DNA of 64,000 nucleotides from Flavobacteriia bacterium. GTDB taxonomy: Bacteria; Bacteroidota; Bacteroidia; Flavobacteriales; Weeksellaceae. The translations under genes were made by a program, and so were the position numbers. This document shows, one piece after another, positions 1 through 64,000 of this stretch (its first letter is position 1; every line of letters begins with the position of its first letter). The notes below the pieces were generated by a model. That model did not search any database. It worked only from the letters and a program-made list of their open reading frames with translations, and was not told the DNA's origin. The stretch spans positions 102,469-166,468 of the forward strand of contig JAECQR010000006.1 in assembly GCA_015999765.1 (NCBI GenBank). The letters are read 5' to 3'.

Positions 1-33
1 AGGTTTTTACTTTTACTTTGTATCAAATAAACT

Positions 34-1119
34 ATGGAATTATTTCTCACAATTTTTTCGGTGCTGCTTATAGTGCTGAGCGTGCTTCCGTTTTTCAGGA
101 ACCAGCATTGGGTATTCCGCGTTCCGGAATTTATGAAAATACAGATTCTGGTGCTCCAGACAATCGTTTTCTGGGCGATGATATTTTTTGCTGAAAAAAA
201 CTTTTTGCTTTGGCTTATTAACGCAGCGCAGTTCGCACTGATTATTTATCATCTTTATATTTTAATCCGCTACACCAAATTTTACAAAAAGAAAACCGTA
301 AAAAAGATATCTTCTGCTTCCGCTACAGTGAAAGTCATTTCTGTAAATGTTTATCAGTTCAATAAAGATTTTCAGAAATTCCACCAACTGATTCAGAAAT
401 ACACGCCCGATATTTTCATCACGATGGAAAGTAATTCCGATTGGGAACTGGCGAACCGAAAACTCGAAGAAGAATATCCTTTTACCGAGAAAATCACGCT
501 CGAGAATACCTACGGAATGCATCTTTATTCTAAAATTCCTTTTGTGAAATCCACTGTTCATTTTTTTATTGCTGATGATGTTCCGAGTATCGAAGCACAG
601 TTTAAAACCGCTGATGGACATAATTTTGTAGTTTTCGCGGTGCATCCGCCGCCGCCAAGTCCTACAGAAGAAACGACTTCCAAAGAGCGCGACGGTGATT
701 TACTCTGTGTCGCGAAAAAGATTAAAGAACATCAGGTTCCGTCTTTGGTAATCGGGGATTTCAACACGGTAGCCTGGTCTGTTACCTCCATTCTTTTCCG
801 GAAAACCAGTGAGCTGATTGATGCCCGAGTGGGGCGCGGAATTCTGGCGACTTTCCACGCTAAATATTGGTTTTTCCGCGTTCCGCTGGATTTGCTTTTC
901 CACTCGCCAGAGATTTTTGTTGAAAAACTGAAAACATTAGAACATATCGGTTCCGATCACTTCCCTATTCTCTGCGAATTTCACATTAATCTTTACGACA
1001 CCAAACAGGAAGACGAGGTAAAAACCCTGAAACCTGAAGAGGAAGAAGTCGTGGAAGAACTGATTGAGGAAGGTATAAAAGAAGAATCAGACAACCGCGA
1101 AGAAATCGCAAAGGAATAA
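34..1119 (+). CDS. endonuclease/exonuclease/phosphatase family protein, membrane-anchored
   Basis: N-terminal hydrophobic helices; EEP motifs VIGDFNTV and GSDHFPILCEF; acidic C-terminal tail. Confidence 0.85.
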   Translation: MELFLTIFSVLLIVLSVLPFFRNQHWVFRVPEFMKIQILVLQTIVFWAMIFFAEKNFLLWLINAAQFALIIYHLYILIRYTKFYKKKTVKKISSASATVKVISVNVYQFNKDFQKFHQLIQKYTPDIFITMESNSDWELANRKLEEEYPFTEKITLENTYGMHLYSKIPFVKSTVHFFIADDVPSIEAQFKTADGHNFVVFAVHPPPPSPTEETTSKERDGDLLCVAKKIKEHQVPSLVIGDFNTVAWSVTSILFRKTSELIDARVGRGILATFHAKYWFFRVPLDLLFHSPEIFVEKLKTLEHIGSDHFPILCEFHINLYDTKQEDEVKTLKPEEEEVVEELIEEGIKEESDNREEIAKE

Positions 1120-1126
1120 TTTAAAA

Positions 1127-1675
1127 CTAAATTTTATCGATTTTAAGATATTTTAGTTTGATAAAATTCTTCTGGTCAACATCATCAGATTTCTCCAAAA
1201 CCAGGGAATATTTATCCTTCATTTCCTGAGGCAAAAGATCATTTACTTTAAAAATATCATCGATATCAACACCGTGTTTGTCATCGATGTGGCTTACGGC
1301 ACCCGGAAAGCCCATCGTTTTATAAAATTCGGTCTGCTTGGCTCTTTTGATAACATCCGACATTTTCTTCCCGACTATCAAATGCTGCTCATGAAATTCC
1401 TCGAAAAATCCCTTTTTATATCCTCCAAGGTTGATGAAAAATAAATGATTTTCTGATTGCTGACTTCCTTTTTCCACAATTCGGATTTCGTAGCCATCGA
1501 CAAATTTTACTTCCTGATAAGCGTCAAGATGAAGATCGCTACCTGCTTCCGGCCAGAACTCTTTAATAGAAGGCACTAAATCTTTCAGCTTTTCAGCGAT
1601 GCCGAAAAACACATCATGCTGTTCGATTGTTCTGCCTTTCACTGAAGCACCGAGAATTATGTAAAATAGTTTCAT
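1127..1675 (-). CDS. DUF1543 domain-containing protein
   Basis: MKLFYIILGASVKGRTIEQHDVFFGIA signature recalled for DUF1543. Confidence 0.7.
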   Translation of the reverse strand: MKLFYIILGASVKGRTIEQHDVFFGIAEKLKDLVPSIKEFWPEAGSDLHLDAYQEVKFVDGYEIRIVEKGSQQSENHLFFINLGGYKKGFFEEFHEQHLIVGKKMSDVIKRAKQTEFYKTMGFPGAVSHIDDKHGVDIDDIFKVNDLLPQEMKDKYSLVLEKSDDVDQKNFIKLKYLKIDKI

Positions 1676-1678
1676 CTT

Positions 1679-2056
1679 TTATGCTTCGTAAAATTCGAGC
1701 GGCAACGCATCGGGATCCTGGGTGAAGAAAAACTTCCGGTCGGTAAATTCGTCAATCCGGATGTCCTCGCAAATCAAACCCTTTCTATTAAGTTCATTCC
1801 TCTTTTCTTCTACATTTTCAACAGAAAAAGCCAGGTGCCTCAAACCGCAGCTCTCAGGCCGCGATGGCCTTGCAGGAGGATTGGGAAAAGAAAAAAGCTC
1901 GATCACATAATGGTCGCCGATTCCGAGATCAAGTTTATAGGAATCCCTTTCCGCACGGTAAACTTCGCGCAAAATCTTGAGCCCTAAAATTTCGGTATAA
2001 AATTTTCTGGACACCGGATAATCTGAACAGATGATGGCAATGTGATGAATTTTCAT
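1679..2056 (-). CDS. VOC/glyoxalase superfamily protein
   Basis: MKIHHIAIICSDYPVSRKFYTEILGLKIL ... CGLRHLAFSVENVEEK ... FFTQDPDALPLEFYE. Confidence 0.85.
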   Translation of the reverse strand: MKIHHIAIICSDYPVSRKFYTEILGLKILREVYRAERDSYKLDLGIGDHYVIELFSFPNPPARPSRPESCGLRHLAFSVENVEEKRNELNRKGLICEDIRIDEFTDRKFFFTQDPDALPLEFYEA

Positions 2057-2065
2057 GCTGAAGAT

Positions 2066-3037
2066 TTATGTGAAACTAAGATTTTTCAGAACTGCTTCGG
2101 ATTTCAGTTCGGTTTCGCGCCATTCTTTTTCAGGCGAACTTTCTGCGGTAATTCCGCCACCGACGTAGATTAAAGCAGCGTTCTCAAAGAATTCAGCGCA
2201 GCGAAGATTTACAAAATACTGAACATTTTCTTCGGTTTCGACTTTAATATAACCAGCGTAGAAATTTCTTGGATGAGTTTCAAAATGCTCTATCGCATTG
2301 CTGCAAATTTCTTTCGGAATTCCACAAACCGCGGGCGTAGGATGAAGTTCGGAAATGATCTTCTCCAGATCATTTTCGTTGATTTTCGCACTGAAATCGT
2401 TTCTCAAATGCTTGATGTTTCCGGAAATATGGTCGTAAGTGTCGCTTTTATAAACTTCAGAAGCATAATTTTTCAGCGTATTGGAGATAAAATCTGTTAC
2501 CGGTTTTTGTTCTTCAATTTCCTTTGTCGTCCAGTTTTCTGTCACGGGAATCGTTCCGGCGAGACTCATGGTTTGAAATTCAGAGGTTTTTTTATCAAAT
2601 TTTCCTAAAAGTTCAGAAAAAGCGCCGAGCCAGCATTTGCCGTCTTTAATGAAAAAATAGACGAACGCGTTTTTGTAGGATTCACATAAATTCAGAAAAG
2701 TTTGGGAAAGACTGAGCTTTGAATCGTTAATCTGAACCAGTTTCCTTCTGGAAATCACCAGTTTGGAAAGTTGATTAGCTTTAATGAAATCTATGACTTT
2801 AACTAATTTTTCCTGATAAGCGGCGCTGTTTTCTTCCTCAAAATCCAGAAGTTCTGTATTCAAATCATCATTAAAAACTTCATGATTTAAAAAATCGGTT
2901 TTTGAAATTGCTTTAAGCCTTCCTTGGAAACCAATTTTTTCTGACTGATCGAAGGACAGAAAAGACACCGCCTCAGAAACCGAAGTTTCCTCAACAGTAT
3001 AAATGGTTTCGGAAAAAGGAAATCTGAAAAAAATCAT
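2066..3037 (-). CDS. isochorismate synthase / chorismate-binding enzyme
   Basis: LSKLVISRR, HPTPAVCGIPKE, RNFYAGYIK, YVGGGITAESSPEKEWRETELK motifs of the chorismate-binding family. Confidence 0.85.
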   Translation of the reverse strand: MIFFRFPFSETIYTVEETSVSEAVSFLSFDQSEKIGFQGRLKAISKTDFLNHEVFNDDLNTELLDFEEENSAAYQEKLVKVIDFIKANQLSKLVISRRKLVQINDSKLSLSQTFLNLCESYKNAFVYFFIKDGKCWLGAFSELLGKFDKKTSEFQTMSLAGTIPVTENWTTKEIEEQKPVTDFISNTLKNYASEVYKSDTYDHISGNIKHLRNDFSAKINENDLEKIISELHPTPAVCGIPKEICSNAIEHFETHPRNFYAGYIKVETEENVQYFVNLRCAEFFENAALIYVGGGITAESSPEKEWRETELKSEAVLKNLSFT

Positions 3038-3039
3038 AA

Positions 3040-3468
3040 TTACTGCGGGCGCGGAATAATATTATTGGTCATGGTAGTGTGATTAATCAGATGACCTTTC
3101 TCATCGCGGATATCAATTTCAGAAACGTGCATCGTGTTGCCTTTTCGGATAAATTTTGCGGTTCCGGTAACTGTCCCTTCCTTTTTACTTCGTAAATGAT
3201 TGGAATTGATATTGGTTCCGACAGGCACCACTTTTTCTGTATCTACATGTAAAACGGAAAGGCAGGACCCGAGCGTTTCGGCCAGAACACAGTTTGCACC
3301 GCCGTGAAGAATGCCGTAAGGCTGATGCACTCTCGGGGTTACAGGCATTGTTGCGGTCAGCGTATCATCAGTAACATCCGTGAAAATAATTCCTAAAGTC
3401 TTTCCCAGGTTTTCTCCGCCCCAATTGTTGAGTTGGTGCAGAATTTCGTTCTTTCTATCTTCGGTCAT
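3040..3468 (-). CDS. hotdog-fold thioesterase (PaaI family)
   Basis: HQPYGILHGGANCVLAETLGS hotdog motif; adjacent to isochorismate synthase (menaquinone context). Confidence 0.8.
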   Translation of the reverse strand: MTEDRKNEILHQLNNWGGENLGKTLGIIFTDVTDDTLTATMPVTPRVHQPYGILHGGANCVLAETLGSCLSVLHVDTEKVVPVGTNINSNHLRSKKEGTVTGTAKFIRKGNTMHVSEIDIRDEKGHLINHTTMTNNIIPRPQ

Positions 3469-3478
3469 AACGTTTACA

Positions 3479-4045
3479 TTAATAGATTTTGGGATTCCAT
3501 TTTTCAGGATATTTCGGCGTAATTTTTTTGTAATACTCTTCCATTTCCTGCATAATATCTTCGAAAGAACGGGTCTCGAGATCTTTTACCGAAATTTCAT
3601 AGCCAAGATGAATCTGCTTCGTTCTGAAGTCGCCCGCTGCCACAATGATCGGAACTTTTGCCGCCATTGCCATGTGATAAAAGCCTTTTCTCCATTTCGG
3701 AACCCAGCTGCGGGTACCTTCGGGAGTAATTACCAGACTGAAATCTTCTTTTTTGAATTGATCAACTACAAATTTCACGAGGTCGTTTTTCTGAGAGCGA
3801 TCGATTCCCACGCCTCCCAAAGCTTTTACGATTCCGCCGTACCACGCTTTTGTATGCTGGTCTTTGATGATGATTTTCAGCGGTTTATCCAGCGCCCAAT
3901 AGGCGAGATTGCCGAGAAGATATTCCTGGTTTGATGTGTGCGGCGCAACGACAAGAATGCAGCGGTTCAGGTTATTCACATCGCCTTCAAGAACAATTTT
4001 CCAGCCGATTAATTTCAGGATGAGTTTTCCAATGAGTTTTTTCAT
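3479..4045 (-). CDS. 1-acyl-sn-glycerol-3-phosphate acyltransferase family protein
   Basis: VAPHTSNQEYLL (HX4-type) and ITPEGTRSWVPKWRKGFYHMA PlsC motifs. Confidence 0.85.
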   Translation of the reverse strand: MKKLIGKLILKLIGWKIVLEGDVNNLNRCILVVAPHTSNQEYLLGNLAYWALDKPLKIIIKDQHTKAWYGGIVKALGGVGIDRSQKNDLVKFVVDQFKKEDFSLVITPEGTRSWVPKWRKGFYHMAMAAKVPIIVAAGDFRTKQIHLGYEISVKDLETRSFEDIMQEMEEYYKKITPKYPEKWNPKIY

Positions 4046-4098
4046 ATCAAAAGATTCCGGGAAAAGGAATTAATTTTACAGTTTCTTATTAAACAAAA

Positions 4099-4127
4099 AA
4101 GTATAACCAAAGGTATTGGTTATACTT
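4099..4127 (-). terminator. intrinsic terminator, perfect 12-bp stem
   Basis: AAGTATAACCAA-AGGTA-TTGGTTATACTT preceded by an A-run on + (T-run on -). Confidence 0.75.
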
Positions 4128-4154
4128 TACAAATATATTGAATTAAAATTCTAA

Positions 4155-4217
4155 CTAAAATAAACTGCTTACGAAATCCATGATTTTCATTGCGATTTCT
4201 AGAACGAACTGTACCAT
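4155..4217 (-). CDS. putative 20-aa small protein MVQFVLEIAMKIMDFVSSLF
   Basis: ATG-to-TAG ORF on minus strand in an otherwise empty gap, followed 28 nt later by a perfect intrinsic terminator in the same direction; amphipathic/hydrophobic composition. Confidence 0.4.
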   Translation of the reverse strand: MVQFVLEIAMKIMDFVSSLF

Positions 4218-4388
4218 GACTGATGATTTAAGTGTTAATTAATGACTTATTAAATTCGCGTTACGAAATTAGTGTTTTTTTCTATCAAAATACTTTTCCG
4301 TATGTTAAATTTTGGTTAAACCCAGATGAACAAGCGAAAAGCGGATTTTCTGTGACGCAGAGCCTCCGCCTTTGCTCATCCACTCTCA

Positions 4389-6095
4389 TTATTTGGTTTT
4401 AATAGATATTTCTTTCTTTCCGTCTTTAATGGAAATGTCTACATTTTCCATTTTGCCAATATTTGTTTTCATAGAATCGATGATTTTATCAGCGGCTGCT
4501 TTGGGCATTTTGGTCCCGTTGATAATCACGCTGTCTTTATCTGATGAATTGTACTGAATGGTAGATCCGTTGATTTTAATCTTATTTTTTTCAATTACTA
4601 CAGCGTTATCGTCATCATTATCATCTTCCATTCCGTCGCCATCCAGATCACCGTCGATATTCAGTCCATTTTCTTTCACCTTGAAAACTCTGGTGTTCAT
4701 GGGAACTACAAGTTCATAGGTCACATTGTAATTACGGAACCGATCCTGGTAAGGGTATTTTACGAAGTTTGGAAGCAATATCTTATTATCCTGAATTTCT
4801 ACAGGTACATTAAGCTGAACCGGAATATTATATCCTTTACCCTCTTTTTTAACGATTAAATATGGCGCTGTAGCAGTTGCACTTCGGGTTACATCAACGT
4901 AAGGATAATCTTCTTCGTAAACCATTTTTTTGTCGGAAAAGATATCATCGTCGTAAGCTGTAAAGTTCTGCGGAATGGTAATCTGTTTCACATCGACATA
5001 AAGACTGTCGGATGTTGTATTGATGGCTACATTCTCTGTATCTTCTTTATGACCTTTGTAAATCATGTCCTTTTTAGCCATATTTACTCCGAAGTAAGTA
5101 CCGAAACCAATCAGGATCAGCAATAGCGCACCTAAAACATATCCTACATTTCTCAGCTGTGTTTTCGGCGAGATAAGTTTGATGGATAATAAACTGAAGA
5201 GAATTGCGGGGATCAGGGTTCCGATCAGCATCATGGCATAAAGTACATTGCTCATACCATCATCTTCAAACATAAAGTTGAATTCGCGCATTGGGGAAAA
5301 TTCAGAATTTCCGCCAAATAATCCGAAGATAAAGAAGGCTCCGATGATACATCCCAAAGCCATCATTCCGAAGATTCCGCCTAGAATGTAACGGATTACA
5401 TTCCAGATCCCGCTTCCTGCATTGTTGATATAAGGCTTGTTTTCAGTGTAAATTTCTCCGACCCTTTGTGTAGATTCATTGGCAAACTGTACAAGTTTGT
5501 TGGATTCGTTTTTCAAATTGTCGAAGTTCATAGGCTTTCCCTTCATTTTCAGGAAATCGGTCGCAGTTTCTGCTTTTGGTAAAACAATCCACAGAATAAC
5601 GTAAATCAAAATAATGAGTGAAGTTGAAATGGCTGCAGTGAAAATCCCAAGGATCGCGATACCTAACCAAATGGCGCGCATTGCACTTACATCCATCCCC
5701 ACGTAATGTGCTAAACCTGCACATACGCCTGCGATTTTCTGTTTCTCAGGATCCCGGAACAGCTGTTTATGGCCGGTGAACGTTCCTGTAGTTTTGTGGT
5801 CTCTTCTTGAAGATTTTTCAGAAAAGTAAGCTTCTTCCTGTTCTTCAATCTGCTCCGGTTTTCCGATTTGCGAAATTACTCTTTCTACATCGGTATCGTT
5901 GATGACTTCGCGTTTTCCTAAAGTGTCTTTGAAGATTTCAACCATCCGGATTTCAATGTCATGCATTACCTCATCAGCTTCATTTGCATCCAAAGAGCTT
6001 CTGAGCGCGGCAAGATAATCACTGAGTTTAATATATGCGTGTTCCTCGATGGTGAATGAGAAACCTGCAAGTCCTATTGAGAGTGTCTTGTTCAT
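4389..6095 (-). CDS. PspC domain-containing membrane protein
   Basis: KQLFRDPEKQKIAGVCAGLAHYVGMDVSAMRAIWLGIAILG PspC motif followed by several TM segments. Confidence 0.9.
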   Translation of the reverse strand: MNKTLSIGLAGFSFTIEEHAYIKLSDYLAALRSSLDANEADEVMHDIEIRMVEIFKDTLGKREVINDTDVERVISQIGKPEQIEEQEEAYFSEKSSRRDHKTTGTFTGHKQLFRDPEKQKIAGVCAGLAHYVGMDVSAMRAIWLGIAILGIFTAAISTSLIILIYVILWIVLPKAETATDFLKMKGKPMNFDNLKNESNKLVQFANESTQRVGEIYTENKPYINNAGSGIWNVIRYILGGIFGMMALGCIIGAFFIFGLFGGNSEFSPMREFNFMFEDDGMSNVLYAMMLIGTLIPAILFSLLSIKLISPKTQLRNVGYVLGALLLILIGFGTYFGVNMAKKDMIYKGHKEDTENVAINTTSDSLYVDVKQITIPQNFTAYDDDIFSDKKMVYEEDYPYVDVTRSATATAPYLIVKKEGKGYNIPVQLNVPVEIQDNKILLPNFVKYPYQDRFRNYNVTYELVVPMNTRVFKVKENGLNIDGDLDGDGMEDDNDDDNAVVIEKNKIKINGSTIQYNSSDKDSVIINGTKMPKAAADKIIDSMKTNIGKMENVDISIKDGKKEISIKTK

Positions 6096-6099
6096 AGTT

Positions 6100-6471
6100 T
6101 TAAGAATTTGGGTGGAACGAGCTTTCAGGTGCGTCCGTGGGGTTATTGTTTTTAGTAATTTGGTTTACAGAATCGGTAAGTTCTTTCCATGTATTGAGTA
6201 GTTCTGCAAGAAACAGTTCTCCTTTTTCTGTAATCTGGTAGTATTTTCTTGGAGGTCCTCCGGTAGATTCTTCCCATCGGTAAGAGAGGAATTCGCCGTT
6301 TTTCAGTCTTGTGAGGAGCGGGTAAAGAGTGCCTTCCACCACATCCAGTTTTCCTTTTTTAAGTTCATCAATCAGATCGGAAACATACATTTCTTTTCTA
6401 TCGATTAAACTCAAAATGCAGAATTCCAGAATTCCTTTCCGCATTTGCGCTTTGGTGTTTTCTGTGTTCAT
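6100..6471 (-). CDS. PadR family transcriptional regulator
   Basis: MNTENTKAQMRKGILEFCILSLIDRKEMYVSDLIDELKK...EGTLYPLLTRLKNGEFLSYRWEES..GPPRKYYQITEKG; start placed at the internal ATG (6471) instead of the track start at 6546. Confidence 0.9.
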   Translation of the reverse strand: MNTENTKAQMRKGILEFCILSLIDRKEMYVSDLIDELKKGKLDVVEGTLYPLLTRLKNGEFLSYRWEESTGGPPRKYYQITEKGELFLAELLNTWKELTDSVNQITKNNNPTDAPESSFHPNS

Positions 6472-6543
6472 ATTATTTGAGGTTATTAATTGGTTCGCTA
6501 TTCTAAATACTCTGTTTAAGTATTCTGTATCAATCTTACTATG

Positions 6544-6575
6544 CAAAGATATATAAATAATTTAGTATTATGCAA
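6544..6575 (-). promoter_or_regulatory. Bacteroidetes-type promoter for padR-pspC (-33 TTG / -7 TATCTTTG)
   Basis: Minus strand TTG-N21-TATCTTTG; matches the TTG...TANNTTTG consensus. Confidence 0.55.
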
Positions 6576-6700
6576 TACAAAGTAGTAAATATTTTAATAA
6601 AATTACATTTTTGGTGGTTGAAATATTGATAAAAAGTCTTACAAATCAATACCATAAACGGTTCCACGATAATTTGAACATCCAATTTTAAGGCAAAAAA

Positions 6701-6726
6701 AATCCGCCTCATTACTGAGACGGATT
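6701..6726 (-). terminator. intrinsic terminator of the 6755..9109 gene
   Basis: AATCCGCCTCA-TTAC-TGAGACGGATT-type hairpin with A-run on + side. Confidence 0.75.
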
Positions 6727-6754
6727 GATTTTAAATTAAATTTTCGTGAAAACA

Positions 6755-9109
6755 CTACTTCTTAATTACTTTAATTGAGTTGACTGAACCATCTTCCATG
6801 TGCAATGTCACGATATAAAGACCAGTTCTCAAATCTGAAAGGTTAAGCTGAGCAGCTGCTTTCATATTTTTCACCTGTCTTCCTGCAACATCATTTACTG
6901 AAACAGATTTCACTCCTTTTACATCGGAAATATTTAATACATCTGTAAACGGATTTGGATAAACCGCCACTTTAGCTTTATCGATATTTGAAGTTCCCGT
7001 TGTAGCTGTATTCACCTGAATCGTGTAATCTTCGACCTGACCAAATGTAGAACCTGTTGTAACACAGGCGTTGGCAAAATTGCTCAGGTTAGGATCTGTT
7101 GCAGGCCCCCCTGAAGGGTAAAACGCAGATTTAACTCTCATTCTTGTCTGCCCCAATTTCGCATCTGCAGGTACTACAACTGAACCTGTAGCCGGAGTTC
7201 CGGTTACACCATCAGACCCTAATACAAATATAAAGTTTGCAGGTGTTGTAAAATATTTTTCCCCCGCATCATCAAAGTCTCCATCCTGATTCCAGTCGAT
7301 GAATACCGCAAAATAATGTCTGAAGGAAGCTCCATCGGTATTCGCATTCATTGAAATTGGGTAGGTGGTGTTTGTTAACACGGTTCCTACTTTATCCAGG
7401 AAGAACTCGTGAGCCGATGTTCCATTTAATGCAGCAGATGTGGTATTATTAATGCCCGCAAATGTTACATTGGTTGTAGGCTCCACGGTGGTGTAAGTCA
7501 AAGGTCCACAATAAGCCACTCCTACGGTTGTAAATGACATTTCGGTACATCCCGCGGCGTCGCCTAAATTATTATAGGGTACCACTCTAAGATAGTAAGT
7601 GGTATTTGGCGCTAATCCGGGCTTGTACGATGTGGAGCTAACAATTGTGCCATTTGCAAATTCGTTTCCTCCCGGTGTAGTACCGATATACACTTTGTAT
7701 CCGGCTGCAAATTCCGCCGCAGCCCAGGTAATCGTTCCGTTTGCGGGGAAGTCTGCAGCACCTGCCAGCGGTAAGGTAACAGTGGTACAAACGGGTACAG
7801 ATGGTGGAACCTGAACGGATAATGTATAATCTTCAACCTGTCCGTTGGTCACATTCGCGCAGGGATTGGCTAAAGGATCAAGAAGTGCAGTTGTGGAACT
7901 GTTGAAATTGTATTTGATACGCATTCTTTTGTTCCCTAATGAAGCTCCTGCCGGCACAGTAATGTTTCCGGTTAAATTTACTGTGGCACCGGTGCCTCCT
8001 ACCAAAGGTGCTGCGGTAAAATACTGTTCATTTGCATCGTTAAAATCACCATCATTATTCCAGTCCACAAAAGCGGTCATTCCAAATCTATTGGTACCTA
8101 AACCAGTTCCTGTAACCGCTAGTTGATGGGTAAGACCTTGATAAACATTCATCACTGTAGCTGTAAAATCTTCGTAAGCCGGTGCGCCGGTAGTTGCCGC
8201 AGAAGTATTGGTAACGCCATTGAGAGATACAGATGATATCGGATAGGTCACCGTATTAGAACTGATAGGTCCACAGTAGCCGATCACACTGTTGGTTGTG
8301 AACGAAATTTCTGAGCAACCTGCAGCGTCTCCGTTAAGGTTCCCAGGAACTACGCTTGCATAATAAGTAGTATTGGGAGCCAAAGTAACATTGGTATTAG
8401 TTCCCGTAACCGTAGTATTATAAATATTTGAGCTTCCCGGTGATGTTCCGATGGCCACCTTATAATTTACGGCAGCAGGAACAGCATTCCAGGCTAAATT
8501 GAGGTTCCCTGCAGAAATTGTGGACCCGTCTGCAGGATTCATAATGGTTGTGCAACCAGGTGTCGTTGTAACAGTCTCCTGATTAATAGAAATATCATCA
8601 ACATAGATATTACCGGTCGTTGTTCCGCTTCGTACAAACCAAGCCCCGATTCCGTATACCTGTCCCGGCTGAATAACTCCGGAAGGAATAGTAGCATTTA
8701 AGGTGGCACAGGTGGTAAGCGCCGTAGATGACAGGACTACAGATGGCCCGAAAGTGTTGACCGTCCATTGATTGGTTGCTGCATTGAAAACAAAATACGC
8801 CAGACTTAAGGTGCCCGTAATATTTGCTGCTTTCTTGTATCCTACACTTACGTCAATTTTTTGTCCGTTACCGGTTTGGCCAATTGTACTTAAGTCGATC
8901 ATATACCCTGTCTGGGTCACTGATGAGCTTATTGCAAGTTGTCCGCCATTTGTGCCGTTACAGGCAGCTGTAGCTGTACGGGTGCCGTTACCAAATTGCT
9001 TGTATGTTGTGGTATTATAACCTGGGTCTTCGAAGTCACCGGTGTAGGTATACTGGGCATTCGAGCTGATTCCGAGTGCGATAAAGCACGAGAGTAAAAA
9101 TTTTTTCAT
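6755..9109 (-). CDS. T9SS type A sorting domain-containing protein with GEVED and FN3-like modules
   Basis: Signal peptide; repeated DWNxDGDFxDAxExYF / RMRxKxxF / GQVEDYTIQV (GEVED); C-terminal VAVYPNPFTDVLNISDVKGVKSVSVNDVAGRQV...LRTGLYIVTLHMEDGSVNSIKVIKK. Confidence 0.9.
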   Translation of the reverse strand: MKKFLLSCFIALGISSNAQYTYTGDFEDPGYNTTTYKQFGNGTRTATAACNGTNGGQLAISSSVTQTGYMIDLSTIGQTGNGQKIDVSVGYKKAANITGTLSLAYFVFNAATNQWTVNTFGPSVVLSSTALTTCATLNATIPSGVIQPGQVYGIGAWFVRSGTTTGNIYVDDISINQETVTTTPGCTTIMNPADGSTISAGNLNLAWNAVPAAVNYKVAIGTSPGSSNIYNTTVTGTNTNVTLAPNTTYYASVVPGNLNGDAAGCSEISFTTNSVIGYCGPISSNTVTYPISSVSLNGVTNTSAATTGAPAYEDFTATVMNVYQGLTHQLAVTGTGLGTNRFGMTAFVDWNNDGDFNDANEQYFTAAPLVGGTGATVNLTGNITVPAGASLGNKRMRIKYNFNSSTTALLDPLANPCANVTNGQVEDYTLSVQVPPSVPVCTTVTLPLAGAADFPANGTITWAAAEFAAGYKVYIGTTPGGNEFANGTIVSSTSYKPGLAPNTTYYLRVVPYNNLGDAAGCTEMSFTTVGVAYCGPLTYTTVEPTTNVTFAGINNTTSAALNGTSAHEFFLDKVGTVLTNTTYPISMNANTDGASFRHYFAVFIDWNQDGDFDDAGEKYFTTPANFIFVLGSDGVTGTPATGSVVVPADAKLGQTRMRVKSAFYPSGGPATDPNLSNFANACVTTGSTFGQVEDYTIQVNTATTGTSNIDKAKVAVYPNPFTDVLNISDVKGVKSVSVNDVAGRQVKNMKAAAQLNLSDLRTGLYIVTLHMEDGSVNSIKVIKK

Positions 9110-9283
9110 AATATAAACGTTTTAATCAATTTCAAAATTATGAATTAATATCATATTACAGTATAAATTATTACAATAAAAACAGAAGCAAACATTTATT
9201 ACGGAATAAAGAAAGATTACGTACAACTATTAATCAAAATCAAATCCCTGAAGTACTGTTGAAAGTTTTTGCTTTTGACAAAA

Positions 9284-9309
9284 AATCCGCCTCATTGCTG
9301 AGGCGGATT
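9284..9309 (-). terminator. intrinsic terminator of the 9341..10954 gene
   Basis: AATCCGCCTCA-TTGC-TGAGGCGGATT perfect hairpin; A-run on + side. Confidence 0.75.
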
Positions 9310-9340
9310 CATTTTTATCAAAAATTATTCTGTAAGAATA

Positions 9341-10954
9341 TTATTTTTTGATTGCTTTAATTGTTTTAGAACTTCCGTCTTCCATGTTTAAAGTAACCAT
9401 GTAAAGACCAGATTTCAATTCTGAAACGTTAAGTTCAGCAGCCGGTTTCATGGTTTTAACCAATCGTCCTGCAACATCCGTGATTGAAACAGATTTCACT
9501 CCATTTACATCAGAAATTTTCAATACATCATGGAATGGGTTAGGATATATAGAAAGGTTAGCTTTTTTTACATCTGATGCAGCTAAAAACTGAACATAAT
9601 CTATTTTATAATCTTCTGCCTGACCATTAGTAAGATCTGCACATGCGGTTGTTAATGTTGCATTAACTGAAGTTCCGGAGAAATTGTATTTAACTCTCAT
9701 TCTTTTCGTCCCTAATGCTGTCCCGGAAGGAATCGCAATATTTCCTGTTAACGTAATCACCCCATTAGTAATGGTGGTAGACCTTTTGATGGTAGCAGCA
9801 GTATTAAAATAAGATTCTCCCGCATCATTGAAATCTCCGTCTTCATTCCAGTCAACAAATACAGTCATCGCAAAGCCATTAGCTCCAATACCTATGCCTT
9901 TCACTGTAATCGGCACCGTGGTAATATTGTTTTTAACTTCAAATACAGTTGATGTAAAATCTTCGTGAGCGACATACGAACCCGCAACGGTCGCAGTAGC
10001 ATCCGAGTCATTAGTAATTCCAGCAAAGGTTACTGACTTAATAGGTGTCATAGCAGTAGGAGCACTTGAAGTTAGCGGACCACAATATGGTGCTAATGGA
10101 TTCGCTCCCGTTGTAAAGCTTTTTTCAGTACAACCCGTGGCTTCTCCTAAGCTGTTAATAGGAGTAATCGAAGCATATAAAAGAGTATTTGCAGGCAATA
10201 CATTGCTGGATGAAGGAGTATAAGACTGGTTAGGTGATACGTCAGATAATACATCATCTCCCCCAGAGGTGGTTCCAATTTTCACTCTATAAGTTTGAGC
10301 GTTTTCTACTGCAGCCCATGTTAAAGTTGGTCTTACAGAAACATTGGTTGCATTATCGGCTGGAAGAATTAGAGAAGTACATACTGGTAATGCAGTAACC
10401 TCTTGAGCGATTAGCACTTTATCAAAAAAGGTATAAAAGTCGTTACCTGAAGCTGTGGATACGCTTTGAATTCTCAACTTAAAATTGCCCGTAACAGCAG
10501 CTGTTTCTGGGATAGTAACCGAATAAGGGGTACATGTTTCTCCCACTGTTCCTGCAGCTAAAGTCAATGGCGTCCCAACGGGTATATAAGTTGTTCCGTT
10601 ATCCGTTGAGTAACTTACATTTACTGTACCACTTATTGTGGAAGTAGCAGAATATGGGATTGTACTTACAGTAAAAGATACATCAATCTTTTTCCCATTG
10701 GCAGTCATTGCGGTAGGTTTCGTGTAAACTAAGTTTAATGTTGCTGACGTTGTAGCTCCATAATTGTTTCCTCCAATCGCTGCAATTCCATCACACGACG
10801 TAGGATTAAGATTATAAACGCCAGTACTCCCACTGAAAGCTCCTGACACAACAAATGTGGCGGGACTTCCTGATTCAAAACTTTCGCTGACATAAATTTG
10901 CGCACTTGCGCCAAATCCCAATGCTAAAAAGCACGATAGTAAAATTTTCTTCAT
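9341..10954 (-). CDS. T9SS type A sorting domain-containing GEVED protein
   Basis: Signal peptide, one GEVED module ([17 protein letters not shown]...[11 protein letters not shown]), [32 protein letters not shown]9SS CTD. Confidence 0.9.
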
Positions 10955-11133
10955 AAATATTTAAATTTGTTAATTGAGCCAAAACTAAACAATTAATTTT
11001 AATAAAGCCTAAATTCTTTCACAAATATTTAACAAAGTTTTAAATGTCTTACGAATTGGATAATTTCAGTGCTTTTCTTCCCTTAAAACATAGACAAGCT
11101 GTCCAAAAACATACAATCACTTTTTGTTCATCA

Positions 11134-11409
11134 CTACAGTTTCTGCCGACGCAATTTAGAATTCTCATTTTTAAGCACTTCCATCTTTGCATGAAGGTAA
11201 TGAATGATTTCTAAGCCCGGTAAATTAACTTCGAGATCGTAATATAAATTGGATAACCTTTCGAAAACCTGAAGTTCATCATAACTTACGTACATAATAT
11301 CGTTTTCGGTCTGCGTTTTAAGCAAACCGGATTCCTGCAGTGCATCGAAAAATGTAATTTCCACATTGTAAATTCTTACAATTTCCTCGCGTGATATTCT
11401 TTCCGTCAT
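11134..11409 (-). CDS. cbpM: chaperone modulator CbpM
   Basis: MerR-like small protein [30 protein letters not shown] overlapping the 3' end of a cbpA-like gene. Confidence 0.75.
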
Positions 11410-12335
11410 GGCTGTAAATCTTTAAGCTGTTGAAACAATTCTTTTTCTCTGGATGAGAGGTTTGTCGGGAGTTTTACATGGTAGGTCACCATAAGATCAC
11501 CGAATTCGCCTTCCTTTTTGTAAACCGGAAATCCCTTTCCTTTCAAACGTACCTTCGTTCCGCCTTGCGTTTCTGGTTTAACCTTCAGTTTTACACTTCC
11601 GTCCAGGGTTTTTACATTAACCTCTCCCCCCAAAATTGCGGTGTATAGATCGATAGTGATATCGCCGCTTAAATGATCACCGTTTCTTTTAAAATGAGGA
11701 TCTTCCGCGATATTGAAAGTGATATAAAGATCACCGTTGGGTCCGCCATTATACCCGGGATTCCCATGACCTTTGAGTTTAATCTTCTGACCATCGGCAA
11801 CACCCGCAGGAATGGTTAATCTCACCTTTTTTCCATTGATATCGAAAGTCTGCTGATGGGTTTTAGCCGCATCCCTCAGATGAAGATTCAATTCCGCTGA
11901 AATATCCTGACCTTTAAATTTTCCCGATGCACTGCCACGGGAGCTTCTGCCGAAACCGCCTCCTGCGCCGCCGCCAAACATACTCTGGAAAAAGTCTGAA
12001 AAATCTTCACCGTCACCGAAATCTGTGCCTGTAAATCCCTCTCCGAAATTCTGACTTTGCTGTGCCCTTTGGTGTTGCTGTGCTTTATCGTATTCTTCAC
12101 CCTGTTTCCAGTGTTCACCATACTTGTCGTACTTTTCACGGTTTTGCGGATGGCTGAGCACTTCATTGGCTTCATTGATTTCCTTAAATTTCCGTTCAGC
12201 TTCCTTATCGCCGGGATTAACATCCGGATGATACTTTCTGGCGAGTTTTCGGTACGCTTTTTTCACGTCATCGGCAGACGCTTTCTTATCAATCCCCAAA
12301 ATCTTATAATAATCTATATAAGCCATTTTTTTCAT
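11406..12335 (-). CDS. cbpA: DnaJ C-terminal domain protein (CbpA-like)
   Basis: [35 protein letters not shown]-domain with HPD; G/F-rich linker; DnaJ C-terminal. Confidence 0.9.
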
Positions 12336-12424
12336 GATTTATTCAAATTTAAGGAAAATCCATATTGTGTCGTTTTAAAGAACTGTTAAACTTTAAGGCT
12401 AATTCTCTATTTTAGCAAAAATTT

Positions 12425-14476
12425 ATGTGCTTGCATATCAAAGCTTTTCATCTTGTTTTCCTGCTTGTTTCGGTGTTGGCTTTTTGTCAGCAACAGGATT
12501 CTGCATCCTTAATCACAGAGGTTCAGATTGACGCATTCAAAAAGCCGGGAAAACTCATTACTTCAACAAAATCGGTATCCTTTTCCGGAAGTAATTTCCT
12601 GGCCCAGAACGCACCGGACCGTGTACTGGAATCACTCAACCTACTTCCCGGAAGCAAGATGGAAGAACGTTCACCCGGATCCTACAGATTGTCGGTACGC
12701 GGAAGCTCTTTAAGATCTCCTTTTGGGGTTAGAAACGTAAAAGTTTATCTCGATGATTTTGCACTTACTGACGCATCCGGAAATACTTATTTAAATATTC
12801 TGGATCCCGAAATCCTGGGTTCAGTTGAAATTTTCAAAGGTCCGGAAAGCGGAGATTTCGGAGCCCAAACTGGTGGCACAGCCTTACTGAATACAAAAAA
12901 TAAGGCCGAAAAAAGTTTCGGAATTTCTGGAGGAAGTTTTAATCACTTCAAAGGCAAAATCCATGCAGCAGAAAATGTGCAAAATCATTTCTTTCAGTTC
13001 TATACAAGCTATGAAACCACCGAGTCGTATCGCAAACAAGCTGTAGTTCAAAGGAAGTTCGCATTCATAAAAGACAGCTATCATTACGGTGAAAATAACC
13101 AGTTTCAGGCGCTTCTTCTTCTGTCGGATTTACATTATGAAACTCCGGGCGGACTGACGCTTGCGCAGATGCAGGAAAATCCCAGACAGGCAAGGCCGAA
13201 AACAACTGCTCTTCCCGGAGCTGCAGAACAGCAGGCAGGTATTTATAACAGAATGATCTTTGCCGGATTGTCTAATATTTACAGCTTTAAAAAAGATTTC
13301 AGCCATTTTATTGCAGTTCAGGGTAACTACAACGACTTTCGGAATCCGTTCATCACGAATTACGAGAAAAGATTCGAAAATAATTTTACCGTCCGTACCC
13401 ATTTAAATTTTGCCAAAAACCTCGAGAATTCCGCTTATGAAACACGCTTGGGTTTAGAAGGCGCGGCTGCAAAAGGAATCATCAGAAACTTCGGTAATAA
13501 TTTGGGAACGCCCGCAGATGCTCAGAATTTTGATGACATCTCCACAGAAAGCGGATTCATTTTTCTTTCCCAGAAAGCGGAATTCAAAAAAAAGCTGACG
13601 ATTGACCTTGCGGCAAGCCTTAATTACATGAATTACCGCTGGAAAAGCGTCTATCCAATCGCAGAATCGGGACATAAAAAATTTGAGAATGCATTTTTAC
13701 CGAATTTGGGAGTTTCGTATCTTTTAGGAAAAGGTTTTTCGCTTCGCGCAAAATTTGCAAAAGGGAACTCGGCGCCAACTACTGAGGAAGTCCGCTCCTC
13801 TGCGCAGGAAATCAACATCAATTTAAGTTCCGAATGGGGATGGAACAAAGAAATCGGCATCAGGAAACAGTGGGGAGATTTACTTTTTACCGAACTCAAT
13901 ATTTTTGATTTCCGCCTGAAAGACGCCATTGTAAGAAAAGAAAACGAAAACGGCCAGGAATATTTTATAAATGCCGGCGGAACCTCACAGAAAGGAATCG
14001 AATTTGTTGTTGAAAGCAGAAAACTGCTCATCAATTCACCAATGCTTAAGAATATAAAGTTTTACTTCGCAGGAAATTTTTACGATTTTACCTTCAGGAA
14101 TTACCTCAAAAACAATGATGATTTCTCAGGAAACAAACTTACGGGTGTTCCGTCATCCTCAGTGCAAAGTCTCATTAATTTTGAATTATTCCATGACATA
14201 AAAATTGATCTGAGCCATTTTTACACGTCGGAAATCCCGCTGAACGATGCCAATTCTGTGGTAGCAAAACCGTCTCTAGTTGGCAATATTTCATTGAGTT
14301 ATCCTTTAAAATTAAATACTTTTAAAACTGATTTAAAACTGAGTGTACAGAATATTTACGATACGGCGTACAGTTTGGGTTATGATATTAACGCATTCGG
14401 AAACCGGTATTACAACCCTGCAGCAGGCAGAAACTATATGCTGAGTCTGAATTTCAATTTAAAAAAACAGCCATGA
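12425..14476 (+). CDS. TonB-dependent receptor
   Basis: Plug motif RVLESLNLLPGSKMEERSPGSYRLSVRGSSLRSPFGVRNVKVYLDDFALTD; C-terminal beta-barrel. Confidence 0.9.
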   Translation: MCLHIKAFHLVFLLVSVLAFCQQQDSASLITEVQIDAFKKPGKLITSTKSVSFSGSNFLAQNAPDRVLESLNLLPGSKMEERSPGSYRLSVRGSSLRSPFGVRNVKVYLDDFALTDASGNTYLNILDPEILGSVEIFKGPESGDFGAQTGGTALLNTKNKAEKSFGISGGSFNHFKGKIHAAENVQNHFFQFYTSYETTESYRKQAVVQRKFAFIKDSYHYGENNQFQALLLLSDLHYETPGGLTLAQMQENPRQARPKTTALPGAAEQQAGIYNRMIFAGLSNIYSFKKDFSHFIAVQGNYNDFRNPFITNYEKRFENNFTVRTHLNFAKNLENSAYETRLGLEGAAAKGIIRNFGNNLGTPADAQNFDDISTESGFIFLSQKAEFKKKLTIDLAASLNYMNYRWKSVYPIAESGHKKFENAFLPNLGVSYLLGKGFSLRAKFAKGNSAPTTEEVRSSAQEININLSSEWGWNKEIGIRKQWGDLLFTELNIFDFRLKDAIVRKENENGQEYFINAGGTSQKGIEFVVESRKLLINSPMLKNIKFYFAGNFYDFTFRNYLKNNDDFSGNKLTGVPSSSVQSLINFELFHDIKIDLSHFYTSEIPLNDANSVVAKPSLVGNISLSYPLKLNTFKTDLKLSVQNIYDTAYSLGYDINAFGNRYYNPAAGRNYMLSLNFNLKKQP

Positions 14477-15117
14477 AAAACCTTATCTTCCTCTCTTTAA
14501 TCACAGTTATAACCGGCTGCAGTAAAGAAAATAAAGCTTCGGTTTCCGTTCAGAAAAACAACACGGAAACTGCTAAAAAAGATTCCATCCAAAAAATTCC
14601 GGAACCGGTAAAGCTGAGCAAAAATGAGCTCCTCAAAGACCTCAACAATGAAATTCTCGCTTCTTTAAAATCGAAAGATTACGACCGTTTTTCAGAGTTT
14701 ATTCATCCGCAAAAAGGAATTCGATTTTCCATGTATGCTTATGTACAGCCGGAAAAGAACAAACATTTTACCCGGGAAGAGTTCATTAAATATATTCCAA
14801 TGCGAACCAGATTTACATGGGGAGAGAAAGACGGAACTGGCGATCTGCTCATAATTTCCCTTAAAGACTATCTGGAGAAGTGGGTTTTCAAGAGGGACTT
14901 CACCAAGTCTGAATTTTATCTGAATGAATTCAAAGGAACCGGAAATTCGCTAAACAACCTGAAAAAGATCTATCCAAACCTCAACTTTACCGAAAACTTT
15001 ATTCCCGGATCGGAAAAATACGGAGGAATGGACTGGAACGCTCTGCGTTTTGTGTTTGAGGAATTTCAAGGCGAATATTATATTGTGGCAGTGATCAACG
15101 ACGAATGGACGGCATAA
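14473..15117 (+). CDS. hypothetical lipoprotein
   Basis: Lipobox LITVITGCSKE; overlaps upstream TBDR stop by 4 bp (ATGA). Confidence 0.7.
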   Translation: MKNLIFLSLITVITGCSKENKASVSVQKNNTETAKKDSIQKIPEPVKLSKNELLKDLNNEILASLKSKDYDRFSEFIHPQKGIRFSMYAYVQPEKNKHFTREEFIKYIPMRTRFTWGEKDGTGDLLIISLKDYLEKWVFKRDFTKSEFYLNEFKGTGNSLNNLKKIYPNLNFTENFIPGSEKYGGMDWNALRFVFEEFQGEYYIVAVINDEWTA

Positions 15118-15161
15118 CCCATTTGAAAAATTTTACCTTTATCTTTACTAAATTTGAAAAC

Positions 15162-16391
15162 ATGCGTGAAGTTTTAAAAAACTATTCCGGAATTATCCTC
15201 CTGTTAACCGGAATTGTTGCCGGAAGTTTTATCGGTATATTTTTTCCGGAAGCGGTGACCTATTTAAAGCCGCTGGGCGATATTTTCCTGAATTTGCTTT
15301 TCGTAAGCGTAGTCCCGCTGGTTTTTTTCGCGGTTTCAAATTCCATTGCTTCACTGGAACAGCAGTCGAAATTCGGAAAAATTATTTTCTCCATGATCTT
15401 CACTTTTCTACTGTTCATCATCATTGCTGCTTTGTTTACGATCGCCGCGGTTTGGCTTTTGCCCACAGAAGCTTTGCCTTCGACTTCACCAGAAACGATT
15501 GATACCGGCACCGACGCAACCTGGGGCGACCGTATCGTAAGCTTCTTTACTGTTGGTGAATTTACCGAACTCTTTTCCAGAAAAAATATGTTGGCGTTGC
15601 TGATTTTTGCATTTCTCACAGGTACGGCGGTGAGGAAAACCGGCGATTCGGGAACACCTTTCCGACAGTTTTTAGCATCAGGATATGAAGTGATGAAAGA
15701 ACTTTTACTCATCGTAATGAAAGCTGCTCCCATAGGTTTAGGCGCTTATTTTGCGTATCAGGTGGCGACCCTCGGACCGCAGCTTTTCGGATTTTACGCA
15801 AAGCCGCTCGGACTTTATTACGTTGCCGGAACGGTTTACTTTCTTCTGTTTTTTACGATCTACGCTTTCATAGCGAAAGGAAAAGACGGAGTTCAGAAGT
15901 TCTGGAAAAACAATATTTATCCGACTTTAACGGCAATTTCAACCTGCAGCAGTTTCGCCACAATGCCGGCAAATTTGCAGGCCGCGGCAAGAATCGGAGT
16001 TCCGGATGCGATTGCGAACATTGTGATTCCGATCGGAAGTACGCTGCACAAAAACGGTTCATCAATGTCGTCCATCATTAAAATTTATGTTGCTTTTTTA
16101 ATTATCGGCGAAAATTTCTTCGATCCTATGAATCTGCTTCTTGCAATCGGAATCACCATTTTTGTAAGTATTGTTGCCGGAGGAATCCCGAACGGAGGGT
16201 ATATTGGCGAGATGCTGATGATTTCGGTATATCAGCTTCCGGTTGAGGCGATTCCTGCGGTAATGATTATCGGAACATTGGTAGACCCTCTGGCGACTGT
16301 TTTAAATTCTACCGGAGATACCGTCGCTGCAATGTTTGTAACGAAAATTTCAGGTGAAAAATTTGAGGAGCCGAAGGATTTTGCGGTGTAA
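15162..16391 (+). CDS. dicarboxylate/amino acid:cation symporter (SDF family)
   Basis: FLNLLFVSVVPLVFFAVSNSIASL, CSSFATMPANLQAA, PIGSTLHKNGSSM, DPLATVLNSTGDTVAAM; start moved to internal ATG at 15162. Confidence 0.9.
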   Translation: MREVLKNYSGIILLLTGIVAGSFIGIFFPEAVTYLKPLGDIFLNLLFVSVVPLVFFAVSNSIASLEQQSKFGKIIFSMIFTFLLFIIIAALFTIAAVWLLPTEALPSTSPETIDTGTDATWGDRIVSFFTVGEFTELFSRKNMLALLIFAFLTGTAVRKTGDSGTPFRQFLASGYEVMKELLLIVMKAAPIGLGAYFAYQVATLGPQLFGFYAKPLGLYYVAGTVYFLLFFTIYAFIAKGKDGVQKFWKNNIYPTLTAISTCSSFATMPANLQAAARIGVPDAIANIVIPIGSTLHKNGSSMSSIIKIYVAFLIIGENFFDPMNLLLAIGITIFVSIVAGGIPNGGYIGEMLMISVYQLPVEAIPAVMIIGTLVDPLATVLNSTGDTVAAMFVTKISGEKFEEPKDFAV

Positions 16392-16433
16392 GCCTCAAAC
16401 ATTTTTTTCCGAAACCTCCTTCTTTTTAAACCA

Positions 16434-16462
16434 AAAATGCCGGAACGTACGCACGGCATTCT
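16434..16462. terminator. hairpin between convergent genes
   Basis: AATGCCG...CGGCATT with flanking A-run. Confidence 0.5.
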
Positions 16463-16480
16463 CAGTTTATTAAGAAAAGT

Positions 16481-18988
16481 TTATTTATAAGCTTCAATCG
16501 CTTTGTTGATTGCATCGACCTGCTGATTGATTGTGGGACTGGATGGATTGGCTTTAAGCACCGCCATCTTTTTAGCCAGACCATCTTTAAGAATCTGAAC
16601 AATCATCATCTTGGCCTGTGGATTATCGCCAATCTGCTTTTTAACCTGCGTTAAAATCTTCGTTACATTTTCCGTTGCTTTCAGGTTATCAGAACTCATG
16701 ATCCAGTTATAACCGTCTTCGGCAGCTGCGCCCAATTCAGGATTCTGGAATTTCACAAACGGAAAAAAAGCTGCAGTTGAAGCAATTGCCGGCATCTGCT
16801 TTTCGATTCTGTTTTTTACGATAATCGGTAAAAGTTCAGCAATTAAATCATCGCTTGCACCGTCAAGATCAATGCTGCCAGCTAAAGTCGCAACTTTCGA
16901 AGGATCCACGACCGCAATCCCGGAAAGAGAACTTCCTTTCACCGAATTCGACACAGCGCTCATTCCTTTCTCGAAAAGAGGCAGGTATTTCTTGTCTTTT
17001 GTTTTTGTCAAAGCTGAGATCGCTGCAGCCTGAACCAAAGTTTTAGTCTCATTGGAAGCCATTTTTTCAACTTCTGCCAACGCTGCTTTCGCGTGATCAG
17101 ATTTTGTTAAATCAAGACCGCTCAGCGCTTTCATTCTGATTCTGAAGTTCGGGTCTTTCAATGCTGCGACCAAAGTTTTCAGTGACGCAGGATTTGCTCC
17201 TTTATTCTCCGCAGCTTTTTCTACTGCTTTGTATCTGCTTAAAAATTCCTTTGAATTTGAGTATTGTGCGAAATATTGATCCGGCGTTTTATTTTCCGTA
17301 AACTCGCCTAAAATGACACCGTCAGCATTCAGATTGATAAAATCTGGATTTTTGGAAACCGGGAAGCTAAAATCGTTTTTATCTTTCGCACTTACCCAAA
17401 CATTTTTCCTTGTAGGTTTTCCGTTTTCATAGATGTCGAGCGCCAGCGGAAACTGGAAATTACCGCCCACCTGGTCCTGACTTACCGTAACTTTCACCTG
17501 CTTTTTCACAGGTTCGAAGGTTGTAGTGTATGAAACTTTCGGGTGACCGCTGTTGAAATACCACTGATTGAAGAACCAGTTTAAATCTTTGCCTGAAACT
17601 TTTTCCAGCGATAGACGGAACTGATGTGCTTCGGCCGTACCGTATTCATTGGTTTTGAGGTAATCTGTCATTCCGGCCCAGAAAGCATCGTCGCCCACAT
17701 AATTTCTCAACATGTGAAGAATTGAGCCTCCTTTATTATATGAAACCCCATCAAACATATCTTCTTTGTGATGGTAATTAAAACGCACCAAATCTTTGGT
17801 GACATTGGAAGGATCCCGGAAATAACCTTCAGCAGCTTTCATTAAAGTATAATCGGCGAAGTCTTTACCATATTTATGTTCATTCCAAAGGTATTCGGAA
17901 TAGTTGGCGAAAGATTCGTTTACCGTTAGGTTACTCCAGCTTTCAGTAGTAACAAGATCGCCGAACCAATGATGGAAAAGCTCATGAGAAATCACATCTT
18001 CCCAGCGGTTTTCATCGATCAGGTCGCCGGGTTTTTGCTGTGCGGATTCCTGATGAAGTACCGCTGTGGTATTTTCCATCGCCCCGGAAACGTAATCTCT
18101 TGCGGTAATCTGCGCATATTTGGACCAAGGATAATCGTAATTCAGTTTTTTAGAAAAGAATTCCAACATTTCCGGAGTGTTGCCGAAAATCTGCTTCGCG
18201 TACAGTTCATATTCTTTTTCAACATAATAATCTACTGCAATATTTCTCCACTTATCTTTCACCACAGCATAATCTCCCACTCCCATAAAAAACAGGTAAG
18301 GTGCATGCTTTTTATCCATCACCCAGTGGTCGGTACGGAGCCCGTTGCCTTCTTTCACCGAAGATTTCATCAAACCGTTAGATAAAGTGACATATTTGTC
18401 GGGCACGGTCATGTAAATTTCCTGAGTGGTTTTCTGATTGGGCTTGTCGATGGTTGGGAACCATGCAGAACTGGCTTCGGTTTCACCCTGTGTCCAGATC
18501 TGGGTAGGTTTATCAGCATCTTTTCCCTGCGCGTTTACGAAATAAAGTCCCTTTGCATCGGTAATTGCAGCGCTGCCCTTTTCGGTTACTTCATTAGGAC
18601 GCGCGGTGTATTTAATGTAAACCGTATACTCCTGATTCCGCGTATAGGTCTTATCTAAAGTGATCCTCAGCATATCATCTTTGTACGCGTACTTCAGTGG
18701 CGTTTTACCACCATTTTTGTCCAAAGCCACTTCGTGAATGAGCATCGCTTTAGCATCCAGAATCAAGGAATCCGAAGGATAGAAATGCGGGCTGGCCGTT
18801 AACCATTCCTCGCCGTTCATCTGTTCTTTGGCATAATCGAAATTTACTTTGAGTTTAGTATGCTTAAGTTCCGTAGACTTAGTGTGGGTTTGGCGGTATT
18901 CGGTTCTGCCGGAAGTTTCGGTTTGGGCGTAGGCAGTACCGGTAAATAGAATGCCGAGTAGTCCTAAGGAAATGATGAGTTTCTTCAT
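16481..18988 (-). CDS. M1 family metallopeptidase (aminopeptidase N-like)
   Basis: GAMEN motif (SGAMENTT) and HELFHHWFGD...E zinc site. Confidence 0.95.
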   Translation of the reverse strand: MKKLIISLGLLGILFTGTAYAQTETSGRTEYRQTHTKSTELKHTKLKVNFDYAKEQMNGEEWLTASPHFYPSDSLILDAKAMLIHEVALDKNGGKTPLKYAYKDDMLRITLDKTYTRNQEYTVYIKYTARPNEVTEKGSAAITDAKGLYFVNAQGKDADKPTQIWTQGETEASSAWFPTIDKPNQKTTQEIYMTVPDKYVTLSNGLMKSSVKEGNGLRTDHWVMDKKHAPYLFFMGVGDYAVVKDKWRNIAVDYYVEKEYELYAKQIFGNTPEMLEFFSKKLNYDYPWSKYAQITARDYVSGAMENTTAVLHQESAQQKPGDLIDENRWEDVISHELFHHWFGDLVTTESWSNLTVNESFANYSEYLWNEHKYGKDFADYTLMKAAEGYFRDPSNVTKDLVRFNYHHKEDMFDGVSYNKGGSILHMLRNYVGDDAFWAGMTDYLKTNEYGTAEAHQFRLSLEKVSGKDLNWFFNQWYFNSGHPKVSYTTTFEPVKKQVKVTVSQDQVGGNFQFPLALDIYENGKPTRKNVWVSAKDKNDFSFPVSKNPDFINLNADGVILGEFTENKTPDQYFAQYSNSKEFLSRYKAVEKAAENKGANPASLKTLVAALKDPNFRIRMKALSGLDLTKSDHAKAALAEVEKMASNETKTLVQAAAISALTKTKDKKYLPLFEKGMSAVSNSVKGSSLSGIAVVDPSKVATLAGSIDLDGASDDLIAELLPIIVKNRIEKQMPAIASTAAFFPFVKFQNPELGAAAEDGYNWIMSSDNLKATENVTKILTQVKKQIGDNPQAKMMIVQILKDGLAKKMAVLKANPSSPTINQQVDAINKAIEAYK

Positions 18989-19056
18989 GTATCGCTGTTT
19001 ATATTTTTATTCGTTGTTTGATGTATTAACTGACTTAAAGTAAAATTGTTTTTGCA

Positions 19057-20376
19057 CTACTGCCTTGTGAAAGTCAATACCATAGATCCCTGATTGAAAT
19101 CTATTGTGTTTTTATCGGGATTAAATTTCATTTTTATACCCGCAGGATCAAATTTAAATTCGGAATCGGAAACAACCTCGAGTGGAAATGCAGTTTGTCC
19201 GGTAGCCTGAGCCATCAGTTTTCCGTTCTCTTCGAAAATTTTAATATCAAGCGGAAATCCTGGTGCTTTGTATGTGCCTTCATATTTTTTAAGGAGTGCG
19301 AGATCAACAGTTTTCTCTTTAAAATCGGGCATTTTAAAATCCATATTCATTGCCGTTTTCAACATGTTGATGGAAATCTGGTTCACATCATAATCCGATT
19401 GATTGGTAATGAAACTCACCCCGGCTTTTGATTCCGGAAAGTAAAAAAGTACCGAACGGAATTCCTCGATCCTCCCGCTGTGACCATATCCATATCTGTC
19501 AATAAACGGCACCTTAGCTAATCCAAACCCGTAATTATCTTTAAAATCCTTCATCGCCGCAAGGCTTTTTTGAGAAATGATCTTGCCGTTTTCCAGTGCA
19601 ATGACGAATTTAAGCAGCTCGGTTGGTGTTGAAATAATATTTCCGGCGCCGATCGGGATACTCATGTCGGTCTCCGGATTTTTTTCATAGACTCCGTTTT
19701 TGTAGTAATAGGCGTGAGCCTGATTTTTTGCAGGATCAATTTTTCCGCCGACTTTAGTTAGAGAAAGTTTCAAGGGTTTTGCAATTTTGTCCTGCAGCAG
19801 TTCAGCATACGACTTCTTATAAACTTTCTCCAGTATATATCCCAACAAGATGTAATTGGAGTTACTGTAAGCATGTTTTTCTCCCGGAGAAAAGTCACTT
19901 TTATATTTCTGAATGATGGAAACCAGCTCATTTTCAGTCTTAGGATTCTGATGGTATTCCCAATATTCCTTCTCGTCGGTAAGATTATGAATTCCGGTAC
20001 GGTGCTGCATGAGTTGAGCTACGGTAATTTTCGGTGAGTTTTCGATTGCAGGGTAAAAATCCGAAAGTTTGGTATCCAGCGATAGTTTTTTCTCTTCTAC
20101 CGCTTTCATCACCAAAACAGCAGTAAAGATTTTGGAGACCGAACCAATTCGGTATTGGGTATTCATATTGGCCTTCTGCTGCTTTTCAGCATCGGCAAAG
20201 CCGGTTACCTTTACAAAGTCAGGTTCATTGCCAGTCGCAAGCGCGTAGCTGCCAACTGCCTTATGACGTACTGCGAGGGAATCCAGATAAGCTGATAGTT
20301 TCTCGCGGTTACCCTGCTGGGCAAAATTCAGAATGAATGCTCCTGACAGGGCGGCTGTAAATAATTTTTTCCACAT
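19057..20376 (-). CDS. serine hydrolase, class C beta-lactamase-like
   Basis: RIGSVSKIFTAVLVMKA (SxxK), YSNSNYILLGYI (YxN), GYGHSGRI. Confidence 0.9.
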   Translation of the reverse strand: MWKKLFTAALSGAFILNFAQQGNREKLSAYLDSLAVRHKAVGSYALATGNEPDFVKVTGFADAEKQQKANMNTQYRIGSVSKIFTAVLVMKAVEEKKLSLDTKLSDFYPAIENSPKITVAQLMQHRTGIHNLTDEKEYWEYHQNPKTENELVSIIQKYKSDFSPGEKHAYSNSNYILLGYILEKVYKKSYAELLQDKIAKPLKLSLTKVGGKIDPAKNQAHAYYYKNGVYEKNPETDMSIPIGAGNIISTPTELLKFVIALENGKIISQKSLAAMKDFKDNYGFGLAKVPFIDRYGYGHSGRIEEFRSVLFYFPESKAGVSFITNQSDYDVNQISINMLKTAMNMDFKMPDFKEKTVDLALLKKYEGTYKAPGFPLDIKIFEENGKLMAQATGQTAFPLEVVSDSEFKFDPAGIKMKFNPDKNTIDFNQGSMVLTFTRQ

Positions 20377-20454
20377 AAGAATTAGTTTTCTTAATGGGTA
20401 GCAAAAACGATAAATTAGTTACGGAAATACCTGATCTTTAACAAATAAACTTAT

Positions 20455-21249
20455 TTAAACCGCTACAGGCGCTTTAATTCCCGGATATGGATCATAATTT
20501 TCGAGCGTGAAATCTTCAAAAGTGAAACTGAAAATATCTTTAATCTGAGGATTGAGTTTCATCGTTGGTAAAGCTTTCGGAGTTCTGGAAAGCTGTTTTT
20601 TAACCTGCTCGAAATGATTGTTATAAATATGAACATCACCAAAAGTGTGAACATAATCACCCACTTCCAAATCGCAAACCTGTGCAACCATCATCAGTAA
20701 CAACGCATAACTTGCAATATTAAAGGGAACGCCAAGAAAAACATCAGCACTTCGCTGATACAGCTGCAGCGATAATTTTCCGTCGGCAACGTAAAACTGA
20801 AACATTGCGTGGCAAGGCGCTAAAGCCATATTAGGAATTTCAGCAACATTCCATGCGGAAACGATGAGTCTCCGGGAATCCGGATTTTTTTTAATCTGAT
20901 CAATCACTTCCGAAACCTGATCGACCACTTTTCCGTCTGCACCGGCCCAGCTTCTCCACTGCGCGCCGTAAACAGGTCCTAAATCTCCATTTTCATCAGC
21001 CCATTCATTCCAGATTGAAACGCCATTATCGGTTAAATACTTTACATTGGTATCGCCTTTTAAAAACCAAAGCAATTCATAAATAATTGATTTTAAATGA
21101 ACTTTTTTAGTGGTTACCAAAGGGAAACCTTCAGACAAATCGTATCGCAGCTGGTAACCAAAAATACTTCGGGTGCCGGTGCCGGTTCTGTCGGTTTTAT
21201 CGGTTCCGTTGTCGATGATATTCTGAAGTAAGTCGAGGTAATTTTGCAT
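20455..21249 (-). CDS. thyA: thymidylate synthase
   Basis: [31 protein letters not shown] catalytic Cys motif, [20 protein letters not shown]. Confidence 0.97.
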
Positions 21250-21306
21250 GATAAGAATGTGGAGTGTTTTTTTCTACAAAAATAGCAAACCTTTTTAATT
21301 GGTTGA

Positions 21307-22002
21307 TTAGTAAGGTTGATAATTAGATTTTTGATAAAAAAGCAAGTGATTGAATTTCACCTGTATTTTATCTGAATTTCCGGTGACTGATTTTAATTTA
21401 CCAAATTTCTCTTCATCGCTATAATAATTATCCCAATAGTCAAATTTGACAGGTCCGAAGCTTTTGATTTTTCCGTATTTTGCTTTATTTAGTGGTTCAT
21501 TTTCCCAGTAATCAACAAATATACTTCCTATGTTTTTTATCTTCCCATATCTTGCGGTGTCGAAACCGTCTTTATCCCAGTAATCTACCGGGATCGTTCC
21601 AATATTTTTTACTCTTCCAAATTTTTCTTTTTCGTAATTGTGGCTGTCCCAATAGTCGATTGTAACTTTACCAATACTCTTCACCTTCCCGTATCTTGCA
21701 TCATTCACGTTGGAAGTCAGCCAATACTCAATCTTTGTATTCCCATAACTTTTGAGTTTTCCGTATTTTTCTTTTTCAAAATGTTCATTGTCATAATAAT
21801 CAAAACTGCCGTTAAAATTATTTGTTGTAAAACCTGAAATACTGCCATTTTCAGTAAGAAAAAACACAAATTCTTCAGTATAAATTTCTATAGAACCTAA
21901 ACTACCTCCACCAAATGACGCTACCACTTTCTGCATCTGTTGTGCCTGAATGTTTATAAAAGTCAGAAGCAAAGACCAACATAAAACAAATTTTAATTTC
22001 AT
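21307..22002 (-). CDS. secreted repeat protein, five 24-aa repeats
   Basis: Signal peptide then repeats [YF]GKxKSxGxxxxDYWxxxxxxxxK; no family recognised. Confidence 0.8.
   Translation of the reverse strand: MKLKFVLCWSLLLTFINIQAQQMQKVVASFGGGSLGSIEIYTEEFVFFLTENGSISGFTTNNFNGSFDYYDNEHFEKEKYGKLKSYGNTKIEYWLTSNVNDARYGKVKSIGKVTIDYWDSHNYEKEKFGRVKNIGTIPVDYWDKDGFDTARYGKIKNIGSIFVDYWENEPLNKAKYGKIKSFGPVKFDYWDNYYSDEEKFGKLKSVTGNSDKIQVKFNHLLFYQKSNYQPY
21406..21765 (-). repeat. five in-frame 72-bp coding repeats
   Basis: YGKLKSYGNTKIEYWLTSNVNDAR / YGKVKSIGKVTIDYWDSHNYEKEK / FGRVKNIGTIPVDYWDKDGFDTAR / YGKIKNIGSIFVDYWENEPLNKAK / YGKIKSFGPVKFDYWDNYYSDEEK. Confidence 0.85.
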
Positions 22003-22013
22003 ATTTCTAATTT

Positions 22014-22454
22014 TTACCAGATATTTTTAATGGTCTGTTTTACCGCATTAATAACAAAAACATCCTTATTAACTTTTCCTGTCATCGCTTGTGCTAAAGG
22101 ACTTTCAGGGGAAATTAAAAATATTTTATGATGATGAGTTTCAAGAGAGCCTAAGGAAACTGCAATATAAAACATGCCTTTATCCGTTTCTACCAGACTT
22201 CCCAAACCGACGGTCTGATGAAGATTGGTATTGATTAATTTCAAAGAATTTTTCGCCCGCAGATTTTCATTCAGCTGAATCTGCAGATTATTGATCTCCT
22301 GCTGTACCATTTCCCGCGAAGTTTCGTATTTATCGCCCATTGAACTTTTGGTTTCGTTGTTGGCGGCGCGGGTTTCGGCAATCAGATGTTCTAAATGACC
22401 AATTTTTTCTGATAATTTGTCATGAATGATCTGCAGGATTTCGGATTTGTTCAT
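22014..22454 (-). CDS. GreA/GreB C-terminal-like protein
   Basis: N-terminal coiled coil, then GLGSLVETDKGMFYIAVSLGSLE...ISPESPLAQAMTGK resembling the Gre C-terminal domain. Confidence 0.6.
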   Translation of the reverse strand: MNKSEILQIIHDKLSEKIGHLEHLIAETRAANNETKSSMGDKYETSREMVQQEINNLQIQLNENLRAKNSLKLINTNLHQTVGLGSLVETDKGMFYIAVSLGSLETHHHKIFLISPESPLAQAMTGKVNKDVFVINAVKQTIKNIW

Positions 22455-22461
22455 TCAGCGT

Positions 22462-23814
22462 TTATTTTTCCATTACGGCATATCCGCCGACCGGTAAGTA
22501 AAAACTTTTATCCTGTGAAAAATCTTTTACGGGACCACTGAAAACATTTTTAAATACTCCGGAAACATTTTCGTCACCGATGGTAAAAGAGACATTCTCT
22601 TTAGAGAAATTGAGAACAACCAACACCTCATCTTTACCGTTCTTTCTGACATAAGCTAAGACCTTATCGTCTGCCGAAGTTTTAAGAATCTGAGTTTTTG
22701 CGGCAGGATCACCTCCTCTTAATGCCGGATTATCTGATTTAAGGTTTAGTAAAGTTTTGTAGAAACCGTGAAGTTCATTAGTTCCTGTCCACGGGATTGG
22801 ATCTTTCTCGAAAAACTCCAGTCTTTTTGTTTTCAATGGAAGTTCCTGACCGTTATAAAGTAGCGGAACGCCATTCCACGTTACGGAAAACACGGCTAAA
22901 GGTTTTGCCAGAACACCATATTTTTCATACTCGGTTCCGTTCCAGGTATTTTCGTCATGATTGGAAGTAAACCAGGCTCTCATCGAACCGTCTCCGATCG
23001 CTGAATATCTTGAAAGAAGATTTTTTAAATCATCAAAAGAAGCTTTCCCGTCGTTATAATCTTTTGTTTTGTGCATCCAGTTCCAGATGTAACTTGCATC
23101 GAAAACTTTCCCGTAATCAGGATTGTCGAGTTCGTCGAATTCGCCGAGCCAGAAGAGCGGTTTTACTTTTTCAACTTCCGGTCTTGCCTGCTGCCAGAAA
23201 TCAACTTCAACCCAAGCCGCAAGATCGCAGCGGAATCCGTCGATATTGGTTTCCCGAACCCAGAATTTCATCGCTTCGATCATCGCTAATCTCATTTCAG
23301 GATTGCTGTAGTCAAGTTCGATGATATCATCCATTCCGGAAGCGATCTGAAAATCGTTCGTTTTAGGATCTTTAAGATAAAAGTCAGGATGGGTTTTCGT
23401 CCATACATGGTCCCAACCAGTATGGTTTGCAACCCAGTCGATGATTACTTTGAAGCCCATTTTATGAGCTTCATCCACCATATGTTTAAAATCTTCCATC
23501 GTACCGAATTCCGGATTGATGGCGGTGTAGTCCTGTGCTGCATACTGGCTGCCCAAAGGTCCTTTTTTATTTTTCTGTGCGATAGGGGTGATTGGCATAA
23601 ACCAAAGGGTTTTCACTCCCATTTCTTTCAGACGCGGCATCTCTTTTTCGAATGCCCGGAAAGTTCCTTCCGGAGTATACTGTCTTATATTAACTTCGTA
23701 AATATTGGTGGTGTGCTTCCATTCGCTGGGCAACTCGTTTATTTTTGTAGATTTTTGAGTGGTACAGGATGCGATTCCCAGACCGATGATTGCTAAAAGG
23801 ATGAGTTTTTTCAT
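22462..23814 (-). CDS. alpha-amylase family glycosyl hydrolase, putative lipoprotein
   Basis: Lipobox GIASCT; GFKVIIDWVANHTGWDH, DGFRCDLAAWV, FWLGEFDE, WFTSNHDENTW GH13 motifs. Confidence 0.92.
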   Translation of the reverse strand: MKKLILLAIIGLGIASCTTQKSTKINELPSEWKHTTNIYEVNIRQYTPEGTFRAFEKEMPRLKEMGVKTLWFMPITPIAQKNKKGPLGSQYAAQDYTAINPEFGTMEDFKHMVDEAHKMGFKVIIDWVANHTGWDHVWTKTHPDFYLKDPKTNDFQIASGMDDIIELDYSNPEMRLAMIEAMKFWVRETNIDGFRCDLAAWVEVDFWQQARPEVEKVKPLFWLGEFDELDNPDYGKVFDASYIWNWMHKTKDYNDGKASFDDLKNLLSRYSAIGDGSMRAWFTSNHDENTWNGTEYEKYGVLAKPLAVFSVTWNGVPLLYNGQELPLKTKRLEFFEKDPIPWTGTNELHGFYKTLLNLKSDNPALRGGDPAAKTQILKTSADDKVLAYVRKNGKDEVLVVLNFSKENVSFTIGDENVSGVFKNVFSGPVKDFSQDKSFYLPVGGYAVMEK

Positions 23815-23911
23815 TCTGATGATTTGCTAGCAAATGTATGGGTTTTTTATTAAAATTCCCAGTCGCGGACGCATCGTTCTCCTTCCAATTACTATAAAAA
23901 GTTCAATAAAA

Positions 23912-23932
23912 AACCCCGGAAAATCCGGGGTT
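23912..23932 (-). terminator. intrinsic terminator
   Basis: AACCCCGGA-AAA-TCCGGGGTT with flanking A/T runs; 3' of the 23939..24520 gene. Confidence 0.7.
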
Positions 23933-23938
23933 GTATTT

Positions 23939-24520
23939 TTAAACTTCATCAGTATCATCTTCTTCAAAGAAATCATCATCGAAATCATCTTCCTCATCAT
24001 CAAAACCTTCGTCTTCATCTGAAAAATCACCGGAACTGAAATCTTCGTCAAAATTCCCGAAATCATCATCAGCTAAAGGAATCGGCGAACTTTTCTTTGC
24101 TTTCTTTCCTCCTTTACTTGGTGCTTTCAGCGGCATATTTCCGAAACGGAAAACGGTAATGGGGTAATTTACAGCAGGTTTTTCGTCGATAATTTCTACC
24201 AGCTCGCAGAAGAACTCCCAAAGATCCATAAAACCGTACTGGAAGTGTACTTTGTCTCCTACTTTTTCGAAGGCTTCGGTGATATACACATCCGACATTA
24301 TTTCTCCTTCCCCATCATCACTCATATCTTCCAACGGAACTGTTTTTACAACCATTCCCTCCTCATCCAGAATGTTAAAAAGCGAAAGATCCTCGCCCAT
24401 CAGCGTAAATGCGCTCTTGATTCCCAAATGCAAATTCCAGAGATTCTGCTTTTCCTTGATCTCAACATCGCGGAAGATATCATCTTTAGCATCTAAAATA
24501 ATGCGGATTTTATAAACCAT
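23939..24520 (-). CDS. plasmid pRiA4b ORF-3 family protein with acidic C-terminal tail
   Basis: MVYKIRIILDAKDDIFRDVEIKEKQNLWNLHLGIKSAF...GDKVHFQYGFMDLWEFFCELVEI; Asp/Glu/Phe-rich C terminus; start moved to ATG at 24520. Confidence 0.7.
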   Translation of the reverse strand: MVYKIRIILDAKDDIFRDVEIKEKQNLWNLHLGIKSAFTLMGEDLSLFNILDEEGMVVKTVPLEDMSDDGEGEIMSDVYITEAFEKVGDKVHFQYGFMDLWEFFCELVEIIDEKPAVNYPITVFRFGNMPLKAPSKGGKKAKKSSPIPLADDDFGNFDEDFSSGDFSDEDEGFDDEEDDFDDDFFEEDDTDEV

Positions 24521-24645
24521 TTTGTGTTTAAATTTTGATAGTTTTTTAGAATTGATTTCCGGTACAAATATAAAACAATAGAATTTTGACAAAAAAGAAT
24601 TCGCAGCCCTTTTTTTAAAAAAGTTTTGCTTACATTTTGCGCTTG

Positions 24646-25680
24646 TTAATTGCTTTTCTCGAGTAAAAAACTGAACTGTGTACCTTCCAAATATACGCTT
24701 TCCACGGAGATATTCTCACCATGCGCTTCCAGAATATGTTTCACAATCGCGAGTCCCAGTCCGGATCCGCCATCGTTGCGGTTTCTGCTGGTTTCCACGC
24801 GGTAAAACCTTTCAAAAATACGGGGTAAAACTTCAGGTTTAATTCCCATTCCGTTGTCTTCCACGAGGACCAAAACCTTATTTTTCAGGATGGTAGTTTT
24901 GATGATGATCTGCGCCTTGTCTCTGTTCGCATAATGAATGGCATTTGAAATTAAATTGATCAGGACCTGAGAGATTTTCTGCTTATCGGCATTTACAAAA
25001 ATCTGCGGTGCTGCGGTCTGCAGCTGTACTCTTGCTTCTTTCCGAAGTGCTTCCAGATCCAGAAGGTCAATAATCTCGCGCACGACACTGTTGAGATCGA
25101 AACTGGTGATATTTAGCGTTATCTCGCCGGATTCGTACTGGTTGATCATATCAAGATCCTTCACGATATTAAGTAACCTTTCTACCGATTTATCAATTCT
25201 TTCCAAGTATTTATCGCGGATTGCCAGATTTTCCACACCGCCATCCATAAGGGTTTCAACATATCCCTGGATAGAAAATAAAGGGGTTTTCAGTTCATGA
25301 GAAACATTTCCGATGTATTCTTTCCGATAAGTTTCCATTTCTTTCATGGTTACCATTTCGGTTGCACTCTTTTGGCTAAAGGCAGAAAATCTTTCCCCCA
25401 GCTGCTTAAAATCCATTTCATTATCATCATCGGGACTAATGTCTTCCGGAAGAATGGTAGAGATTTTTCTTATCTGCTTTTTACCATAGAAATTAAAAAG
25501 GTAATCAAGAATCACATAATTAAGCGCAAATATTAGGACGACACAAACCAAAAGAGTAAGATAAAAATTGCTTTTGCTGTGAAAAACCGCATCGTTGGTA
25601 TAATCGAAACCCAACGCCACCAGAGACATGGCTACGGTCAGGAAAACTGAAGCAAGTAAAGTAAGCCGGTGAAACCTCAT
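24646..25680 (-). CDS. sensor histidine kinase (PhoR-like)
   Basis: HisKA YIGNVSHELKTPLFSIQGYVETL; HATPase NLISNAIHYAN, VEDNGMGIKPEVLPRIFERFYRVETSRNRNDGGSGLGLAIVKHI. Confidence 0.92.
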   Translation of the reverse strand: MRFHRLTLLASVFLTVAMSLVALGFDYTNDAVFHSKSNFYLTLLVCVVLIFALNYVILDYLFNFYGKKQIRKISTILPEDISPDDDNEMDFKQLGERFSAFSQKSATEMVTMKEMETYRKEYIGNVSHELKTPLFSIQGYVETLMDGGVENLAIRDKYLERIDKSVERLLNIVKDLDMINQYESGEITLNITSFDLNSVVREIIDLLDLEALRKEARVQLQTAAPQIFVNADKQKISQVLINLISNAIHYANRDKAQIIIKTTILKNKVLVLVEDNGMGIKPEVLPRIFERFYRVETSRNRNDGGSGLGLAIVKHILEAHGENISVESVYLEGTQFSFLLEKSN

Positions 25681-25689
25681 CTTACAAAT

Positions 25690-26367
25690 TTACACAACTA
25701 ATTTGTAACCGATTCCTTTTAAGGTCTGAATGGTACCGATTCCCAGTTTTTCGCGGAGGCGGCGGATGTGTACATCGATGGTTCTTTCGCCAACAATTAC
25801 ATCGTTGCCCCAGACTTTTTCCAGGATTTCTTCGCGTTTGAAAACTTTATTGGTATTGGAAGCAAGGAGATAAAGCAGGTCAAATTCTTTTTTAGGAAGC
25901 AGAAACTGTTGCCCTGCCTTGGAAACCCTGAAATTATCTTTATCAATTATCAAATCGCCAACATTAATATTTTTTGAAGTCTCAGAAACCTGCGAAGTAA
26001 GCTGTAAAAGGGCGTTGACTTTAGAAATAAGAATTTTCGGTTTAATGATTTTCACGATATAATCGTTGGCGCCCGCCTGAAAACCGGCAAGCTGAGAAAA
26101 CTCTTCGCTTCTTGCGGAAAGAAATACGATGAGCGTTTTCTGCAGTTCTTTGATTTTTCTTAAATCCTGGCAGGTTTCGATGCCGTCTTTTTCCGGCATC
26201 ATCACATCCAGTAGAATAAGATCGGGGATGATCTGTTTTGCCTTTTCAATTCCTTCGTTTCCGTTGCTGGCGGTGGAAACCTGGTAACCTTCTTTTTCAA
26301 GATTATAGGACAATATTTCTAAAATATCCTGTTCATCATCAATTAAAAGAATTTTTTTCTGATTCAT
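25690..26367 (-). CDS. response regulator transcription factor (PhoB-like, OmpR family)
   Basis: KKILLIDDEQDILEILSYNLEKEGY receiver; winged-helix VWGNDVIVGERTIDVHIRRLREKLG. Confidence 0.93.
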   Translation of the reverse strand: MNQKKILLIDDEQDILEILSYNLEKEGYQVSTASNGNEGIEKAKQIIPDLILLDVMMPEKDGIETCQDLRKIKELQKTLIVFLSARSEEFSQLAGFQAGANDYIVKIIKPKILISKVNALLQLTSQVSETSKNINVGDLIIDKDNFRVSKAGQQFLLPKKEFDLLYLLASNTNKVFKREEILEKVWGNDVIVGERTIDVHIRRLREKLGIGTIQTLKGIGYKLVV

Positions 26368-26430
26368 CTTTACTATTTAACCTTTCAAAGTTAGTCAAAT
26401 TTGATATCGCAAAACCGGCAGATTATAATA

Positions 26431-26447
26431 TTCATAATTAATTAACA
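26431..26447 (+). promoter_or_regulatory. candidate Pho box (TTCATA-N5-TTAACA)
   Basis: 11-bp-phased direct repeat between divergent phoB-like gene and TBDR gene. Confidence 0.4.
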
Positions 26448-26563
26448 TTACCCCAATTCCGTTCAGAATTTCTTAAAGCAAACTTAAGATTATAGAAACA
26501 CCAAAACGGCGTGTTCTTTATTCCTTTGCAACGAGAGAAATTTATTAAAAAGAATCAAGTAAA

Positions 26564-29110
26564 ATGAGCAAACTAAGTATTGCAGTTTTTTTTCTAAGCT
26601 GTTCAACAACAATACTCTACGCGCAGGAATTAAGGAACGACACCATTAAAAAAGAGAAGCGTATTGAAGGAGTTACCATACAGGGCAGCGTTAAAAAAAG
26701 TTCTGAAAGCAACATTATAAGCCTTCAGAAAAAATCGGTGGAAGTAATTGAACGCGTAGGTGCAGCCCAACTCGAAAAACAGGGAGTTGGTGATGTATCG
26801 GTAGCGGTTACCAAAGCCACCGGCGCACAGAAACAGGAAGGCAGCGGACAGGTTTTTATCCGGGGACTTGGCGACAGGAACAACGCCACTACCATGAACG
26901 GATTGCCGATCCCGTCTAACGATCCTGTTTATAAAAATATTGATCTAAGCATCGTGAAAACCGACATGATTGATTATGTAGGTCTGGAAAAAGTGTACAA
27001 CCCAAAAATGTGGGGCGACATGTCTGGTGCCAATATCGATATTATATCTAAAGTTTATACCGGCAAACCTTACTTCAAAATCAACCTGGGATCGTCGGTA
27101 AATACCAATGCTATAAATAAGGACAGGTTCTATCTCCAGAACGGACCCGGGTATTTCGGATTCAAGCAGATTAAGAAACCACTGAACGCCGCCTTAATAA
27201 ACAACGGATATGCGTTCAATACTACCTGGGCTAACAGAGAAGTTTTCACGCCACTTAACTCATCTTTAGGAGCAGATTTCGGCAGAACTTTCAATATTGG
27301 TGAAGAAGGAAAGCTGAGTCTTTTCGGATTCGGATCTTTTGAAAACAATTACGGTTACAAAGAAGGCATCACCAAATCTGTAGACAATGTTGGTGAAGCT
27401 ACAAAAGACCTCTTCGGCACCGAATATTCTTACGCGACTAATGCTACAGGCTTAATCAACCTTAATTATAAGCTCAACAGCAATCATAATTTAAAGTTCG
27501 TTTCGAATTACATCCATACTACTGAACAGAAATTAGAGAATTATTCCGGTTACATCCGGGACACTAATGAAAACAGAGCAGAAGAAACCGCTTTGCTGAG
27601 AAGAGCTAACTACAAAACAAACGATTTATTCATTAATCAGCTTGCGGGTGAACACAACATTTCTTCGCCGCTAAAAGTTTACTGGAACTTAGGCTTCAAC
27701 AGACTCGACAGCCGCAGACCCGACAGGATGCAGAATATCTCAATCTACAACAGAACAACAGACAGCAATTATTTCGGCGCAAGTAATCCGGGAGCCAACC
27801 ACAGGTATTTCGACAAACTGATTGAGAATGATTATGTGGGAGACCTTCATGCAGACTACGAAATCAGCGAAAATGCAAAAGTGACTTTCGGTTACAACGG
27901 AAGATACAAGAAAAGTGATTTCCAGGCTACCCAGTTTAACCTTAGAGTAAACGCCGTACCGGGAAGCTATTATCTGGACACCAATGATTACGGAAGTTTC
28001 TTCAACACCAATAATTATGCAGCAGGATTTTTCGATATTGTAACCTTCCGTGGAGACATCAGATGGAATCCTGAAACGGCCTTAATTCCGCAGTTTTATA
28101 ATTCCGAAATCCTCAACAATGCAGGTTACACGAATATCGATTATAAATTCAGCGACAGATTTACTGCACAGTTCGGCGTGAGATATGATAATCTGGATCA
28201 GAAAATCAATTACAGCACTTCGATTAAAGAAGGTGCAGTAGACAAACAATATTCTAAAATCCTTCCGGCGCTTAATTTAAAATATGCGGTAAATGACAAG
28301 CATAACCTTAGATTTTCAGCTTCTAAAACGTATACTACTCCACTATTGCTCGAAACGGCTCCTTATGAGTATGAAGAAGTGGATGAACTGAGCTTCGGTA
28401 ACCCTGCGCTATATCCTTCAGACAACTACAACGCAGATCTGAAGTGGGAATGGTTCCCGAAAAGAGGCGAAGTAATTTCGGTTACGGCTTTCGGAAAATA
28501 CATTCAGAATCCTATTTCCAGGGTAACGGTGAATTCATCTTCGAACTCGGTTTCATTTGTAAATATTGGCGACATGGGACATGTTTTCGGAGTTGAAATG
28601 GAAATGCGTAAAGACCTTTACCAACAGAACAACACCAAAATCTACACCTTCTTAAACGGTACTTACCTGAACACAAAACAGGAACTGAGCGCAGAAAAAG
28701 TAGCAGCTGAAACTCTGACACCTTACTCTAACCAGGTTTCTATAGACCCATCAAAGTCCAAAGACAAAATGCAGGGCGCATCTGAATTCCTTGCGAACGT
28801 AAACCTTGGAATCGAACAGAAATGGGGCGAGAAAAACAGTTTAGATTTCGTGCTTTCCTACTCCCATATTTCAGATAATATTTACGCCATCGGTTATGCT
28901 TCAAAAGGAAATTTAGTCGACAAAGCAGTTAATATGCTGGATGCGGTGGCTAAAGTGAACTTCGGTAACGGAATTGGATTTTCCATCAGCGGAAAAAACC
29001 TTCTGAATACTAATTTCACGAGAGTACAGGACAACCAGAACGGCGAAGTAACCGTAAGAGACTACAAAAAAGGAATCAATCTCGGAATGGGAGTTTCCTA
29101 TCAGTTTTAA
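26564..29110 (+). CDS. TonB-dependent receptor
   Basis: Signal peptide; plug GQVFIRGLGDRNNATTMNGLPIPSNDP; barrel ending in GMGVSYQF. Confidence 0.92.
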   Translation: MSKLSIAVFFLSCSTTILYAQELRNDTIKKEKRIEGVTIQGSVKKSSESNIISLQKKSVEVIERVGAAQLEKQGVGDVSVAVTKATGAQKQEGSGQVFIRGLGDRNNATTMNGLPIPSNDPVYKNIDLSIVKTDMIDYVGLEKVYNPKMWGDMSGANIDIISKVYTGKPYFKINLGSSVNTNAINKDRFYLQNGPGYFGFKQIKKPLNAALINNGYAFNTTWANREVFTPLNSSLGADFGRTFNIGEEGKLSLFGFGSFENNYGYKEGITKSVDNVGEATKDLFGTEYSYATNATGLINLNYKLNSNHNLKFVSNYIHTTEQKLENYSGYIRDTNENRAEETALLRRANYKTNDLFINQLAGEHNISSPLKVYWNLGFNRLDSRRPDRMQNISIYNRTTDSNYFGASNPGANHRYFDKLIENDYVGDLHADYEISENAKVTFGYNGRYKKSDFQATQFNLRVNAVPGSYYLDTNDYGSFFNTNNYAAGFFDIVTFRGDIRWNPETALIPQFYNSEILNNAGYTNIDYKFSDRFTAQFGVRYDNLDQKINYSTSIKEGAVDKQYSKILPALNLKYAVNDKHNLRFSASKTYTTPLLLETAPYEYEEVDELSFGNPALYPSDNYNADLKWEWFPKRGEVISVTAFGKYIQNPISRVTVNSSSNSVSFVNIGDMGHVFGVEMEMRKDLYQQNNTKIYTFLNGTYLNTKQELSAEKVAAETLTPYSNQVSIDPSKSKDKMQGASEFLANVNLGIEQKWGEKNSLDFVLSYSHISDNIYAIGYASKGNLVDKAVNMLDAVAKVNFGNGIGFSISGKNLLNTNFTRVQDNQNGEVTVRDYKKGINLGMGVSYQF

Positions 29111-29151
29111 AAATCAAAACCAAATTAAATAAATCATTTAAAGTAAAAATT

Positions 29152-30315
29152 ATGAAAAAGAACCATTTAAAAGTTTTAGCATTAGCACTTTTATTACCTG
29201 CAGCTTTCGCGGTACAGTCTTGTGATAACGGAGATGATCCCATCACCCCTTCTACCCCAACAGGAATTGCTGCCAATCCTAATGATTTCAAAGGTGAAGT
29301 GAAATCTGGTGAAAAAGTAACACTTGATGCTACCAAAGTATACAAACTTACAGGTGCGGTTCAAGTAAAAGATGGCGGTCAGCTTATTATTCCTGCCGGA
29401 ACAAGAATCGAATCAACAGGTGGAACTTCTGCATATATCACGGTAGAACAGGGAGGTAAAATCTTTGCTAACGGAACAGCATCTGCACCGGTAGTATTCA
29501 CTTCTCCAACCGGAACAGCAGGAAGCTGGGGCGGTATTGTAATCGCTGGTAAAGCACCAATCAACAAAGGAGTTACTGCTTCTGCAGAAGTAGGAAACGC
29601 TACTTATGGCGGTACTGTTGCTAACGACAACTCAGGATCTTTAACGTACGTAAGAATTGAGCATTCAGGAGCAATTTTTACAGGTGAAAAGGAATTCAAC
29701 GGTCTTTCACTTTTCGGAGTGGGCAGTGGAACTACAATCAGCAACATCTCGATCCTGAACGGTGCTGATGACGGTATTGAATTCTTCGGAGGAACTGTAA
29801 ATGTATCGAACATTATTTCTGTAGGAAACGAAGATGATGCTTTCGACTGGACTGAAGGATGGAAAGGTACAGCAACCAATGTTTACGCAAAAAGAAGAGC
29901 GAACGGTATTGGAAACAGAGGTATTGAGGCAGACAACAATGCGGAAAATAACAATGCGGACCCAAGATCTAACCCAACCATTAAAAACGCAACATTTATC
30001 GGAGCTGAAAGCGGCGAATCTGATGGTATTAAGTTGCGTGTAGGAACTTATGCAACTATCGACAACGTGGTATTGTCTAACTGGAAAACAGGAATCAACG
30101 TAGAGCACGATGCTTCTGTAGCTTATTTTAACGGTGGCGGAAAAATCACCAACATAAAATTCGATAACGTACTTACACAGGCCTCTGTAAAAGCAAGCAC
30201 TGGTTCTCCGGCAGCTGTTTTACTGCCAAATACCTTTGTTGAAAATGCCAACGCAACAGGCGCAGGAAACGGAACTGCTGCACCATCTTGGGCTGCAACC
30301 TGGGGCGGACTATAA
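29152..30315 (+). CDS. predicted lipoprotein with parallel beta-helix-like repeats
   Basis: Lipobox FAVQSCDNGDD; Gly/Asn-rich regular repeats (GGIVIAGKAPIN, VRIEHSGAIF, ISNISILNGADDGIEFFGGTVNVSNIISVGNEDDAFDW). Confidence 0.7.
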   Translation: MKKNHLKVLALALLLPAAFAVQSCDNGDDPITPSTPTGIAANPNDFKGEVKSGEKVTLDATKVYKLTGAVQVKDGGQLIIPAGTRIESTGGTSAYITVEQGGKIFANGTASAPVVFTSPTGTAGSWGGIVIAGKAPINKGVTASAEVGNATYGGTVANDNSGSLTYVRIEHSGAIFTGEKEFNGLSLFGVGSGTTISNISILNGADDGIEFFGGTVNVSNIISVGNEDDAFDWTEGWKGTATNVYAKRRANGIGNRGIEADNNAENNNADPRSNPTIKNATFIGAESGESDGIKLRVGTYATIDNVVLSNWKTGINVEHDASVAYFNGGGKITNIKFDNVLTQASVKASTGSPAAVLLPNTFVENANATGAGNGTAAPSWAATWGGL

Positions 30316-30343
30316 GACTCACTTAACACATTCATATCAAATT

Positions 30344-30370
30344 AAACCATCGGATTTTCCGGTGGTTTTT
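30344..30370 (+). terminator. intrinsic terminator downstream of the lipoprotein gene
   Basis: AAACCATCGG-ATTT-TCCGGTGGTTTTTTTTT. Confidence 0.7.
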
Positions 30371-30377
30371 TTTTCTG

Positions 30378-30394
30378 TTAACATTAAGTTCACA
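30378..30394 (+). promoter_or_regulatory. candidate Pho box (TTAACA-N5-TTCACA)
   Basis: 11-bp-phased direct repeat. Confidence 0.4.
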
Positions 30395-30462
30395 TTGCAA
30401 TCTGCTGGAATCATGCATTTTAAACCCTTTTTCTGCGCTAATATTAAATTTTCACTTTCTAA

Positions 30463-30490
30463 TGTGAATTTAATATGAATTATTTGTTAA
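30463..30490 (-). promoter_or_regulatory. candidate triple Pho box (TTAACA-N5-TTCATA-N5-TTCACA)
   Basis: Three TTMAYA hexamers exactly 11 bp apart on the minus strand (30463, 30474, 30485). Confidence 0.5.
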
Positions 30491-30567
30491 TTAAAAATGA
30501 ATTTACTTGCTTTGTATATCAAAACAGAAATTTACTTACTAATTCAGACAAATAAAAAAGGAATATC

Positions 30568-30951
30568 ATGAAAAATATGGTCAAAATACTCGGGGTTTTT
30601 GGGGTTTTAATAGCAGCAGGATTCACTTCAACTATTAATGCACAGGACACCAACGTTATAAAAGAAGTAAAAATTAATTCAAACGACGGATTCGGTGAGT
30701 TAAGAAATCTGGTAATGCAGAATTTCGATTTTACCAATCCTGAGTTTACGGAAGGAAAAATCAACAGCACCGTTACTTTTGAAGTTGCTGAAAGCGGAAG
30801 AATTTCACACGTTTCGGTAGACGGCGACTGTAAATATGTTAGCAAAGAAATCGAAGACGTGATGACGAATCTTCTTTATAAATTCGACAACGCCTCAAAA
30901 ATGAACAGCGTTTATGTGCTGCCGGTTACTGTTTTTATTGCCTCCAGATAA
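30568..30951 (+). CDS. small secreted TonB C-terminal-like protein
   Basis: Signal peptide; INSTVTFEVAESGRISHVSVDGDCKYVSKEIEDVMTNL...VYVLPVTVFIASR resembles the TonB CTD fold. Confidence 0.6.
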   Translation: MKNMVKILGVFGVLIAAGFTSTINAQDTNVIKEVKINSNDGFGELRNLVMQNFDFTNPEFTEGKINSTVTFEVAESGRISHVSVDGDCKYVSKEIEDVMTNLLYKFDNASKMNSVYVLPVTVFIASR

Positions 30952-30982
30952 TAAGTTTTAAACATTTCATGTCATAATAAAA

Positions 30983-31006
30983 AATACCTGCAGATTTGCA
31001 GGTATT
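30983..31006. terminator. bidirectional terminator between convergent genes
   Basis: AATACCTGCA-GATT-TGCAGGTATT. Confidence 0.7.
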
Positions 31007-31008
31007 CT

Positions 31009-31296
31009 TTATTCTTCGTCTTCGTACTGTTCCAGATAATAGGTGAATGTAAAATCATCAAGTTCATCTTCCGCATCTTCCAGCGTTACGAGTAAATCTT
31101 CAAAAGTTTCGAGCTGGTCGACACTTAGATTTACAAATTCAATATGAAGCGGAAGTTCAACAAAACCCGTCAGCGAATCGAAAAGCGCATCTAAATTATC
31201 TCCGAAAAATTCCGGAAGCGTAAGTTTTTCCTTTAATTGGGTGTAAAAATCATCGTAATCGCCGATGTCTGTAAAATCGATATAAACTGTTTTCAT
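31009..31296 (-). CDS. barstar family ribonuclease inhibitor
   Basis: MKTVYIDFTDIGDYDDFYTQLKEKLTLPEFFGDNLDALFDSLTGF, acidic; immediately 3' of a barnase-like gene. Confidence 0.88.
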   Translation of the reverse strand: MKTVYIDFTDIGDYDDFYTQLKEKLTLPEFFGDNLDALFDSLTGFVELPLHIEFVNLSVDQLETFEDLLVTLEDAEDELDDFTFTYYLEQYEDEE

Positions 31297-31358
31297 AGTT
31301 GTTGGTTGTCTGTTGTTGGTTATTGGTTTATCCTAAACTTTTTCCTGGCTCTTTACCG

Positions 31359-31889
31359 CTACTGTTTTTCAAAACTTTTGTAATGATTTTTTGTCAGCCA
31401 TACATCGCCGTTTTTAGTAAAGACAATTCTGTCGGCATTTCTCCGTCCGCAGTTATAATTCACGTCGGCCTCGAAATACTGGTTTCCTGTGGGTAAAGTT
31501 TTTTCTCTGTTGCTGAATTTATCACCACCAATCGCACGCCCGGGCAATACGTCACATAAATTTCCTTCGGATGCAACCCAGCCTTTATTTCTGGCTTCGC
31601 CTTTTGTGAGATAATAATCCGGAAGTTTTTTGTTCGCTTTTACAAAATCAATAACTAAATTTTCTTCGGTAAGGTCATCAATATCTGCCGATTTAGGTGA
31701 AGAATTTCTTCCTTCTTTTTCATTAAAATCTACCCGGCTGTTGTTCTGTCGATTTTCAATAACATTTTCCTGATTTTCAGGCTGGGATTTTTTTTCGATC
31801 TTAAAGTTATCGAGGAGATACATCACCAAAAAAGCGCTGAGCATTCCGATAATAAAAAATAGAACAAGCTTAAGGTTATGTCGGTTCAT
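31359..31889 (-). CDS. membrane-anchored barnase-like ribonuclease
   Basis: LPDYYLTKGEARNKGWVASEGNLCDVLPGRAIGGDKFSNRE...YFEADVNYNCGRRNADRIVFTKNGDVWLTKNHYKSF; equivalents of barnase K27, E73, R87 and H102 conserved; N-terminal TM helix. Confidence 0.9.
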   Translation of the reverse strand: MNRHNLKLVLFFIIGMLSAFLVMYLLDNFKIEKKSQPENQENVIENRQNNSRVDFNEKEGRNSSPKSADIDDLTEENLVIDFVKANKKLPDYYLTKGEARNKGWVASEGNLCDVLPGRAIGGDKFSNREKTLPTGNQYFEADVNYNCGRRNADRIVFTKNGDVWLTKNHYKSFEKQ

Positions 31890-31927
31890 ATTATAATTTT
31901 AGATTAAGTCTCAACTTTCTTCTTTAA

Positions 31928-31976
31928 ACTTGAATCCTTTTACTTGATTCTTTTTAATTTTTACTTGAATCTTTTC
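31928..31976 (-). repeat. three imperfect ACTTGAATCTTTT repeats
   Basis: ACTTGAATCCTTTT, ACTTGATTCTTTTT, ACTTGAATCTTTT directly after the nadE stop. Confidence 0.65.
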
Positions 31977-32763
31977 ACCTCCATTCCTCAGGAATATCAC
32001 AAACCGGAATCGGCTGCATTTTGTGTTGCGCGGCTTTGTTCATTCGGGCAAAGATTTTATAAACTTCCAGGTCTCTTCCGCTGTAATCTGCTTCGGTTTT
32101 GGTTCCCCATTCTTTCTGAATTTTTTCCAGTTCCGGATAAGTTGCGCCAATCTGCTGCTCATCGGTTCTTTCCACATCCCAAAGTCCATCGGTTGGAATT
32201 GCGTTCTGAATTGATTCTACAAGATTCAGTGATTTCGCCAGTGCGTAAACCTCGGTTTTATAAAGATCGGCAATCGGCGAAACATCTACTCCACCGTCGC
32301 CATATTTGGTATAAAAACCAATGCCGAAATCCTCCACTTTATTCCCGGTTCCGCAAACCAAAAGTCCGTTCAGCTGCCCAAAATAATACAAAGTAAGCAT
32401 TCGCAAACGTGCTCTGGTATTGGCAAATGCCAGTTTTTCTTCCGGATATTTTTCATCATCTACATTAAAAGCCCTGTAAAGTTCTTCGAAAGCCGGTGTA
32501 AGGTTAAGTGAAACTGCTTCAATATTTGAAAATTTCGATTTCAAATCTTCAATATGTTCCCAGGCACGGTTTACCTGATCTTCTTTCTGGTGAATCGGCA
32601 TTTCGATTAAAAGCGTCTTCAGTCCGGTCATCGCGCACAGCGTGGAAACCACTGCAGAATCTACACCGCCGGAAACTCCGATTACATATCCTTTAACTTT
32701 AGCATATTCGGCATATTCTTTCAGCCAGGAAACGATTTTTTCTGTTATTTTTTCTGTTTGCAT
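31975..32763 (-). CDS. nadE: NAD(+) synthase (ammonia-dependent)
   Basis: VIGVSGGVDSAVVSTLCAMTGL P-loop; VCGTGNKVEDFGIGFYTKYGDGGVDVSPIADLYKTEVYALAK. Confidence 0.95.
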   Translation of the reverse strand: MQTEKITEKIVSWLKEYAEYAKVKGYVIGVSGGVDSAVVSTLCAMTGLKTLLIEMPIHQKEDQVNRAWEHIEDLKSKFSNIEAVSLNLTPAFEELYRAFNVDDEKYPEEKLAFANTRARLRMLTLYYFGQLNGLLVCGTGNKVEDFGIGFYTKYGDGGVDVSPIADLYKTEVYALAKSLNLVESIQNAIPTDGLWDVERTDEQQIGATYPELEKIQKEWGTKTEADYSGRDLEVYKIFARMNKAAQHKMQPIPVCDIPEEWR

Positions 32764-32849
32764 TGTTTGTCTGTTTTCAAGTAAGTGATGCGGATCGCAA
32801 AATCCTTAAATTTTGCTTATTTTTGCGTCTTAAATCTGATGTAAAAATA

Positions 32850-33830
32850 ATGAAGTTTTTTAGATATTTGCTTTTTTCAGCCGTTTTCGCTTTCGGTGCA
32901 GTTTCCTGCAAAAAAGAGACGAAAAACATTTGGAATGTCGAAATAAAAGAGTCTGCGAAAAACGTGGCAGTGACCGATATTTCAAAAGAATTTTATGACA
33001 CGAATGTACCTCTCGAAGAATTCAAACAGAAATATCCGTGGTTTCAGGGAAGTGTTCCTGATGAGGATTACAGCATCAGAAGAGCCGATACGGCTGAAGT
33101 GAAAATTTATAAAGAAGCCATTTCTAAAATTGATATTGCCAAACTCAACAAAGATTTAACAGGCCTTTTTTCGCACATTAAATACCATTTCCCTGAATTT
33201 ACAGAACCTCAGGTTTTTCTCTTTTCATCGGCACTGAGCGGAATTATGGAACCTGTTTTCTACAGAAACGATGTTAATATGCTTTTTATTGATGTTACCG
33301 GTTTTATGGGCGACAACAACCCGAATTACAAAGGTTTGGAACAATATTTTCAGCTCTCGATGAATCCCCAGAATATCGTTCCGAAAGTATCGCAGACCTT
33401 TGCCGAATACTTTGTACAGCCCAATCTTACTGATCAGAAATTTATTGACGAGCTTATTTATCAGGGGAAAATCATGACCCTACAGGATGCTTTTCTACCA
33501 GACTTTCCGGATTATCTGAAGATGCATTATTCCCAGAAACAGTACGAATGGGCGAAGGAAAACGAAGTGAACATCTGGAATTATTTCGTGGAAAGCAATC
33601 TTATTTTCAGCGACGACATCCGATTAAAAGAACGCTTTATCAATCCCGGCCCGTTTTCAAAATTCTATACGGAAATCGACAACGAATCCTCCCCAAGGGT
33701 TGGAGTTTTCACAGGCTGGCAAATCAGCAGGAAATTCTATCAGGAAAAACCTGAAACAAAACTCGCGGATTTCCTGAACATGAACGCTCAGGATATTTTT
33801 AACCAAAGCAATTATAAACCTAAATATTAA
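32850..33830 (+). CDS. gldB: gliding motility lipoprotein GldB
   Basis: Lipobox FGAVSCKKE; VFLFSSALSGIMEPVFYRNDVNMLFIDVTGFMGDNNPNYKGLEQYF; adjacent to gldC; start moved to 32850. Confidence 0.88.
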   Translation: MKFFRYLLFSAVFAFGAVSCKKETKNIWNVEIKESAKNVAVTDISKEFYDTNVPLEEFKQKYPWFQGSVPDEDYSIRRADTAEVKIYKEAISKIDIAKLNKDLTGLFSHIKYHFPEFTEPQVFLFSSALSGIMEPVFYRNDVNMLFIDVTGFMGDNNPNYKGLEQYFQLSMNPQNIVPKVSQTFAEYFVQPNLTDQKFIDELIYQGKIMTLQDAFLPDFPDYLKMHYSQKQYEWAKENEVNIWNYFVESNLIFSDDIRLKERFINPGPFSKFYTEIDNESSPRVGVFTGWQISRKFYQEKPETKLADFLNMNAQDIFNQSNYKPKY

Positions 33831-33873
33831 AAAGAGTTCCGGCCAATTTCGAAACTCCTAACTCCTATAAATA

Positions 33874-34200
33874 ATGAGAAAGACCCAAATTACCATAGAC
33901 ATCGAACTTGATGAAAACCACGTTCCGGAAACCATGACCTGGAACGCCGAGGATGGCGGAATAGAAGCCCAGGAAACCAAAGCGACCATGATTTCGGTTT
34001 GGGACGACAAAACGATGGAAGCTTTAAGAATCGATCTCTGGACCAAAGATATGCCGGTAGATCAGATGAAAATGTTTCTGCACCAGATTTTAGTATCTTT
34101 AGCAAACACTTATCAGCGCGCGACCGGCGAAGAAGATGTTGCCGCCTGGATGGAAGAAATGGCGGAACAGTTCGCTGCAAAATCTGCGATAAAAATGTAG
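33874..34200 (+). CDS. gldC: gliding motility protein GldC
   Basis: ITIDIELDENHVPETMTWNAEDGGIEAQETKATMISVWD; downstream of gldB. Confidence 0.9.
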   Translation: MRKTQITIDIELDENHVPETMTWNAEDGGIEAQETKATMISVWDDKTMEALRIDLWTKDMPVDQMKMFLHQILVSLANTYQRATGEEDVAAWMEEMAEQFAAKSAIKM

Positions 34201-34301
34201 AAACGCCCATAGCTCATGGCTTCTGGCTCATTGCAGCTATAAAAATTTAATCACATGCAAATTGGATAAGCGAAAAACCATTTGCAATAAGCAATACAAT
34301 T

Positions 34302-35441
34302 ATGAACTTCAATACAAAAGTAATCCACGGTGGGCAACACCACGAATCAGCGACAGGATCGGTAAATGTGCCTGTATTTTTAACCTCAACTTTTGCACAG
34401 AAATCGCCGGGAATCCATTCCGGTTACGAATATTCCCGTGCGGCAAATCCTACCAGACAGGCTTTGGAAGACAGTTTGGCAAGCATCGAAAACGGTGCGA
34501 GAGGTTTGGCTTTCGGTTCCGGTTTGGCTGCGATTGACTGTGTTTTGAAATTACTGAATCCGGGTGATGAAGTAATTGCGGTTGATGACCTTTACGGCGG
34601 GACTTACAGAATGTTCACCCGTTTGTTTGAAAAATATCAGTTGAAATTTACCTTCGTTAATTTTGATGATGTTTCTAAAATTTCAGATTTAATCACCGAT
34701 AAAACCAAACTCATCTGGCTTGAAACTCCGACAAATCCTTTAATGAAACTGGTCGACATCAAAGCGGTGACCAATCTGGTAAAAGGAAAAGACATTCTGG
34801 TTGCGGTAGACAATACTTTTGCGTCTCCTTATTTACAGCTTCCTTTGGATTTGGGCGCTGACATTGTAATGCATTCCGCTACAAAATATCTCGGCGGACA
34901 TTCAGATGTAATCGCAGGAGCTTTGGTAGCAAAAACTGCTGAACTTGGCGAAAAACTGCACTTTATTCAGTTTGCAAGTGGCGGAATTTTGGGTCCACAC
35001 GATTCTTATCTGGTTTTAAGAGGAATCAAAACTTTAGCTTTGAGAATGCAGAGACATTCAGATAACGGAATGGAAGTCGCAAAATATTTAGAAAGCCATC
35101 CTGCAGTAGATAAGGTAATTTATCCTGGTCTGGAATCTCACCCGCAGCACGATCTGGCGAAAAAACAGATGAAAGATTTCGGCGGAATGGTTTCCTTCAC
35201 CTTTAAATCAGGTAAAAAAGAAGACGCCATTAAGTTTTTGGAAAAAGTGAAAGTTTTCACTTTGGCTGAATCTTTAGGAGGTGTTGAATCTCTGGCAAAT
35301 CATCCGGCTTTGATGACGCATGCCTCTATTCCTGAAGACAAGCGCGCTGAACTTGGAATTACCGACGATCTGGTGAGATTAAGTGTTGGTATTGAAGATA
35401 AAGATGATCTGATTGCCGATCTGGAAAGAGCTTTTTCTTAG
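34302..35441 (+). CDS. cystathionine gamma-synthase / PLP-dependent trans-sulfuration enzyme
   Basis: SGYEYSRAANPTRQALEDSLA, ADIVMHSATKYLGGHSDVIAGALV PLP-Lys motif, SLGGVESLANHPALMTHASIP. Confidence 0.93.
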   Translation: MNFNTKVIHGGQHHESATGSVNVPVFLTSTFAQKSPGIHSGYEYSRAANPTRQALEDSLASIENGARGLAFGSGLAAIDCVLKLLNPGDEVIAVDDLYGGTYRMFTRLFEKYQLKFTFVNFDDVSKISDLITDKTKLIWLETPTNPLMKLVDIKAVTNLVKGKDILVAVDNTFASPYLQLPLDLGADIVMHSATKYLGGHSDVIAGALVAKTAELGEKLHFIQFASGGILGPHDSYLVLRGIKTLALRMQRHSDNGMEVAKYLESHPAVDKVIYPGLESHPQHDLAKKQMKDFGGMVSFTFKSGKKEDAIKFLEKVKVFTLAESLGGVESLANHPALMTHASIPEDKRAELGITDDLVRLSVGIEDKDDLIADLERAFS

Positions 35442-35456
35442 ATCCTCATTAATAAC

Positions 35457-35516
35457 TCTCGCAGATTTTGCAAATTACGCAGATAAAAATCAGCTCAATC
35501 CGCGAAATCTGCGAGA
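35457..35516. repeat. long inverted repeat (12-bp perfect arms)
   Basis: TCTCGCAGATTT (35457-35468) and AAATCTGCGAGA (35505-35516). Confidence 0.8.
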
Positions 35517-35536
35517 CCTTTTTAAAACATATCGAT

Positions 35537-36034
35537 ATGACTGATTTTCAAAAATACATCCAGCGTTATCTCGATTATATCCCGTCACAAAACTGGATTG
35601 AAGAGATGAGGATTTCCGGGACTCAAACCCTGGAAATTTACGACAGTTTAACTCCCGAACAGGCAGAATATGCTTACGCTGAAGGAAAATGGACTTTGAA
35701 AGAACTGCTGCAGCACCTTATCGATGCGGAACGGATTTTTGCTTACCGTGCATTAAGATTTGCCAGAAAAGACAAAACCGAACTTCCGGGTTGGGACGAA
35801 GAGCTTTACGCAAAACATTATCCCAAGGAAAGAAGTTTAAGCAGTCTTATGGATGAGTTTGAAAGCGTTAGAAAATCGTCTGTGATCTTTTTTGAGCATT
35901 TAAATTCGCAACAGTTGGCTGAATCCGGTGTCGCAAACGGAAATGAAATTTCCGTGGAAACCTTGGGAAAATTAGTGGTCGGTCATAATATTCATCATCT
36001 TAATATCATCCGCGAAAGATATTTAAAGTACTGA
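35537..36034 (+). CDS. DinB family protein
   Basis: EGKWTLKELLQHLIDAERIFAYRALRFARKDKTELPGWDEE...LVVGHNIHHLNIIRERYL; start moved to 35537. Confidence 0.9.
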   Translation: MTDFQKYIQRYLDYIPSQNWIEEMRISGTQTLEIYDSLTPEQAEYAYAEGKWTLKELLQHLIDAERIFAYRALRFARKDKTELPGWDEELYAKHYPKERSLSSLMDEFESVRKSSVIFFEHLNSQQLAESGVANGNEISVETLGKLVVGHNIHHLNIIRERYLKY

Positions 36035-36048
36035 AATTCAAATAGAAG

Positions 36049-36062
36049 CGGGTTAAAGCCCG
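36049..36062. repeat. REP-like palindrome
   Basis: CGGGTTAAAGCCCG, same core as the REPs around the RAYT gene. Confidence 0.7.
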
Positions 36063-36123
36063 TTTTCATTTTATGGTGACTAGTCACACGTACTCATAAT
36101 TTTTAAAAAACTTAAACCAGAAG

Positions 36124-36501
36124 ATGAACTGTCCCTGCTGCTCAGGAAAAACTTACGAAGACTGCTGCAAACCTTTTCACACAGGAGAAAAACACGCTCC
36201 GACTGCGGAAGCATTAATGCGGTCCCGGTTTTCAGCTTTTGCGATTCCGAACGGGGAATATTTAATGGAAACGACTTTCCCTCCGAAAAGAAAATTTCAC
36301 AATAAAAAAGACCTTCAGGAATGGGGAGAAATAAATGAGTGGACCCAACTTGAGATCATCAGAACACCCACTTCAGATCAGGTAGAATTTAAAGCTTATT
36401 ACACAGATGAAAACGGCAAAAAGCAGCTTCATCACGAACATTCGCTTTTTAAAAATGTGAACGGAAAATGGTATTACGTTTCCGGGAAGTTTTTAGACTA
36501 A
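36124..36501 (+). CDS. YchJ family protein with SEC-C motif
   Basis: MNCPCCSGKTYEDCCKPFH SEC-C; AEALMRSRFSAFAIPNGEYL. Confidence 0.9.
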   Translation: MNCPCCSGKTYEDCCKPFHTGEKHAPTAEALMRSRFSAFAIPNGEYLMETTFPPKRKFHNKKDLQEWGEINEWTQLEIIRTPTSDQVEFKAYYTDENGKKQLHHEHSLFKNVNGKWYYVSGKFLD

Positions 36502-36502
36502 A

Positions 36503-36751
36503 CTACTGATCCGGTTTCCCGTTTTTCTTTTTCTGCCTTAAAACATACAGATATAAGCTCTCAACCTTCGTTCTTGCCCAATCGGTTTTTCTTAAGAACT
36601 TCAAAGAAGAATTAATACTCGGATTATCGGTAAAACATTTAATGTTGATCTGCTTTCCCAAGTCTTCAAATCCGCCATAATACTCCACCAATTCCTCTAA
36701 AATTGCATCCAGGCGCTTTCCGTGCAGTGGATCTTTCTGTTTCTGTTCCAT
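36503..36751 (-). CDS. VF530 family DNA-binding protein (DUF2132)
   Basis: DPLHGKRLDAILEELVEYYGGFEDLGKQINIKCFTDNPSINSSLKFLRKTDWARTKVE. Confidence 0.85.
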   Translation of the reverse strand: MEQKQKDPLHGKRLDAILEELVEYYGGFEDLGKQINIKCFTDNPSINSSLKFLRKTDWARTKVESLYLYVLRQKKKNGKPDQ

Positions 36752-36877
36752 AATGACGTAAAATTACTCATTAGAATTTATTTATACGGAATACGGTGGA
36801 AATTCATTATATTTTGTCCTTACATTTGGAAAGTGGACGTTTAAATGACTCCATTTTATCACTAAATATTTCTGAAA

Positions 36878-38083
36878 ATGAAAATTCTGCATACCGCCGA
36901 CTGGCATTTGGGTAAACGCCTTGACCGATTTTCAAGACTTGAAGAACAGGTTTTGGTCATGGATGAAATCGTAGAAATCGCCAACGGACAGAATGTAGAC
37001 CTTGTTCTGATTGCCGGCGATTTATTTGATAATTTCAATCCAAGCGTCGAGGCGACGGAACTTTTCTACAAAACACTGAAACGTTTATCGCTGAACGGAA
37101 AACGCCCGGTTGTTGCAATTTCCGGAAATCATGACTCCCCAAATCTTATCGACGCTCCTGATCCTTTGGCTCGCGAATGCGGAATTATCCTCATCGGTCA
37201 TCCAAAAGCTGAAGTCAGTCCGTTTGAAGTGGAAGGTTTTAAAATTAAACAGTCCGCTCCTGGCTTCATTGAAATTCAGCTAAAAAATCAGGATTTTCCC
37301 GTGAGAATTCTTCACACCCCTTATGCGAACGAAATCCGTCTGAAAGAATATTTCGGCGAAAATAAAGAAGAGGAACTCAGCAATGTTTTAGCTGAAAACT
37401 GGAAAACTTTGGCTGAAGAATTCTGTGATCAAAAGGGAGTAAATCTTATGATGGCTCACCTTTACATGAACAAAAAGGGCGCTCCACTTCTGGACGAACC
37501 TGAAGGCGAAAAACCAATCAAAATCGGTAATGCAGATCTTATTTTTTCAGATATCATTCCGCCGCAGATCCAGTACATGGCTTTGGGACATCTGCACGGC
37601 TTCCGAAATATCGGAACGGCTGAAAAACCCGTTGTGTACTCTTCTTCCCCACTTTGCTACAGTTTCAGTGAGGCCGGACAGACCAAATATATTTCTGTCA
37701 TTGAAGCCCAGCCGAATCAAAATGTTTCGTTTGAAAAAATACCTTTGCAACACGGAAAAAGGCTCGCCAGAAAAACATTTAACAATGTTGAAACTGCAGT
37801 AGAATGGCTTACTGAAAATCAGAATTCTTTCGTGGAACTGACATTAGAAAGCAAAACATTTCTCACTGCCGAAGAAAGAAAACGTATTCATCAGTCCCAT
37901 CACGGAATTGTTCACTTAATTCCAAAAGTCAGAAATCAGGAATTTAATGAAAACGAATTGCGCACCGTCAATCTCAATCAGGATATTCAGTCGCTTTTCA
38001 AAGATTACTTTAAATCCAAAAACAACGGCCAGCAAGCCAATGAAGACCTCATCAATCTGTTCAACGAAATTAAAAATCTGTAA
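36878..38083 (+). CDS. sbcD: exonuclease SbcCD subunit D
   Basis: MKILHTADWHLGKRL, IAGDLFDN, ISGNHDSP phosphoesterase motifs. Confidence 0.95.
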   Translation: MKILHTADWHLGKRLDRFSRLEEQVLVMDEIVEIANGQNVDLVLIAGDLFDNFNPSVEATELFYKTLKRLSLNGKRPVVAISGNHDSPNLIDAPDPLARECGIILIGHPKAEVSPFEVEGFKIKQSAPGFIEIQLKNQDFPVRILHTPYANEIRLKEYFGENKEEELSNVLAENWKTLAEEFCDQKGVNLMMAHLYMNKKGAPLLDEPEGEKPIKIGNADLIFSDIIPPQIQYMALGHLHGFRNIGTAEKPVVYSSSPLCYSFSEAGQTKYISVIEAQPNQNVSFEKIPLQHGKRLARKTFNNVETAVEWLTENQNSFVELTLESKTFLTAEERKRIHQSHHGIVHLIPKVRNQEFNENELRTVNLNQDIQSLFKDYFKSKNNGQQANEDLINLFNEIKNL

Positions 38084-38086
38084 TTC

Positions 38087-41000
38087 ATGATTCCGATTCA
38101 ACTTACGCTCGAAGGTTTATATTCTTATCAGGAAAGGCAAACGATTGATTTCAAAAGCCTCACGGAAGCCGGACTTTTTGGAATTTTCGGAGCGGTCGGT
38201 TCAGGAAAATCGTCTATTCTGGAAGCCATTTCTTTTGCTTTGTACGGCGAAACCGAAAGGCTGAATGCCCGCGACAAAAGAGCTTACAACATGATGAATC
38301 TGAAAGCAAACAGTTCTTTCATGCGTTTTGATTTCATCAACCACGACAATAAAATCTTCCGCGTAGAAAGGGAATTCAGGCGTAATTCAAAGAAATTTGA
38401 AGATGTAAAACCAAGTTCGGTAACTTTTTATGAAAACCAAAACGAAAAATGGATTCCACTCGAACATTCCGACTGTGAGAGAATTATCGGTCTGAGTTAT
38501 GCGAATTTCAAGCGTACGATCATCATTCCGCAGGGTCAGTTCAAGGAGTTTCTGGAACTCGGCGCTGCAGAGCGCACGAATATGATGAAGGAAATCTTCA
38601 GCCTTCAGCAGTATGATCTGCAGAACAATACAGCTATTCTGAACAGTAAAAACAAATCAGAACTCGATCAGCTTGAAGGCCAGCTGAAAGGTTTTGAAGA
38701 CATTAATGAAGAACATATTTCGGCACAAAATGAACTGCTGAAAACTGAAAAGCAGAAATTCGAAAACATCAACATTGAATTTAAAAAAGCTGAAGAAACT
38801 TACCGGAATTTAAAAAATCTGAAAAGTGATTTTGAGTTACTGATTTCAAAAAAAGAAACCTATACAAAACTTCTTGACGACAAGAAAAATATCGATTCTT
38901 TAGAAACCGAAACAGAACTTTACGACAGAATTTTCAGGATTTTCACTCCCCTGATTTCGGAGAAAAACAAACTTCATTCCGAACTGGCCAACCGGATGGA
39001 AGAGCAAAAATCACATTCTGCTACATTACAGCAAACGAACGCAAGATTTAATCAAAATAAAGAGCAGCTTGAAAAAATCGGGCCTGAATTTGAAGCTTTG
39101 GACCAGTCAAAAATCCAGGAAAATGATTTGAAGATTATTCTCCAAATGTTGGGTTATTCAGCAGAAATCAAATTACTGAAAGAACGCACCGAAAATGGTT
39201 CAGCTAAAGTAAAAGAAGTAGAATCAAAGCAGACTTTAAACAAAGAAAAGATTCAGGAATTAGAAAATAGACTTGGAGAATTAAAACGTAAAAAGCTCGA
39301 TAATCAAATACTGCTCAATGCCGGAAACTGGTTCTCCACCAGAAAAAACATACTCGAATCGCTGCAAAAACAAATTGACAAAACCGGAAATTTCAATATT
39401 GAACTTCAGAAAATTGAAGAAGAATTAAAACCTTTCAACGTTGAAACTGATACTTTTCAGCAGGATTTCAATTTAAAAATTATTGCGCTCGAGAACCAGA
39501 AAAAAGAAATTTCAGCCAGAAAAAGTCAGCTGGAAGTTCAGCAGAAGCTTGCGCATTTCGCCAGTGAGCTGCATGATGGAAAATCCTGTCCGCTTTGTGG
39601 CTCGCTCGAACATCCACATATTGTTGAATTTAATGACGTTTCCAGCGAATTGGGTAAAATCCAGAAACAGCTGGACGAAATTGACTTTCAGCAAAAGGAA
39701 ATTCAGACCAGAATTTCTGCCGTAGAAAAAATTCTTGAAAGAAAAAAACTTCTTCGATCGCAGCTGGAAACAGAAAACGACCAATTACAATCGATAAAGA
39801 TCCAGCAGGAAAGTCATCTGAAAACTTTTGCATGGAAAGAATTTAATCCTGAAAACGAAGCGGATTTCAACACCAAAAGAGCGGAATCTTTTGAAATTGA
39901 AAAACAGATTGAAGAACTGCAAAAAGTGATCTCAGGCGAGCAGAAAAATCTTGAACAAACGCAGCAGGATCTGAATAAATTCAATAAAGCGCTGGACGAA
40001 TTTAAACTGAAAGAGCATGAAGTCATAACGCAGATTAAAACCAGCGAAACAAATCTCAAAGCTCTAAGTTGGAAGCATTATCAGGAACACCCCGTTTTTG
40101 TAGTTGAAAAACTGCATTCCGATTTATCAAAACAAAATCTGGAGACGGAGAAACAGTATCAGAAATTAATCGGGGAAGAGAAAGAAATTGCGGTAAGTCT
40201 CGCGGCACAAAAATCAACGGTATGTCAACTGGAAAAGCAGGTTTTGGAACTTAATAAAGAAATTTCTGCAAATGAAATTCAGATTAAAGAGGCTTTAATT
40301 CTGAATAAATTCGGAGGTCTGAATGAAGTTGAATCTGTTCTTACTCAGGAAATCAATGTTTCGGAAAACAGAAATCTCATCCAGAAATTCCGGATCGAAT
40401 TTGAAACCCTTAAAAACGGAATCGAAGAACTGGAAAAAAAGCTGGAAGGTTTTCATTTTGATCAAACCCATTTCCTGGAAATAGAAGCACAATTTAAAAT
40501 TCTTGAAACTGAAAAAATCAGCTCCAATGATGCCGTTGTAAAACTCAATGCTGAGATTGAAAGGCTTCAGAATGAATTCAGGAAAAAAGAAGGTTTGCTG
40601 AAAGATTTATCCAAACTTCAAAAACGCGCGGAAAACCTGAAAATTATGAGCAATCTCTTTAAAGGTGCGGGGTTTGTGCAGTATGTTTCCTCAATTTATC
40701 TGCGCCAGCTTTGCGACCACGCAAATATCCGTTTTCACCGCATGACGAGGAACCAGCTGAGTCTGCAGCTCAACGAAAACAACGATTTTGAAATCATCGA
40801 TTATCTGAATGAAGGCCGTTGCCGAAGTGTAAAAACGCTGTCCGGCGGACAGGCTTTTCAGGTTTCGCTGAGTCTGGCTCTGGCTCTGGCAGAAAGTGTG
40901 CAGACGAATGCAAAAGCTGATAAAAATTTCTTTTTCATCGACGAAGGTTTCGGGACACAGGATCTGGAATCGGTAAATGTGGTTTTTGAAACGCTTACGA

Positions 41001-41125
41001 GTCTGCAAAAAGAAAACAGAATCGTCGGAATTATTTCTCATGTTGAAGAACTGAAAGAAAAGATTCCCGTATCCCTTAATATCATAAAAGATGAGGACAG
41101 GGGAAGTTTGATTGAGATGGTGTAG
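38087..41125 (+). CDS. sbcC: exonuclease SbcCD subunit C (SMC-like ATPase)
   Basis: GIFGAVGSGKSSILEAISFALYG Walker A; CPLC zinc-hook motif; LSGGQAFQVSLSLALALAE and FFIDEGFGTQD. Confidence 0.95.
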   Translation: MIPIQLTLEGLYSYQERQTIDFKSLTEAGLFGIFGAVGSGKSSILEAISFALYGETERLNARDKRAYNMMNLKANSSFMRFDFINHDNKIFRVEREFRRNSKKFEDVKPSSVTFYENQNEKWIPLEHSDCERIIGLSYANFKRTIIIPQGQFKEFLELGAAERTNMMKEIFSLQQYDLQNNTAILNSKNKSELDQLEGQLKGFEDINEEHISAQNELLKTEKQKFENINIEFKKAEETYRNLKNLKSDFELLISKKETYTKLLDDKKNIDSLETETELYDRIFRIFTPLISEKNKLHSELANRMEEQKSHSATLQQTNARFNQNKEQLEKIGPEFEALDQSKIQENDLKIILQMLGYSAEIKLLKERTENGSAKVKEVESKQTLNKEKIQELENRLGELKRKKLDNQILLNAGNWFSTRKNILESLQKQIDKTGNFNIELQKIEEELKPFNVETDTFQQDFNLKIIALENQKKEISARKSQLEVQQKLAHFASELHDGKSCPLCGSLEHPHIVEFNDVSSELGKIQKQLDEIDFQQKEIQTRISAVEKILERKKLLRSQLETENDQLQSIKIQQESHLKTFAWKEFNPENEADFNTKRAESFEIEKQIEELQKVISGEQKNLEQTQQDLNKFNKALDEFKLKEHEVITQIKTSETNLKALSWKHYQEHPVFVVEKLHSDLSKQNLETEKQYQKLIGEEKEIAVSLAAQKSTVCQLEKQVLELNKEISANEIQIKEALILNKFGGLNEVESVLTQEINVSENRNLIQKFRIEFETLKNGIEELEKKLEGFHFDQTHFLEIEAQFKILETEKISSNDAVVKLNAEIERLQNEFRKKEGLLKDLSKLQKRAENLKIMSNLFKGAGFVQYVSSIYLRQLCDHANIRFHRMTRNQLSLQLNENNDFEIIDYLNEGRCRSVKTLSGGQAFQVSLSLALALAESVQTNAKADKNFFFIDEGFGTQDLESVNVVFETLTSLQKENRIVGIISHVEELKEKIPVSLNIIKDEDRGSLIEMV

Positions 41126-41158
41126 AAATCTTGCAATTTTGCGAAATTTATGAATAGG

Positions 41159-41176
41159 AACGGGCTTTAGCCCGTT
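41159..41176. repeat. REP palindrome
   Basis: AACGGGCT-TT-AGCCCGTT. Confidence 0.85.
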
Positions 41177-41199
41177 TATGAAAAATTAAACCAACCATT

Positions 41200-41209
41200 G
41201 GCTTTAGCC
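41200..41209. repeat. REP-like palindrome (short)
   Basis: GGCT-TT-AGCC. Confidence 0.6.
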
Positions 41210-41241
41210 GAAACTTAAAATGTTATATTTTTGTTTTCGTT

Positions 41242-41679
41242 ATGCCTTATATCAAAATATATATCCATTTGGTATTTTCAACATTACACCGTAAACCACT
41301 CCTCCATTCTCCGGAATTGAGGATTAAAGTATGGAAACATATAAAGGAAAATGCTGCCGAAAAAGGAATTTTCATAGAAATGGTAAATGGCTTTGCTGAT
41401 CATTGTCACTGTCTGATTTCTTTAAGTTCTAATCAGACTGTAGAAAAAGTAGTACAGTTGATCAAAGGAGAGTCCTCATTCTGGATTAACAAAAATAATT
41501 TGACGTCAGAAAAATTTCAGTGGCAGGATGAATATTTTGCGGTTTCTATTTCAGAATCAATGATTGATGATGTGAGAAATTACATTAAAAAGCAGGAGAA
41601 GCATCACGTGCAGAAATCCTTTTCGGATGAATATATAGAATTTATGGAAAAATATAATTTTAAAAATACCGGACTGTAG
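41242..41679 (+). mobile_element. REP-associated tyrosine transposase (RAYT; IS200/Y1-HUH-like)
   Basis: HLVFST, ADHCHCLISL (HUH), QWQDEYFAVSIS, VRNYIKKQEKHH (catalytic Tyr region); flanked by REP palindromes on both sides. Confidence 0.88.
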
Positions 41680-41683
41680 GTTT

Positions 41684-41695
41684 TGGCTAAAGCCA
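41684..41695. repeat. REP-like palindrome
   Basis: TGGCT-AA-AGCCA. Confidence 0.65.
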
Positions 41696-41717
41696 TTTTA
41701 ACCTGAAACTAGAAAAC

Positions 41718-41729
41718 GGGCTAAAGCCC
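41718..41729. repeat. REP palindrome
   Basis: GGGCT-AA-AGCCC. Confidence 0.8.
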
Positions 41730-41886
41730 ATTCCGATTGATATCCCTATAAGAGGATTATGGCGAAAATCCCGTTTTTATGCCTATCAAAAATCGCAAAA
41801 CGGGTCGACGGATTAAAGGCCGTTTCTACTGAAAATTAAAACCAGCAAAAGAATATAATACAAGGAATTAAATTCAAATCTACACT

Positions 41887-42435
41887 ATGCAAAACCTCAT
41901 CGATACACTGAAATCCGGCGGAACCATCCTTTATCCAACTGATACCATTTGGGGAATTGGCTGCGACGCGACTAATGTTGAAGCTATCAGTAAAATATTT
42001 GAAATCAAGAAGCGGGAAAAATCAAAATCGATGATTATTCTGGTGGAATCGGAAAAAAGACTACAGGATTTGGTGGAAGTCCCTGAGATGGCGTGGGAAA
42101 TCATGGATTTATCGGAAAAACCCGTGACATTAATTTATGACAATCCTAAAGGTTTGCCAAAGGAAATCCTCGCGGAAGACGGCAGCATCGGAATCCGTTT
42201 GGTGAAAGATGACTATCTGAAAAAGTTGATCGGGAAACTGAACAAACCTTTGGTTTCAACCTCAGCCAATTTCAGTGGCGATAAATCACCGATGAAGTTT
42301 TCTGATATTTCAAAAGAAATCACCGCTTCTGTAGATGCTGTAGCTGAGGAAAACCACGATAAAATCTCTGAATATTCCGGATCTTCGGTGATCAGAATGT
42401 GGAAAGACGGACGGGTAAAAGTCCTTCGCGAGTAA
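41887..42435 (+). CDS. L-threonylcarbamoyladenylate synthase (Sua5/YciO/YrdC family)
   Basis: GGTILYPTDTIWGIGCDATN, KKREKSKSMIILV, PLVSTSANFSGDKSP. Confidence 0.93.
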   Translation: MQNLIDTLKSGGTILYPTDTIWGIGCDATNVEAISKIFEIKKREKSKSMIILVESEKRLQDLVEVPEMAWEIMDLSEKPVTLIYDNPKGLPKEILAEDGSIGIRLVKDDYLKKLIGKLNKPLVSTSANFSGDKSPMKFSDISKEITASVDAVAEENHDKISEYSGSSVIRMWKDGRVKVLRE

Positions 42436-42442
42436 TTTATTT

Positions 42443-42898
42443 CTACTTTTTATAGAGTTTTTCGTAGAGTGAGATCCATTCCTCCGGCGACATCATTTTT
42501 GCAAGTTCTGCAATGAGTTGAAAAGGAACATCTTCAGGTTTTTTGAAACGGATACACGATTTTCCCATGTCGAGTTTCTTTTTTGAATGCTTTGGGAACT
42601 CAGTCACAAACCAATCTAAAAGTTCTGGGTTTGCATAAATCCCCATGTGATACAGCGCGATGAAATTCTTCTGTGATGCCAGGTTTATAAAAGGCAGCGG
42701 TGTATTTAGCGTACAGTGATAACCGTCAGGATAGGTTTCTAAAGGAACGTTCCATCCGATCATTCCATAACTTAAATTTTCCTGAAAACCTTCCGGAAGA
42801 TTGTCGGAAATAGTTTTGTACAACTTTGTGAATGCTTCGTTTCGATCTTCAGGAACATTCGATAGATATTCTTCAATGCTTTCGCCCGGAATCTGCAT
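42443..42898 (-). CDS. DUF1801 domain-containing protein
   Basis: SIEEYLSNVPEDRNEAFTKLYKTISDNLPEGFQENLSYGMIGW. Confidence 0.8.
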   Translation of the reverse strand: MQIPGESIEEYLSNVPEDRNEAFTKLYKTISDNLPEGFQENLSYGMIGWNVPLETYPDGYHCTLNTPLPFINLASQKNFIALYHMGIYANPELLDWFVTEFPKHSKKKLDMGKSCIRFKKPEDVPFQLIAELAKMMSPEEWISLYEKLYKK

Positions 42899-42942
42899 GG
42901 TTTTATTTTTTACTAAAATACAAAATCACAGTTTTAAAATAA

Positions 42943-42970
42943 AAAATCCGGAAATAATTTTCCGGATTTT
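42943..42970 (-). terminator. intrinsic terminator of the S9 peptidase gene
   Basis: AAAATCCGGAAA-TAAT-TTTCCGGATTTT. Confidence 0.75.
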
Positions 42971-42974
42971 TTTA

Positions 42975-45116
42975 TTAATTTTTCAGATGTTGGTCAAAAT
43001 AATCGGTCACTTTCTGCATGAGATGGACTCTGTCTTTACCCATAACGTTGTGTTCATGTCCGGGATAAACAAAATAATCAAGCTGAACGCCGTTGTCAAC
43101 AGCAGCTTTCAGAAATTTCATTGAATGTTGCCAAACCACCACATTGTCCTGAGCGCCGTGAATCATCAAAAGCTTTCCTTTAAGATTCTGAACTTTATCT
43201 AAAAGATTAGAATTTTTGTAACCTTCGGGATTGGTTTGTGGGGTGTCCATATATCTTTCGGTATACATAATTTCGTACATGCTCCAGTCGATCACCGGTC
43301 CGCCCGCAACACCCGCTTTGAAAACTTCCGGATATTTCAGCATAAAACTCGTTGTCATAAATCCACCGAAACTCCAGCCGTGAATTCCTAATTTTTCTCC
43401 ATCAACATAAGGAAGAGATTTCAGGTAATCAACACCTTTCAGCTGATCTTTCATTTCGGTTTCACCGAGATTTCTGAAAACTGCCTGTTCGAATTTCATT
43501 CCGCGGTTAGAAGATCCTCTTCCATCCATTGTGAAAACGACATAGCCGTTCTGTGCCATATATTCGTACCAGAGATTTCCGGAAGCCGGGAAACTCTCTG
43601 TCACCAACTGAAGATGAGGCCCGTTGTACAGGTAAACGATGGTCGGATATTTTTTAGTGGCATCAAAATCGGTCGGAAGAATGATTTTCCCGTAAAGAAG
43701 TGTTCCGTCGTCAGCTTTCAGCGTCACATTTTTGATTTCGGGTCTTTTATAATTTTTCAGAGGATTTTCTGAAGTCAAGATATTTTTAGACTTTAAAGTC
43801 GCTGTGTTAAGAAGATTAACTGAACGCGGTGTTGTCGCATTACTGTAGATATCATAAAGTTGTGTTCCGTCTTTGCTTAAAACTCCGGTGTGCATTCCAG
43901 GAGCTGTAGATAATCTTTGAGTTTTGAAATTATTCCAGTTTACTCTGTAAAGATGCCTTTCCATCGGCGATTCCTGCGTAGATGTGTAATAGATTTCCTT
44001 CTTTTTTTCATTGAAACCCAAAATATCAGTAACCAGCCAGTCGCCTTTAGTAATCTGCGCTACCAACCCTTTCTCGAGGCTGTAATGAAACAGATGGTTG
44101 TACCCCGTGCGCTGACTTTGCCAAATGAAATCGGTATTGGAGTTGGGGAAAAACAACAAAGGATGCTGCGGCTCAACATATTTATCTGAAGTTTCTTCAA
44201 ATAAAGTTTTTACCAAATTCCCTGTTACCGCGTCGTACTGATTCATTTTCATGTGATTCTGATCACGGTTCAGTACGCCAACAAAAATATACCTGGAATC
44301 AGGACTCCAGGTTATAGCTGTTAAATACTGCTCCTTATCACCATCAATATTCAGAAACGTCTTTTTCTGTGAGTTTACATCATAAACGCCTAAAGTCACC
44401 TGATGCGAAACAGCACCTGCCATCGGATATTTGATGTTTACATTTTTTGCTGGAGTCGCAGCCCAGTCGATAATCGGGTAATCGGTTACCATGCTTTCAT
44501 CCATTCTGTAAAAAGCAATCTTGGTGTTACTGGGAGCAGCGAAAATTCCGCCATCGATACCAAATTCGCTTCTGTGAACTGCCTGACCGCTTACAATGCC
44601 TTCATTTTCATCATTGGTAATAGCGACCGTTTTTCCGTTCTTATTCAGGTAAAGATTGTTCTTTACGGTGTAAACGATGGTTTTGTTATCTGGAAGAATT
44701 TTTACATTTTCTGCGCCTTCATTCAGGGAAGCCCAGTCTGTGACCTTCCAGTCGGTTCCGGATTTTTCGAGACGGAAATATTTGCCGTCTCTTGTGAAAT
44801 AACCCTTGTCTTTTCCATTAAATTTAATTTGCGGAAAAGATTTAAGTTTCTGATCTGCAGAAAGGTTTTTATTGATTTGATATAAAGAAACCAACGTGTC
44901 CGCTTTCATGCTCTGGAGTTCAGTAACAAGATAGCCGTTTTTGGTTCCCTGAATATAAGATTTACCATCATCGGACCAGGAAAACTGCGGAATACTTTTA
45001 ATAGCCAGGTTGCTGCGCAGACCGTTTACCGCCTCAGCCATAGTATATTTCTGGTTTTGAGCGAAAACTAAACTGCCGAAACCAAGCAATAACAAAGGTA
45101 ATTTTGAAAATTTCAT
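42975..45116 (-). CDS. S9 family peptidase (dipeptidyl peptidase IV-like)
   Basis: GIHGWSFGGFMTTSFMLKYPEVFKAGVAGGPVIDWSMYEIMYTERYMDTPQ and HGAQDNVVVWQHSM...YPGHEHNV. Confidence 0.94.
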   Translation of the reverse strand: MKFSKLPLLLLGFGSLVFAQNQKYTMAEAVNGLRSNLAIKSIPQFSWSDDGKSYIQGTKNGYLVTELQSMKADTLVSLYQINKNLSADQKLKSFPQIKFNGKDKGYFTRDGKYFRLEKSGTDWKVTDWASLNEGAENVKILPDNKTIVYTVKNNLYLNKNGKTVAITNDENEGIVSGQAVHRSEFGIDGGIFAAPSNTKIAFYRMDESMVTDYPIIDWAATPAKNVNIKYPMAGAVSHQVTLGVYDVNSQKKTFLNIDGDKEQYLTAITWSPDSRYIFVGVLNRDQNHMKMNQYDAVTGNLVKTLFEETSDKYVEPQHPLLFFPNSNTDFIWQSQRTGYNHLFHYSLEKGLVAQITKGDWLVTDILGFNEKKKEIYYTSTQESPMERHLYRVNWNNFKTQRLSTAPGMHTGVLSKDGTQLYDIYSNATTPRSVNLLNTATLKSKNILTSENPLKNYKRPEIKNVTLKADDGTLLYGKIILPTDFDATKKYPTIVYLYNGPHLQLVTESFPASGNLWYEYMAQNGYVVFTMDGRGSSNRGMKFEQAVFRNLGETEMKDQLKGVDYLKSLPYVDGEKLGIHGWSFGGFMTTSFMLKYPEVFKAGVAGGPVIDWSMYEIMYTERYMDTPQTNPEGYKNSNLLDKVQNLKGKLLMIHGAQDNVVVWQHSMKFLKAAVDNGVQLDYFVYPGHEHNVMGKDRVHLMQKVTDYFDQHLKN

Positions 45117-45172
45117 TTCTTAGATTTAAGATGTTAAAAATAAGAAATAATTCTGAAATCGTTAAAGAAATG

Positions 45173-45880
45173 TTAATTCAAACGTTGGTAAATAATTCCG
45201 GCGAAGGGATCCTTTTCTGTTTTGGGTTTGTTCCATTTATATTGGTGAGTCCAGTACGCAGCTTTCATCGACAGGATTCCCAAACCTGCGCCGAAAAGCA
45301 CATCTGAAATATAATGTTTGTTATTAGCCATGCGCATTAGCCCAATTCCGCTTGCAACACCATATGATACATACGGAACCCATTTGTAATTTTCGCCGTA
45401 TTCTATTGCGAGCATGGTGGCGCCGGCAAACGCATTTGCGGTATGCCCTGAAGGAAACGAAAAGGCGGTACCGTCCGGACGTGTTTTTTTCAGAGTGGTT
45501 TTCAGGATATAAACCATTCCGAGATTCAGAATCTGCCCTTTGATGAGAATAGCTGTCCGGTTCTGCCAGTCGGTTCTGGGTTTCATGCCCGCCCATTCAA
45601 ATCCATAAACCGCCAACATGGGTGCAAACTGTGCATAATCATCAAAATGATTGGTAAATCCGAAAAGATGCTCGTTGCGTTCTTCTACCACCTCATTTTT
45701 CAGGGATTCGCGGCCGTTCCCGTCAAAAACTATTCCCGATGCCATTAACCCGGCAGGAATATATACCTTGTTATATTTAAAACTTAAAGGCCGGTTGTCA
45801 ACATCGGAACTGTCTTTTTGCTGCGCATAATTCAGTATAAAACAATTGAAAAAAAACAGTATTGAAAGGAGTTTTTTCAT
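45173..45880 (-). CDS. PAP2 superfamily phosphatase
   Basis: KKTRPDGTAFSFPSGHTANAFAGATML ... RMANNKHYISDVLFGAGLG. Confidence 0.92.
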   Translation of the reverse strand: MKKLLSILFFFNCFILNYAQQKDSSDVDNRPLSFKYNKVYIPAGLMASGIVFDGNGRESLKNEVVEERNEHLFGFTNHFDDYAQFAPMLAVYGFEWAGMKPRTDWQNRTAILIKGQILNLGMVYILKTTLKKTRPDGTAFSFPSGHTANAFAGATMLAIEYGENYKWVPYVSYGVASGIGLMRMANNKHYISDVLFGAGLGILSMKAAYWTHQYKWNKPKTEKDPFAGIIYQRLN

Positions 45881-46093
45881 GACCTAAGTTTATTCAAAAT
45901 TACTTAAAAGAAACGGTGATGCGTTAAACAGTATTAAATTTCTCTAAACAATCATTTATATTGGATAATTTTATAAGAGAATTATTCGGCAACCTGGAAA
46001 ATACATTTTCTTAACCTACATCAATGTGGAAGCAGTGTTGTTACGATACCTTTGCAATATCAAAATCAGTTACTAACCAAAAAATAAAATATT

Positions 46094-46603
46094 ATGTCAA
46101 CGAAATGGAACTTAGACCCAACGCACAGTGAAATTACCTTCAAAGTAAGACACATGATGATTTCTAACGTAAAAGGTGAATTCAAAAACTTTAACGTGAA
46201 TCTGGAAAGTGAAGACGAAAACTTCAAAAACGTAAAAGCTAATGCGACGATTGATACTTCATCCATCAGCACTAATAATACAGACAGAGATAACCACCTG
46301 AAATCAGGAGAGTTTTTCAATGCGGAGGCTCATCCGCAGATTACCTTCGAAACTGATTCTTTAAATGATGATGTTACAGGAAATCTTACCATCAACGGTG
46401 TTACAAAACCTGTAAAACTTGATGTAGATTTTGGCGGAATCAACGTTGACCCTTGGGGACAGACAAAAGCAGGATTCTCATTCGAAGGAAAAATCAAGAG
46501 AAGCGACTTCGGTTTAAACTGGAACGCAGCCCTGGAAGCCGGTGGCGTAATGGTTTCTGACGAAGTGAAAATTGCAGGTGAACTGCAGTTCGTAAAAGCA
46601 TAA
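46094..46603 (+). CDS. YceI family protein
   Basis: KWNLDPTHSEITFKVRHMMISNVKGEFKNF ... DNHLKSGEFFNAEAHPQITF ... RSDFGLNWN. Confidence 0.93.
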   Translation: MSTKWNLDPTHSEITFKVRHMMISNVKGEFKNFNVNLESEDENFKNVKANATIDTSSISTNNTDRDNHLKSGEFFNAEAHPQITFETDSLNDDVTGNLTINGVTKPVKLDVDFGGINVDPWGQTKAGFSFEGKIKRSDFGLNWNAALEAGGVMVSDEVKIAGELQFVKA

Positions 46604-46684
46604 AATAATTCATAGTTTATTTTTTTAGGGTTCACCAAAGTTTTATGCTTCGGTGAACTCTTTTCAATTTTAATAATTAAGGAT

Positions 46685-47512
46685 ATGAATCTTAACGATT
46701 TAGACAACATTTCTCAACAGTTCAACACCACCGAAAAAATGCCGGTTCTGTTCCTCGGGCACGGCTCACCGATGAATGCGGTTGAAGAAAACCAGTTTGT
46801 GAAGGGTTTCCGCAACATTTCCCGTGAAATCCCAAAACCGAACGCCATCCTGTGTATTTCTGCACACTGGTTCACGAACGGAACTTTTGTTACCGCAATG
46901 CAGAACCCGAAAACCATTCACGATTTCTACGGTTTCCCCAAAGAACTTTTCGAGGTAAATTATCCGGCTCCCGGAAGTCCGGAACTGGCCAGAGAAACTG
47001 CAGAACTGCTGTTGCCCGAAATTGTGGAAGAAGACCACAGCTGGGGCCTCGACCACGGGGCGTGGAGCGTTATTAAACATTTATATCCCAACGCAGAAAT
47101 TCCGGTGATCCAGCTGAGTATTGATTATACAAAACCTCCGCAATATCATTTTGATCTGGCAAAAAAACTCCAGAAATTAAGAGAAAAAGGAATTCTGATC
47201 ATCGGAAGCGGAAATATCGTTCATAACCTCAGAATGGTCGACTGGAAGAACATCAATACCGTAGGCGCCGGCTGGGACTGGGCGGTGGAAGCACGCGAAA
47301 AAACAAATAACTGGCTTTTAGACGGTAATTTCCAGAATCTCATCGATTATCAGCGTCAGGGTGTTGCACTGCAAACCGCGGTACCAAGTCCAGATCATTA
47401 CCTGCCTCTTATTTATTCTTTAGGTTTGAAAGAAAAATCCGAAAACCTTTCCCTCTTCAACGACGAACTTATCGGCGGAAGTCTGAGTATGACGAGTGTA
47501 AGAATTGGGTAA
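46685..47512 (+). CDS. ygiD: 4,5-DOPA dioxygenase extradiol family protein
   Basis: MPVLFLGHGSPMNAVEEN, LCISAHWFTNGT, WGLDHGAWSVIKHLYPNAEIPVIQLSI, GSGNIVHNLR. Confidence 0.92.
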   Translation: MNLNDLDNISQQFNTTEKMPVLFLGHGSPMNAVEENQFVKGFRNISREIPKPNAILCISAHWFTNGTFVTAMQNPKTIHDFYGFPKELFEVNYPAPGSPELARETAELLLPEIVEEDHSWGLDHGAWSVIKHLYPNAEIPVIQLSIDYTKPPQYHFDLAKKLQKLREKGILIIGSGNIVHNLRMVDWKNINTVGAGWDWAVEAREKTNNWLLDGNFQNLIDYQRQGVALQTAVPSPDHYLPLIYSLGLKEKSENLSLFNDELIGGSLSMTSVRIG

Positions 47513-47531
47513 CTTTACATTTGAAATAAAA

Positions 47532-47560
47532 AAAGATTCAGAATAATTTCCTGAATCTTT
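47532..47560. terminator. bidirectional terminator between convergent genes
   Basis: AAAGATTCAG-AATAATTTC-CTGAATCTTT with flanking A/T runs. Confidence 0.75.
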
Positions 47561-47576
47561 TTTATCGAGTTTTAAC

Positions 47577-48185
47577 TTAGTAAAACCGCCAGTAATTGGC
47601 ATCGTAAGTCTTGGTAAAATTCCTCATACATTTAGATGATGTTACCCTAAGCATCAGTGTTTTAATTCCGTTTTCTCTGGAATAGCTGAATTGCGCAGTC
47701 GGTTCGGCTGAAGTTTTTTTGTCACCGTTTTCGTATTCTGCAGTCCATTCGTATTTTACACCGGATTCTGATTTTGCAGGAACAAAAGAAACTACGCCAT
47801 CGCTCACTTTCACCTCTTTAAAACTGTCTAAACTAACATCGCACGCCGAGGTCGAACTGTGATTTTCCTGTGACACAGGATTGACGACATCGATGTTTTT
47901 GCTGCAGCGTAAAATTCCTTTATCTGAAAGCATTTCCAAAGAAAGAATTGTTTTTCCCCCAGCATTACCTTTTACCTTTATTGTATGTTGTTTTACATCG
48001 CCTTCCAGAGAAACATTTCCCCCGAAAGAACTCCACTGATGACAGTCAGCACACTGCGCAGTATTGTTTTTAATGGTATAAACTTCGGATTCGCCGGCTT
48101 TGATCTGAGAATTTCCCTCAATAAAACATTGCGAATAAACAAATGTGAAACTCAATAATGTGAGCAAGAATAGAATTTTTTTCAT
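47577..48185 (-). CDS. secreted hypothetical protein with PKD/Ig-like features
   Basis: Signal peptide MKKILFLLTLLSFTFVYSQ; several cysteines including CADCHQW. Confidence 0.65.
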   Translation of the reverse strand: MKKILFLLTLLSFTFVYSQCFIEGNSQIKAGESEVYTIKNNTAQCADCHQWSSFGGNVSLEGDVKQHTIKVKGNAGGKTILSLEMLSDKGILRCSKNIDVVNPVSQENHSSTSACDVSLDSFKEVKVSDGVVSFVPAKSESGVKYEWTAEYENGDKKTSAEPTAQFSYSRENGIKTLMLRVTSSKCMRNFTKTYDANYWRFY

Positions 48186-48207
48186 GATGTTTTGGATATT
48201 TTATTTT

Positions 48208-49836
48208 TTAAACCTGAATAACGCCTAAATTGAATTTCTCCGTAATCGGCGCATGGTTGGCAGCTTCAATCCCCATCGATATCCAGGTTCTGGTATCTAC
48301 AGGATTAATAATGGCGTCGGTCCACAATCTTGCTGCTGCATAAGTCGGTTCGGTTTGTTTCTGATATCTTTTCGAAATTGTATCGAGAATTTCCTGGTGT
48401 TCTTCTTCGCTGATTTCCTTTCCCTGTTTTTTTAAAGTCGATTCCTGGATCTGAGCAAGAACTTTTGCAGCCTGGTTTCCTCCCATTACAGCGAGTTCGC
48501 TCCATGGCCAAGCGACAATTAATCTGGGATCGTAGGCTTTTCCGCACATGGCGTAATTTCCAGCACCGTAAGAATTCCCTGTGATCACCGTGAATTTTGG
48601 AACTACAGAATTCGCTACTGCATTCACCATTTTCGCTCCGTCTTTAATGATTCCGCCGTGCTCAGATTTTGAACCGACCATGAATCCTGTTACATCCTGA
48701 AGGAATATCAACGGGATTTTTCTTTGGTTGCAGTTGGCGATAAAACGGGTTGCTTTGTCGGCAGAATCAGAATAGATTACGCCGCCGAACTGCATTTCTC
48801 CTTTTCCGCTTTTAACAAGTTTTCTTTGGTTGGCAACAATACCCACACTCCAGCCATCGATTCTTGCGGTTGCACAGATGATTGTTTTACCGTAATCCGG
48901 TTTGTATTCTTCGTATTCGGAATTATCTACCAAACATTTAATGATATTAAAAGTATCGTACTGATCTGCTCTGGAAGCCGGCATATGACCGAAAATATTT
49001 GCCATATCTTCTTTGGGTGGAAAACTTTCAGTCCTATCAAAGCCTGCTTTCTCGTAGCTTCCGATGGTTTTCATAATATTTTTAATCCGGTCTAAAGCAT
49101 CTCTATCATCCTTCGCTTTGTAATCCGTTACTCCGGAAATCTCGCAGTGTGTGGTGGCTCCTCCTAAAGTTTCATTGTCGATGTTTTCGCCTATCGCGGC
49201 TTTTACGAGATAGCTTCCGGCCAAAAATATAGAACCTGTTTTATCTACAATCATCGCTTCATCGCTCATAATCGGGAGATAAGCACCGCCAGCAACACAG
49301 CTTCCCATCACCGCAGAAATCTGCACAATTCCCATCGAACTCATCTTCGCATTATTGCGGAAAATTCTTCCGAAATGTTCTTTATCGGGGAAAATTTCGT
49401 CCTGCATAGGCAGATAAACTCCGGCAGAATCTACGAGGTAAATGATAGGTAATCTGTTCTCAATGGAAATTTCCTGGGCCCGGAGATTCTTTTTGGCAGT
49501 AATCGGGAACCAGGCACCAGCTTTTACTGAAGCATCATTAGCAACAACAAGACATTGTTTTCCGGAAACATAGCCCATCACCACAACCACTCCCGCACTG
49601 GGACAGCCGCCTTGCTCTACGTACATTTCGTAGCCGGCAAATCCGCCAATTTCGATGGATTCTGAATTTTTATCGAGAAGATACTCAATTCTTTCGCGGG
49701 CGGTTAATTTTCCTTCATCGCGCTGCTTCTGCAGGCGTTTTTCACCGCCGCCTTTTTTTATCTCTGCAAATAACCTGTTGATTTCCGCAAGTTTTAATTT
49801 ATTTTGATCTTCTCTCTTATTAAATTCTATATCCAT
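48208..49836 (-). CDS. acyl-CoA carboxylase carboxyltransferase beta subunit
   Basis: GKLTARERIEYLLD, GSCVAGGAYLPIMSDEAMIV, QRKIPLIFLQDVTGFMVG, GNSYGAGNYAMCGKAYDPRLIVAWPWSELAVMGG. Confidence 0.94.
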   Translation of the reverse strand: MDIEFNKREDQNKLKLAEINRLFAEIKKGGGEKRLQKQRDEGKLTARERIEYLLDKNSESIEIGGFAGYEMYVEQGGCPSAGVVVVMGYVSGKQCLVVANDASVKAGAWFPITAKKNLRAQEISIENRLPIIYLVDSAGVYLPMQDEIFPDKEHFGRIFRNNAKMSSMGIVQISAVMGSCVAGGAYLPIMSDEAMIVDKTGSIFLAGSYLVKAAIGENIDNETLGGATTHCEISGVTDYKAKDDRDALDRIKNIMKTIGSYEKAGFDRTESFPPKEDMANIFGHMPASRADQYDTFNIIKCLVDNSEYEEYKPDYGKTIICATARIDGWSVGIVANQRKLVKSGKGEMQFGGVIYSDSADKATRFIANCNQRKIPLIFLQDVTGFMVGSKSEHGGIIKDGAKMVNAVANSVVPKFTVITGNSYGAGNYAMCGKAYDPRLIVAWPWSELAVMGGNQAAKVLAQIQESTLKKQGKEISEEEHQEILDTISKRYQKQTEPTYAAARLWTDAIINPVDTRTWISMGIEAANHAPITEKFNLGVIQV

Positions 49837-50074
49837 CCGTAAAAAAAATTTGTCTAAAGGTAAGATTTTTAATTATAATTCCTTTATTGATAATGCTTTG
49901 AAGTAATTATTTGAGCCACAGAAATTTAATTATTCAAAATTAACATTATATAACGTTTTCTAATAAAATATTTAGGCCTGTTTTAGCGTTAGTGATATAC
50001 AAAACCTAAATAGTTTCATGAATTCTCAGAATTCAGTTCCTAGTTTATTTTTTTAATAGTTTATTATTTGAAGG

Positions 50075-50101
50075 CCCCAAAAGTTGATGAAGCTTTTGGG
50101 G
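50075..50101 (+). terminator. orphan intrinsic terminator
   Basis: CCCCAAAAG-TTGATGAAG-CTTTTGGGG-TTTTTG; no + strand ORF upstream. Confidence 0.75.
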
Positions 50102-50164
50102 TTTTTGTTTAAATTTCTGAGTAATCATTGTCAATATTTTACGGGCCAATCTCAAACAGATTTG

Positions 50165-50172
50165 TAGCTTTG
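50165..50172 (+). promoter_or_regulatory. -7 promoter element (TAGCTTTG) of the EamA gene
   Basis: Exact TANNTTTG match 25 nt upstream of the EamA ORF; no clear -33 seen. Confidence 0.4.
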
Positions 50173-50196
50173 CATGAATTGAAAAAATAAACCCCA

Positions 50197-51090
50197 GTGT
50201 TACAAAAATCCGCTCTTTTCAGATTGCATCTCATTGTTTTTCTATGGGGATTTACTGCAATTTTAGGAAAACTCATTCACGCAAACGCTCAGATTCTGGT
50301 CTTTTACCGAATGCTTTTTGCAGCGTTTTTCCTGTTCGTTTTCATTCGCATTATAAGACGCGAAAGTTTAAAGGTGTCGCGAAAACTCTTGATACAGCTT
50401 TCGTTAATCGGCGGTTTTATGGCTTTCCACTGGTTATTTTTCTTCTATTCGATTAAAGTTTCCAATGTATCTATCGCGCTGAGCTGTCTTTCGCTGTCAA
50501 CCCTTTTTGCCGCAATTTTAGAACCCATAATCTTTAAAAGGAAAATTGATATTTCGGAAGTAATCATGGGAATCGTCATCGTAATCTGTATGGGACTGAT
50601 TTTCAAAACAGAGTTTCACTACAAAGAAGGAATTTTCTTCGGTATCCTTACCGCACTATTCGGAACAATATTCTCGGTTTTTAACGGGAAAATCTACGGA
50701 AAAACGAGTTCGGGAAATATCATCTTCTACGAAATTTTTGCAGGATTTCTCATCTTGAGTGTATTTTATCTGCTGACGGGACAAATTACCCAGCTCAATG
50801 AAATAAGTTACCGTGATTTATCGTTAATCTTATTATTGGCAAGTGTTTTCACAGCGTTTCCGATGCTGGAATCCATAAAACTGATGAAGTATATTTCGCC
50901 CTTTACTTTAATTTTAACGATTAATTTAGAGCCGGTTTACGGGATTATCCTCGCTTTTTTTATCTTTGGTGAATCGGAGCAAATGAGCCCTGTATTTTAC
51001 ATCGCTTCATTAATCATGATTTTAGCTATTGTTGCCAATGGAATCATTAAAGCCCGGAAAACGACAGACACAAAAAAAGTAGAAATTTGA
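50197..51090 (+). CDS. DMT superfamily (EamA) transporter
   Basis: About ten hydrophobic helices; LHLIVFLWGFTAILGKLI ... MAFHWLFFFYSIKVSNVSIAL ... NLEPVYGIILAFFIFGE. Confidence 0.92.
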   Translation: MLQKSALFRLHLIVFLWGFTAILGKLIHANAQILVFYRMLFAAFFLFVFIRIIRRESLKVSRKLLIQLSLIGGFMAFHWLFFFYSIKVSNVSIALSCLSLSTLFAAILEPIIFKRKIDISEVIMGIVIVICMGLIFKTEFHYKEGIFFGILTALFGTIFSVFNGKIYGKTSSGNIIFYEIFAGFLILSVFYLLTGQITQLNEISYRDLSLILLLASVFTAFPMLESIKLMKYISPFTLILTINLEPVYGIILAFFIFGESEQMSPVFYIASLIMILAIVANGIIKARKTTDTKKVEI

Positions 51091-52172
51091 TGAAAAAAAT
51101 ATTCTTTGGACTCTTTATTTTTTCAGGAATTTTTTCTGATGCGCAAATCATCAGGAAATACTCTAACGAATTTCTTAATATTGGTGCGGGAGCCCGCGGA
51201 CTTGCGATGGGCGGCGCGGTAATTTCGAATCAAAACGACGTATACTCACCGATGTGGAATCCGGCGGGCTTAATCGGCATCGACCGCGACTGGCAAGGTG
51301 CTGCAATGCACGCAGAATATTTCGAGTCTATTGCTAAATATGATTATCTCGCTTTTGCAAAACCTTTAGACAATAACGGCGGTGTTTTCGCCATTTCAAT
51401 CGTTCGCCTTGGTGTCGATAATATTCTTAACACCACACAGTTAATTGATACTGAAGGAAATATCGATTACGACAAAATTACCAGTTTTTCTCAATCTGAC
51501 TATGCTGCTTTGCTTTCCTATGCGTTTCGGCCAGGCGGTGACCATCGTCTTTCAGTGGGGGTAAATGCAAAAATGGTTTACAGAAATGTGGGGAAATTCG
51601 CCAGCGGTTATGGCTTCGGTTTTGACCTGGGCGTGCTTTATAATGCTGACAATGGACTAAATTATGGTGCGATTCTCCGTGATGCCACCACGACCGTAAA
51701 TTTCTGGACAGTCAATCAGGACGAACTTTCTGCAGTGGTAAACGGTGAAGAGTTCAACCCCGCACCGAAAGACAAAATGGAACTCACGATGCCTAAACTG
51801 AATTTAGGAATCAGCAAAAATTTTGAAATTAACCGAGATCTGGAACTTTTACCTGAGGCCGGAATCAACGTTGATTTCGCGAAAACTGCGGCATTGATTT
51901 CAACCGATTTTGCCAGCATTACACCGTACGCAGGCGCAGAACTGAAATTTCAGGATATGATTTTCATAAGATTAGGCGTCAACAGATTTCAAACCATAAC
52001 CGACATCGAAGATTTGAAACGGAAAGTTTCTTTTCAGCCCAGTGCGGGAATCGGCATTAAATATCAGGGCCTCACACTTGATTACGCGATTACCAATTCC
52101 GGAATCGGTGGCTCTAATTTTTACTCCAATTTCTTCTCCCTGAAATTGGATATGGGAGATTTCAGGAATTAA
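51087..52172 (+). CDS. PorV/PorQ family outer membrane protein
   Basis: EFLNIGAGARGLAMGGAVISNQNDVYSPMWNPAGL signature; barrel-like C terminus. Confidence 0.85.
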   Translation: MMKKIFFGLFIFSGIFSDAQIIRKYSNEFLNIGAGARGLAMGGAVISNQNDVYSPMWNPAGLIGIDRDWQGAAMHAEYFESIAKYDYLAFAKPLDNNGGVFAISIVRLGVDNILNTTQLIDTEGNIDYDKITSFSQSDYAALLSYAFRPGGDHRLSVGVNAKMVYRNVGKFASGYGFGFDLGVLYNADNGLNYGAILRDATTTVNFWTVNQDELSAVVNGEEFNPAPKDKMELTMPKLNLGISKNFEINRDLELLPEAGINVDFAKTAALISTDFASITPYAGAELKFQDMIFIRLGVNRFQTITDIEDLKRKVSFQPSAGIGIKYQGLTLDYAITNSGIGGSNFYSNFFSLKLDMGDFRN

Positions 52173-52198
52173 ATTTACCTTTAGGGAAAATTTGGTTC

Positions 52199-55036
52199 AT
52201 GCAAAAAATCTATGTTTTCTTACTTTTACTAATTTCTACTTTAAATTCTTCTCAACAGCTGGATGCTGAATTGTACGAAATAAATTACCAAAGTGGCTTA
52301 GATGCCCGGAATTTATTTAAATATAACGATCAAATCCTTTTCGCCGGTGCCAAAAACGATATGTCGCCAGGGTATTGGAATATGAATTACGAACTTTGGT
52401 CTTACAATTTCACCACAAAAAAAACAACGCTTCTGAAAGAGCTGGTGCCGTATGCGAGCTCACCTTTCGGGCACGATCCCCAATTTCTTTTATTTAAAGG
52501 AAAAACCTATTTCCTCGCAGAAATAAACTCCAAATATGAACTTTGGGAAACTAATGGAACTAGGGACGGTACCCGGAAGGTTTTCGGATTTCCCGATAAT
52601 TATGTCATGCAAATGACTTCAAATACGGAAAAAATCATCATTACCGGAAATAAAACAGTTTATATTTCTAATGGTTCAACGGCAGGAACTCAACTGCTTA
52701 TGCCGACGGCAGGTGAACTAGAGAAAAAACCGTTTCCTTACCAGTCTTATTTTGTGTTTGCCGCAAAAAATACTGAGTATAAAAATGAACTTTGGATGAC
52801 CGACGGCGGTACTTCGGGCACCTTTAAAATAAAATCTTTCGATACCAATGACCAGCTGACCGTACATGTAGATCTGGACTGTTATATTTTAAATGGTCAA
52901 CTGTTTTTCTACGGCCAGGACTCAAGTGGAACTAGAAATGGTTTGTGGGCCCTGGATAATGCCACAAAAAAAGCAAAGTTTATTTTTAAGACCAATGGAG
53001 TGAATTCCGGCAAGGTTCTGAACAATAAGCTTATTTTCTTTGGTAACACCTCAACTGACGGTAATAATCTTTTTGCCACCGATGGAACTGCCGAAAACAC
53101 GAAGGCTTTAAACGCTACCATGCATTTTGCAAGCTCGGTTAATGAAGGGACAGGTTTGCAGATTTTGGGAGATTCGGTTTACTTTTTCGCGAATATAAAC
53201 GAACGGAACAGGCTGTGGAAAACAGACGGTACCATGGCGGGAACGGTTTCGACAAATATCATAATCCCGGATTATGCTCGCCCGAATTTTCTGAAATATT
53301 TTCCGGAAAATAAACTTCTGCTCCTTGAAAATGCCTCCCATAACTTATTTTATCTGCTTGATGAAAACCTAAATGTAACCGCCCTCAACGAAACACGACT
53401 GCACGATGCGGTTGAAAAGGACAACAAACTGATCTTTAATCTGTACACCAAAAAATTTGGTCTGGAGTTATCTCAGTTCGATCCGGCTACTGCAGAAATT
53501 TCACTTTTTAAAGACAGCCAGCATGAAATAGGAAGTTTCCCGTCGAACCTGCAGACCACGGCACAAAACTCTCTCATTATCACCGCTAATGATGGCGAGT
53601 TTGGAAACCAGTTTTACAGCATTGCCACTAAAGGTGACATCCCAAAAGTCATTAAGCAAAGTCCGAGCTGGAACAGCGTGCCAACGGGCGATCTTTTTAA
53701 AGTAGGCACATATTATTACGTAAAACCTTCGGAATATACGAGCGCTTTGGCAAAAACAAACGGTGAGGAAACGCAGACGCAGTTTTTATCGCTTCCTCAA
53801 ACTTTTGACAGTTCTGCTTCTTTCGGAAATCTCAATGATGAAGCGCTCATCGTGACGACCTACAGCTCCAATCCGGAAAGAAACATTCGCGTCTGGAAAA
53901 ACAATGTGGAGCTTAATACAGTAGAACTGATCAAAGAAATCCCGACAGGTTCCACGGTGCAAAACGCGAAAAGCATTTCGTACAAAGGCAATGTGTATTT
54001 CACGGTATATACTGCCGATTACCATACCCAAATCTGGAAAACCAACGGCACCGCGGCCGGAACAAAAATCGCTTTCGAGATACCGGATAATGAATACTAC
54101 AGCAATGTTCCCAGACTTTTACAGGTCTTTGACAACCAATTATTAGTGGCTAAAAACACGAAGCTTTGGGCCTTTAACGGAGATACCGAGCAGATAAAGG
54201 AAATTCCTTTTCCGACAAATAACTGGGGATACGGCGACTGGAATATTTCCGACAGTACATTAATCGATGAGGGCAAATTATATATCCTCTCTCAATTAGG
54301 TTATGGCAGTGTTTTCAGATTTAATGATCTGCAGTCGCAGCCCACCAATCTGTTCAGTGCTAACTTTCTTGGGACACACACTTCCTTTAAAAAATGTGGA
54401 AATCAGATCTATGTTGGAAATGGAACGTCTGAGGATAAGCTGCGGGTGCTTTGGAGCATTACTCCCTCGACCGCTTCAACTAAAGAAATCATCAACTATA
54501 ATGCTGGCGCTTCGATTTCGAATTTAACATGTGCGAAAGATTATCTATATTTTCTTCGGGAAAATAACCCGCAGGTTTGGCGGACAAACGGCACCACTGA
54601 AAGCATTATTTCGCTGCCGCTTAATGTTTTGAATGACGAACAGATCGCTTCCGATGATCAACTTTTAAAATTACATTCTTATGATGAGAATATTTATTTT
54701 GTGGCAAAAACCAAAAGTTCCGGCACAGAACTTTATATGGTGAAAACCGAATTGCCAGTTTACCTCAGTACAGGAAATGCAGCGACGGGAGGCGAAAAGA
54801 TCAAATTAATCTTATACCCAAATCCAGCAACATCATTTATTAAGATCAAAGAAAACCAAGCCCCGCAAATCGAGACATACAAAATATTTGACACAACGGG
54901 AAAACAAATCCTGAGTGGAAAATATACCGGTCAGGACCAATCCATCGATATTTCGCGGTTGCTCACCGGAAATTACATTATGGAAATCACAACTAAAAAC
55001 GGAAGCCGGTTTTCTCAAAAATTTATTAAAAAATAA
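52199..55036 (+). CDS. T9SS type A sorting domain protein with ELWxxDGT repeats
   Basis: YELWETNGTRDGT, NELWMTDGGTSGT, RLWKTDGTMAGT, QIWKTNGTAAGT repeats; LILYPNPATSFIKI...FDTTGKQILSGKY... T9SS CTD. Confidence 0.9.
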   Translation: MQKIYVFLLLLISTLNSSQQLDAELYEINYQSGLDARNLFKYNDQILFAGAKNDMSPGYWNMNYELWSYNFTTKKTTLLKELVPYASSPFGHDPQFLLFKGKTYFLAEINSKYELWETNGTRDGTRKVFGFPDNYVMQMTSNTEKIIITGNKTVYISNGSTAGTQLLMPTAGELEKKPFPYQSYFVFAAKNTEYKNELWMTDGGTSGTFKIKSFDTNDQLTVHVDLDCYILNGQLFFYGQDSSGTRNGLWALDNATKKAKFIFKTNGVNSGKVLNNKLIFFGNTSTDGNNLFATDGTAENTKALNATMHFASSVNEGTGLQILGDSVYFFANINERNRLWKTDGTMAGTVSTNIIIPDYARPNFLKYFPENKLLLLENASHNLFYLLDENLNVTALNETRLHDAVEKDNKLIFNLYTKKFGLELSQFDPATAEISLFKDSQHEIGSFPSNLQTTAQNSLIITANDGEFGNQFYSIATKGDIPKVIKQSPSWNSVPTGDLFKVGTYYYVKPSEYTSALAKTNGEETQTQFLSLPQTFDSSASFGNLNDEALIVTTYSSNPERNIRVWKNNVELNTVELIKEIPTGSTVQNAKSISYKGNVYFTVYTADYHTQIWKTNGTAAGTKIAFEIPDNEYYSNVPRLLQVFDNQLLVAKNTKLWAFNGDTEQIKEIPFPTNNWGYGDWNISDSTLIDEGKLYILSQLGYGSVFRFNDLQSQPTNLFSANFLGTHTSFKKCGNQIYVGNGTSEDKLRVLWSITPSTASTKEIINYNAGASISNLTCAKDYLYFLRENNPQVWRTNGTTESIISLPLNVLNDEQIASDDQLLKLHSYDENIYFVAKTKSSGTELYMVKTELPVYLSTGNAATGGEKIKLILYPNPATSFIKIKENQAPQIETYKIFDTTGKQILSGKYTGQDQSIDISRLLTGNYIMEITTKNGSRFSQKFIKK

Positions 55037-55068
55037 ACATTCTTAAGTTAAATCAAACATAAATTATC

Positions 55069-55842
55069 ATGAAAAAAATCCTGCAATTATCGTTTATCAT
55101 TCCTTTTGCTGCAGTTTACGGCCAGAATATTTCGAATTACGAATATGTTTCTGTAGCAAGCAAAACCGGGAATTTAGAATCTGGTAAATACGGGTTGAGT
55201 GGGATTTTAAACTCAAAACTTAAGGCGGCGAAATACGAGATCATCAGTGAAAGCAATGAATCATGGCCAGATGCTGCCAAAAATAATCCATGCGGTGTGC
55301 TGAAAGCAGAAATTGAGGATACCAGCACGTTTCTGAAAAACAAAATACAGGTAAACTTCAAAGACTGCAGCGGAAAAACTGTGGCTTCGTTTGAAGGAAA
55401 ATCAAACATCAAAGAATATGAGCCCGGATTTAAAGATGCTTTAAATGTGGCATTAAGAAATCTGCCTGCTTCAAATCCTGAGAAATTGGCAGTTATCAAT
55501 GAAACTCCAAAACAGAACGTAGCAATTGCAGCCGAACCTGTGAAATCAACATCAAGCCAAACCCAAAAAAGCAACGTAAAAACCGAAAGCAAAGCCCAAA
55601 CTTTCAGTAACGGTACATTAAATTTAAACAGGATCTATATTTCAGAAAATCAGTTTATTTTGGTTAGTCCAAATAATTCAACGCCATATGCGATTTTTAA
55701 AGAATCTACTAAAAAAGAGGTGTACAGAATTCAGCTTCATGACGGATCGCAGACTTTAGGATATCTTGAAGATGGAAACATTATTATTGAAGTTGCCAAT
55801 AATGATGGTAGTTTCAAAAAAGAAATTTTCACACAAAAATAA
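55069..55842 (+). CDS. secreted hypothetical protein
   Basis: Signal peptide MKKILQLSFIIPFAAVYGQ; no recognised family. Confidence 0.7.
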   Translation: MKKILQLSFIIPFAAVYGQNISNYEYVSVASKTGNLESGKYGLSGILNSKLKAAKYEIISESNESWPDAAKNNPCGVLKAEIEDTSTFLKNKIQVNFKDCSGKTVASFEGKSNIKEYEPGFKDALNVALRNLPASNPEKLAVINETPKQNVAIAAEPVKSTSSQTQKSNVKTESKAQTFSNGTLNLNRIYISENQFILVSPNNSTPYAIFKESTKKEVYRIQLHDGSQTLGYLEDGNIIIEVANNDGSFKKEIFTQK

Positions 55843-55846
55843 TCCC

Positions 55847-57643
55847 TTACTGATTATCATTAAAATACTCCCAAACTAAGCCGCCACGGTTTTTACCAAG
55901 AATTTCCTCTAAAGTTTCTCTTGAAGATTCTTTTACTCTTTTTACTGATTTCAGTTTAGAAAGTAAAAGTTCGATGGCTTTCTCACCAATCCCCGGTATT
56001 TCTTCAAGCTCAGATTTGATGGTTGAATTTTTCCGTCTTGTGCGGTGATGTTTTACGCCAAATCGGTGAGATTCGTCCCGAACGCGCTGCAAAATTTTCA
56101 GCGTTTCCGATTTTTTATCGAGATATAAAGGAATGGAATCTTCGGGGAAATAAATTTCTTCCAGGCGTTTTGCAATGCCTATAATTGTAATCTTTCCATA
56201 AAGTCCTAAAAGTTTTAAACTTTTCACCGCTGAAGAAAGCTGGCCTTTTCCTCCATCGATCAGAATAAGCTGCGGCAACGGTTCGTTTTCGTCTAAAAGT
56301 CTTTTGTAACGGCGGTGAATCACCTCTTCCATGGTAGCAAAATCATTTGCTCCTTCTACCGTTTTGGGATGAAAAATGCGGTAATCTGCTTTGCTAGGCT
56401 TTCCGTTTTTAAAAACGACACATGCGGAAACCGGATTGGTTCCCTGAATATTGGAATTATCGAAACCTTCGATATGGCGAGGTTCTGTGGGCATTCGAAG
56501 CAATTTCTGCATTTCTGCCATAATGCGGTTGGTATGCCTTTCGGGATCTACAATCTGTACCTGCTTTAGTTTTTCGATGCGGTATTCTTTCGCGTTTTTC
56601 TCAGAAAGTTCTACAATTCTCTTTTTGTCACCAACCTTCGGTACAATCAATTTTACGTTCGGAATTTCGACGGTAAGATGGAATGGCAACAGTATTTCCT
56701 TCGAATTTGAATTGAATTTCTGCCGGATTTCAATCATTGCCTCCTCAAGCATATCTTCATCGCTTTCTTCGAGAATTTTTTTTATTTCTGTCGTAAAACT
56801 CTGTATGATATTTCCGTTTTGAATTTTAAAATAATTGATATAAGCCGCAGTTTCGTCGCTCGTCATCCCGAAAACATCAACATCATCAATATTCGGGTTC
56901 ACCACAGTGTGTTTGTGCTGGTAATTTTCCAACAGATCAATTCTCTCCTTGATGATATGCGCATTCTCGAATTCCAGATTCTCGGCAAATTTCATCATCT
57001 GCTTCACCAGATAATCATTTGCATGCCGGAAATCGCCTTTAATTATACCCCGTATTGCATCAATTTTCTGATCATAATCATCTTTGCTTTCCAGCATTTC
57101 GCACGGACCTTCGCAATTTTTAATATGATACTCCAGGCAAACTTTATATTTTCCCTCGGCAATTTTTGCGGGCGCAAGATTCAGATTACAGGTCCTGATT
57201 TTGTAGATATGTTTAATGGTATCAAGCAATACTTTTGCGGGACGCACTTTCGCGTAAGGTCCGTAATACTCTGAACCGTCCTTAATCATGGTTCTGGTTA
57301 AAAAAATGCGCGGGAAATTTTCGTTTTTGATACAGATCCACGGATACGATTTGTCATCCTTCAACATTACATTATAGAACGGCTGATGCTCTTTAATAAG
57401 ATTATTCTCGAGCAAAAGTGCATCGTATTCACTGGGAACAATGGTCGTTTCGAGCCGGTGAATCTTCCCGACCATGATTCTGGTTCTGTATCCTGAAAGA
57501 TTTTTATTGAAGTAAGAGAGAACCCGTTTTTTCAGATGTTTGGCTTTACCAACATAGAGCAGCTGCCCGTTTTTATCATAATAACGGTAAACGCCGGGTT
57601 CGGATGGCAAAGTTTTAAGCTGAAGTTCGAGGTCTGAATTCAT
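55847..57643 (-). CDS. uvrC: excinuclease ABC subunit UvrC
   Basis: GIY-YIG LPSEPGVYRYYDKNGQLLYVGKAKHLKKRVLSYF; UVR motif; HIEGFDNSNIQGTNPVSACVVF; C-terminal HhH ELEEIPGIGEKAIELLL. Confidence 0.96.
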   Translation of the reverse strand: MNSDLELQLKTLPSEPGVYRYYDKNGQLLYVGKAKHLKKRVLSYFNKNLSGYRTRIMVGKIHRLETTIVPSEYDALLLENNLIKEHQPFYNVMLKDDKSYPWICIKNENFPRIFLTRTMIKDGSEYYGPYAKVRPAKVLLDTIKHIYKIRTCNLNLAPAKIAEGKYKVCLEYHIKNCEGPCEMLESKDDYDQKIDAIRGIIKGDFRHANDYLVKQMMKFAENLEFENAHIIKERIDLLENYQHKHTVVNPNIDDVDVFGMTSDETAAYINYFKIQNGNIIQSFTTEIKKILEESDEDMLEEAMIEIRQKFNSNSKEILLPFHLTVEIPNVKLIVPKVGDKKRIVELSEKNAKEYRIEKLKQVQIVDPERHTNRIMAEMQKLLRMPTEPRHIEGFDNSNIQGTNPVSACVVFKNGKPSKADYRIFHPKTVEGANDFATMEEVIHRRYKRLLDENEPLPQLILIDGGKGQLSSAVKSLKLLGLYGKITIIGIAKRLEEIYFPEDSIPLYLDKKSETLKILQRVRDESHRFGVKHHRTRRKNSTIKSELEEIPGIGEKAIELLLSKLKSVKRVKESSRETLEEILGKNRGGLVWEYFNDNQ

Positions 57644-57841
57644 GTCACAAAAATAGGTAAAAAGTAATAGCGAAAGGTTTTTATGATACGTTTAACAAAA
57701 AACCATGAAAATACAAATCATTGTTTTCTGCTATTATTTTAGCGTGAAAATACTGACAGCCAACCATTTAATAGCAATACATTTGAAACAATTTTTTACC
57801 GCCGATGTCTCATCGGTTGATAATCAATAAAAACTTTAGAC

Positions 57842-58393
57842 ATGAAAATCAAAATCACGCTTCTGATGCTTGCATTGGCTCAATACTACTGTGCACAACT
57901 TTCCGACTGTGGGGAAGCTATCGAAAAAATTGACAATCATCAACTTGAAATTAAGGAACTCAGCAGGCAGGTAAATTATTACAAAAACCTGCTGAACGTA
58001 TCGAAAGCAATCCGTTCAGCCGCTTTTGAGGATGTACAGTATACGATCAATCAGGTAACCGGTTCAAAAAAAGACGGAACTATTCTTGTGCGCTTCACCT
58101 ACCGTAATCTTAATGATCACCCTCGTAAAATCCTGCAGTGTGAAAAAGCGGTCATCGTAGATACACAGGGGAATCAGCACCAAACTAACCAAGTATATCT
58201 ATCGCCAAATGGGGGGAGAATCCTGGCGAACGATGTGCTTGCCAAAATTCCATATCAGGGTGCAATGGTTTTCAAAAAAAGCACAGCTTATTTTCCGGTA
58301 ATCAAGGCGCTGCTGGTCTACGCTTATCCTCTAGATAATCTTACGAGCCCAAAACCCGTGGTATTTGAAAATATTCCTGTAATCTGGGAATAA
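57842..58393 (+). CDS. secreted hypothetical protein
   Basis: Signal peptide; no recognised family. Confidence 0.65.
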   Translation: MKIKITLLMLALAQYYCAQLSDCGEAIEKIDNHQLEIKELSRQVNYYKNLLNVSKAIRSAAFEDVQYTINQVTGSKKDGTILVRFTYRNLNDHPRKILQCEKAVIVDTQGNQHQTNQVYLSPNGGRILANDVLAKIPYQGAMVFKKSTAYFPVIKALLVYAYPLDNLTSPKPVVFENIPVIWE

Positions 58394-58399
58394 AAAAAA

Positions 58400-58429
58400 A
58401 CGTCAGCCTGTCAAAAGACAGGGTGACGT
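58400..58429. terminator. hairpin with CCTGTCAAAAGACAGG core
   Basis: ACGTCAGCCTGTC-AAAA-GACAGGGTGACGT, A-run on 5' side. Confidence 0.65.
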
Positions 58430-58502
58430 TTATAATATAGAAGTTTTAGCGTTTACAATGACCGTCTTAAAAAAAGACGTAAATTTGCTGAAAACCAATG
58501 TT

Positions 58503-60212
58503 ATGAAAACATTTTTACCTTTATTTATATTTTGCACAGTTCTCGCCAATGCTCAAACGGAAGTTAAATGGAAAAAAGTTTTTGGCGGGAGCCAAGGTGA
58601 CTCGTTTTCGAAACAGGTTAAAACAACAGACTCTAATTTTGTTTTTTCCGGCTCAACAAGCAGTTCAGATGGGGATTTGCCGGTTAACTATGGGTCAAAC
58701 GATGTGGTCGTTTCAAAAATAACAAAAGACGGAAACATTCTTTGGACTAAAGTTATAGGTGGTAACGACTATGATGCTCCGCAGGATATGATAAAAACAA
58801 GTGATGGAGGAGTCATTTTAACTGTATTAAGCAGTTCGAATACGGACTTTTTTCCACAACATTATGGAAATGAGAGCAGTTATGATGTTTATGTCATTAA
58901 ACTAGATAAAGATGGTAATATTTTGTGGAGTAAATTTATTGGAGGCTCGGGGGAAGAATCTAAAGCATCTGTAGTTTCAACAAATTCAGGTTATGTCGTA
59001 GCTATAAACTCCATTTCAAATGATTTCGATTTTGAAAGTTTGTATGGTGGTAAAAATATACTCGTGATAAAATTTGACGAGGCCGGAAATATTATTTGGC
59101 GCAAAAATCTGGCTGGGTCAAATGACGAAGTGTTTGAAGATTTACGATCTTTTGATCAGGAAAATGTTTTATTAGCAATTAATTCTGATTCTACTGACGG
59201 CAGTTTCTCGAATAGTACTACGACGATAAAAAAAGGCTTTGTGGTAAAAATTAATTCAGAAGGGGATGTGGTATTTTCTACACCAATAATTACAGATAAT
59301 CCAAACTTAGTTAATTCTGTTTCTACGATTAATTCTTTCAACAATCAATATTTTGCCGTCGGCACTGAACGAAAAGAATCCTTTCAAGCAGTAGGTATTA
59401 TAAAACATTTTGATGCGATGCTCGTGAATTTTTCAGAAAGCGGATCACTTCTTTGGAAGAAAAATTATTCATGGAAAGTAAGCACATCAAATAATTCAGA
59501 AACCTACTACGATGGAGCGCTCTTTATAGAACAAACCATTGACAACCATATTCTGCTCAGCGGAGTAACCTATATCCACGAAGATTCTATGTATGGAATA
59601 AACCTTATTTCATCCTGGTTAAAAAAGATTGATATGCAAGGGAACTTAGTAAATACAATTGGACGCATATCGAGGACCTACAAGTTAGAGAAACTGCCAA
59701 ACGGTCTGTTTATAGATCATGCATATAAATACGAATACGGACCTTATGGTGTTACTTCCATTTACGACCTCCAAATTGTGACTCCTGACGGAATGAATTT
59801 TTTGCCTAGCTCATCATTTAAAAGTGTTTTGACTACAGACAAACATTTGGGAACCCGTACTAGTACCAGTACGGTAGATGGCAATAATCTAATTCTTTTT
59901 AGCAATCGGAATAATCTTATAGAATCTTCTATTTGGATCACAAGGATCCAGTCATCAGAATTTACAACTACTGAACTTGCATCAGAAGAAGTAGAAGCTA
60001 CAAAAGTGGATATTTATCCGAATCCGACCTCCAACTTCATCAAGTTATCAAGGAAAGCAAACATTATTTCTCTTTACGATACTTCCGGTAAAATGCTGAT
60101 CACCGCAAAAGATACTGACGTGATCGATTTAACTAAATTTTTAAAAGGCGTTTATTTTCTTAAAGTACAGATTGACGATAAAACCAAATCTTTTAAAGTG
60201 ATCAAAAATTAA
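58503..60212 (+). CDS. T9SS type A sorting domain-containing protein, repeat-rich
   Basis: Signal peptide from ATG 58503; KDGNILWxKxIGG repeats; VDIYPNPTSNFIKLSRKANIISLYDTSGKML... T9SS CTD. Confidence 0.88.
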   Translation: MKTFLPLFIFCTVLANAQTEVKWKKVFGGSQGDSFSKQVKTTDSNFVFSGSTSSSDGDLPVNYGSNDVVVSKITKDGNILWTKVIGGNDYDAPQDMIKTSDGGVILTVLSSSNTDFFPQHYGNESSYDVYVIKLDKDGNILWSKFIGGSGEESKASVVSTNSGYVVAINSISNDFDFESLYGGKNILVIKFDEAGNIIWRKNLAGSNDEVFEDLRSFDQENVLLAINSDSTDGSFSNSTTTIKKGFVVKINSEGDVVFSTPIITDNPNLVNSVSTINSFNNQYFAVGTERKESFQAVGIIKHFDAMLVNFSESGSLLWKKNYSWKVSTSNNSETYYDGALFIEQTIDNHILLSGVTYIHEDSMYGINLISSWLKKIDMQGNLVNTIGRISRTYKLEKLPNGLFIDHAYKYEYGPYGVTSIYDLQIVTPDGMNFLPSSSFKSVLTTDKHLGTRTSTSTVDGNNLILFSNRNNLIESSIWITRIQSSEFTTTELASEEVEATKVDIYPNPTSNFIKLSRKANIISLYDTSGKMLITAKDTDVIDLTKFLKGVYFLKVQIDDKTKSFKVIKN

Positions 60213-60297
60213 ATGGTTAATCTTGCTAAAAAAATTCAAAAAACATTCTCGCGAAAAGATTTTGGTAAAGAAACTCTGTAGCACTGGCAAAAAAAAA

Positions 60298-60313
60298 CCT
60301 GTCAAAAGACAGG
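60298..60313 (-). terminator. terminator of the 60340..62154 gene
   Basis: CCTGTC-AAAA-GACAGG with A-run on + side. Confidence 0.65.
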
Positions 60314-60339
60314 CTGATGTTAATAATATCAGGTAATTT

Positions 60340-62154
60340 TTATTTCGTCTTATTTTCGGGAATTACAAGACCTGTGATTTTACTTTTGTAATCTGCCAAT
60401 TGGGTCTGAATGGTTTTCACATTATCATTGAAAAACGTAGTTTCCGAAAATAATCTCTCATAATATTCTACGCCTTCGGTTAGATTGCTTTTAAAAGTTT
60501 TCCATTTCTTAACCTGTGCATTGGTAAAATTTTCTGAGAAATCGTCAATTTCATTTTTTAGGTATTCGACGTACATTTTCAGTTCGTTCACGAAGAGATT
60601 CGGTCGACCGTTCTCAAGCATTACATTTTTCTCACCGTAAATATGCTGTACCATATCTGCCAGCGAAACTTCTTTGTTAAAATAAGCGAGATTTGGGCCC
60701 GGACAAACCACTACGCCCTGCTTTTCCCCTTTGACCGTAAGTTCATTTTCAAGATAAGATGAGTTCACCAAACCTACGCAAAGACATGATTTTTCAGTAA
60801 TTTTAGTCTTTGTTCTGTCGTATTCGCGATCGCTGATCTCATTTTTCTGGAGCTCCAGGTCATTCAGTTTAATGGTTTGATATTTTCGGGAGGCTGTACA
60901 GATTCCCTGAGGCGAAAATTCTTTGCTCAGTGCCAAAAACTTTTTAGGGCATGAACTTCCGGCTTTGTTCTGAAGCACTTTCTGTTGTTTCAGAAATTCA
61001 TTGGTTGTTCCTTTAACGGTATTGAAAGGTATTCCCAGCGGTGAAATATTGCTGAGATAAAAATCGTCTTCTTTAGATTTCGATAATAACTGACGCGTTT
61101 CTTTGTCTACAGAAGTTGCTTCCGGTACGAGTAAAAACGGTGAACCCCAACCGACACTGTCAAGCTGATAATTTTCCAGTAAAAATTCATGCTCTTCTGC
61201 TGTTCCTACGCCGCCCTGCACCGTAATCTTCATCTCCAGCGGTTCTGGGGGACAAGGCAATTCTTTCTGCGTTAAAGCTTTTGCCATCAAATCGTGTGCG
61301 GAAGCGATGAGCTCGTCTTTCTTTTGCTTAAATTCTTCCATGATCGGTCCTAAAAGCAATCCGTCAGTCGCAAAGGCATGTCCCCCACAGTTCAATCCGG
61401 ATTCAACACGGTATTCCGAAACCCAAAGTCCTTTTTTTGCCAGAAAATTCCCCTGAATCATCGCAGAACGGAAGTCGCTTACTTTAAGAATAATTTTCTT
61501 TTTCAGTTCTCCCTTTTCATTTGGAAAAAAATCGGGAAATGACTCAAAATAACTGTAAAGTCTGGGATTCATACCTGCAGAAAGTACCACAGAAGAAGAA
61601 AGTTTGCTGTTTGCAAACCCGCGCAGCGATACGTGTGCATCATTATAAATCACAGGCAACTGGATGTTTTTATCAAAATTGTCTTTGTCTACTTTGGTCA
61701 TGATGTTCACATCAATACTTCCCGGAGAAAGATGAGTGTCCAAAAATTTTCTGACGTTTTCTGTGAAATTATCTTTCTGCCCGGCAAGATTTTTCAGGCC
61801 GTTTCTTACATTTGATTTGTTGGGAAGTATCGAAATGTACTGGTTAAGCGCATCTTTACTTTTGCTGAGTTCCTGCTTTAAATTTTCGAATTTCAAATTC
61901 ACCACATCATCCACCATATCCAGGTACGCTGTGATTCTTTTTGCGCGGTAATCTTCAATTTTATTCGTGATTTCGGTATAACTGAAATTATTTTTCTGGT
62001 GATAGAGGCGGTTCATTCTCTCAATAATTTCATCGTCAATGATAGAAATTACTGATGAAATACCATACTGCGCTACTTTTATAGGACTGTCGATGGTATA
62101 GGCAAGTCCCATTACCGGGATGTGAAAATTGTGGACGGGTGTCTTTTCCTTCAT
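60340..62154 (-). CDS. uncharacterised protein with nitronate monooxygenase/FabK-like motifs and Cys-rich C terminus
   Basis: HIPVMGLAYTIDSPIKVAQYGISSVISI; GLNCGGHAFATDGLLLGPIMEEF; ITVQGGVGTAEEHEFLLENYQLDSVGWGSPFLLVPEA; Cys 402, 419, 457, 459, 484. Confidence 0.65.
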   Translation of the reverse strand: MKEKTPVHNFHIPVMGLAYTIDSPIKVAQYGISSVISIIDDEIIERMNRLYHQKNNFSYTEITNKIEDYRAKRITAYLDMVDDVVNLKFENLKQELSKSKDALNQYISILPNKSNVRNGLKNLAGQKDNFTENVRKFLDTHLSPGSIDVNIMTKVDKDNFDKNIQLPVIYNDAHVSLRGFANSKLSSSVVLSAGMNPRLYSYFESFPDFFPNEKGELKKKIILKVSDFRSAMIQGNFLAKKGLWVSEYRVESGLNCGGHAFATDGLLLGPIMEEFKQKKDELIASAHDLMAKALTQKELPCPPEPLEMKITVQGGVGTAEEHEFLLENYQLDSVGWGSPFLLVPEATSVDKETRQLLSKSKEDDFYLSNISPLGIPFNTVKGTTNEFLKQQKVLQNKAGSSCPKKFLALSKEFSPQGICTASRKYQTIKLNDLELQKNEISDREYDRTKTKITEKSCLCVGLVNSSYLENELTVKGEKQGVVVCPGPNLAYFNKEVSLADMVQHIYGEKNVMLENGRPNLFVNELKMYVEYLKNEIDDFSENFTNAQVKKWKTFKSNLTEGVEYYERLFSETTFFNDNVKTIQTQLADYKSKITGLVIPENKTK

Positions 62155-62341
62155 GTATTTGGGGATATTGGTGATATTATAATTTAGAAAACCATCAAAA
62201 ATAGATTATTATTATTGACTATGCAGCGAATACGATATTAAAAATGATTTCATTAAGCATGACTTTTGTCAGTATTGATATAAATAGGGCTCGTTTTTCC
62301 TTAATTGCTAAAAAAGTGTAATTTTAGGCAAATTCTTATCA

Positions 62342-63832
62342 ATGAAAATTTACGGCATAGACCAACTTACGATTACCGATGTAATTGCGATCCTGAATAA
62401 CCCATCAAAAGCAAAACTTAATAAGGAAGCGAAACAGAAGATTCTTAAATCTCAGCAAAATGTACAGCAGATCGTAGAATCCGACCGCACCGTTTACGGA
62501 ATCAACACAGGTTTCGGACCGCTATGCGATGTAAAGATTTCTGAGGAGGAAACAGCACAGCTCCAGCACAACCTGATTATTTCGCATGCTGTGGGTGTAG
62601 GAAAACCCATTGCCAAAGATTTATCGAAAGTAATGATGATTGCAAAGATTCATGCTTTATCTAAAGGATTTTCTGGCGTATCTCTGGAAGTTATTGAAAG
62701 GCTGATTTTAATGCTCGAAAAAGATATTATTCCTGTCGTTCCGGAACAGGGTTCCGTTGGCGCTTCGGGCGACCTCGCCCCTTTGGCCCATTTGGTCCTG
62801 CCGCTTTTAGGCCTGGGAAAAGTATGGGAAAAAGATATACTGGTAGAAACTTCCGAAGTGCTCGAAAAACATGGCTTAGAGCCACTAATCTTAGGTCCGA
62901 AAGAAGGTCTGGGATTAATCAACGGAACGCAGTTTATCCTGGCACACGCAATTTTGGGTCTTCACAAGTTTGAATATCTTTTAAATCTTGCCGACTTAAC
63001 TGCCGCTATGTCATTGGAAGCGTACCGCGGCTCCTCCAGTCCGTTCAAAAAGGAACTACACGAAATCCGCCCTTTTGATGGCAGTAAAAAAGTAGCGGCA
63101 AGAATGCTGAAGTTTCTGGAGAATTCGGAAAATCTTAAGGAACACGAATTCTGTGACAGAGTTCAGGATCCGTATTCCATGCGTTGTGTTCCTCAGGTAC
63201 ATGGAGCAAGCAGAAACGCCTTTGAACATTTAAAGAACCTTGCAGAAACGGAATTGAATTCGGTTACTGACAACCCGATTATTTTAAGCTCGGAAGAGTC
63301 TATATCAGGCGGTAATTTCCACGGACAGCTACTAGCCTTACCGTTAGATTACTGTACTTTGGCCGCTGCTGAACTGGGCAATATTTCGGACCGGAGAAGT
63401 TACCTTTTACTGGAAGGAAAATTTGGCTTGCCAAGACTTTTGACGGAGAGTTCAGGATTAAACTCCGGCTTTATGATTCCGCAATACACGTCTGCAGCAT
63501 TAGTTACGGAAAATAAAACTTTATGTTTCCCAGCCTCAGCTGATTCAATTCCCACGAGTTTAGGGCAGGAAGATCATGTCTCAATGGGAAGCATATCAGG
63601 GCGTAAATTTAACCAGGTTTTAGGAAATTTAGAAAATATATTGGCGGTAGAACTTATGTTCGGAGCTCAGGGATTAGAATTCCGGAGACCCGCAAAATGC
63701 TCTACATATGTTGAAAAGGCGTATGCCCTCATCCGCACAAAAGTAGCGAAATTAGAAGATGACAGGTTAATTGGGGATGATATTCTTGCGATAGCGGAAT
63801 TAGTAAGAAATCTAATGTTTGATGTTGAATAG
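62342..63832 (+). CDS. hutH: histidine ammonia-lyase
   Basis: YGINTGFGPLCDV, QHNLIISHAVGVG, GSVGASGDLAPLAHLVLPLLG (ASG for the MIO cofactor), GLINGTQFILAH. Confidence 0.93.
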   Translation: MKIYGIDQLTITDVIAILNNPSKAKLNKEAKQKILKSQQNVQQIVESDRTVYGINTGFGPLCDVKISEEETAQLQHNLIISHAVGVGKPIAKDLSKVMMIAKIHALSKGFSGVSLEVIERLILMLEKDIIPVVPEQGSVGASGDLAPLAHLVLPLLGLGKVWEKDILVETSEVLEKHGLEPLILGPKEGLGLINGTQFILAHAILGLHKFEYLLNLADLTAAMSLEAYRGSSSPFKKELHEIRPFDGSKKVAARMLKFLENSENLKEHEFCDRVQDPYSMRCVPQVHGASRNAFEHLKNLAETELNSVTDNPIILSSEESISGGNFHGQLLALPLDYCTLAAAELGNISDRRSYLLLEGKFGLPRLLTESSGLNSGFMIPQYTSAALVTENKTLCFPASADSIPTSLGQEDHVSMGSISGRKFNQVLGNLENILAVELMFGAQGLEFRRPAKCSTYVEKAYALIRTKVAKLEDDRLIGDDILAIAELVRNLMFDVE

Positions 63833-63855
63833 AATTGTATCAATATACATTATAA

Positions 63856-63880
63856 AAACTTCATATTTTTATGGAGTTTT
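63856..63880 (+). terminator. terminator downstream of hutH
   Basis: AAACTTCATA-TTTT-TATGGAGTTTTTTT. Confidence 0.6.
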
Positions 63881-63955
63881 TTTGTACAACCTCTGAAGTT
63901 GTAGTCATTTTTTCCCTTCACTTGCTTTCTATATTGAGCTATATGGCCAAAAAAA

Positions 63956-63987
63956 AAATCCTCAATCACATACATGATTGAGGATTT
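63956..63987 (-). terminator. intrinsic terminator, probably of a minus-strand gene beyond the window
   Basis: AAATCCTCAATCA-CATACA-TGATTGAGGATTT with A-run on + side. Confidence 0.65.
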
Positions 63988-64000
63988 AAAAAGACTGGCG

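What the first reader, a model, noticed from the sequence alone, without database searches (positions are those of the whole stretch)
26431..30490. 11-bp-phased TTMAYA direct repeats mark a candidate Pho regulon beside a PhoR/PhoB-like system
Three sites share one grammar. They are TTCATA-N5-TTAACA (26431-26447), between the divergent phoB-like and TonB-receptor genes; TTAACA-N5-TTCACA (30378-30394); and, on the minus strand, TTAACA-N5-TTCATA-N5-TTCACA (30463-30490) upstream of the small TonB-CTD-like gene. Hexamer starts are exactly 11 bp apart in every case. E. coli Pho boxes (7-mer plus 4 bp) and Bacillus PhoP boxes (TT[ACT]A[CT]A plus about 5 bp) have the same 11-bp phase. Recurrence at both intergenic regions of a locus holding a PhoR/PhoB-like pair suggests these are the regulator's operators. 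The AT-rich background means chance matches must be excluded.
Basis: partly seen in the sequence, partly recalled or inferred. Interest (0 to 1): 0.72.

Follow-up and report, generated by a model that had tools for sequence, protein, structure and literature searches.

The report
Phosphate-response promoter switches in Kaistella
Short DNA words repeated every 11 bases sit at fixed distances in front of genes beside a phosphate-type sensor/regulator pair; the same arrays sit in front of phosphate-scavenging genes in many related bacteria, so they are very probably the docking sites of that regulator, a known kind of switch mapped here in a group where it was poorly described.

Summary
In detail: all three sites are exact at the stated coordinates (5 matches in the window against 0.32 expected in shuffles). 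Comparative footprinting decides it. Site 1 is part of a larger promoter array, TTMAYA-like repeats R1-R2, 14 bp, then R3-R6 at an 11-bp period, with R6 starting 30/31 bp before the Bacteroidota -7 TTTG. A profile built without the window's genome finds this promoter there (E=1.5e-12). Elsewhere it recovers the promoter when the TonB-receptor operon has moved, when the receptor has been replaced by a ~30%-identical one, and before receptor-GDPD and receptor-phytase operons. PhoX and the FIII-type lipoprotein carry arrays in the related register of 19. phoB has its own reverse-oriented doublet 46-48 bp from its -7, kept where phoB stands alone. The syntenic Flavobacterium johnsoniae genes are strongly low-phosphate induced (published). 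The downstream triple is conserved but reverse-oriented, overlapping a canonical -33, so its effect (perhaps repression) is open. Binding by this regulator is inferred, not shown. New member of a known kind (PHO box).

The parts
24646..25680 (-). PhoR-like histidine kinase, 344 aa, HisKA + HATPase; no PAS or other sensor domain found by Pfam
   Evidence: PnpS/PhoR profiles best, below equivalog cut-offs
25690..26367 (-). PhoB-like response regulator, 225 aa (Response_reg + Trans_reg_C)
   Evidence: TIGR02154 PhoB best, 205 bits, below the 296-bit cut-off; orthologs mostly 74-97% identical in Weeksellaceae, about 57-62% in Flavobacterium and other distant genomes
26386..26393 (-). putative -7 element of phoB, TAACTTTG
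   Evidence: conserved TAAYTTTG 21-24 bp before phoB ATG in most of the upstream regions examined
26431..26447 (.). R1-R2 doublet TTCATA-N5-TTAACA; reverse-oriented phoB box (47 bp from phoB -7) and distal part of the TBDR array
26462..26500 (+). proximal array R3-R6: TTCAGA-N5-TTAAAG-N5-TTAAGA-N5-GAAACA, 11-bp period
26525..26528 (+). TTTG of the putative -7 of the TBDR promoter, 30 bp after R6 starts; no -33 TTTG
   Evidence: 0 of 30 TBDR promoters have a TTTG in the -33 window
26564..29110 (+). TonB-dependent receptor, 848 aa; counterpart by synteny of F. johnsoniae Fjoh_0545 (low-Pi induced, +8.0 log2)
29152..30315 (+). secreted lipoprotein, 387 aa; same family as the FII/FIII-type lipoproteins of Flavobacterium; no Pfam or PDB match
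30344..30368 (+). intrinsic-terminator-like hairpin closing the TBDR-lipoprotein operon
30378..30394 (+). TTAACA-N5-TTCACA doublet just after the terminator
   Evidence: conserved as TTAAYA-N5-TTMAYA in the window and four close relatives, absent from more distant genera
30463..30490 (-). triple TTAACA-N5-TTCATA-N5-TTCACA; in the sense of the 30568 gene TGTGAA/TATGAA/TGTTAA at 48/37/26 bp from its -7, overlapping the -33
   Evidence: conserved in 9 sequences from several genera
30483..30486 (+). putative -33 TTTG of the small gene
   Evidence: TTTG 28 bp before the -7 TTTG in 8 of 8 sequences
30511..30514 (+). TTTG of the putative -7 of the small gene
30568..30951 (+). small secreted protein, 127 aa, function unknown
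   Evidence: (present in three of the genera sampled)

Best explanation
The repeats are PHO-box-type operators of the adjacent PhoR-PhoB-like system. Phosphorylated PhoB would bind head-to-tail, one monomer per 11-bp repeat. At the TBDR promoter, which has no -33 element, the array R3-R6 placed a fixed 30 bp from the -7 recruits RNA polymerase under phosphate starvation and turns on the outer-membrane receptor and surface lipoprotein. The R1-R2 doublet strengthens this and, read in the other direction, autoregulates phoB-phoR. The reverse-oriented triple overlapping the canonical -33 of the small gene is a third operator whose sign is uncertain (repression or activation). Shown here: sequence, positions, conservation and co-occurrence. 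Taken from the literature: low-phosphate induction of the syntenic F. johnsoniae genes. Inferred: binding by this regulator, activation mechanism, and the phosphate signal in this organism.
For: Exact sites, above chance in the window. Array R1-R6 with constant period and constant distance to -7 in most of 30 receptor promoters, clearly readable in about 26. Profile R1, made without the window's genome, hits only this promoter there (E=1.5e-12; next hit E=0.15). Same promoter before a ~30%-identical receptor occupying the phoB-adjacent slot in 9 genomes. Arrays before TBDR-GDPD (E 7e-5 and 1e-4), TBDR-phytase (E 0.0024), PhoX and FIII genes. Register/period controls: 71 of 750 upstream regions score >=18 at period 11 and registers 19/30, against 1-4 at other periods and 4-17 at other registers. 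Receptor 50/91 against other genes 13/637. phoB doublet at 46-48 bp from its -7, including genomes where phoB is not next to the receptor. F. johnsoniae: TBDT +8.0, FII +9.9, PhoB +3.1, phytase TBDT +9.2, PhoX +12.5, FIII +11.6 log2 under low Pi. Riemerella PhoP: DAP-seq core TTTAACA, EMSA binding to its own promoter region, PhoPR reported upregulated in phosphate starvation (PMC9603813).
Against: No binding or expression data for this organism. The doublet is not specific genome-wide. OprP-like porin genes in Flavobacterium carry a good array, yet F. johnsoniae OprP (Fjoh_0542) was not induced. The registers were chosen after seeing receptor promoters, so the receptor counts are partly circular; three of the 13 'other' hits came from loci fetched by the profile. 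The Riemerella authors read their PhoP as an ArcA-like redox/virulence regulator, and pstS rose in its mutant. Orthology of that PhoP to the window's regulator was not verified. Profile R2 did not recover other Flavobacterium Pho promoters.
Confidence: 0.85

Rival explanations
1. The arrays bind this regulator, but its signal is redox or envelope state rather than phosphate (an ArcA-like role), as proposed for Riemerella PhoP; the receptor would import something other than a phosphorus compound.
For: Riemerella PhoP motif resembles ArcA's and its mutants change Bat and cytochrome genes (PMC9603813). ArcA boxes have the same 11-bp direct-repeat grammar (PMC3798270). The kinase has no recognised sensor domain and the genome has no PhoU.
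Against: Array-bearing genes in relatives are GDPD, phytase, PhoX and FIII operons, and syntenic genes are induced by low Pi and not by low N or Fe in F. johnsoniae. Riemerella PhoPR is itself reported as upregulated in phosphate starvation.
Confidence: 0.08
2. The conserved repeats are operators of a different OmpR-family regulator of the cell (for example an RprY-like one), and neighbouring phoB is only one of its targets.
For: The genome encodes other full-length OmpR-type regulators about 30% identical to this one; 11-bp direct repeats are the general grammar of the family.
Against: The arrays are at the phoB locus itself, conserved at phoB even when phoB stands alone, and recur before phosphate genes.
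Confidence: 0.05
3. Chance matches in AT-rich intergenic DNA.
For: Most of the 37 genomic doublets look like this.
Against: Window count 5 vs 0.32 expected; cross-genus conservation at fixed distance; profile E=1.5e-12 on a genome not used for training.
Confidence: 0.02

Closest known systems
PHO box of PhoB (E. coli) and PhoP (B. subtilis, Streptomyces)
   Same: 11-nt direct repeat units next to promoters of phosphate genes, several repeats per promoter, regulator gene itself controlled (review PMC4415409)
   Different: consensus here is TTMAYA/TRTKAA with 4-6 repeats set to a Bacteroidota -7 (TTTG) promoter; receptor and phoB promoters use opposite orientations at two fixed registers; no pho box of this kind for Flavobacteriia was found in the papers searched
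Riemerella anatipestifer PhoP motif (DAP-seq, PMC9603813)
   Same: same family Weeksellaceae, core TTTAACA, binding to its own promoter region
   Different: published as an ArcA-like motif of 583 peaks; 11-bp arrays, promoter register and phosphate targets are not described in the passages read; orthology not verified here
ArcA box of E. coli (PMC3798270)
   Same: two to five direct repeats with 11-bp centre-to-centre spacing
   Different: regulates redox genes with no fixed position or orientation, whereas here position and orientation are fixed
PhoBR locus of Flavobacterium johnsoniae, Fjoh_0541-0549 (PMC8115612)
   Same: PhoR-PhoB-TBDT-FII lipoprotein synteny; low-phosphate induction shown there
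   Different: no regulatory motif was described; the window's locus has a further small secreted gene with its own promoter

Membership tests
PHO box / Pho regulon operator | tandem direct repeats with an 11-bp period | tested here: met
PHO box / Pho regulon operator | located at promoters of phosphate-acquisition genes | tested here: met
   in relatives: GDPD, phytase, PhoX, FIII lipoprotein; in the window's genome only this locus was found, PhoU and PhoX are absent
PHO box / Pho regulon operator | bound by the phosphorylated PhoB/PhoP regulator | not testable with these tools
   needs EMSA or DAP-seq with this regulator
PHO box / Pho regulon operator | genes respond to phosphate limitation | not testable with these tools
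   published for syntenic F. johnsoniae genes only
PhoB-PhoR two-component system | response regulator and kinase match PhoB/PhoR profiles above curated cut-offs | tested here: not met
   best-scoring profiles are PhoB (TIGR02154) and PnpS/PhoR but below equivalog cut-offs; the name rests on synteny with F. johnsoniae PhoBR
PhoB-PhoR two-component system | coupled to Pst/PhoU | tested here: not met
   no PhoU in the genome while 13 of 14 controls have it; Pst was not searched. pstS is present in only 26 of 102 Flavobacterium genomes (PMC8115612), so this coupling is not universal in the group
TonB C-terminal domain protein (30568 gene) | match to the TonB_C profile | tested here: not met
   no match in Pfam or NCBIfam, nothing significant in PDB

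The most novel reading that the evidence does not exclude
Flavobacteriia use an orientation code: PhoB arrays in the TTMAYA direction at registers 19/30 activate promoters that lack a -33, while arrays in the opposite direction overlapping a canonical -33 (as at the 30568 gene, registers 26/37/48) repress, so one regulator switches receptor synthesis on and a small envelope protein off under phosphate starvation, without PhoU.
Probability: 0.25. Interest if true: 0.68.

Novelty: new member of a known kind. Interest (0 to 1): 0.5.

Why it matters
It gives a usable description (repeat, period, distance to the -7, orientation) of a Pho operator for Weeksellaceae and Flavobacterium, where low-phosphate genes are known from transcriptomes but no operator was found in the papers searched. 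It makes the regulon predictable from sequence, links the Riemerella PhoP motif to a phosphate role that can be tested, and shows that different receptor cassettes have been exchanged under one conserved promoter.

Tried and rejected
Genome-wide doublet search as evidence: 37 hits, mostly unrelated genes, so rejected as a marker. Spacing scans returned only truncated lists; partial histogram. Profile R2 from Flavobacterium receptor promoters hit its training locus strongly but no other convincing Pho promoter; judged too gene-specific. Profile hits in a nuo gene (G100) and a tetR promoter (G043) were judged false positives. The other lipoprotein homologs in Flavobacterium (L295-L299) showed no array. 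Literature searches for a Flavobacterium or Bacteroides Pho box gave no published motif; B. fragilis PhoB was shown to bind its pst promoter without a consensus being given.
Full report
Observation. The three sites are present exactly as described. TTMAYA-N5-TTMAYA occurs five times in the window against 0.32 expected in dinucleotide shuffles; the fifth match is at 11018-11034. In the whole 2.77-Mb genome (G000, 14 contigs) there are 37 matches against 12 for the reversed pattern. I read the gene context of 30 of them: outside this locus none flanks an obvious phosphate gene. The bare doublet is therefore enriched but not diagnostic.

Setting. The genes are a PhoR-like kinase and PhoB-like regulator (best profiles PnpS/PhoR and PhoB, below equivalog cut-offs), a divergent TonB-dependent receptor, a lipoprotein without Pfam or PDB match, and a 127-aa secreted protein that no profile recognises. 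Named relatives place the genome in or near Kaistella (K. soli 89% and K. montana 86% identity over the receptor). The order PhoR-PhoB-receptor-lipoprotein is conserved through Weeksellaceae and in Flavobacterium. It matches the 'PhoBR operon' of F. johnsoniae, whose receptor (Fjoh_0545, +8.0 log2), lipoprotein FII (Fjoh_0546, +9.9) and PhoB (Fjoh_0544, +3.1) are induced by phosphate depletion (PMC8115612).

Receptor promoter. Aligning receptor promoters from 30 genomes shows that 26431-26447 is the distal part of a longer array: R1-N5-R2, usually 14 bp, then R3-N5-R4-N5-R5-N5-R6, with R6 starting 30 or 31 bp before the TTTG of a -7 element. In the window these are TTCATA, TTAACA, then TTCAGA, TTAAAG, TTAAGA, GAAACA (26462-26500) and TTTG at 26525. 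None of the 30 promoters has a TTTG in the -33 window, as expected for an activator-dependent promoter. In several genomes the receptor-lipoprotein operon lies elsewhere in the chromosome, yet the same array precedes it. In Flavobacterium the array is AACACA-ATAACA-GTAACA-TTCACA with the last repeat 19 bp from the TTTG, one repeat closer.

Independent recovery. A sequence-only profile of 19 promoters, none from the window's genome, was searched in 38 genomes. In the window's genome its only significant hit is this promoter (E=1.5e-12; next E=0.15). In nine genomes it hits upstream of a receptor only about 30% identical that occupies the same phoB-adjacent slot. Away from the locus it hits before a receptor followed by a glycerophosphodiester phosphodiesterase (two Chryseobacterium-group genomes, E 7e-5 and 1e-4), a receptor followed by a phytase (E 0.0024), and a stand-alone lipoprotein of the same family; GDPD and phytase were confirmed by Pfam. 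By inspection, PhoX of the Chryseobacterium group and the FIII-type lipoprotein of Flavobacterium have arrays at register 19. In F. johnsoniae the phytase receptor, PhoX and FIII genes are induced by 9.2, 12.5 and 11.6 log2 units.

Controls. Over 750 upstream regions, four repeats scoring at least 18 of 24 occur 71 times at period 11 with registers 19/20/30/31, 1-4 times at other periods and 4-17 times at other registers. Receptor genes account for 50 of 91 regions, other genes for 13 of 637; 10 of those 13 are OprP-like porins beside phoR, the receptor-GDPD genes, another receptor or a glycosyltransferase of the locus. Two cautions: the registers were learned from receptor promoters, and related sequences are not independent. 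The porin, PhoX and FIII cases are free of the first objection. OprP of F. johnsoniae was not induced, so an array does not guarantee induction.

phoB promoter. Seen from phoB, the doublet reads TRTKAA-N5-TRTKAA. It lies 46-48 bp from the phoB -7 (TAAYTTTG) in most genomes, including those where phoB no longer faces the receptor. This fits autoregulation. Riemerella PhoP, from the same family, was shown by EMSA to bind its own promoter region and has a DAP-seq core TTTAACA (PMC9603813), but its orthology to this regulator was not checked, and its authors stress redox and virulence functions.

Downstream sites. The lipoprotein gene ends in a terminator-like hairpin. The 30378 doublet follows it and is conserved only in close relatives. 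The triple 30463-30490 is conserved in nine sequences. In the sense of the 30568 gene it reads TGTGAA-TATGAA-TGTTAA at 48, 37 and 26 bp from the -7 TTTG and overlaps a -33 TTTG kept exactly 28 bp from the -7 in 8 of 8 sequences. Orientation and register therefore differ from the receptor promoter and resemble phoB's. Because it covers a canonical promoter, repression is plausible, but activation as at phoB is equally consistent with the sequence.

Conclusion. The repeats are very probably PhoB operators (0.85). Shown: sequence, period, register, conservation, recurrence before phosphate genes. Published for relatives: low-phosphate induction. Inferred: binding, activation mechanism, the signal in this organism, and the sign at the small gene. 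As a kind of system it is a PHO box; new are its description for this group, its fixed geometry and the two orientations.

Noticed in passing
L131-L139 (phoB-adjacent locus in nine genomes): Two receptor + lipoprotein cassettes with receptors only about 30% identical alternate in the same slot under the same promoter across Kaistella and Chryseobacterium relatives.
   Followed up: partly
window 25690-26367: Weeksellaceae PhoB orthologs have K-I/L/V where the receiver domain normally has K-P (DYIVKIIKPK in the window); Flavobacterium keeps K-P.
   Followed up: partly
window 11018-11034: A further doublet TTCACA-N5-TTAACA lies upstream of a minus-strand secreted protein gene (about 9518-10954) with a TAGTTTTG -7; it also gives a weak profile hit (E=0.33).
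   Followed up: partly
whole genome G000: No PhoU and no PhoX gene detected, so the kinase would have to sense phosphate without PhoU.
   Followed up: partly
L196, L198, L199, L201, L202, L204 (about 5940-7320, minus): OprP-like porin genes beside phoR in Flavobacterium carry one of the best arrays although F. johnsoniae OprP was not induced by low phosphate.
   Followed up: partly
L078, L083, L084 and similar Chryseobacterium loci: A second lipoprotein paralog directly follows the first.
   Followed up: no
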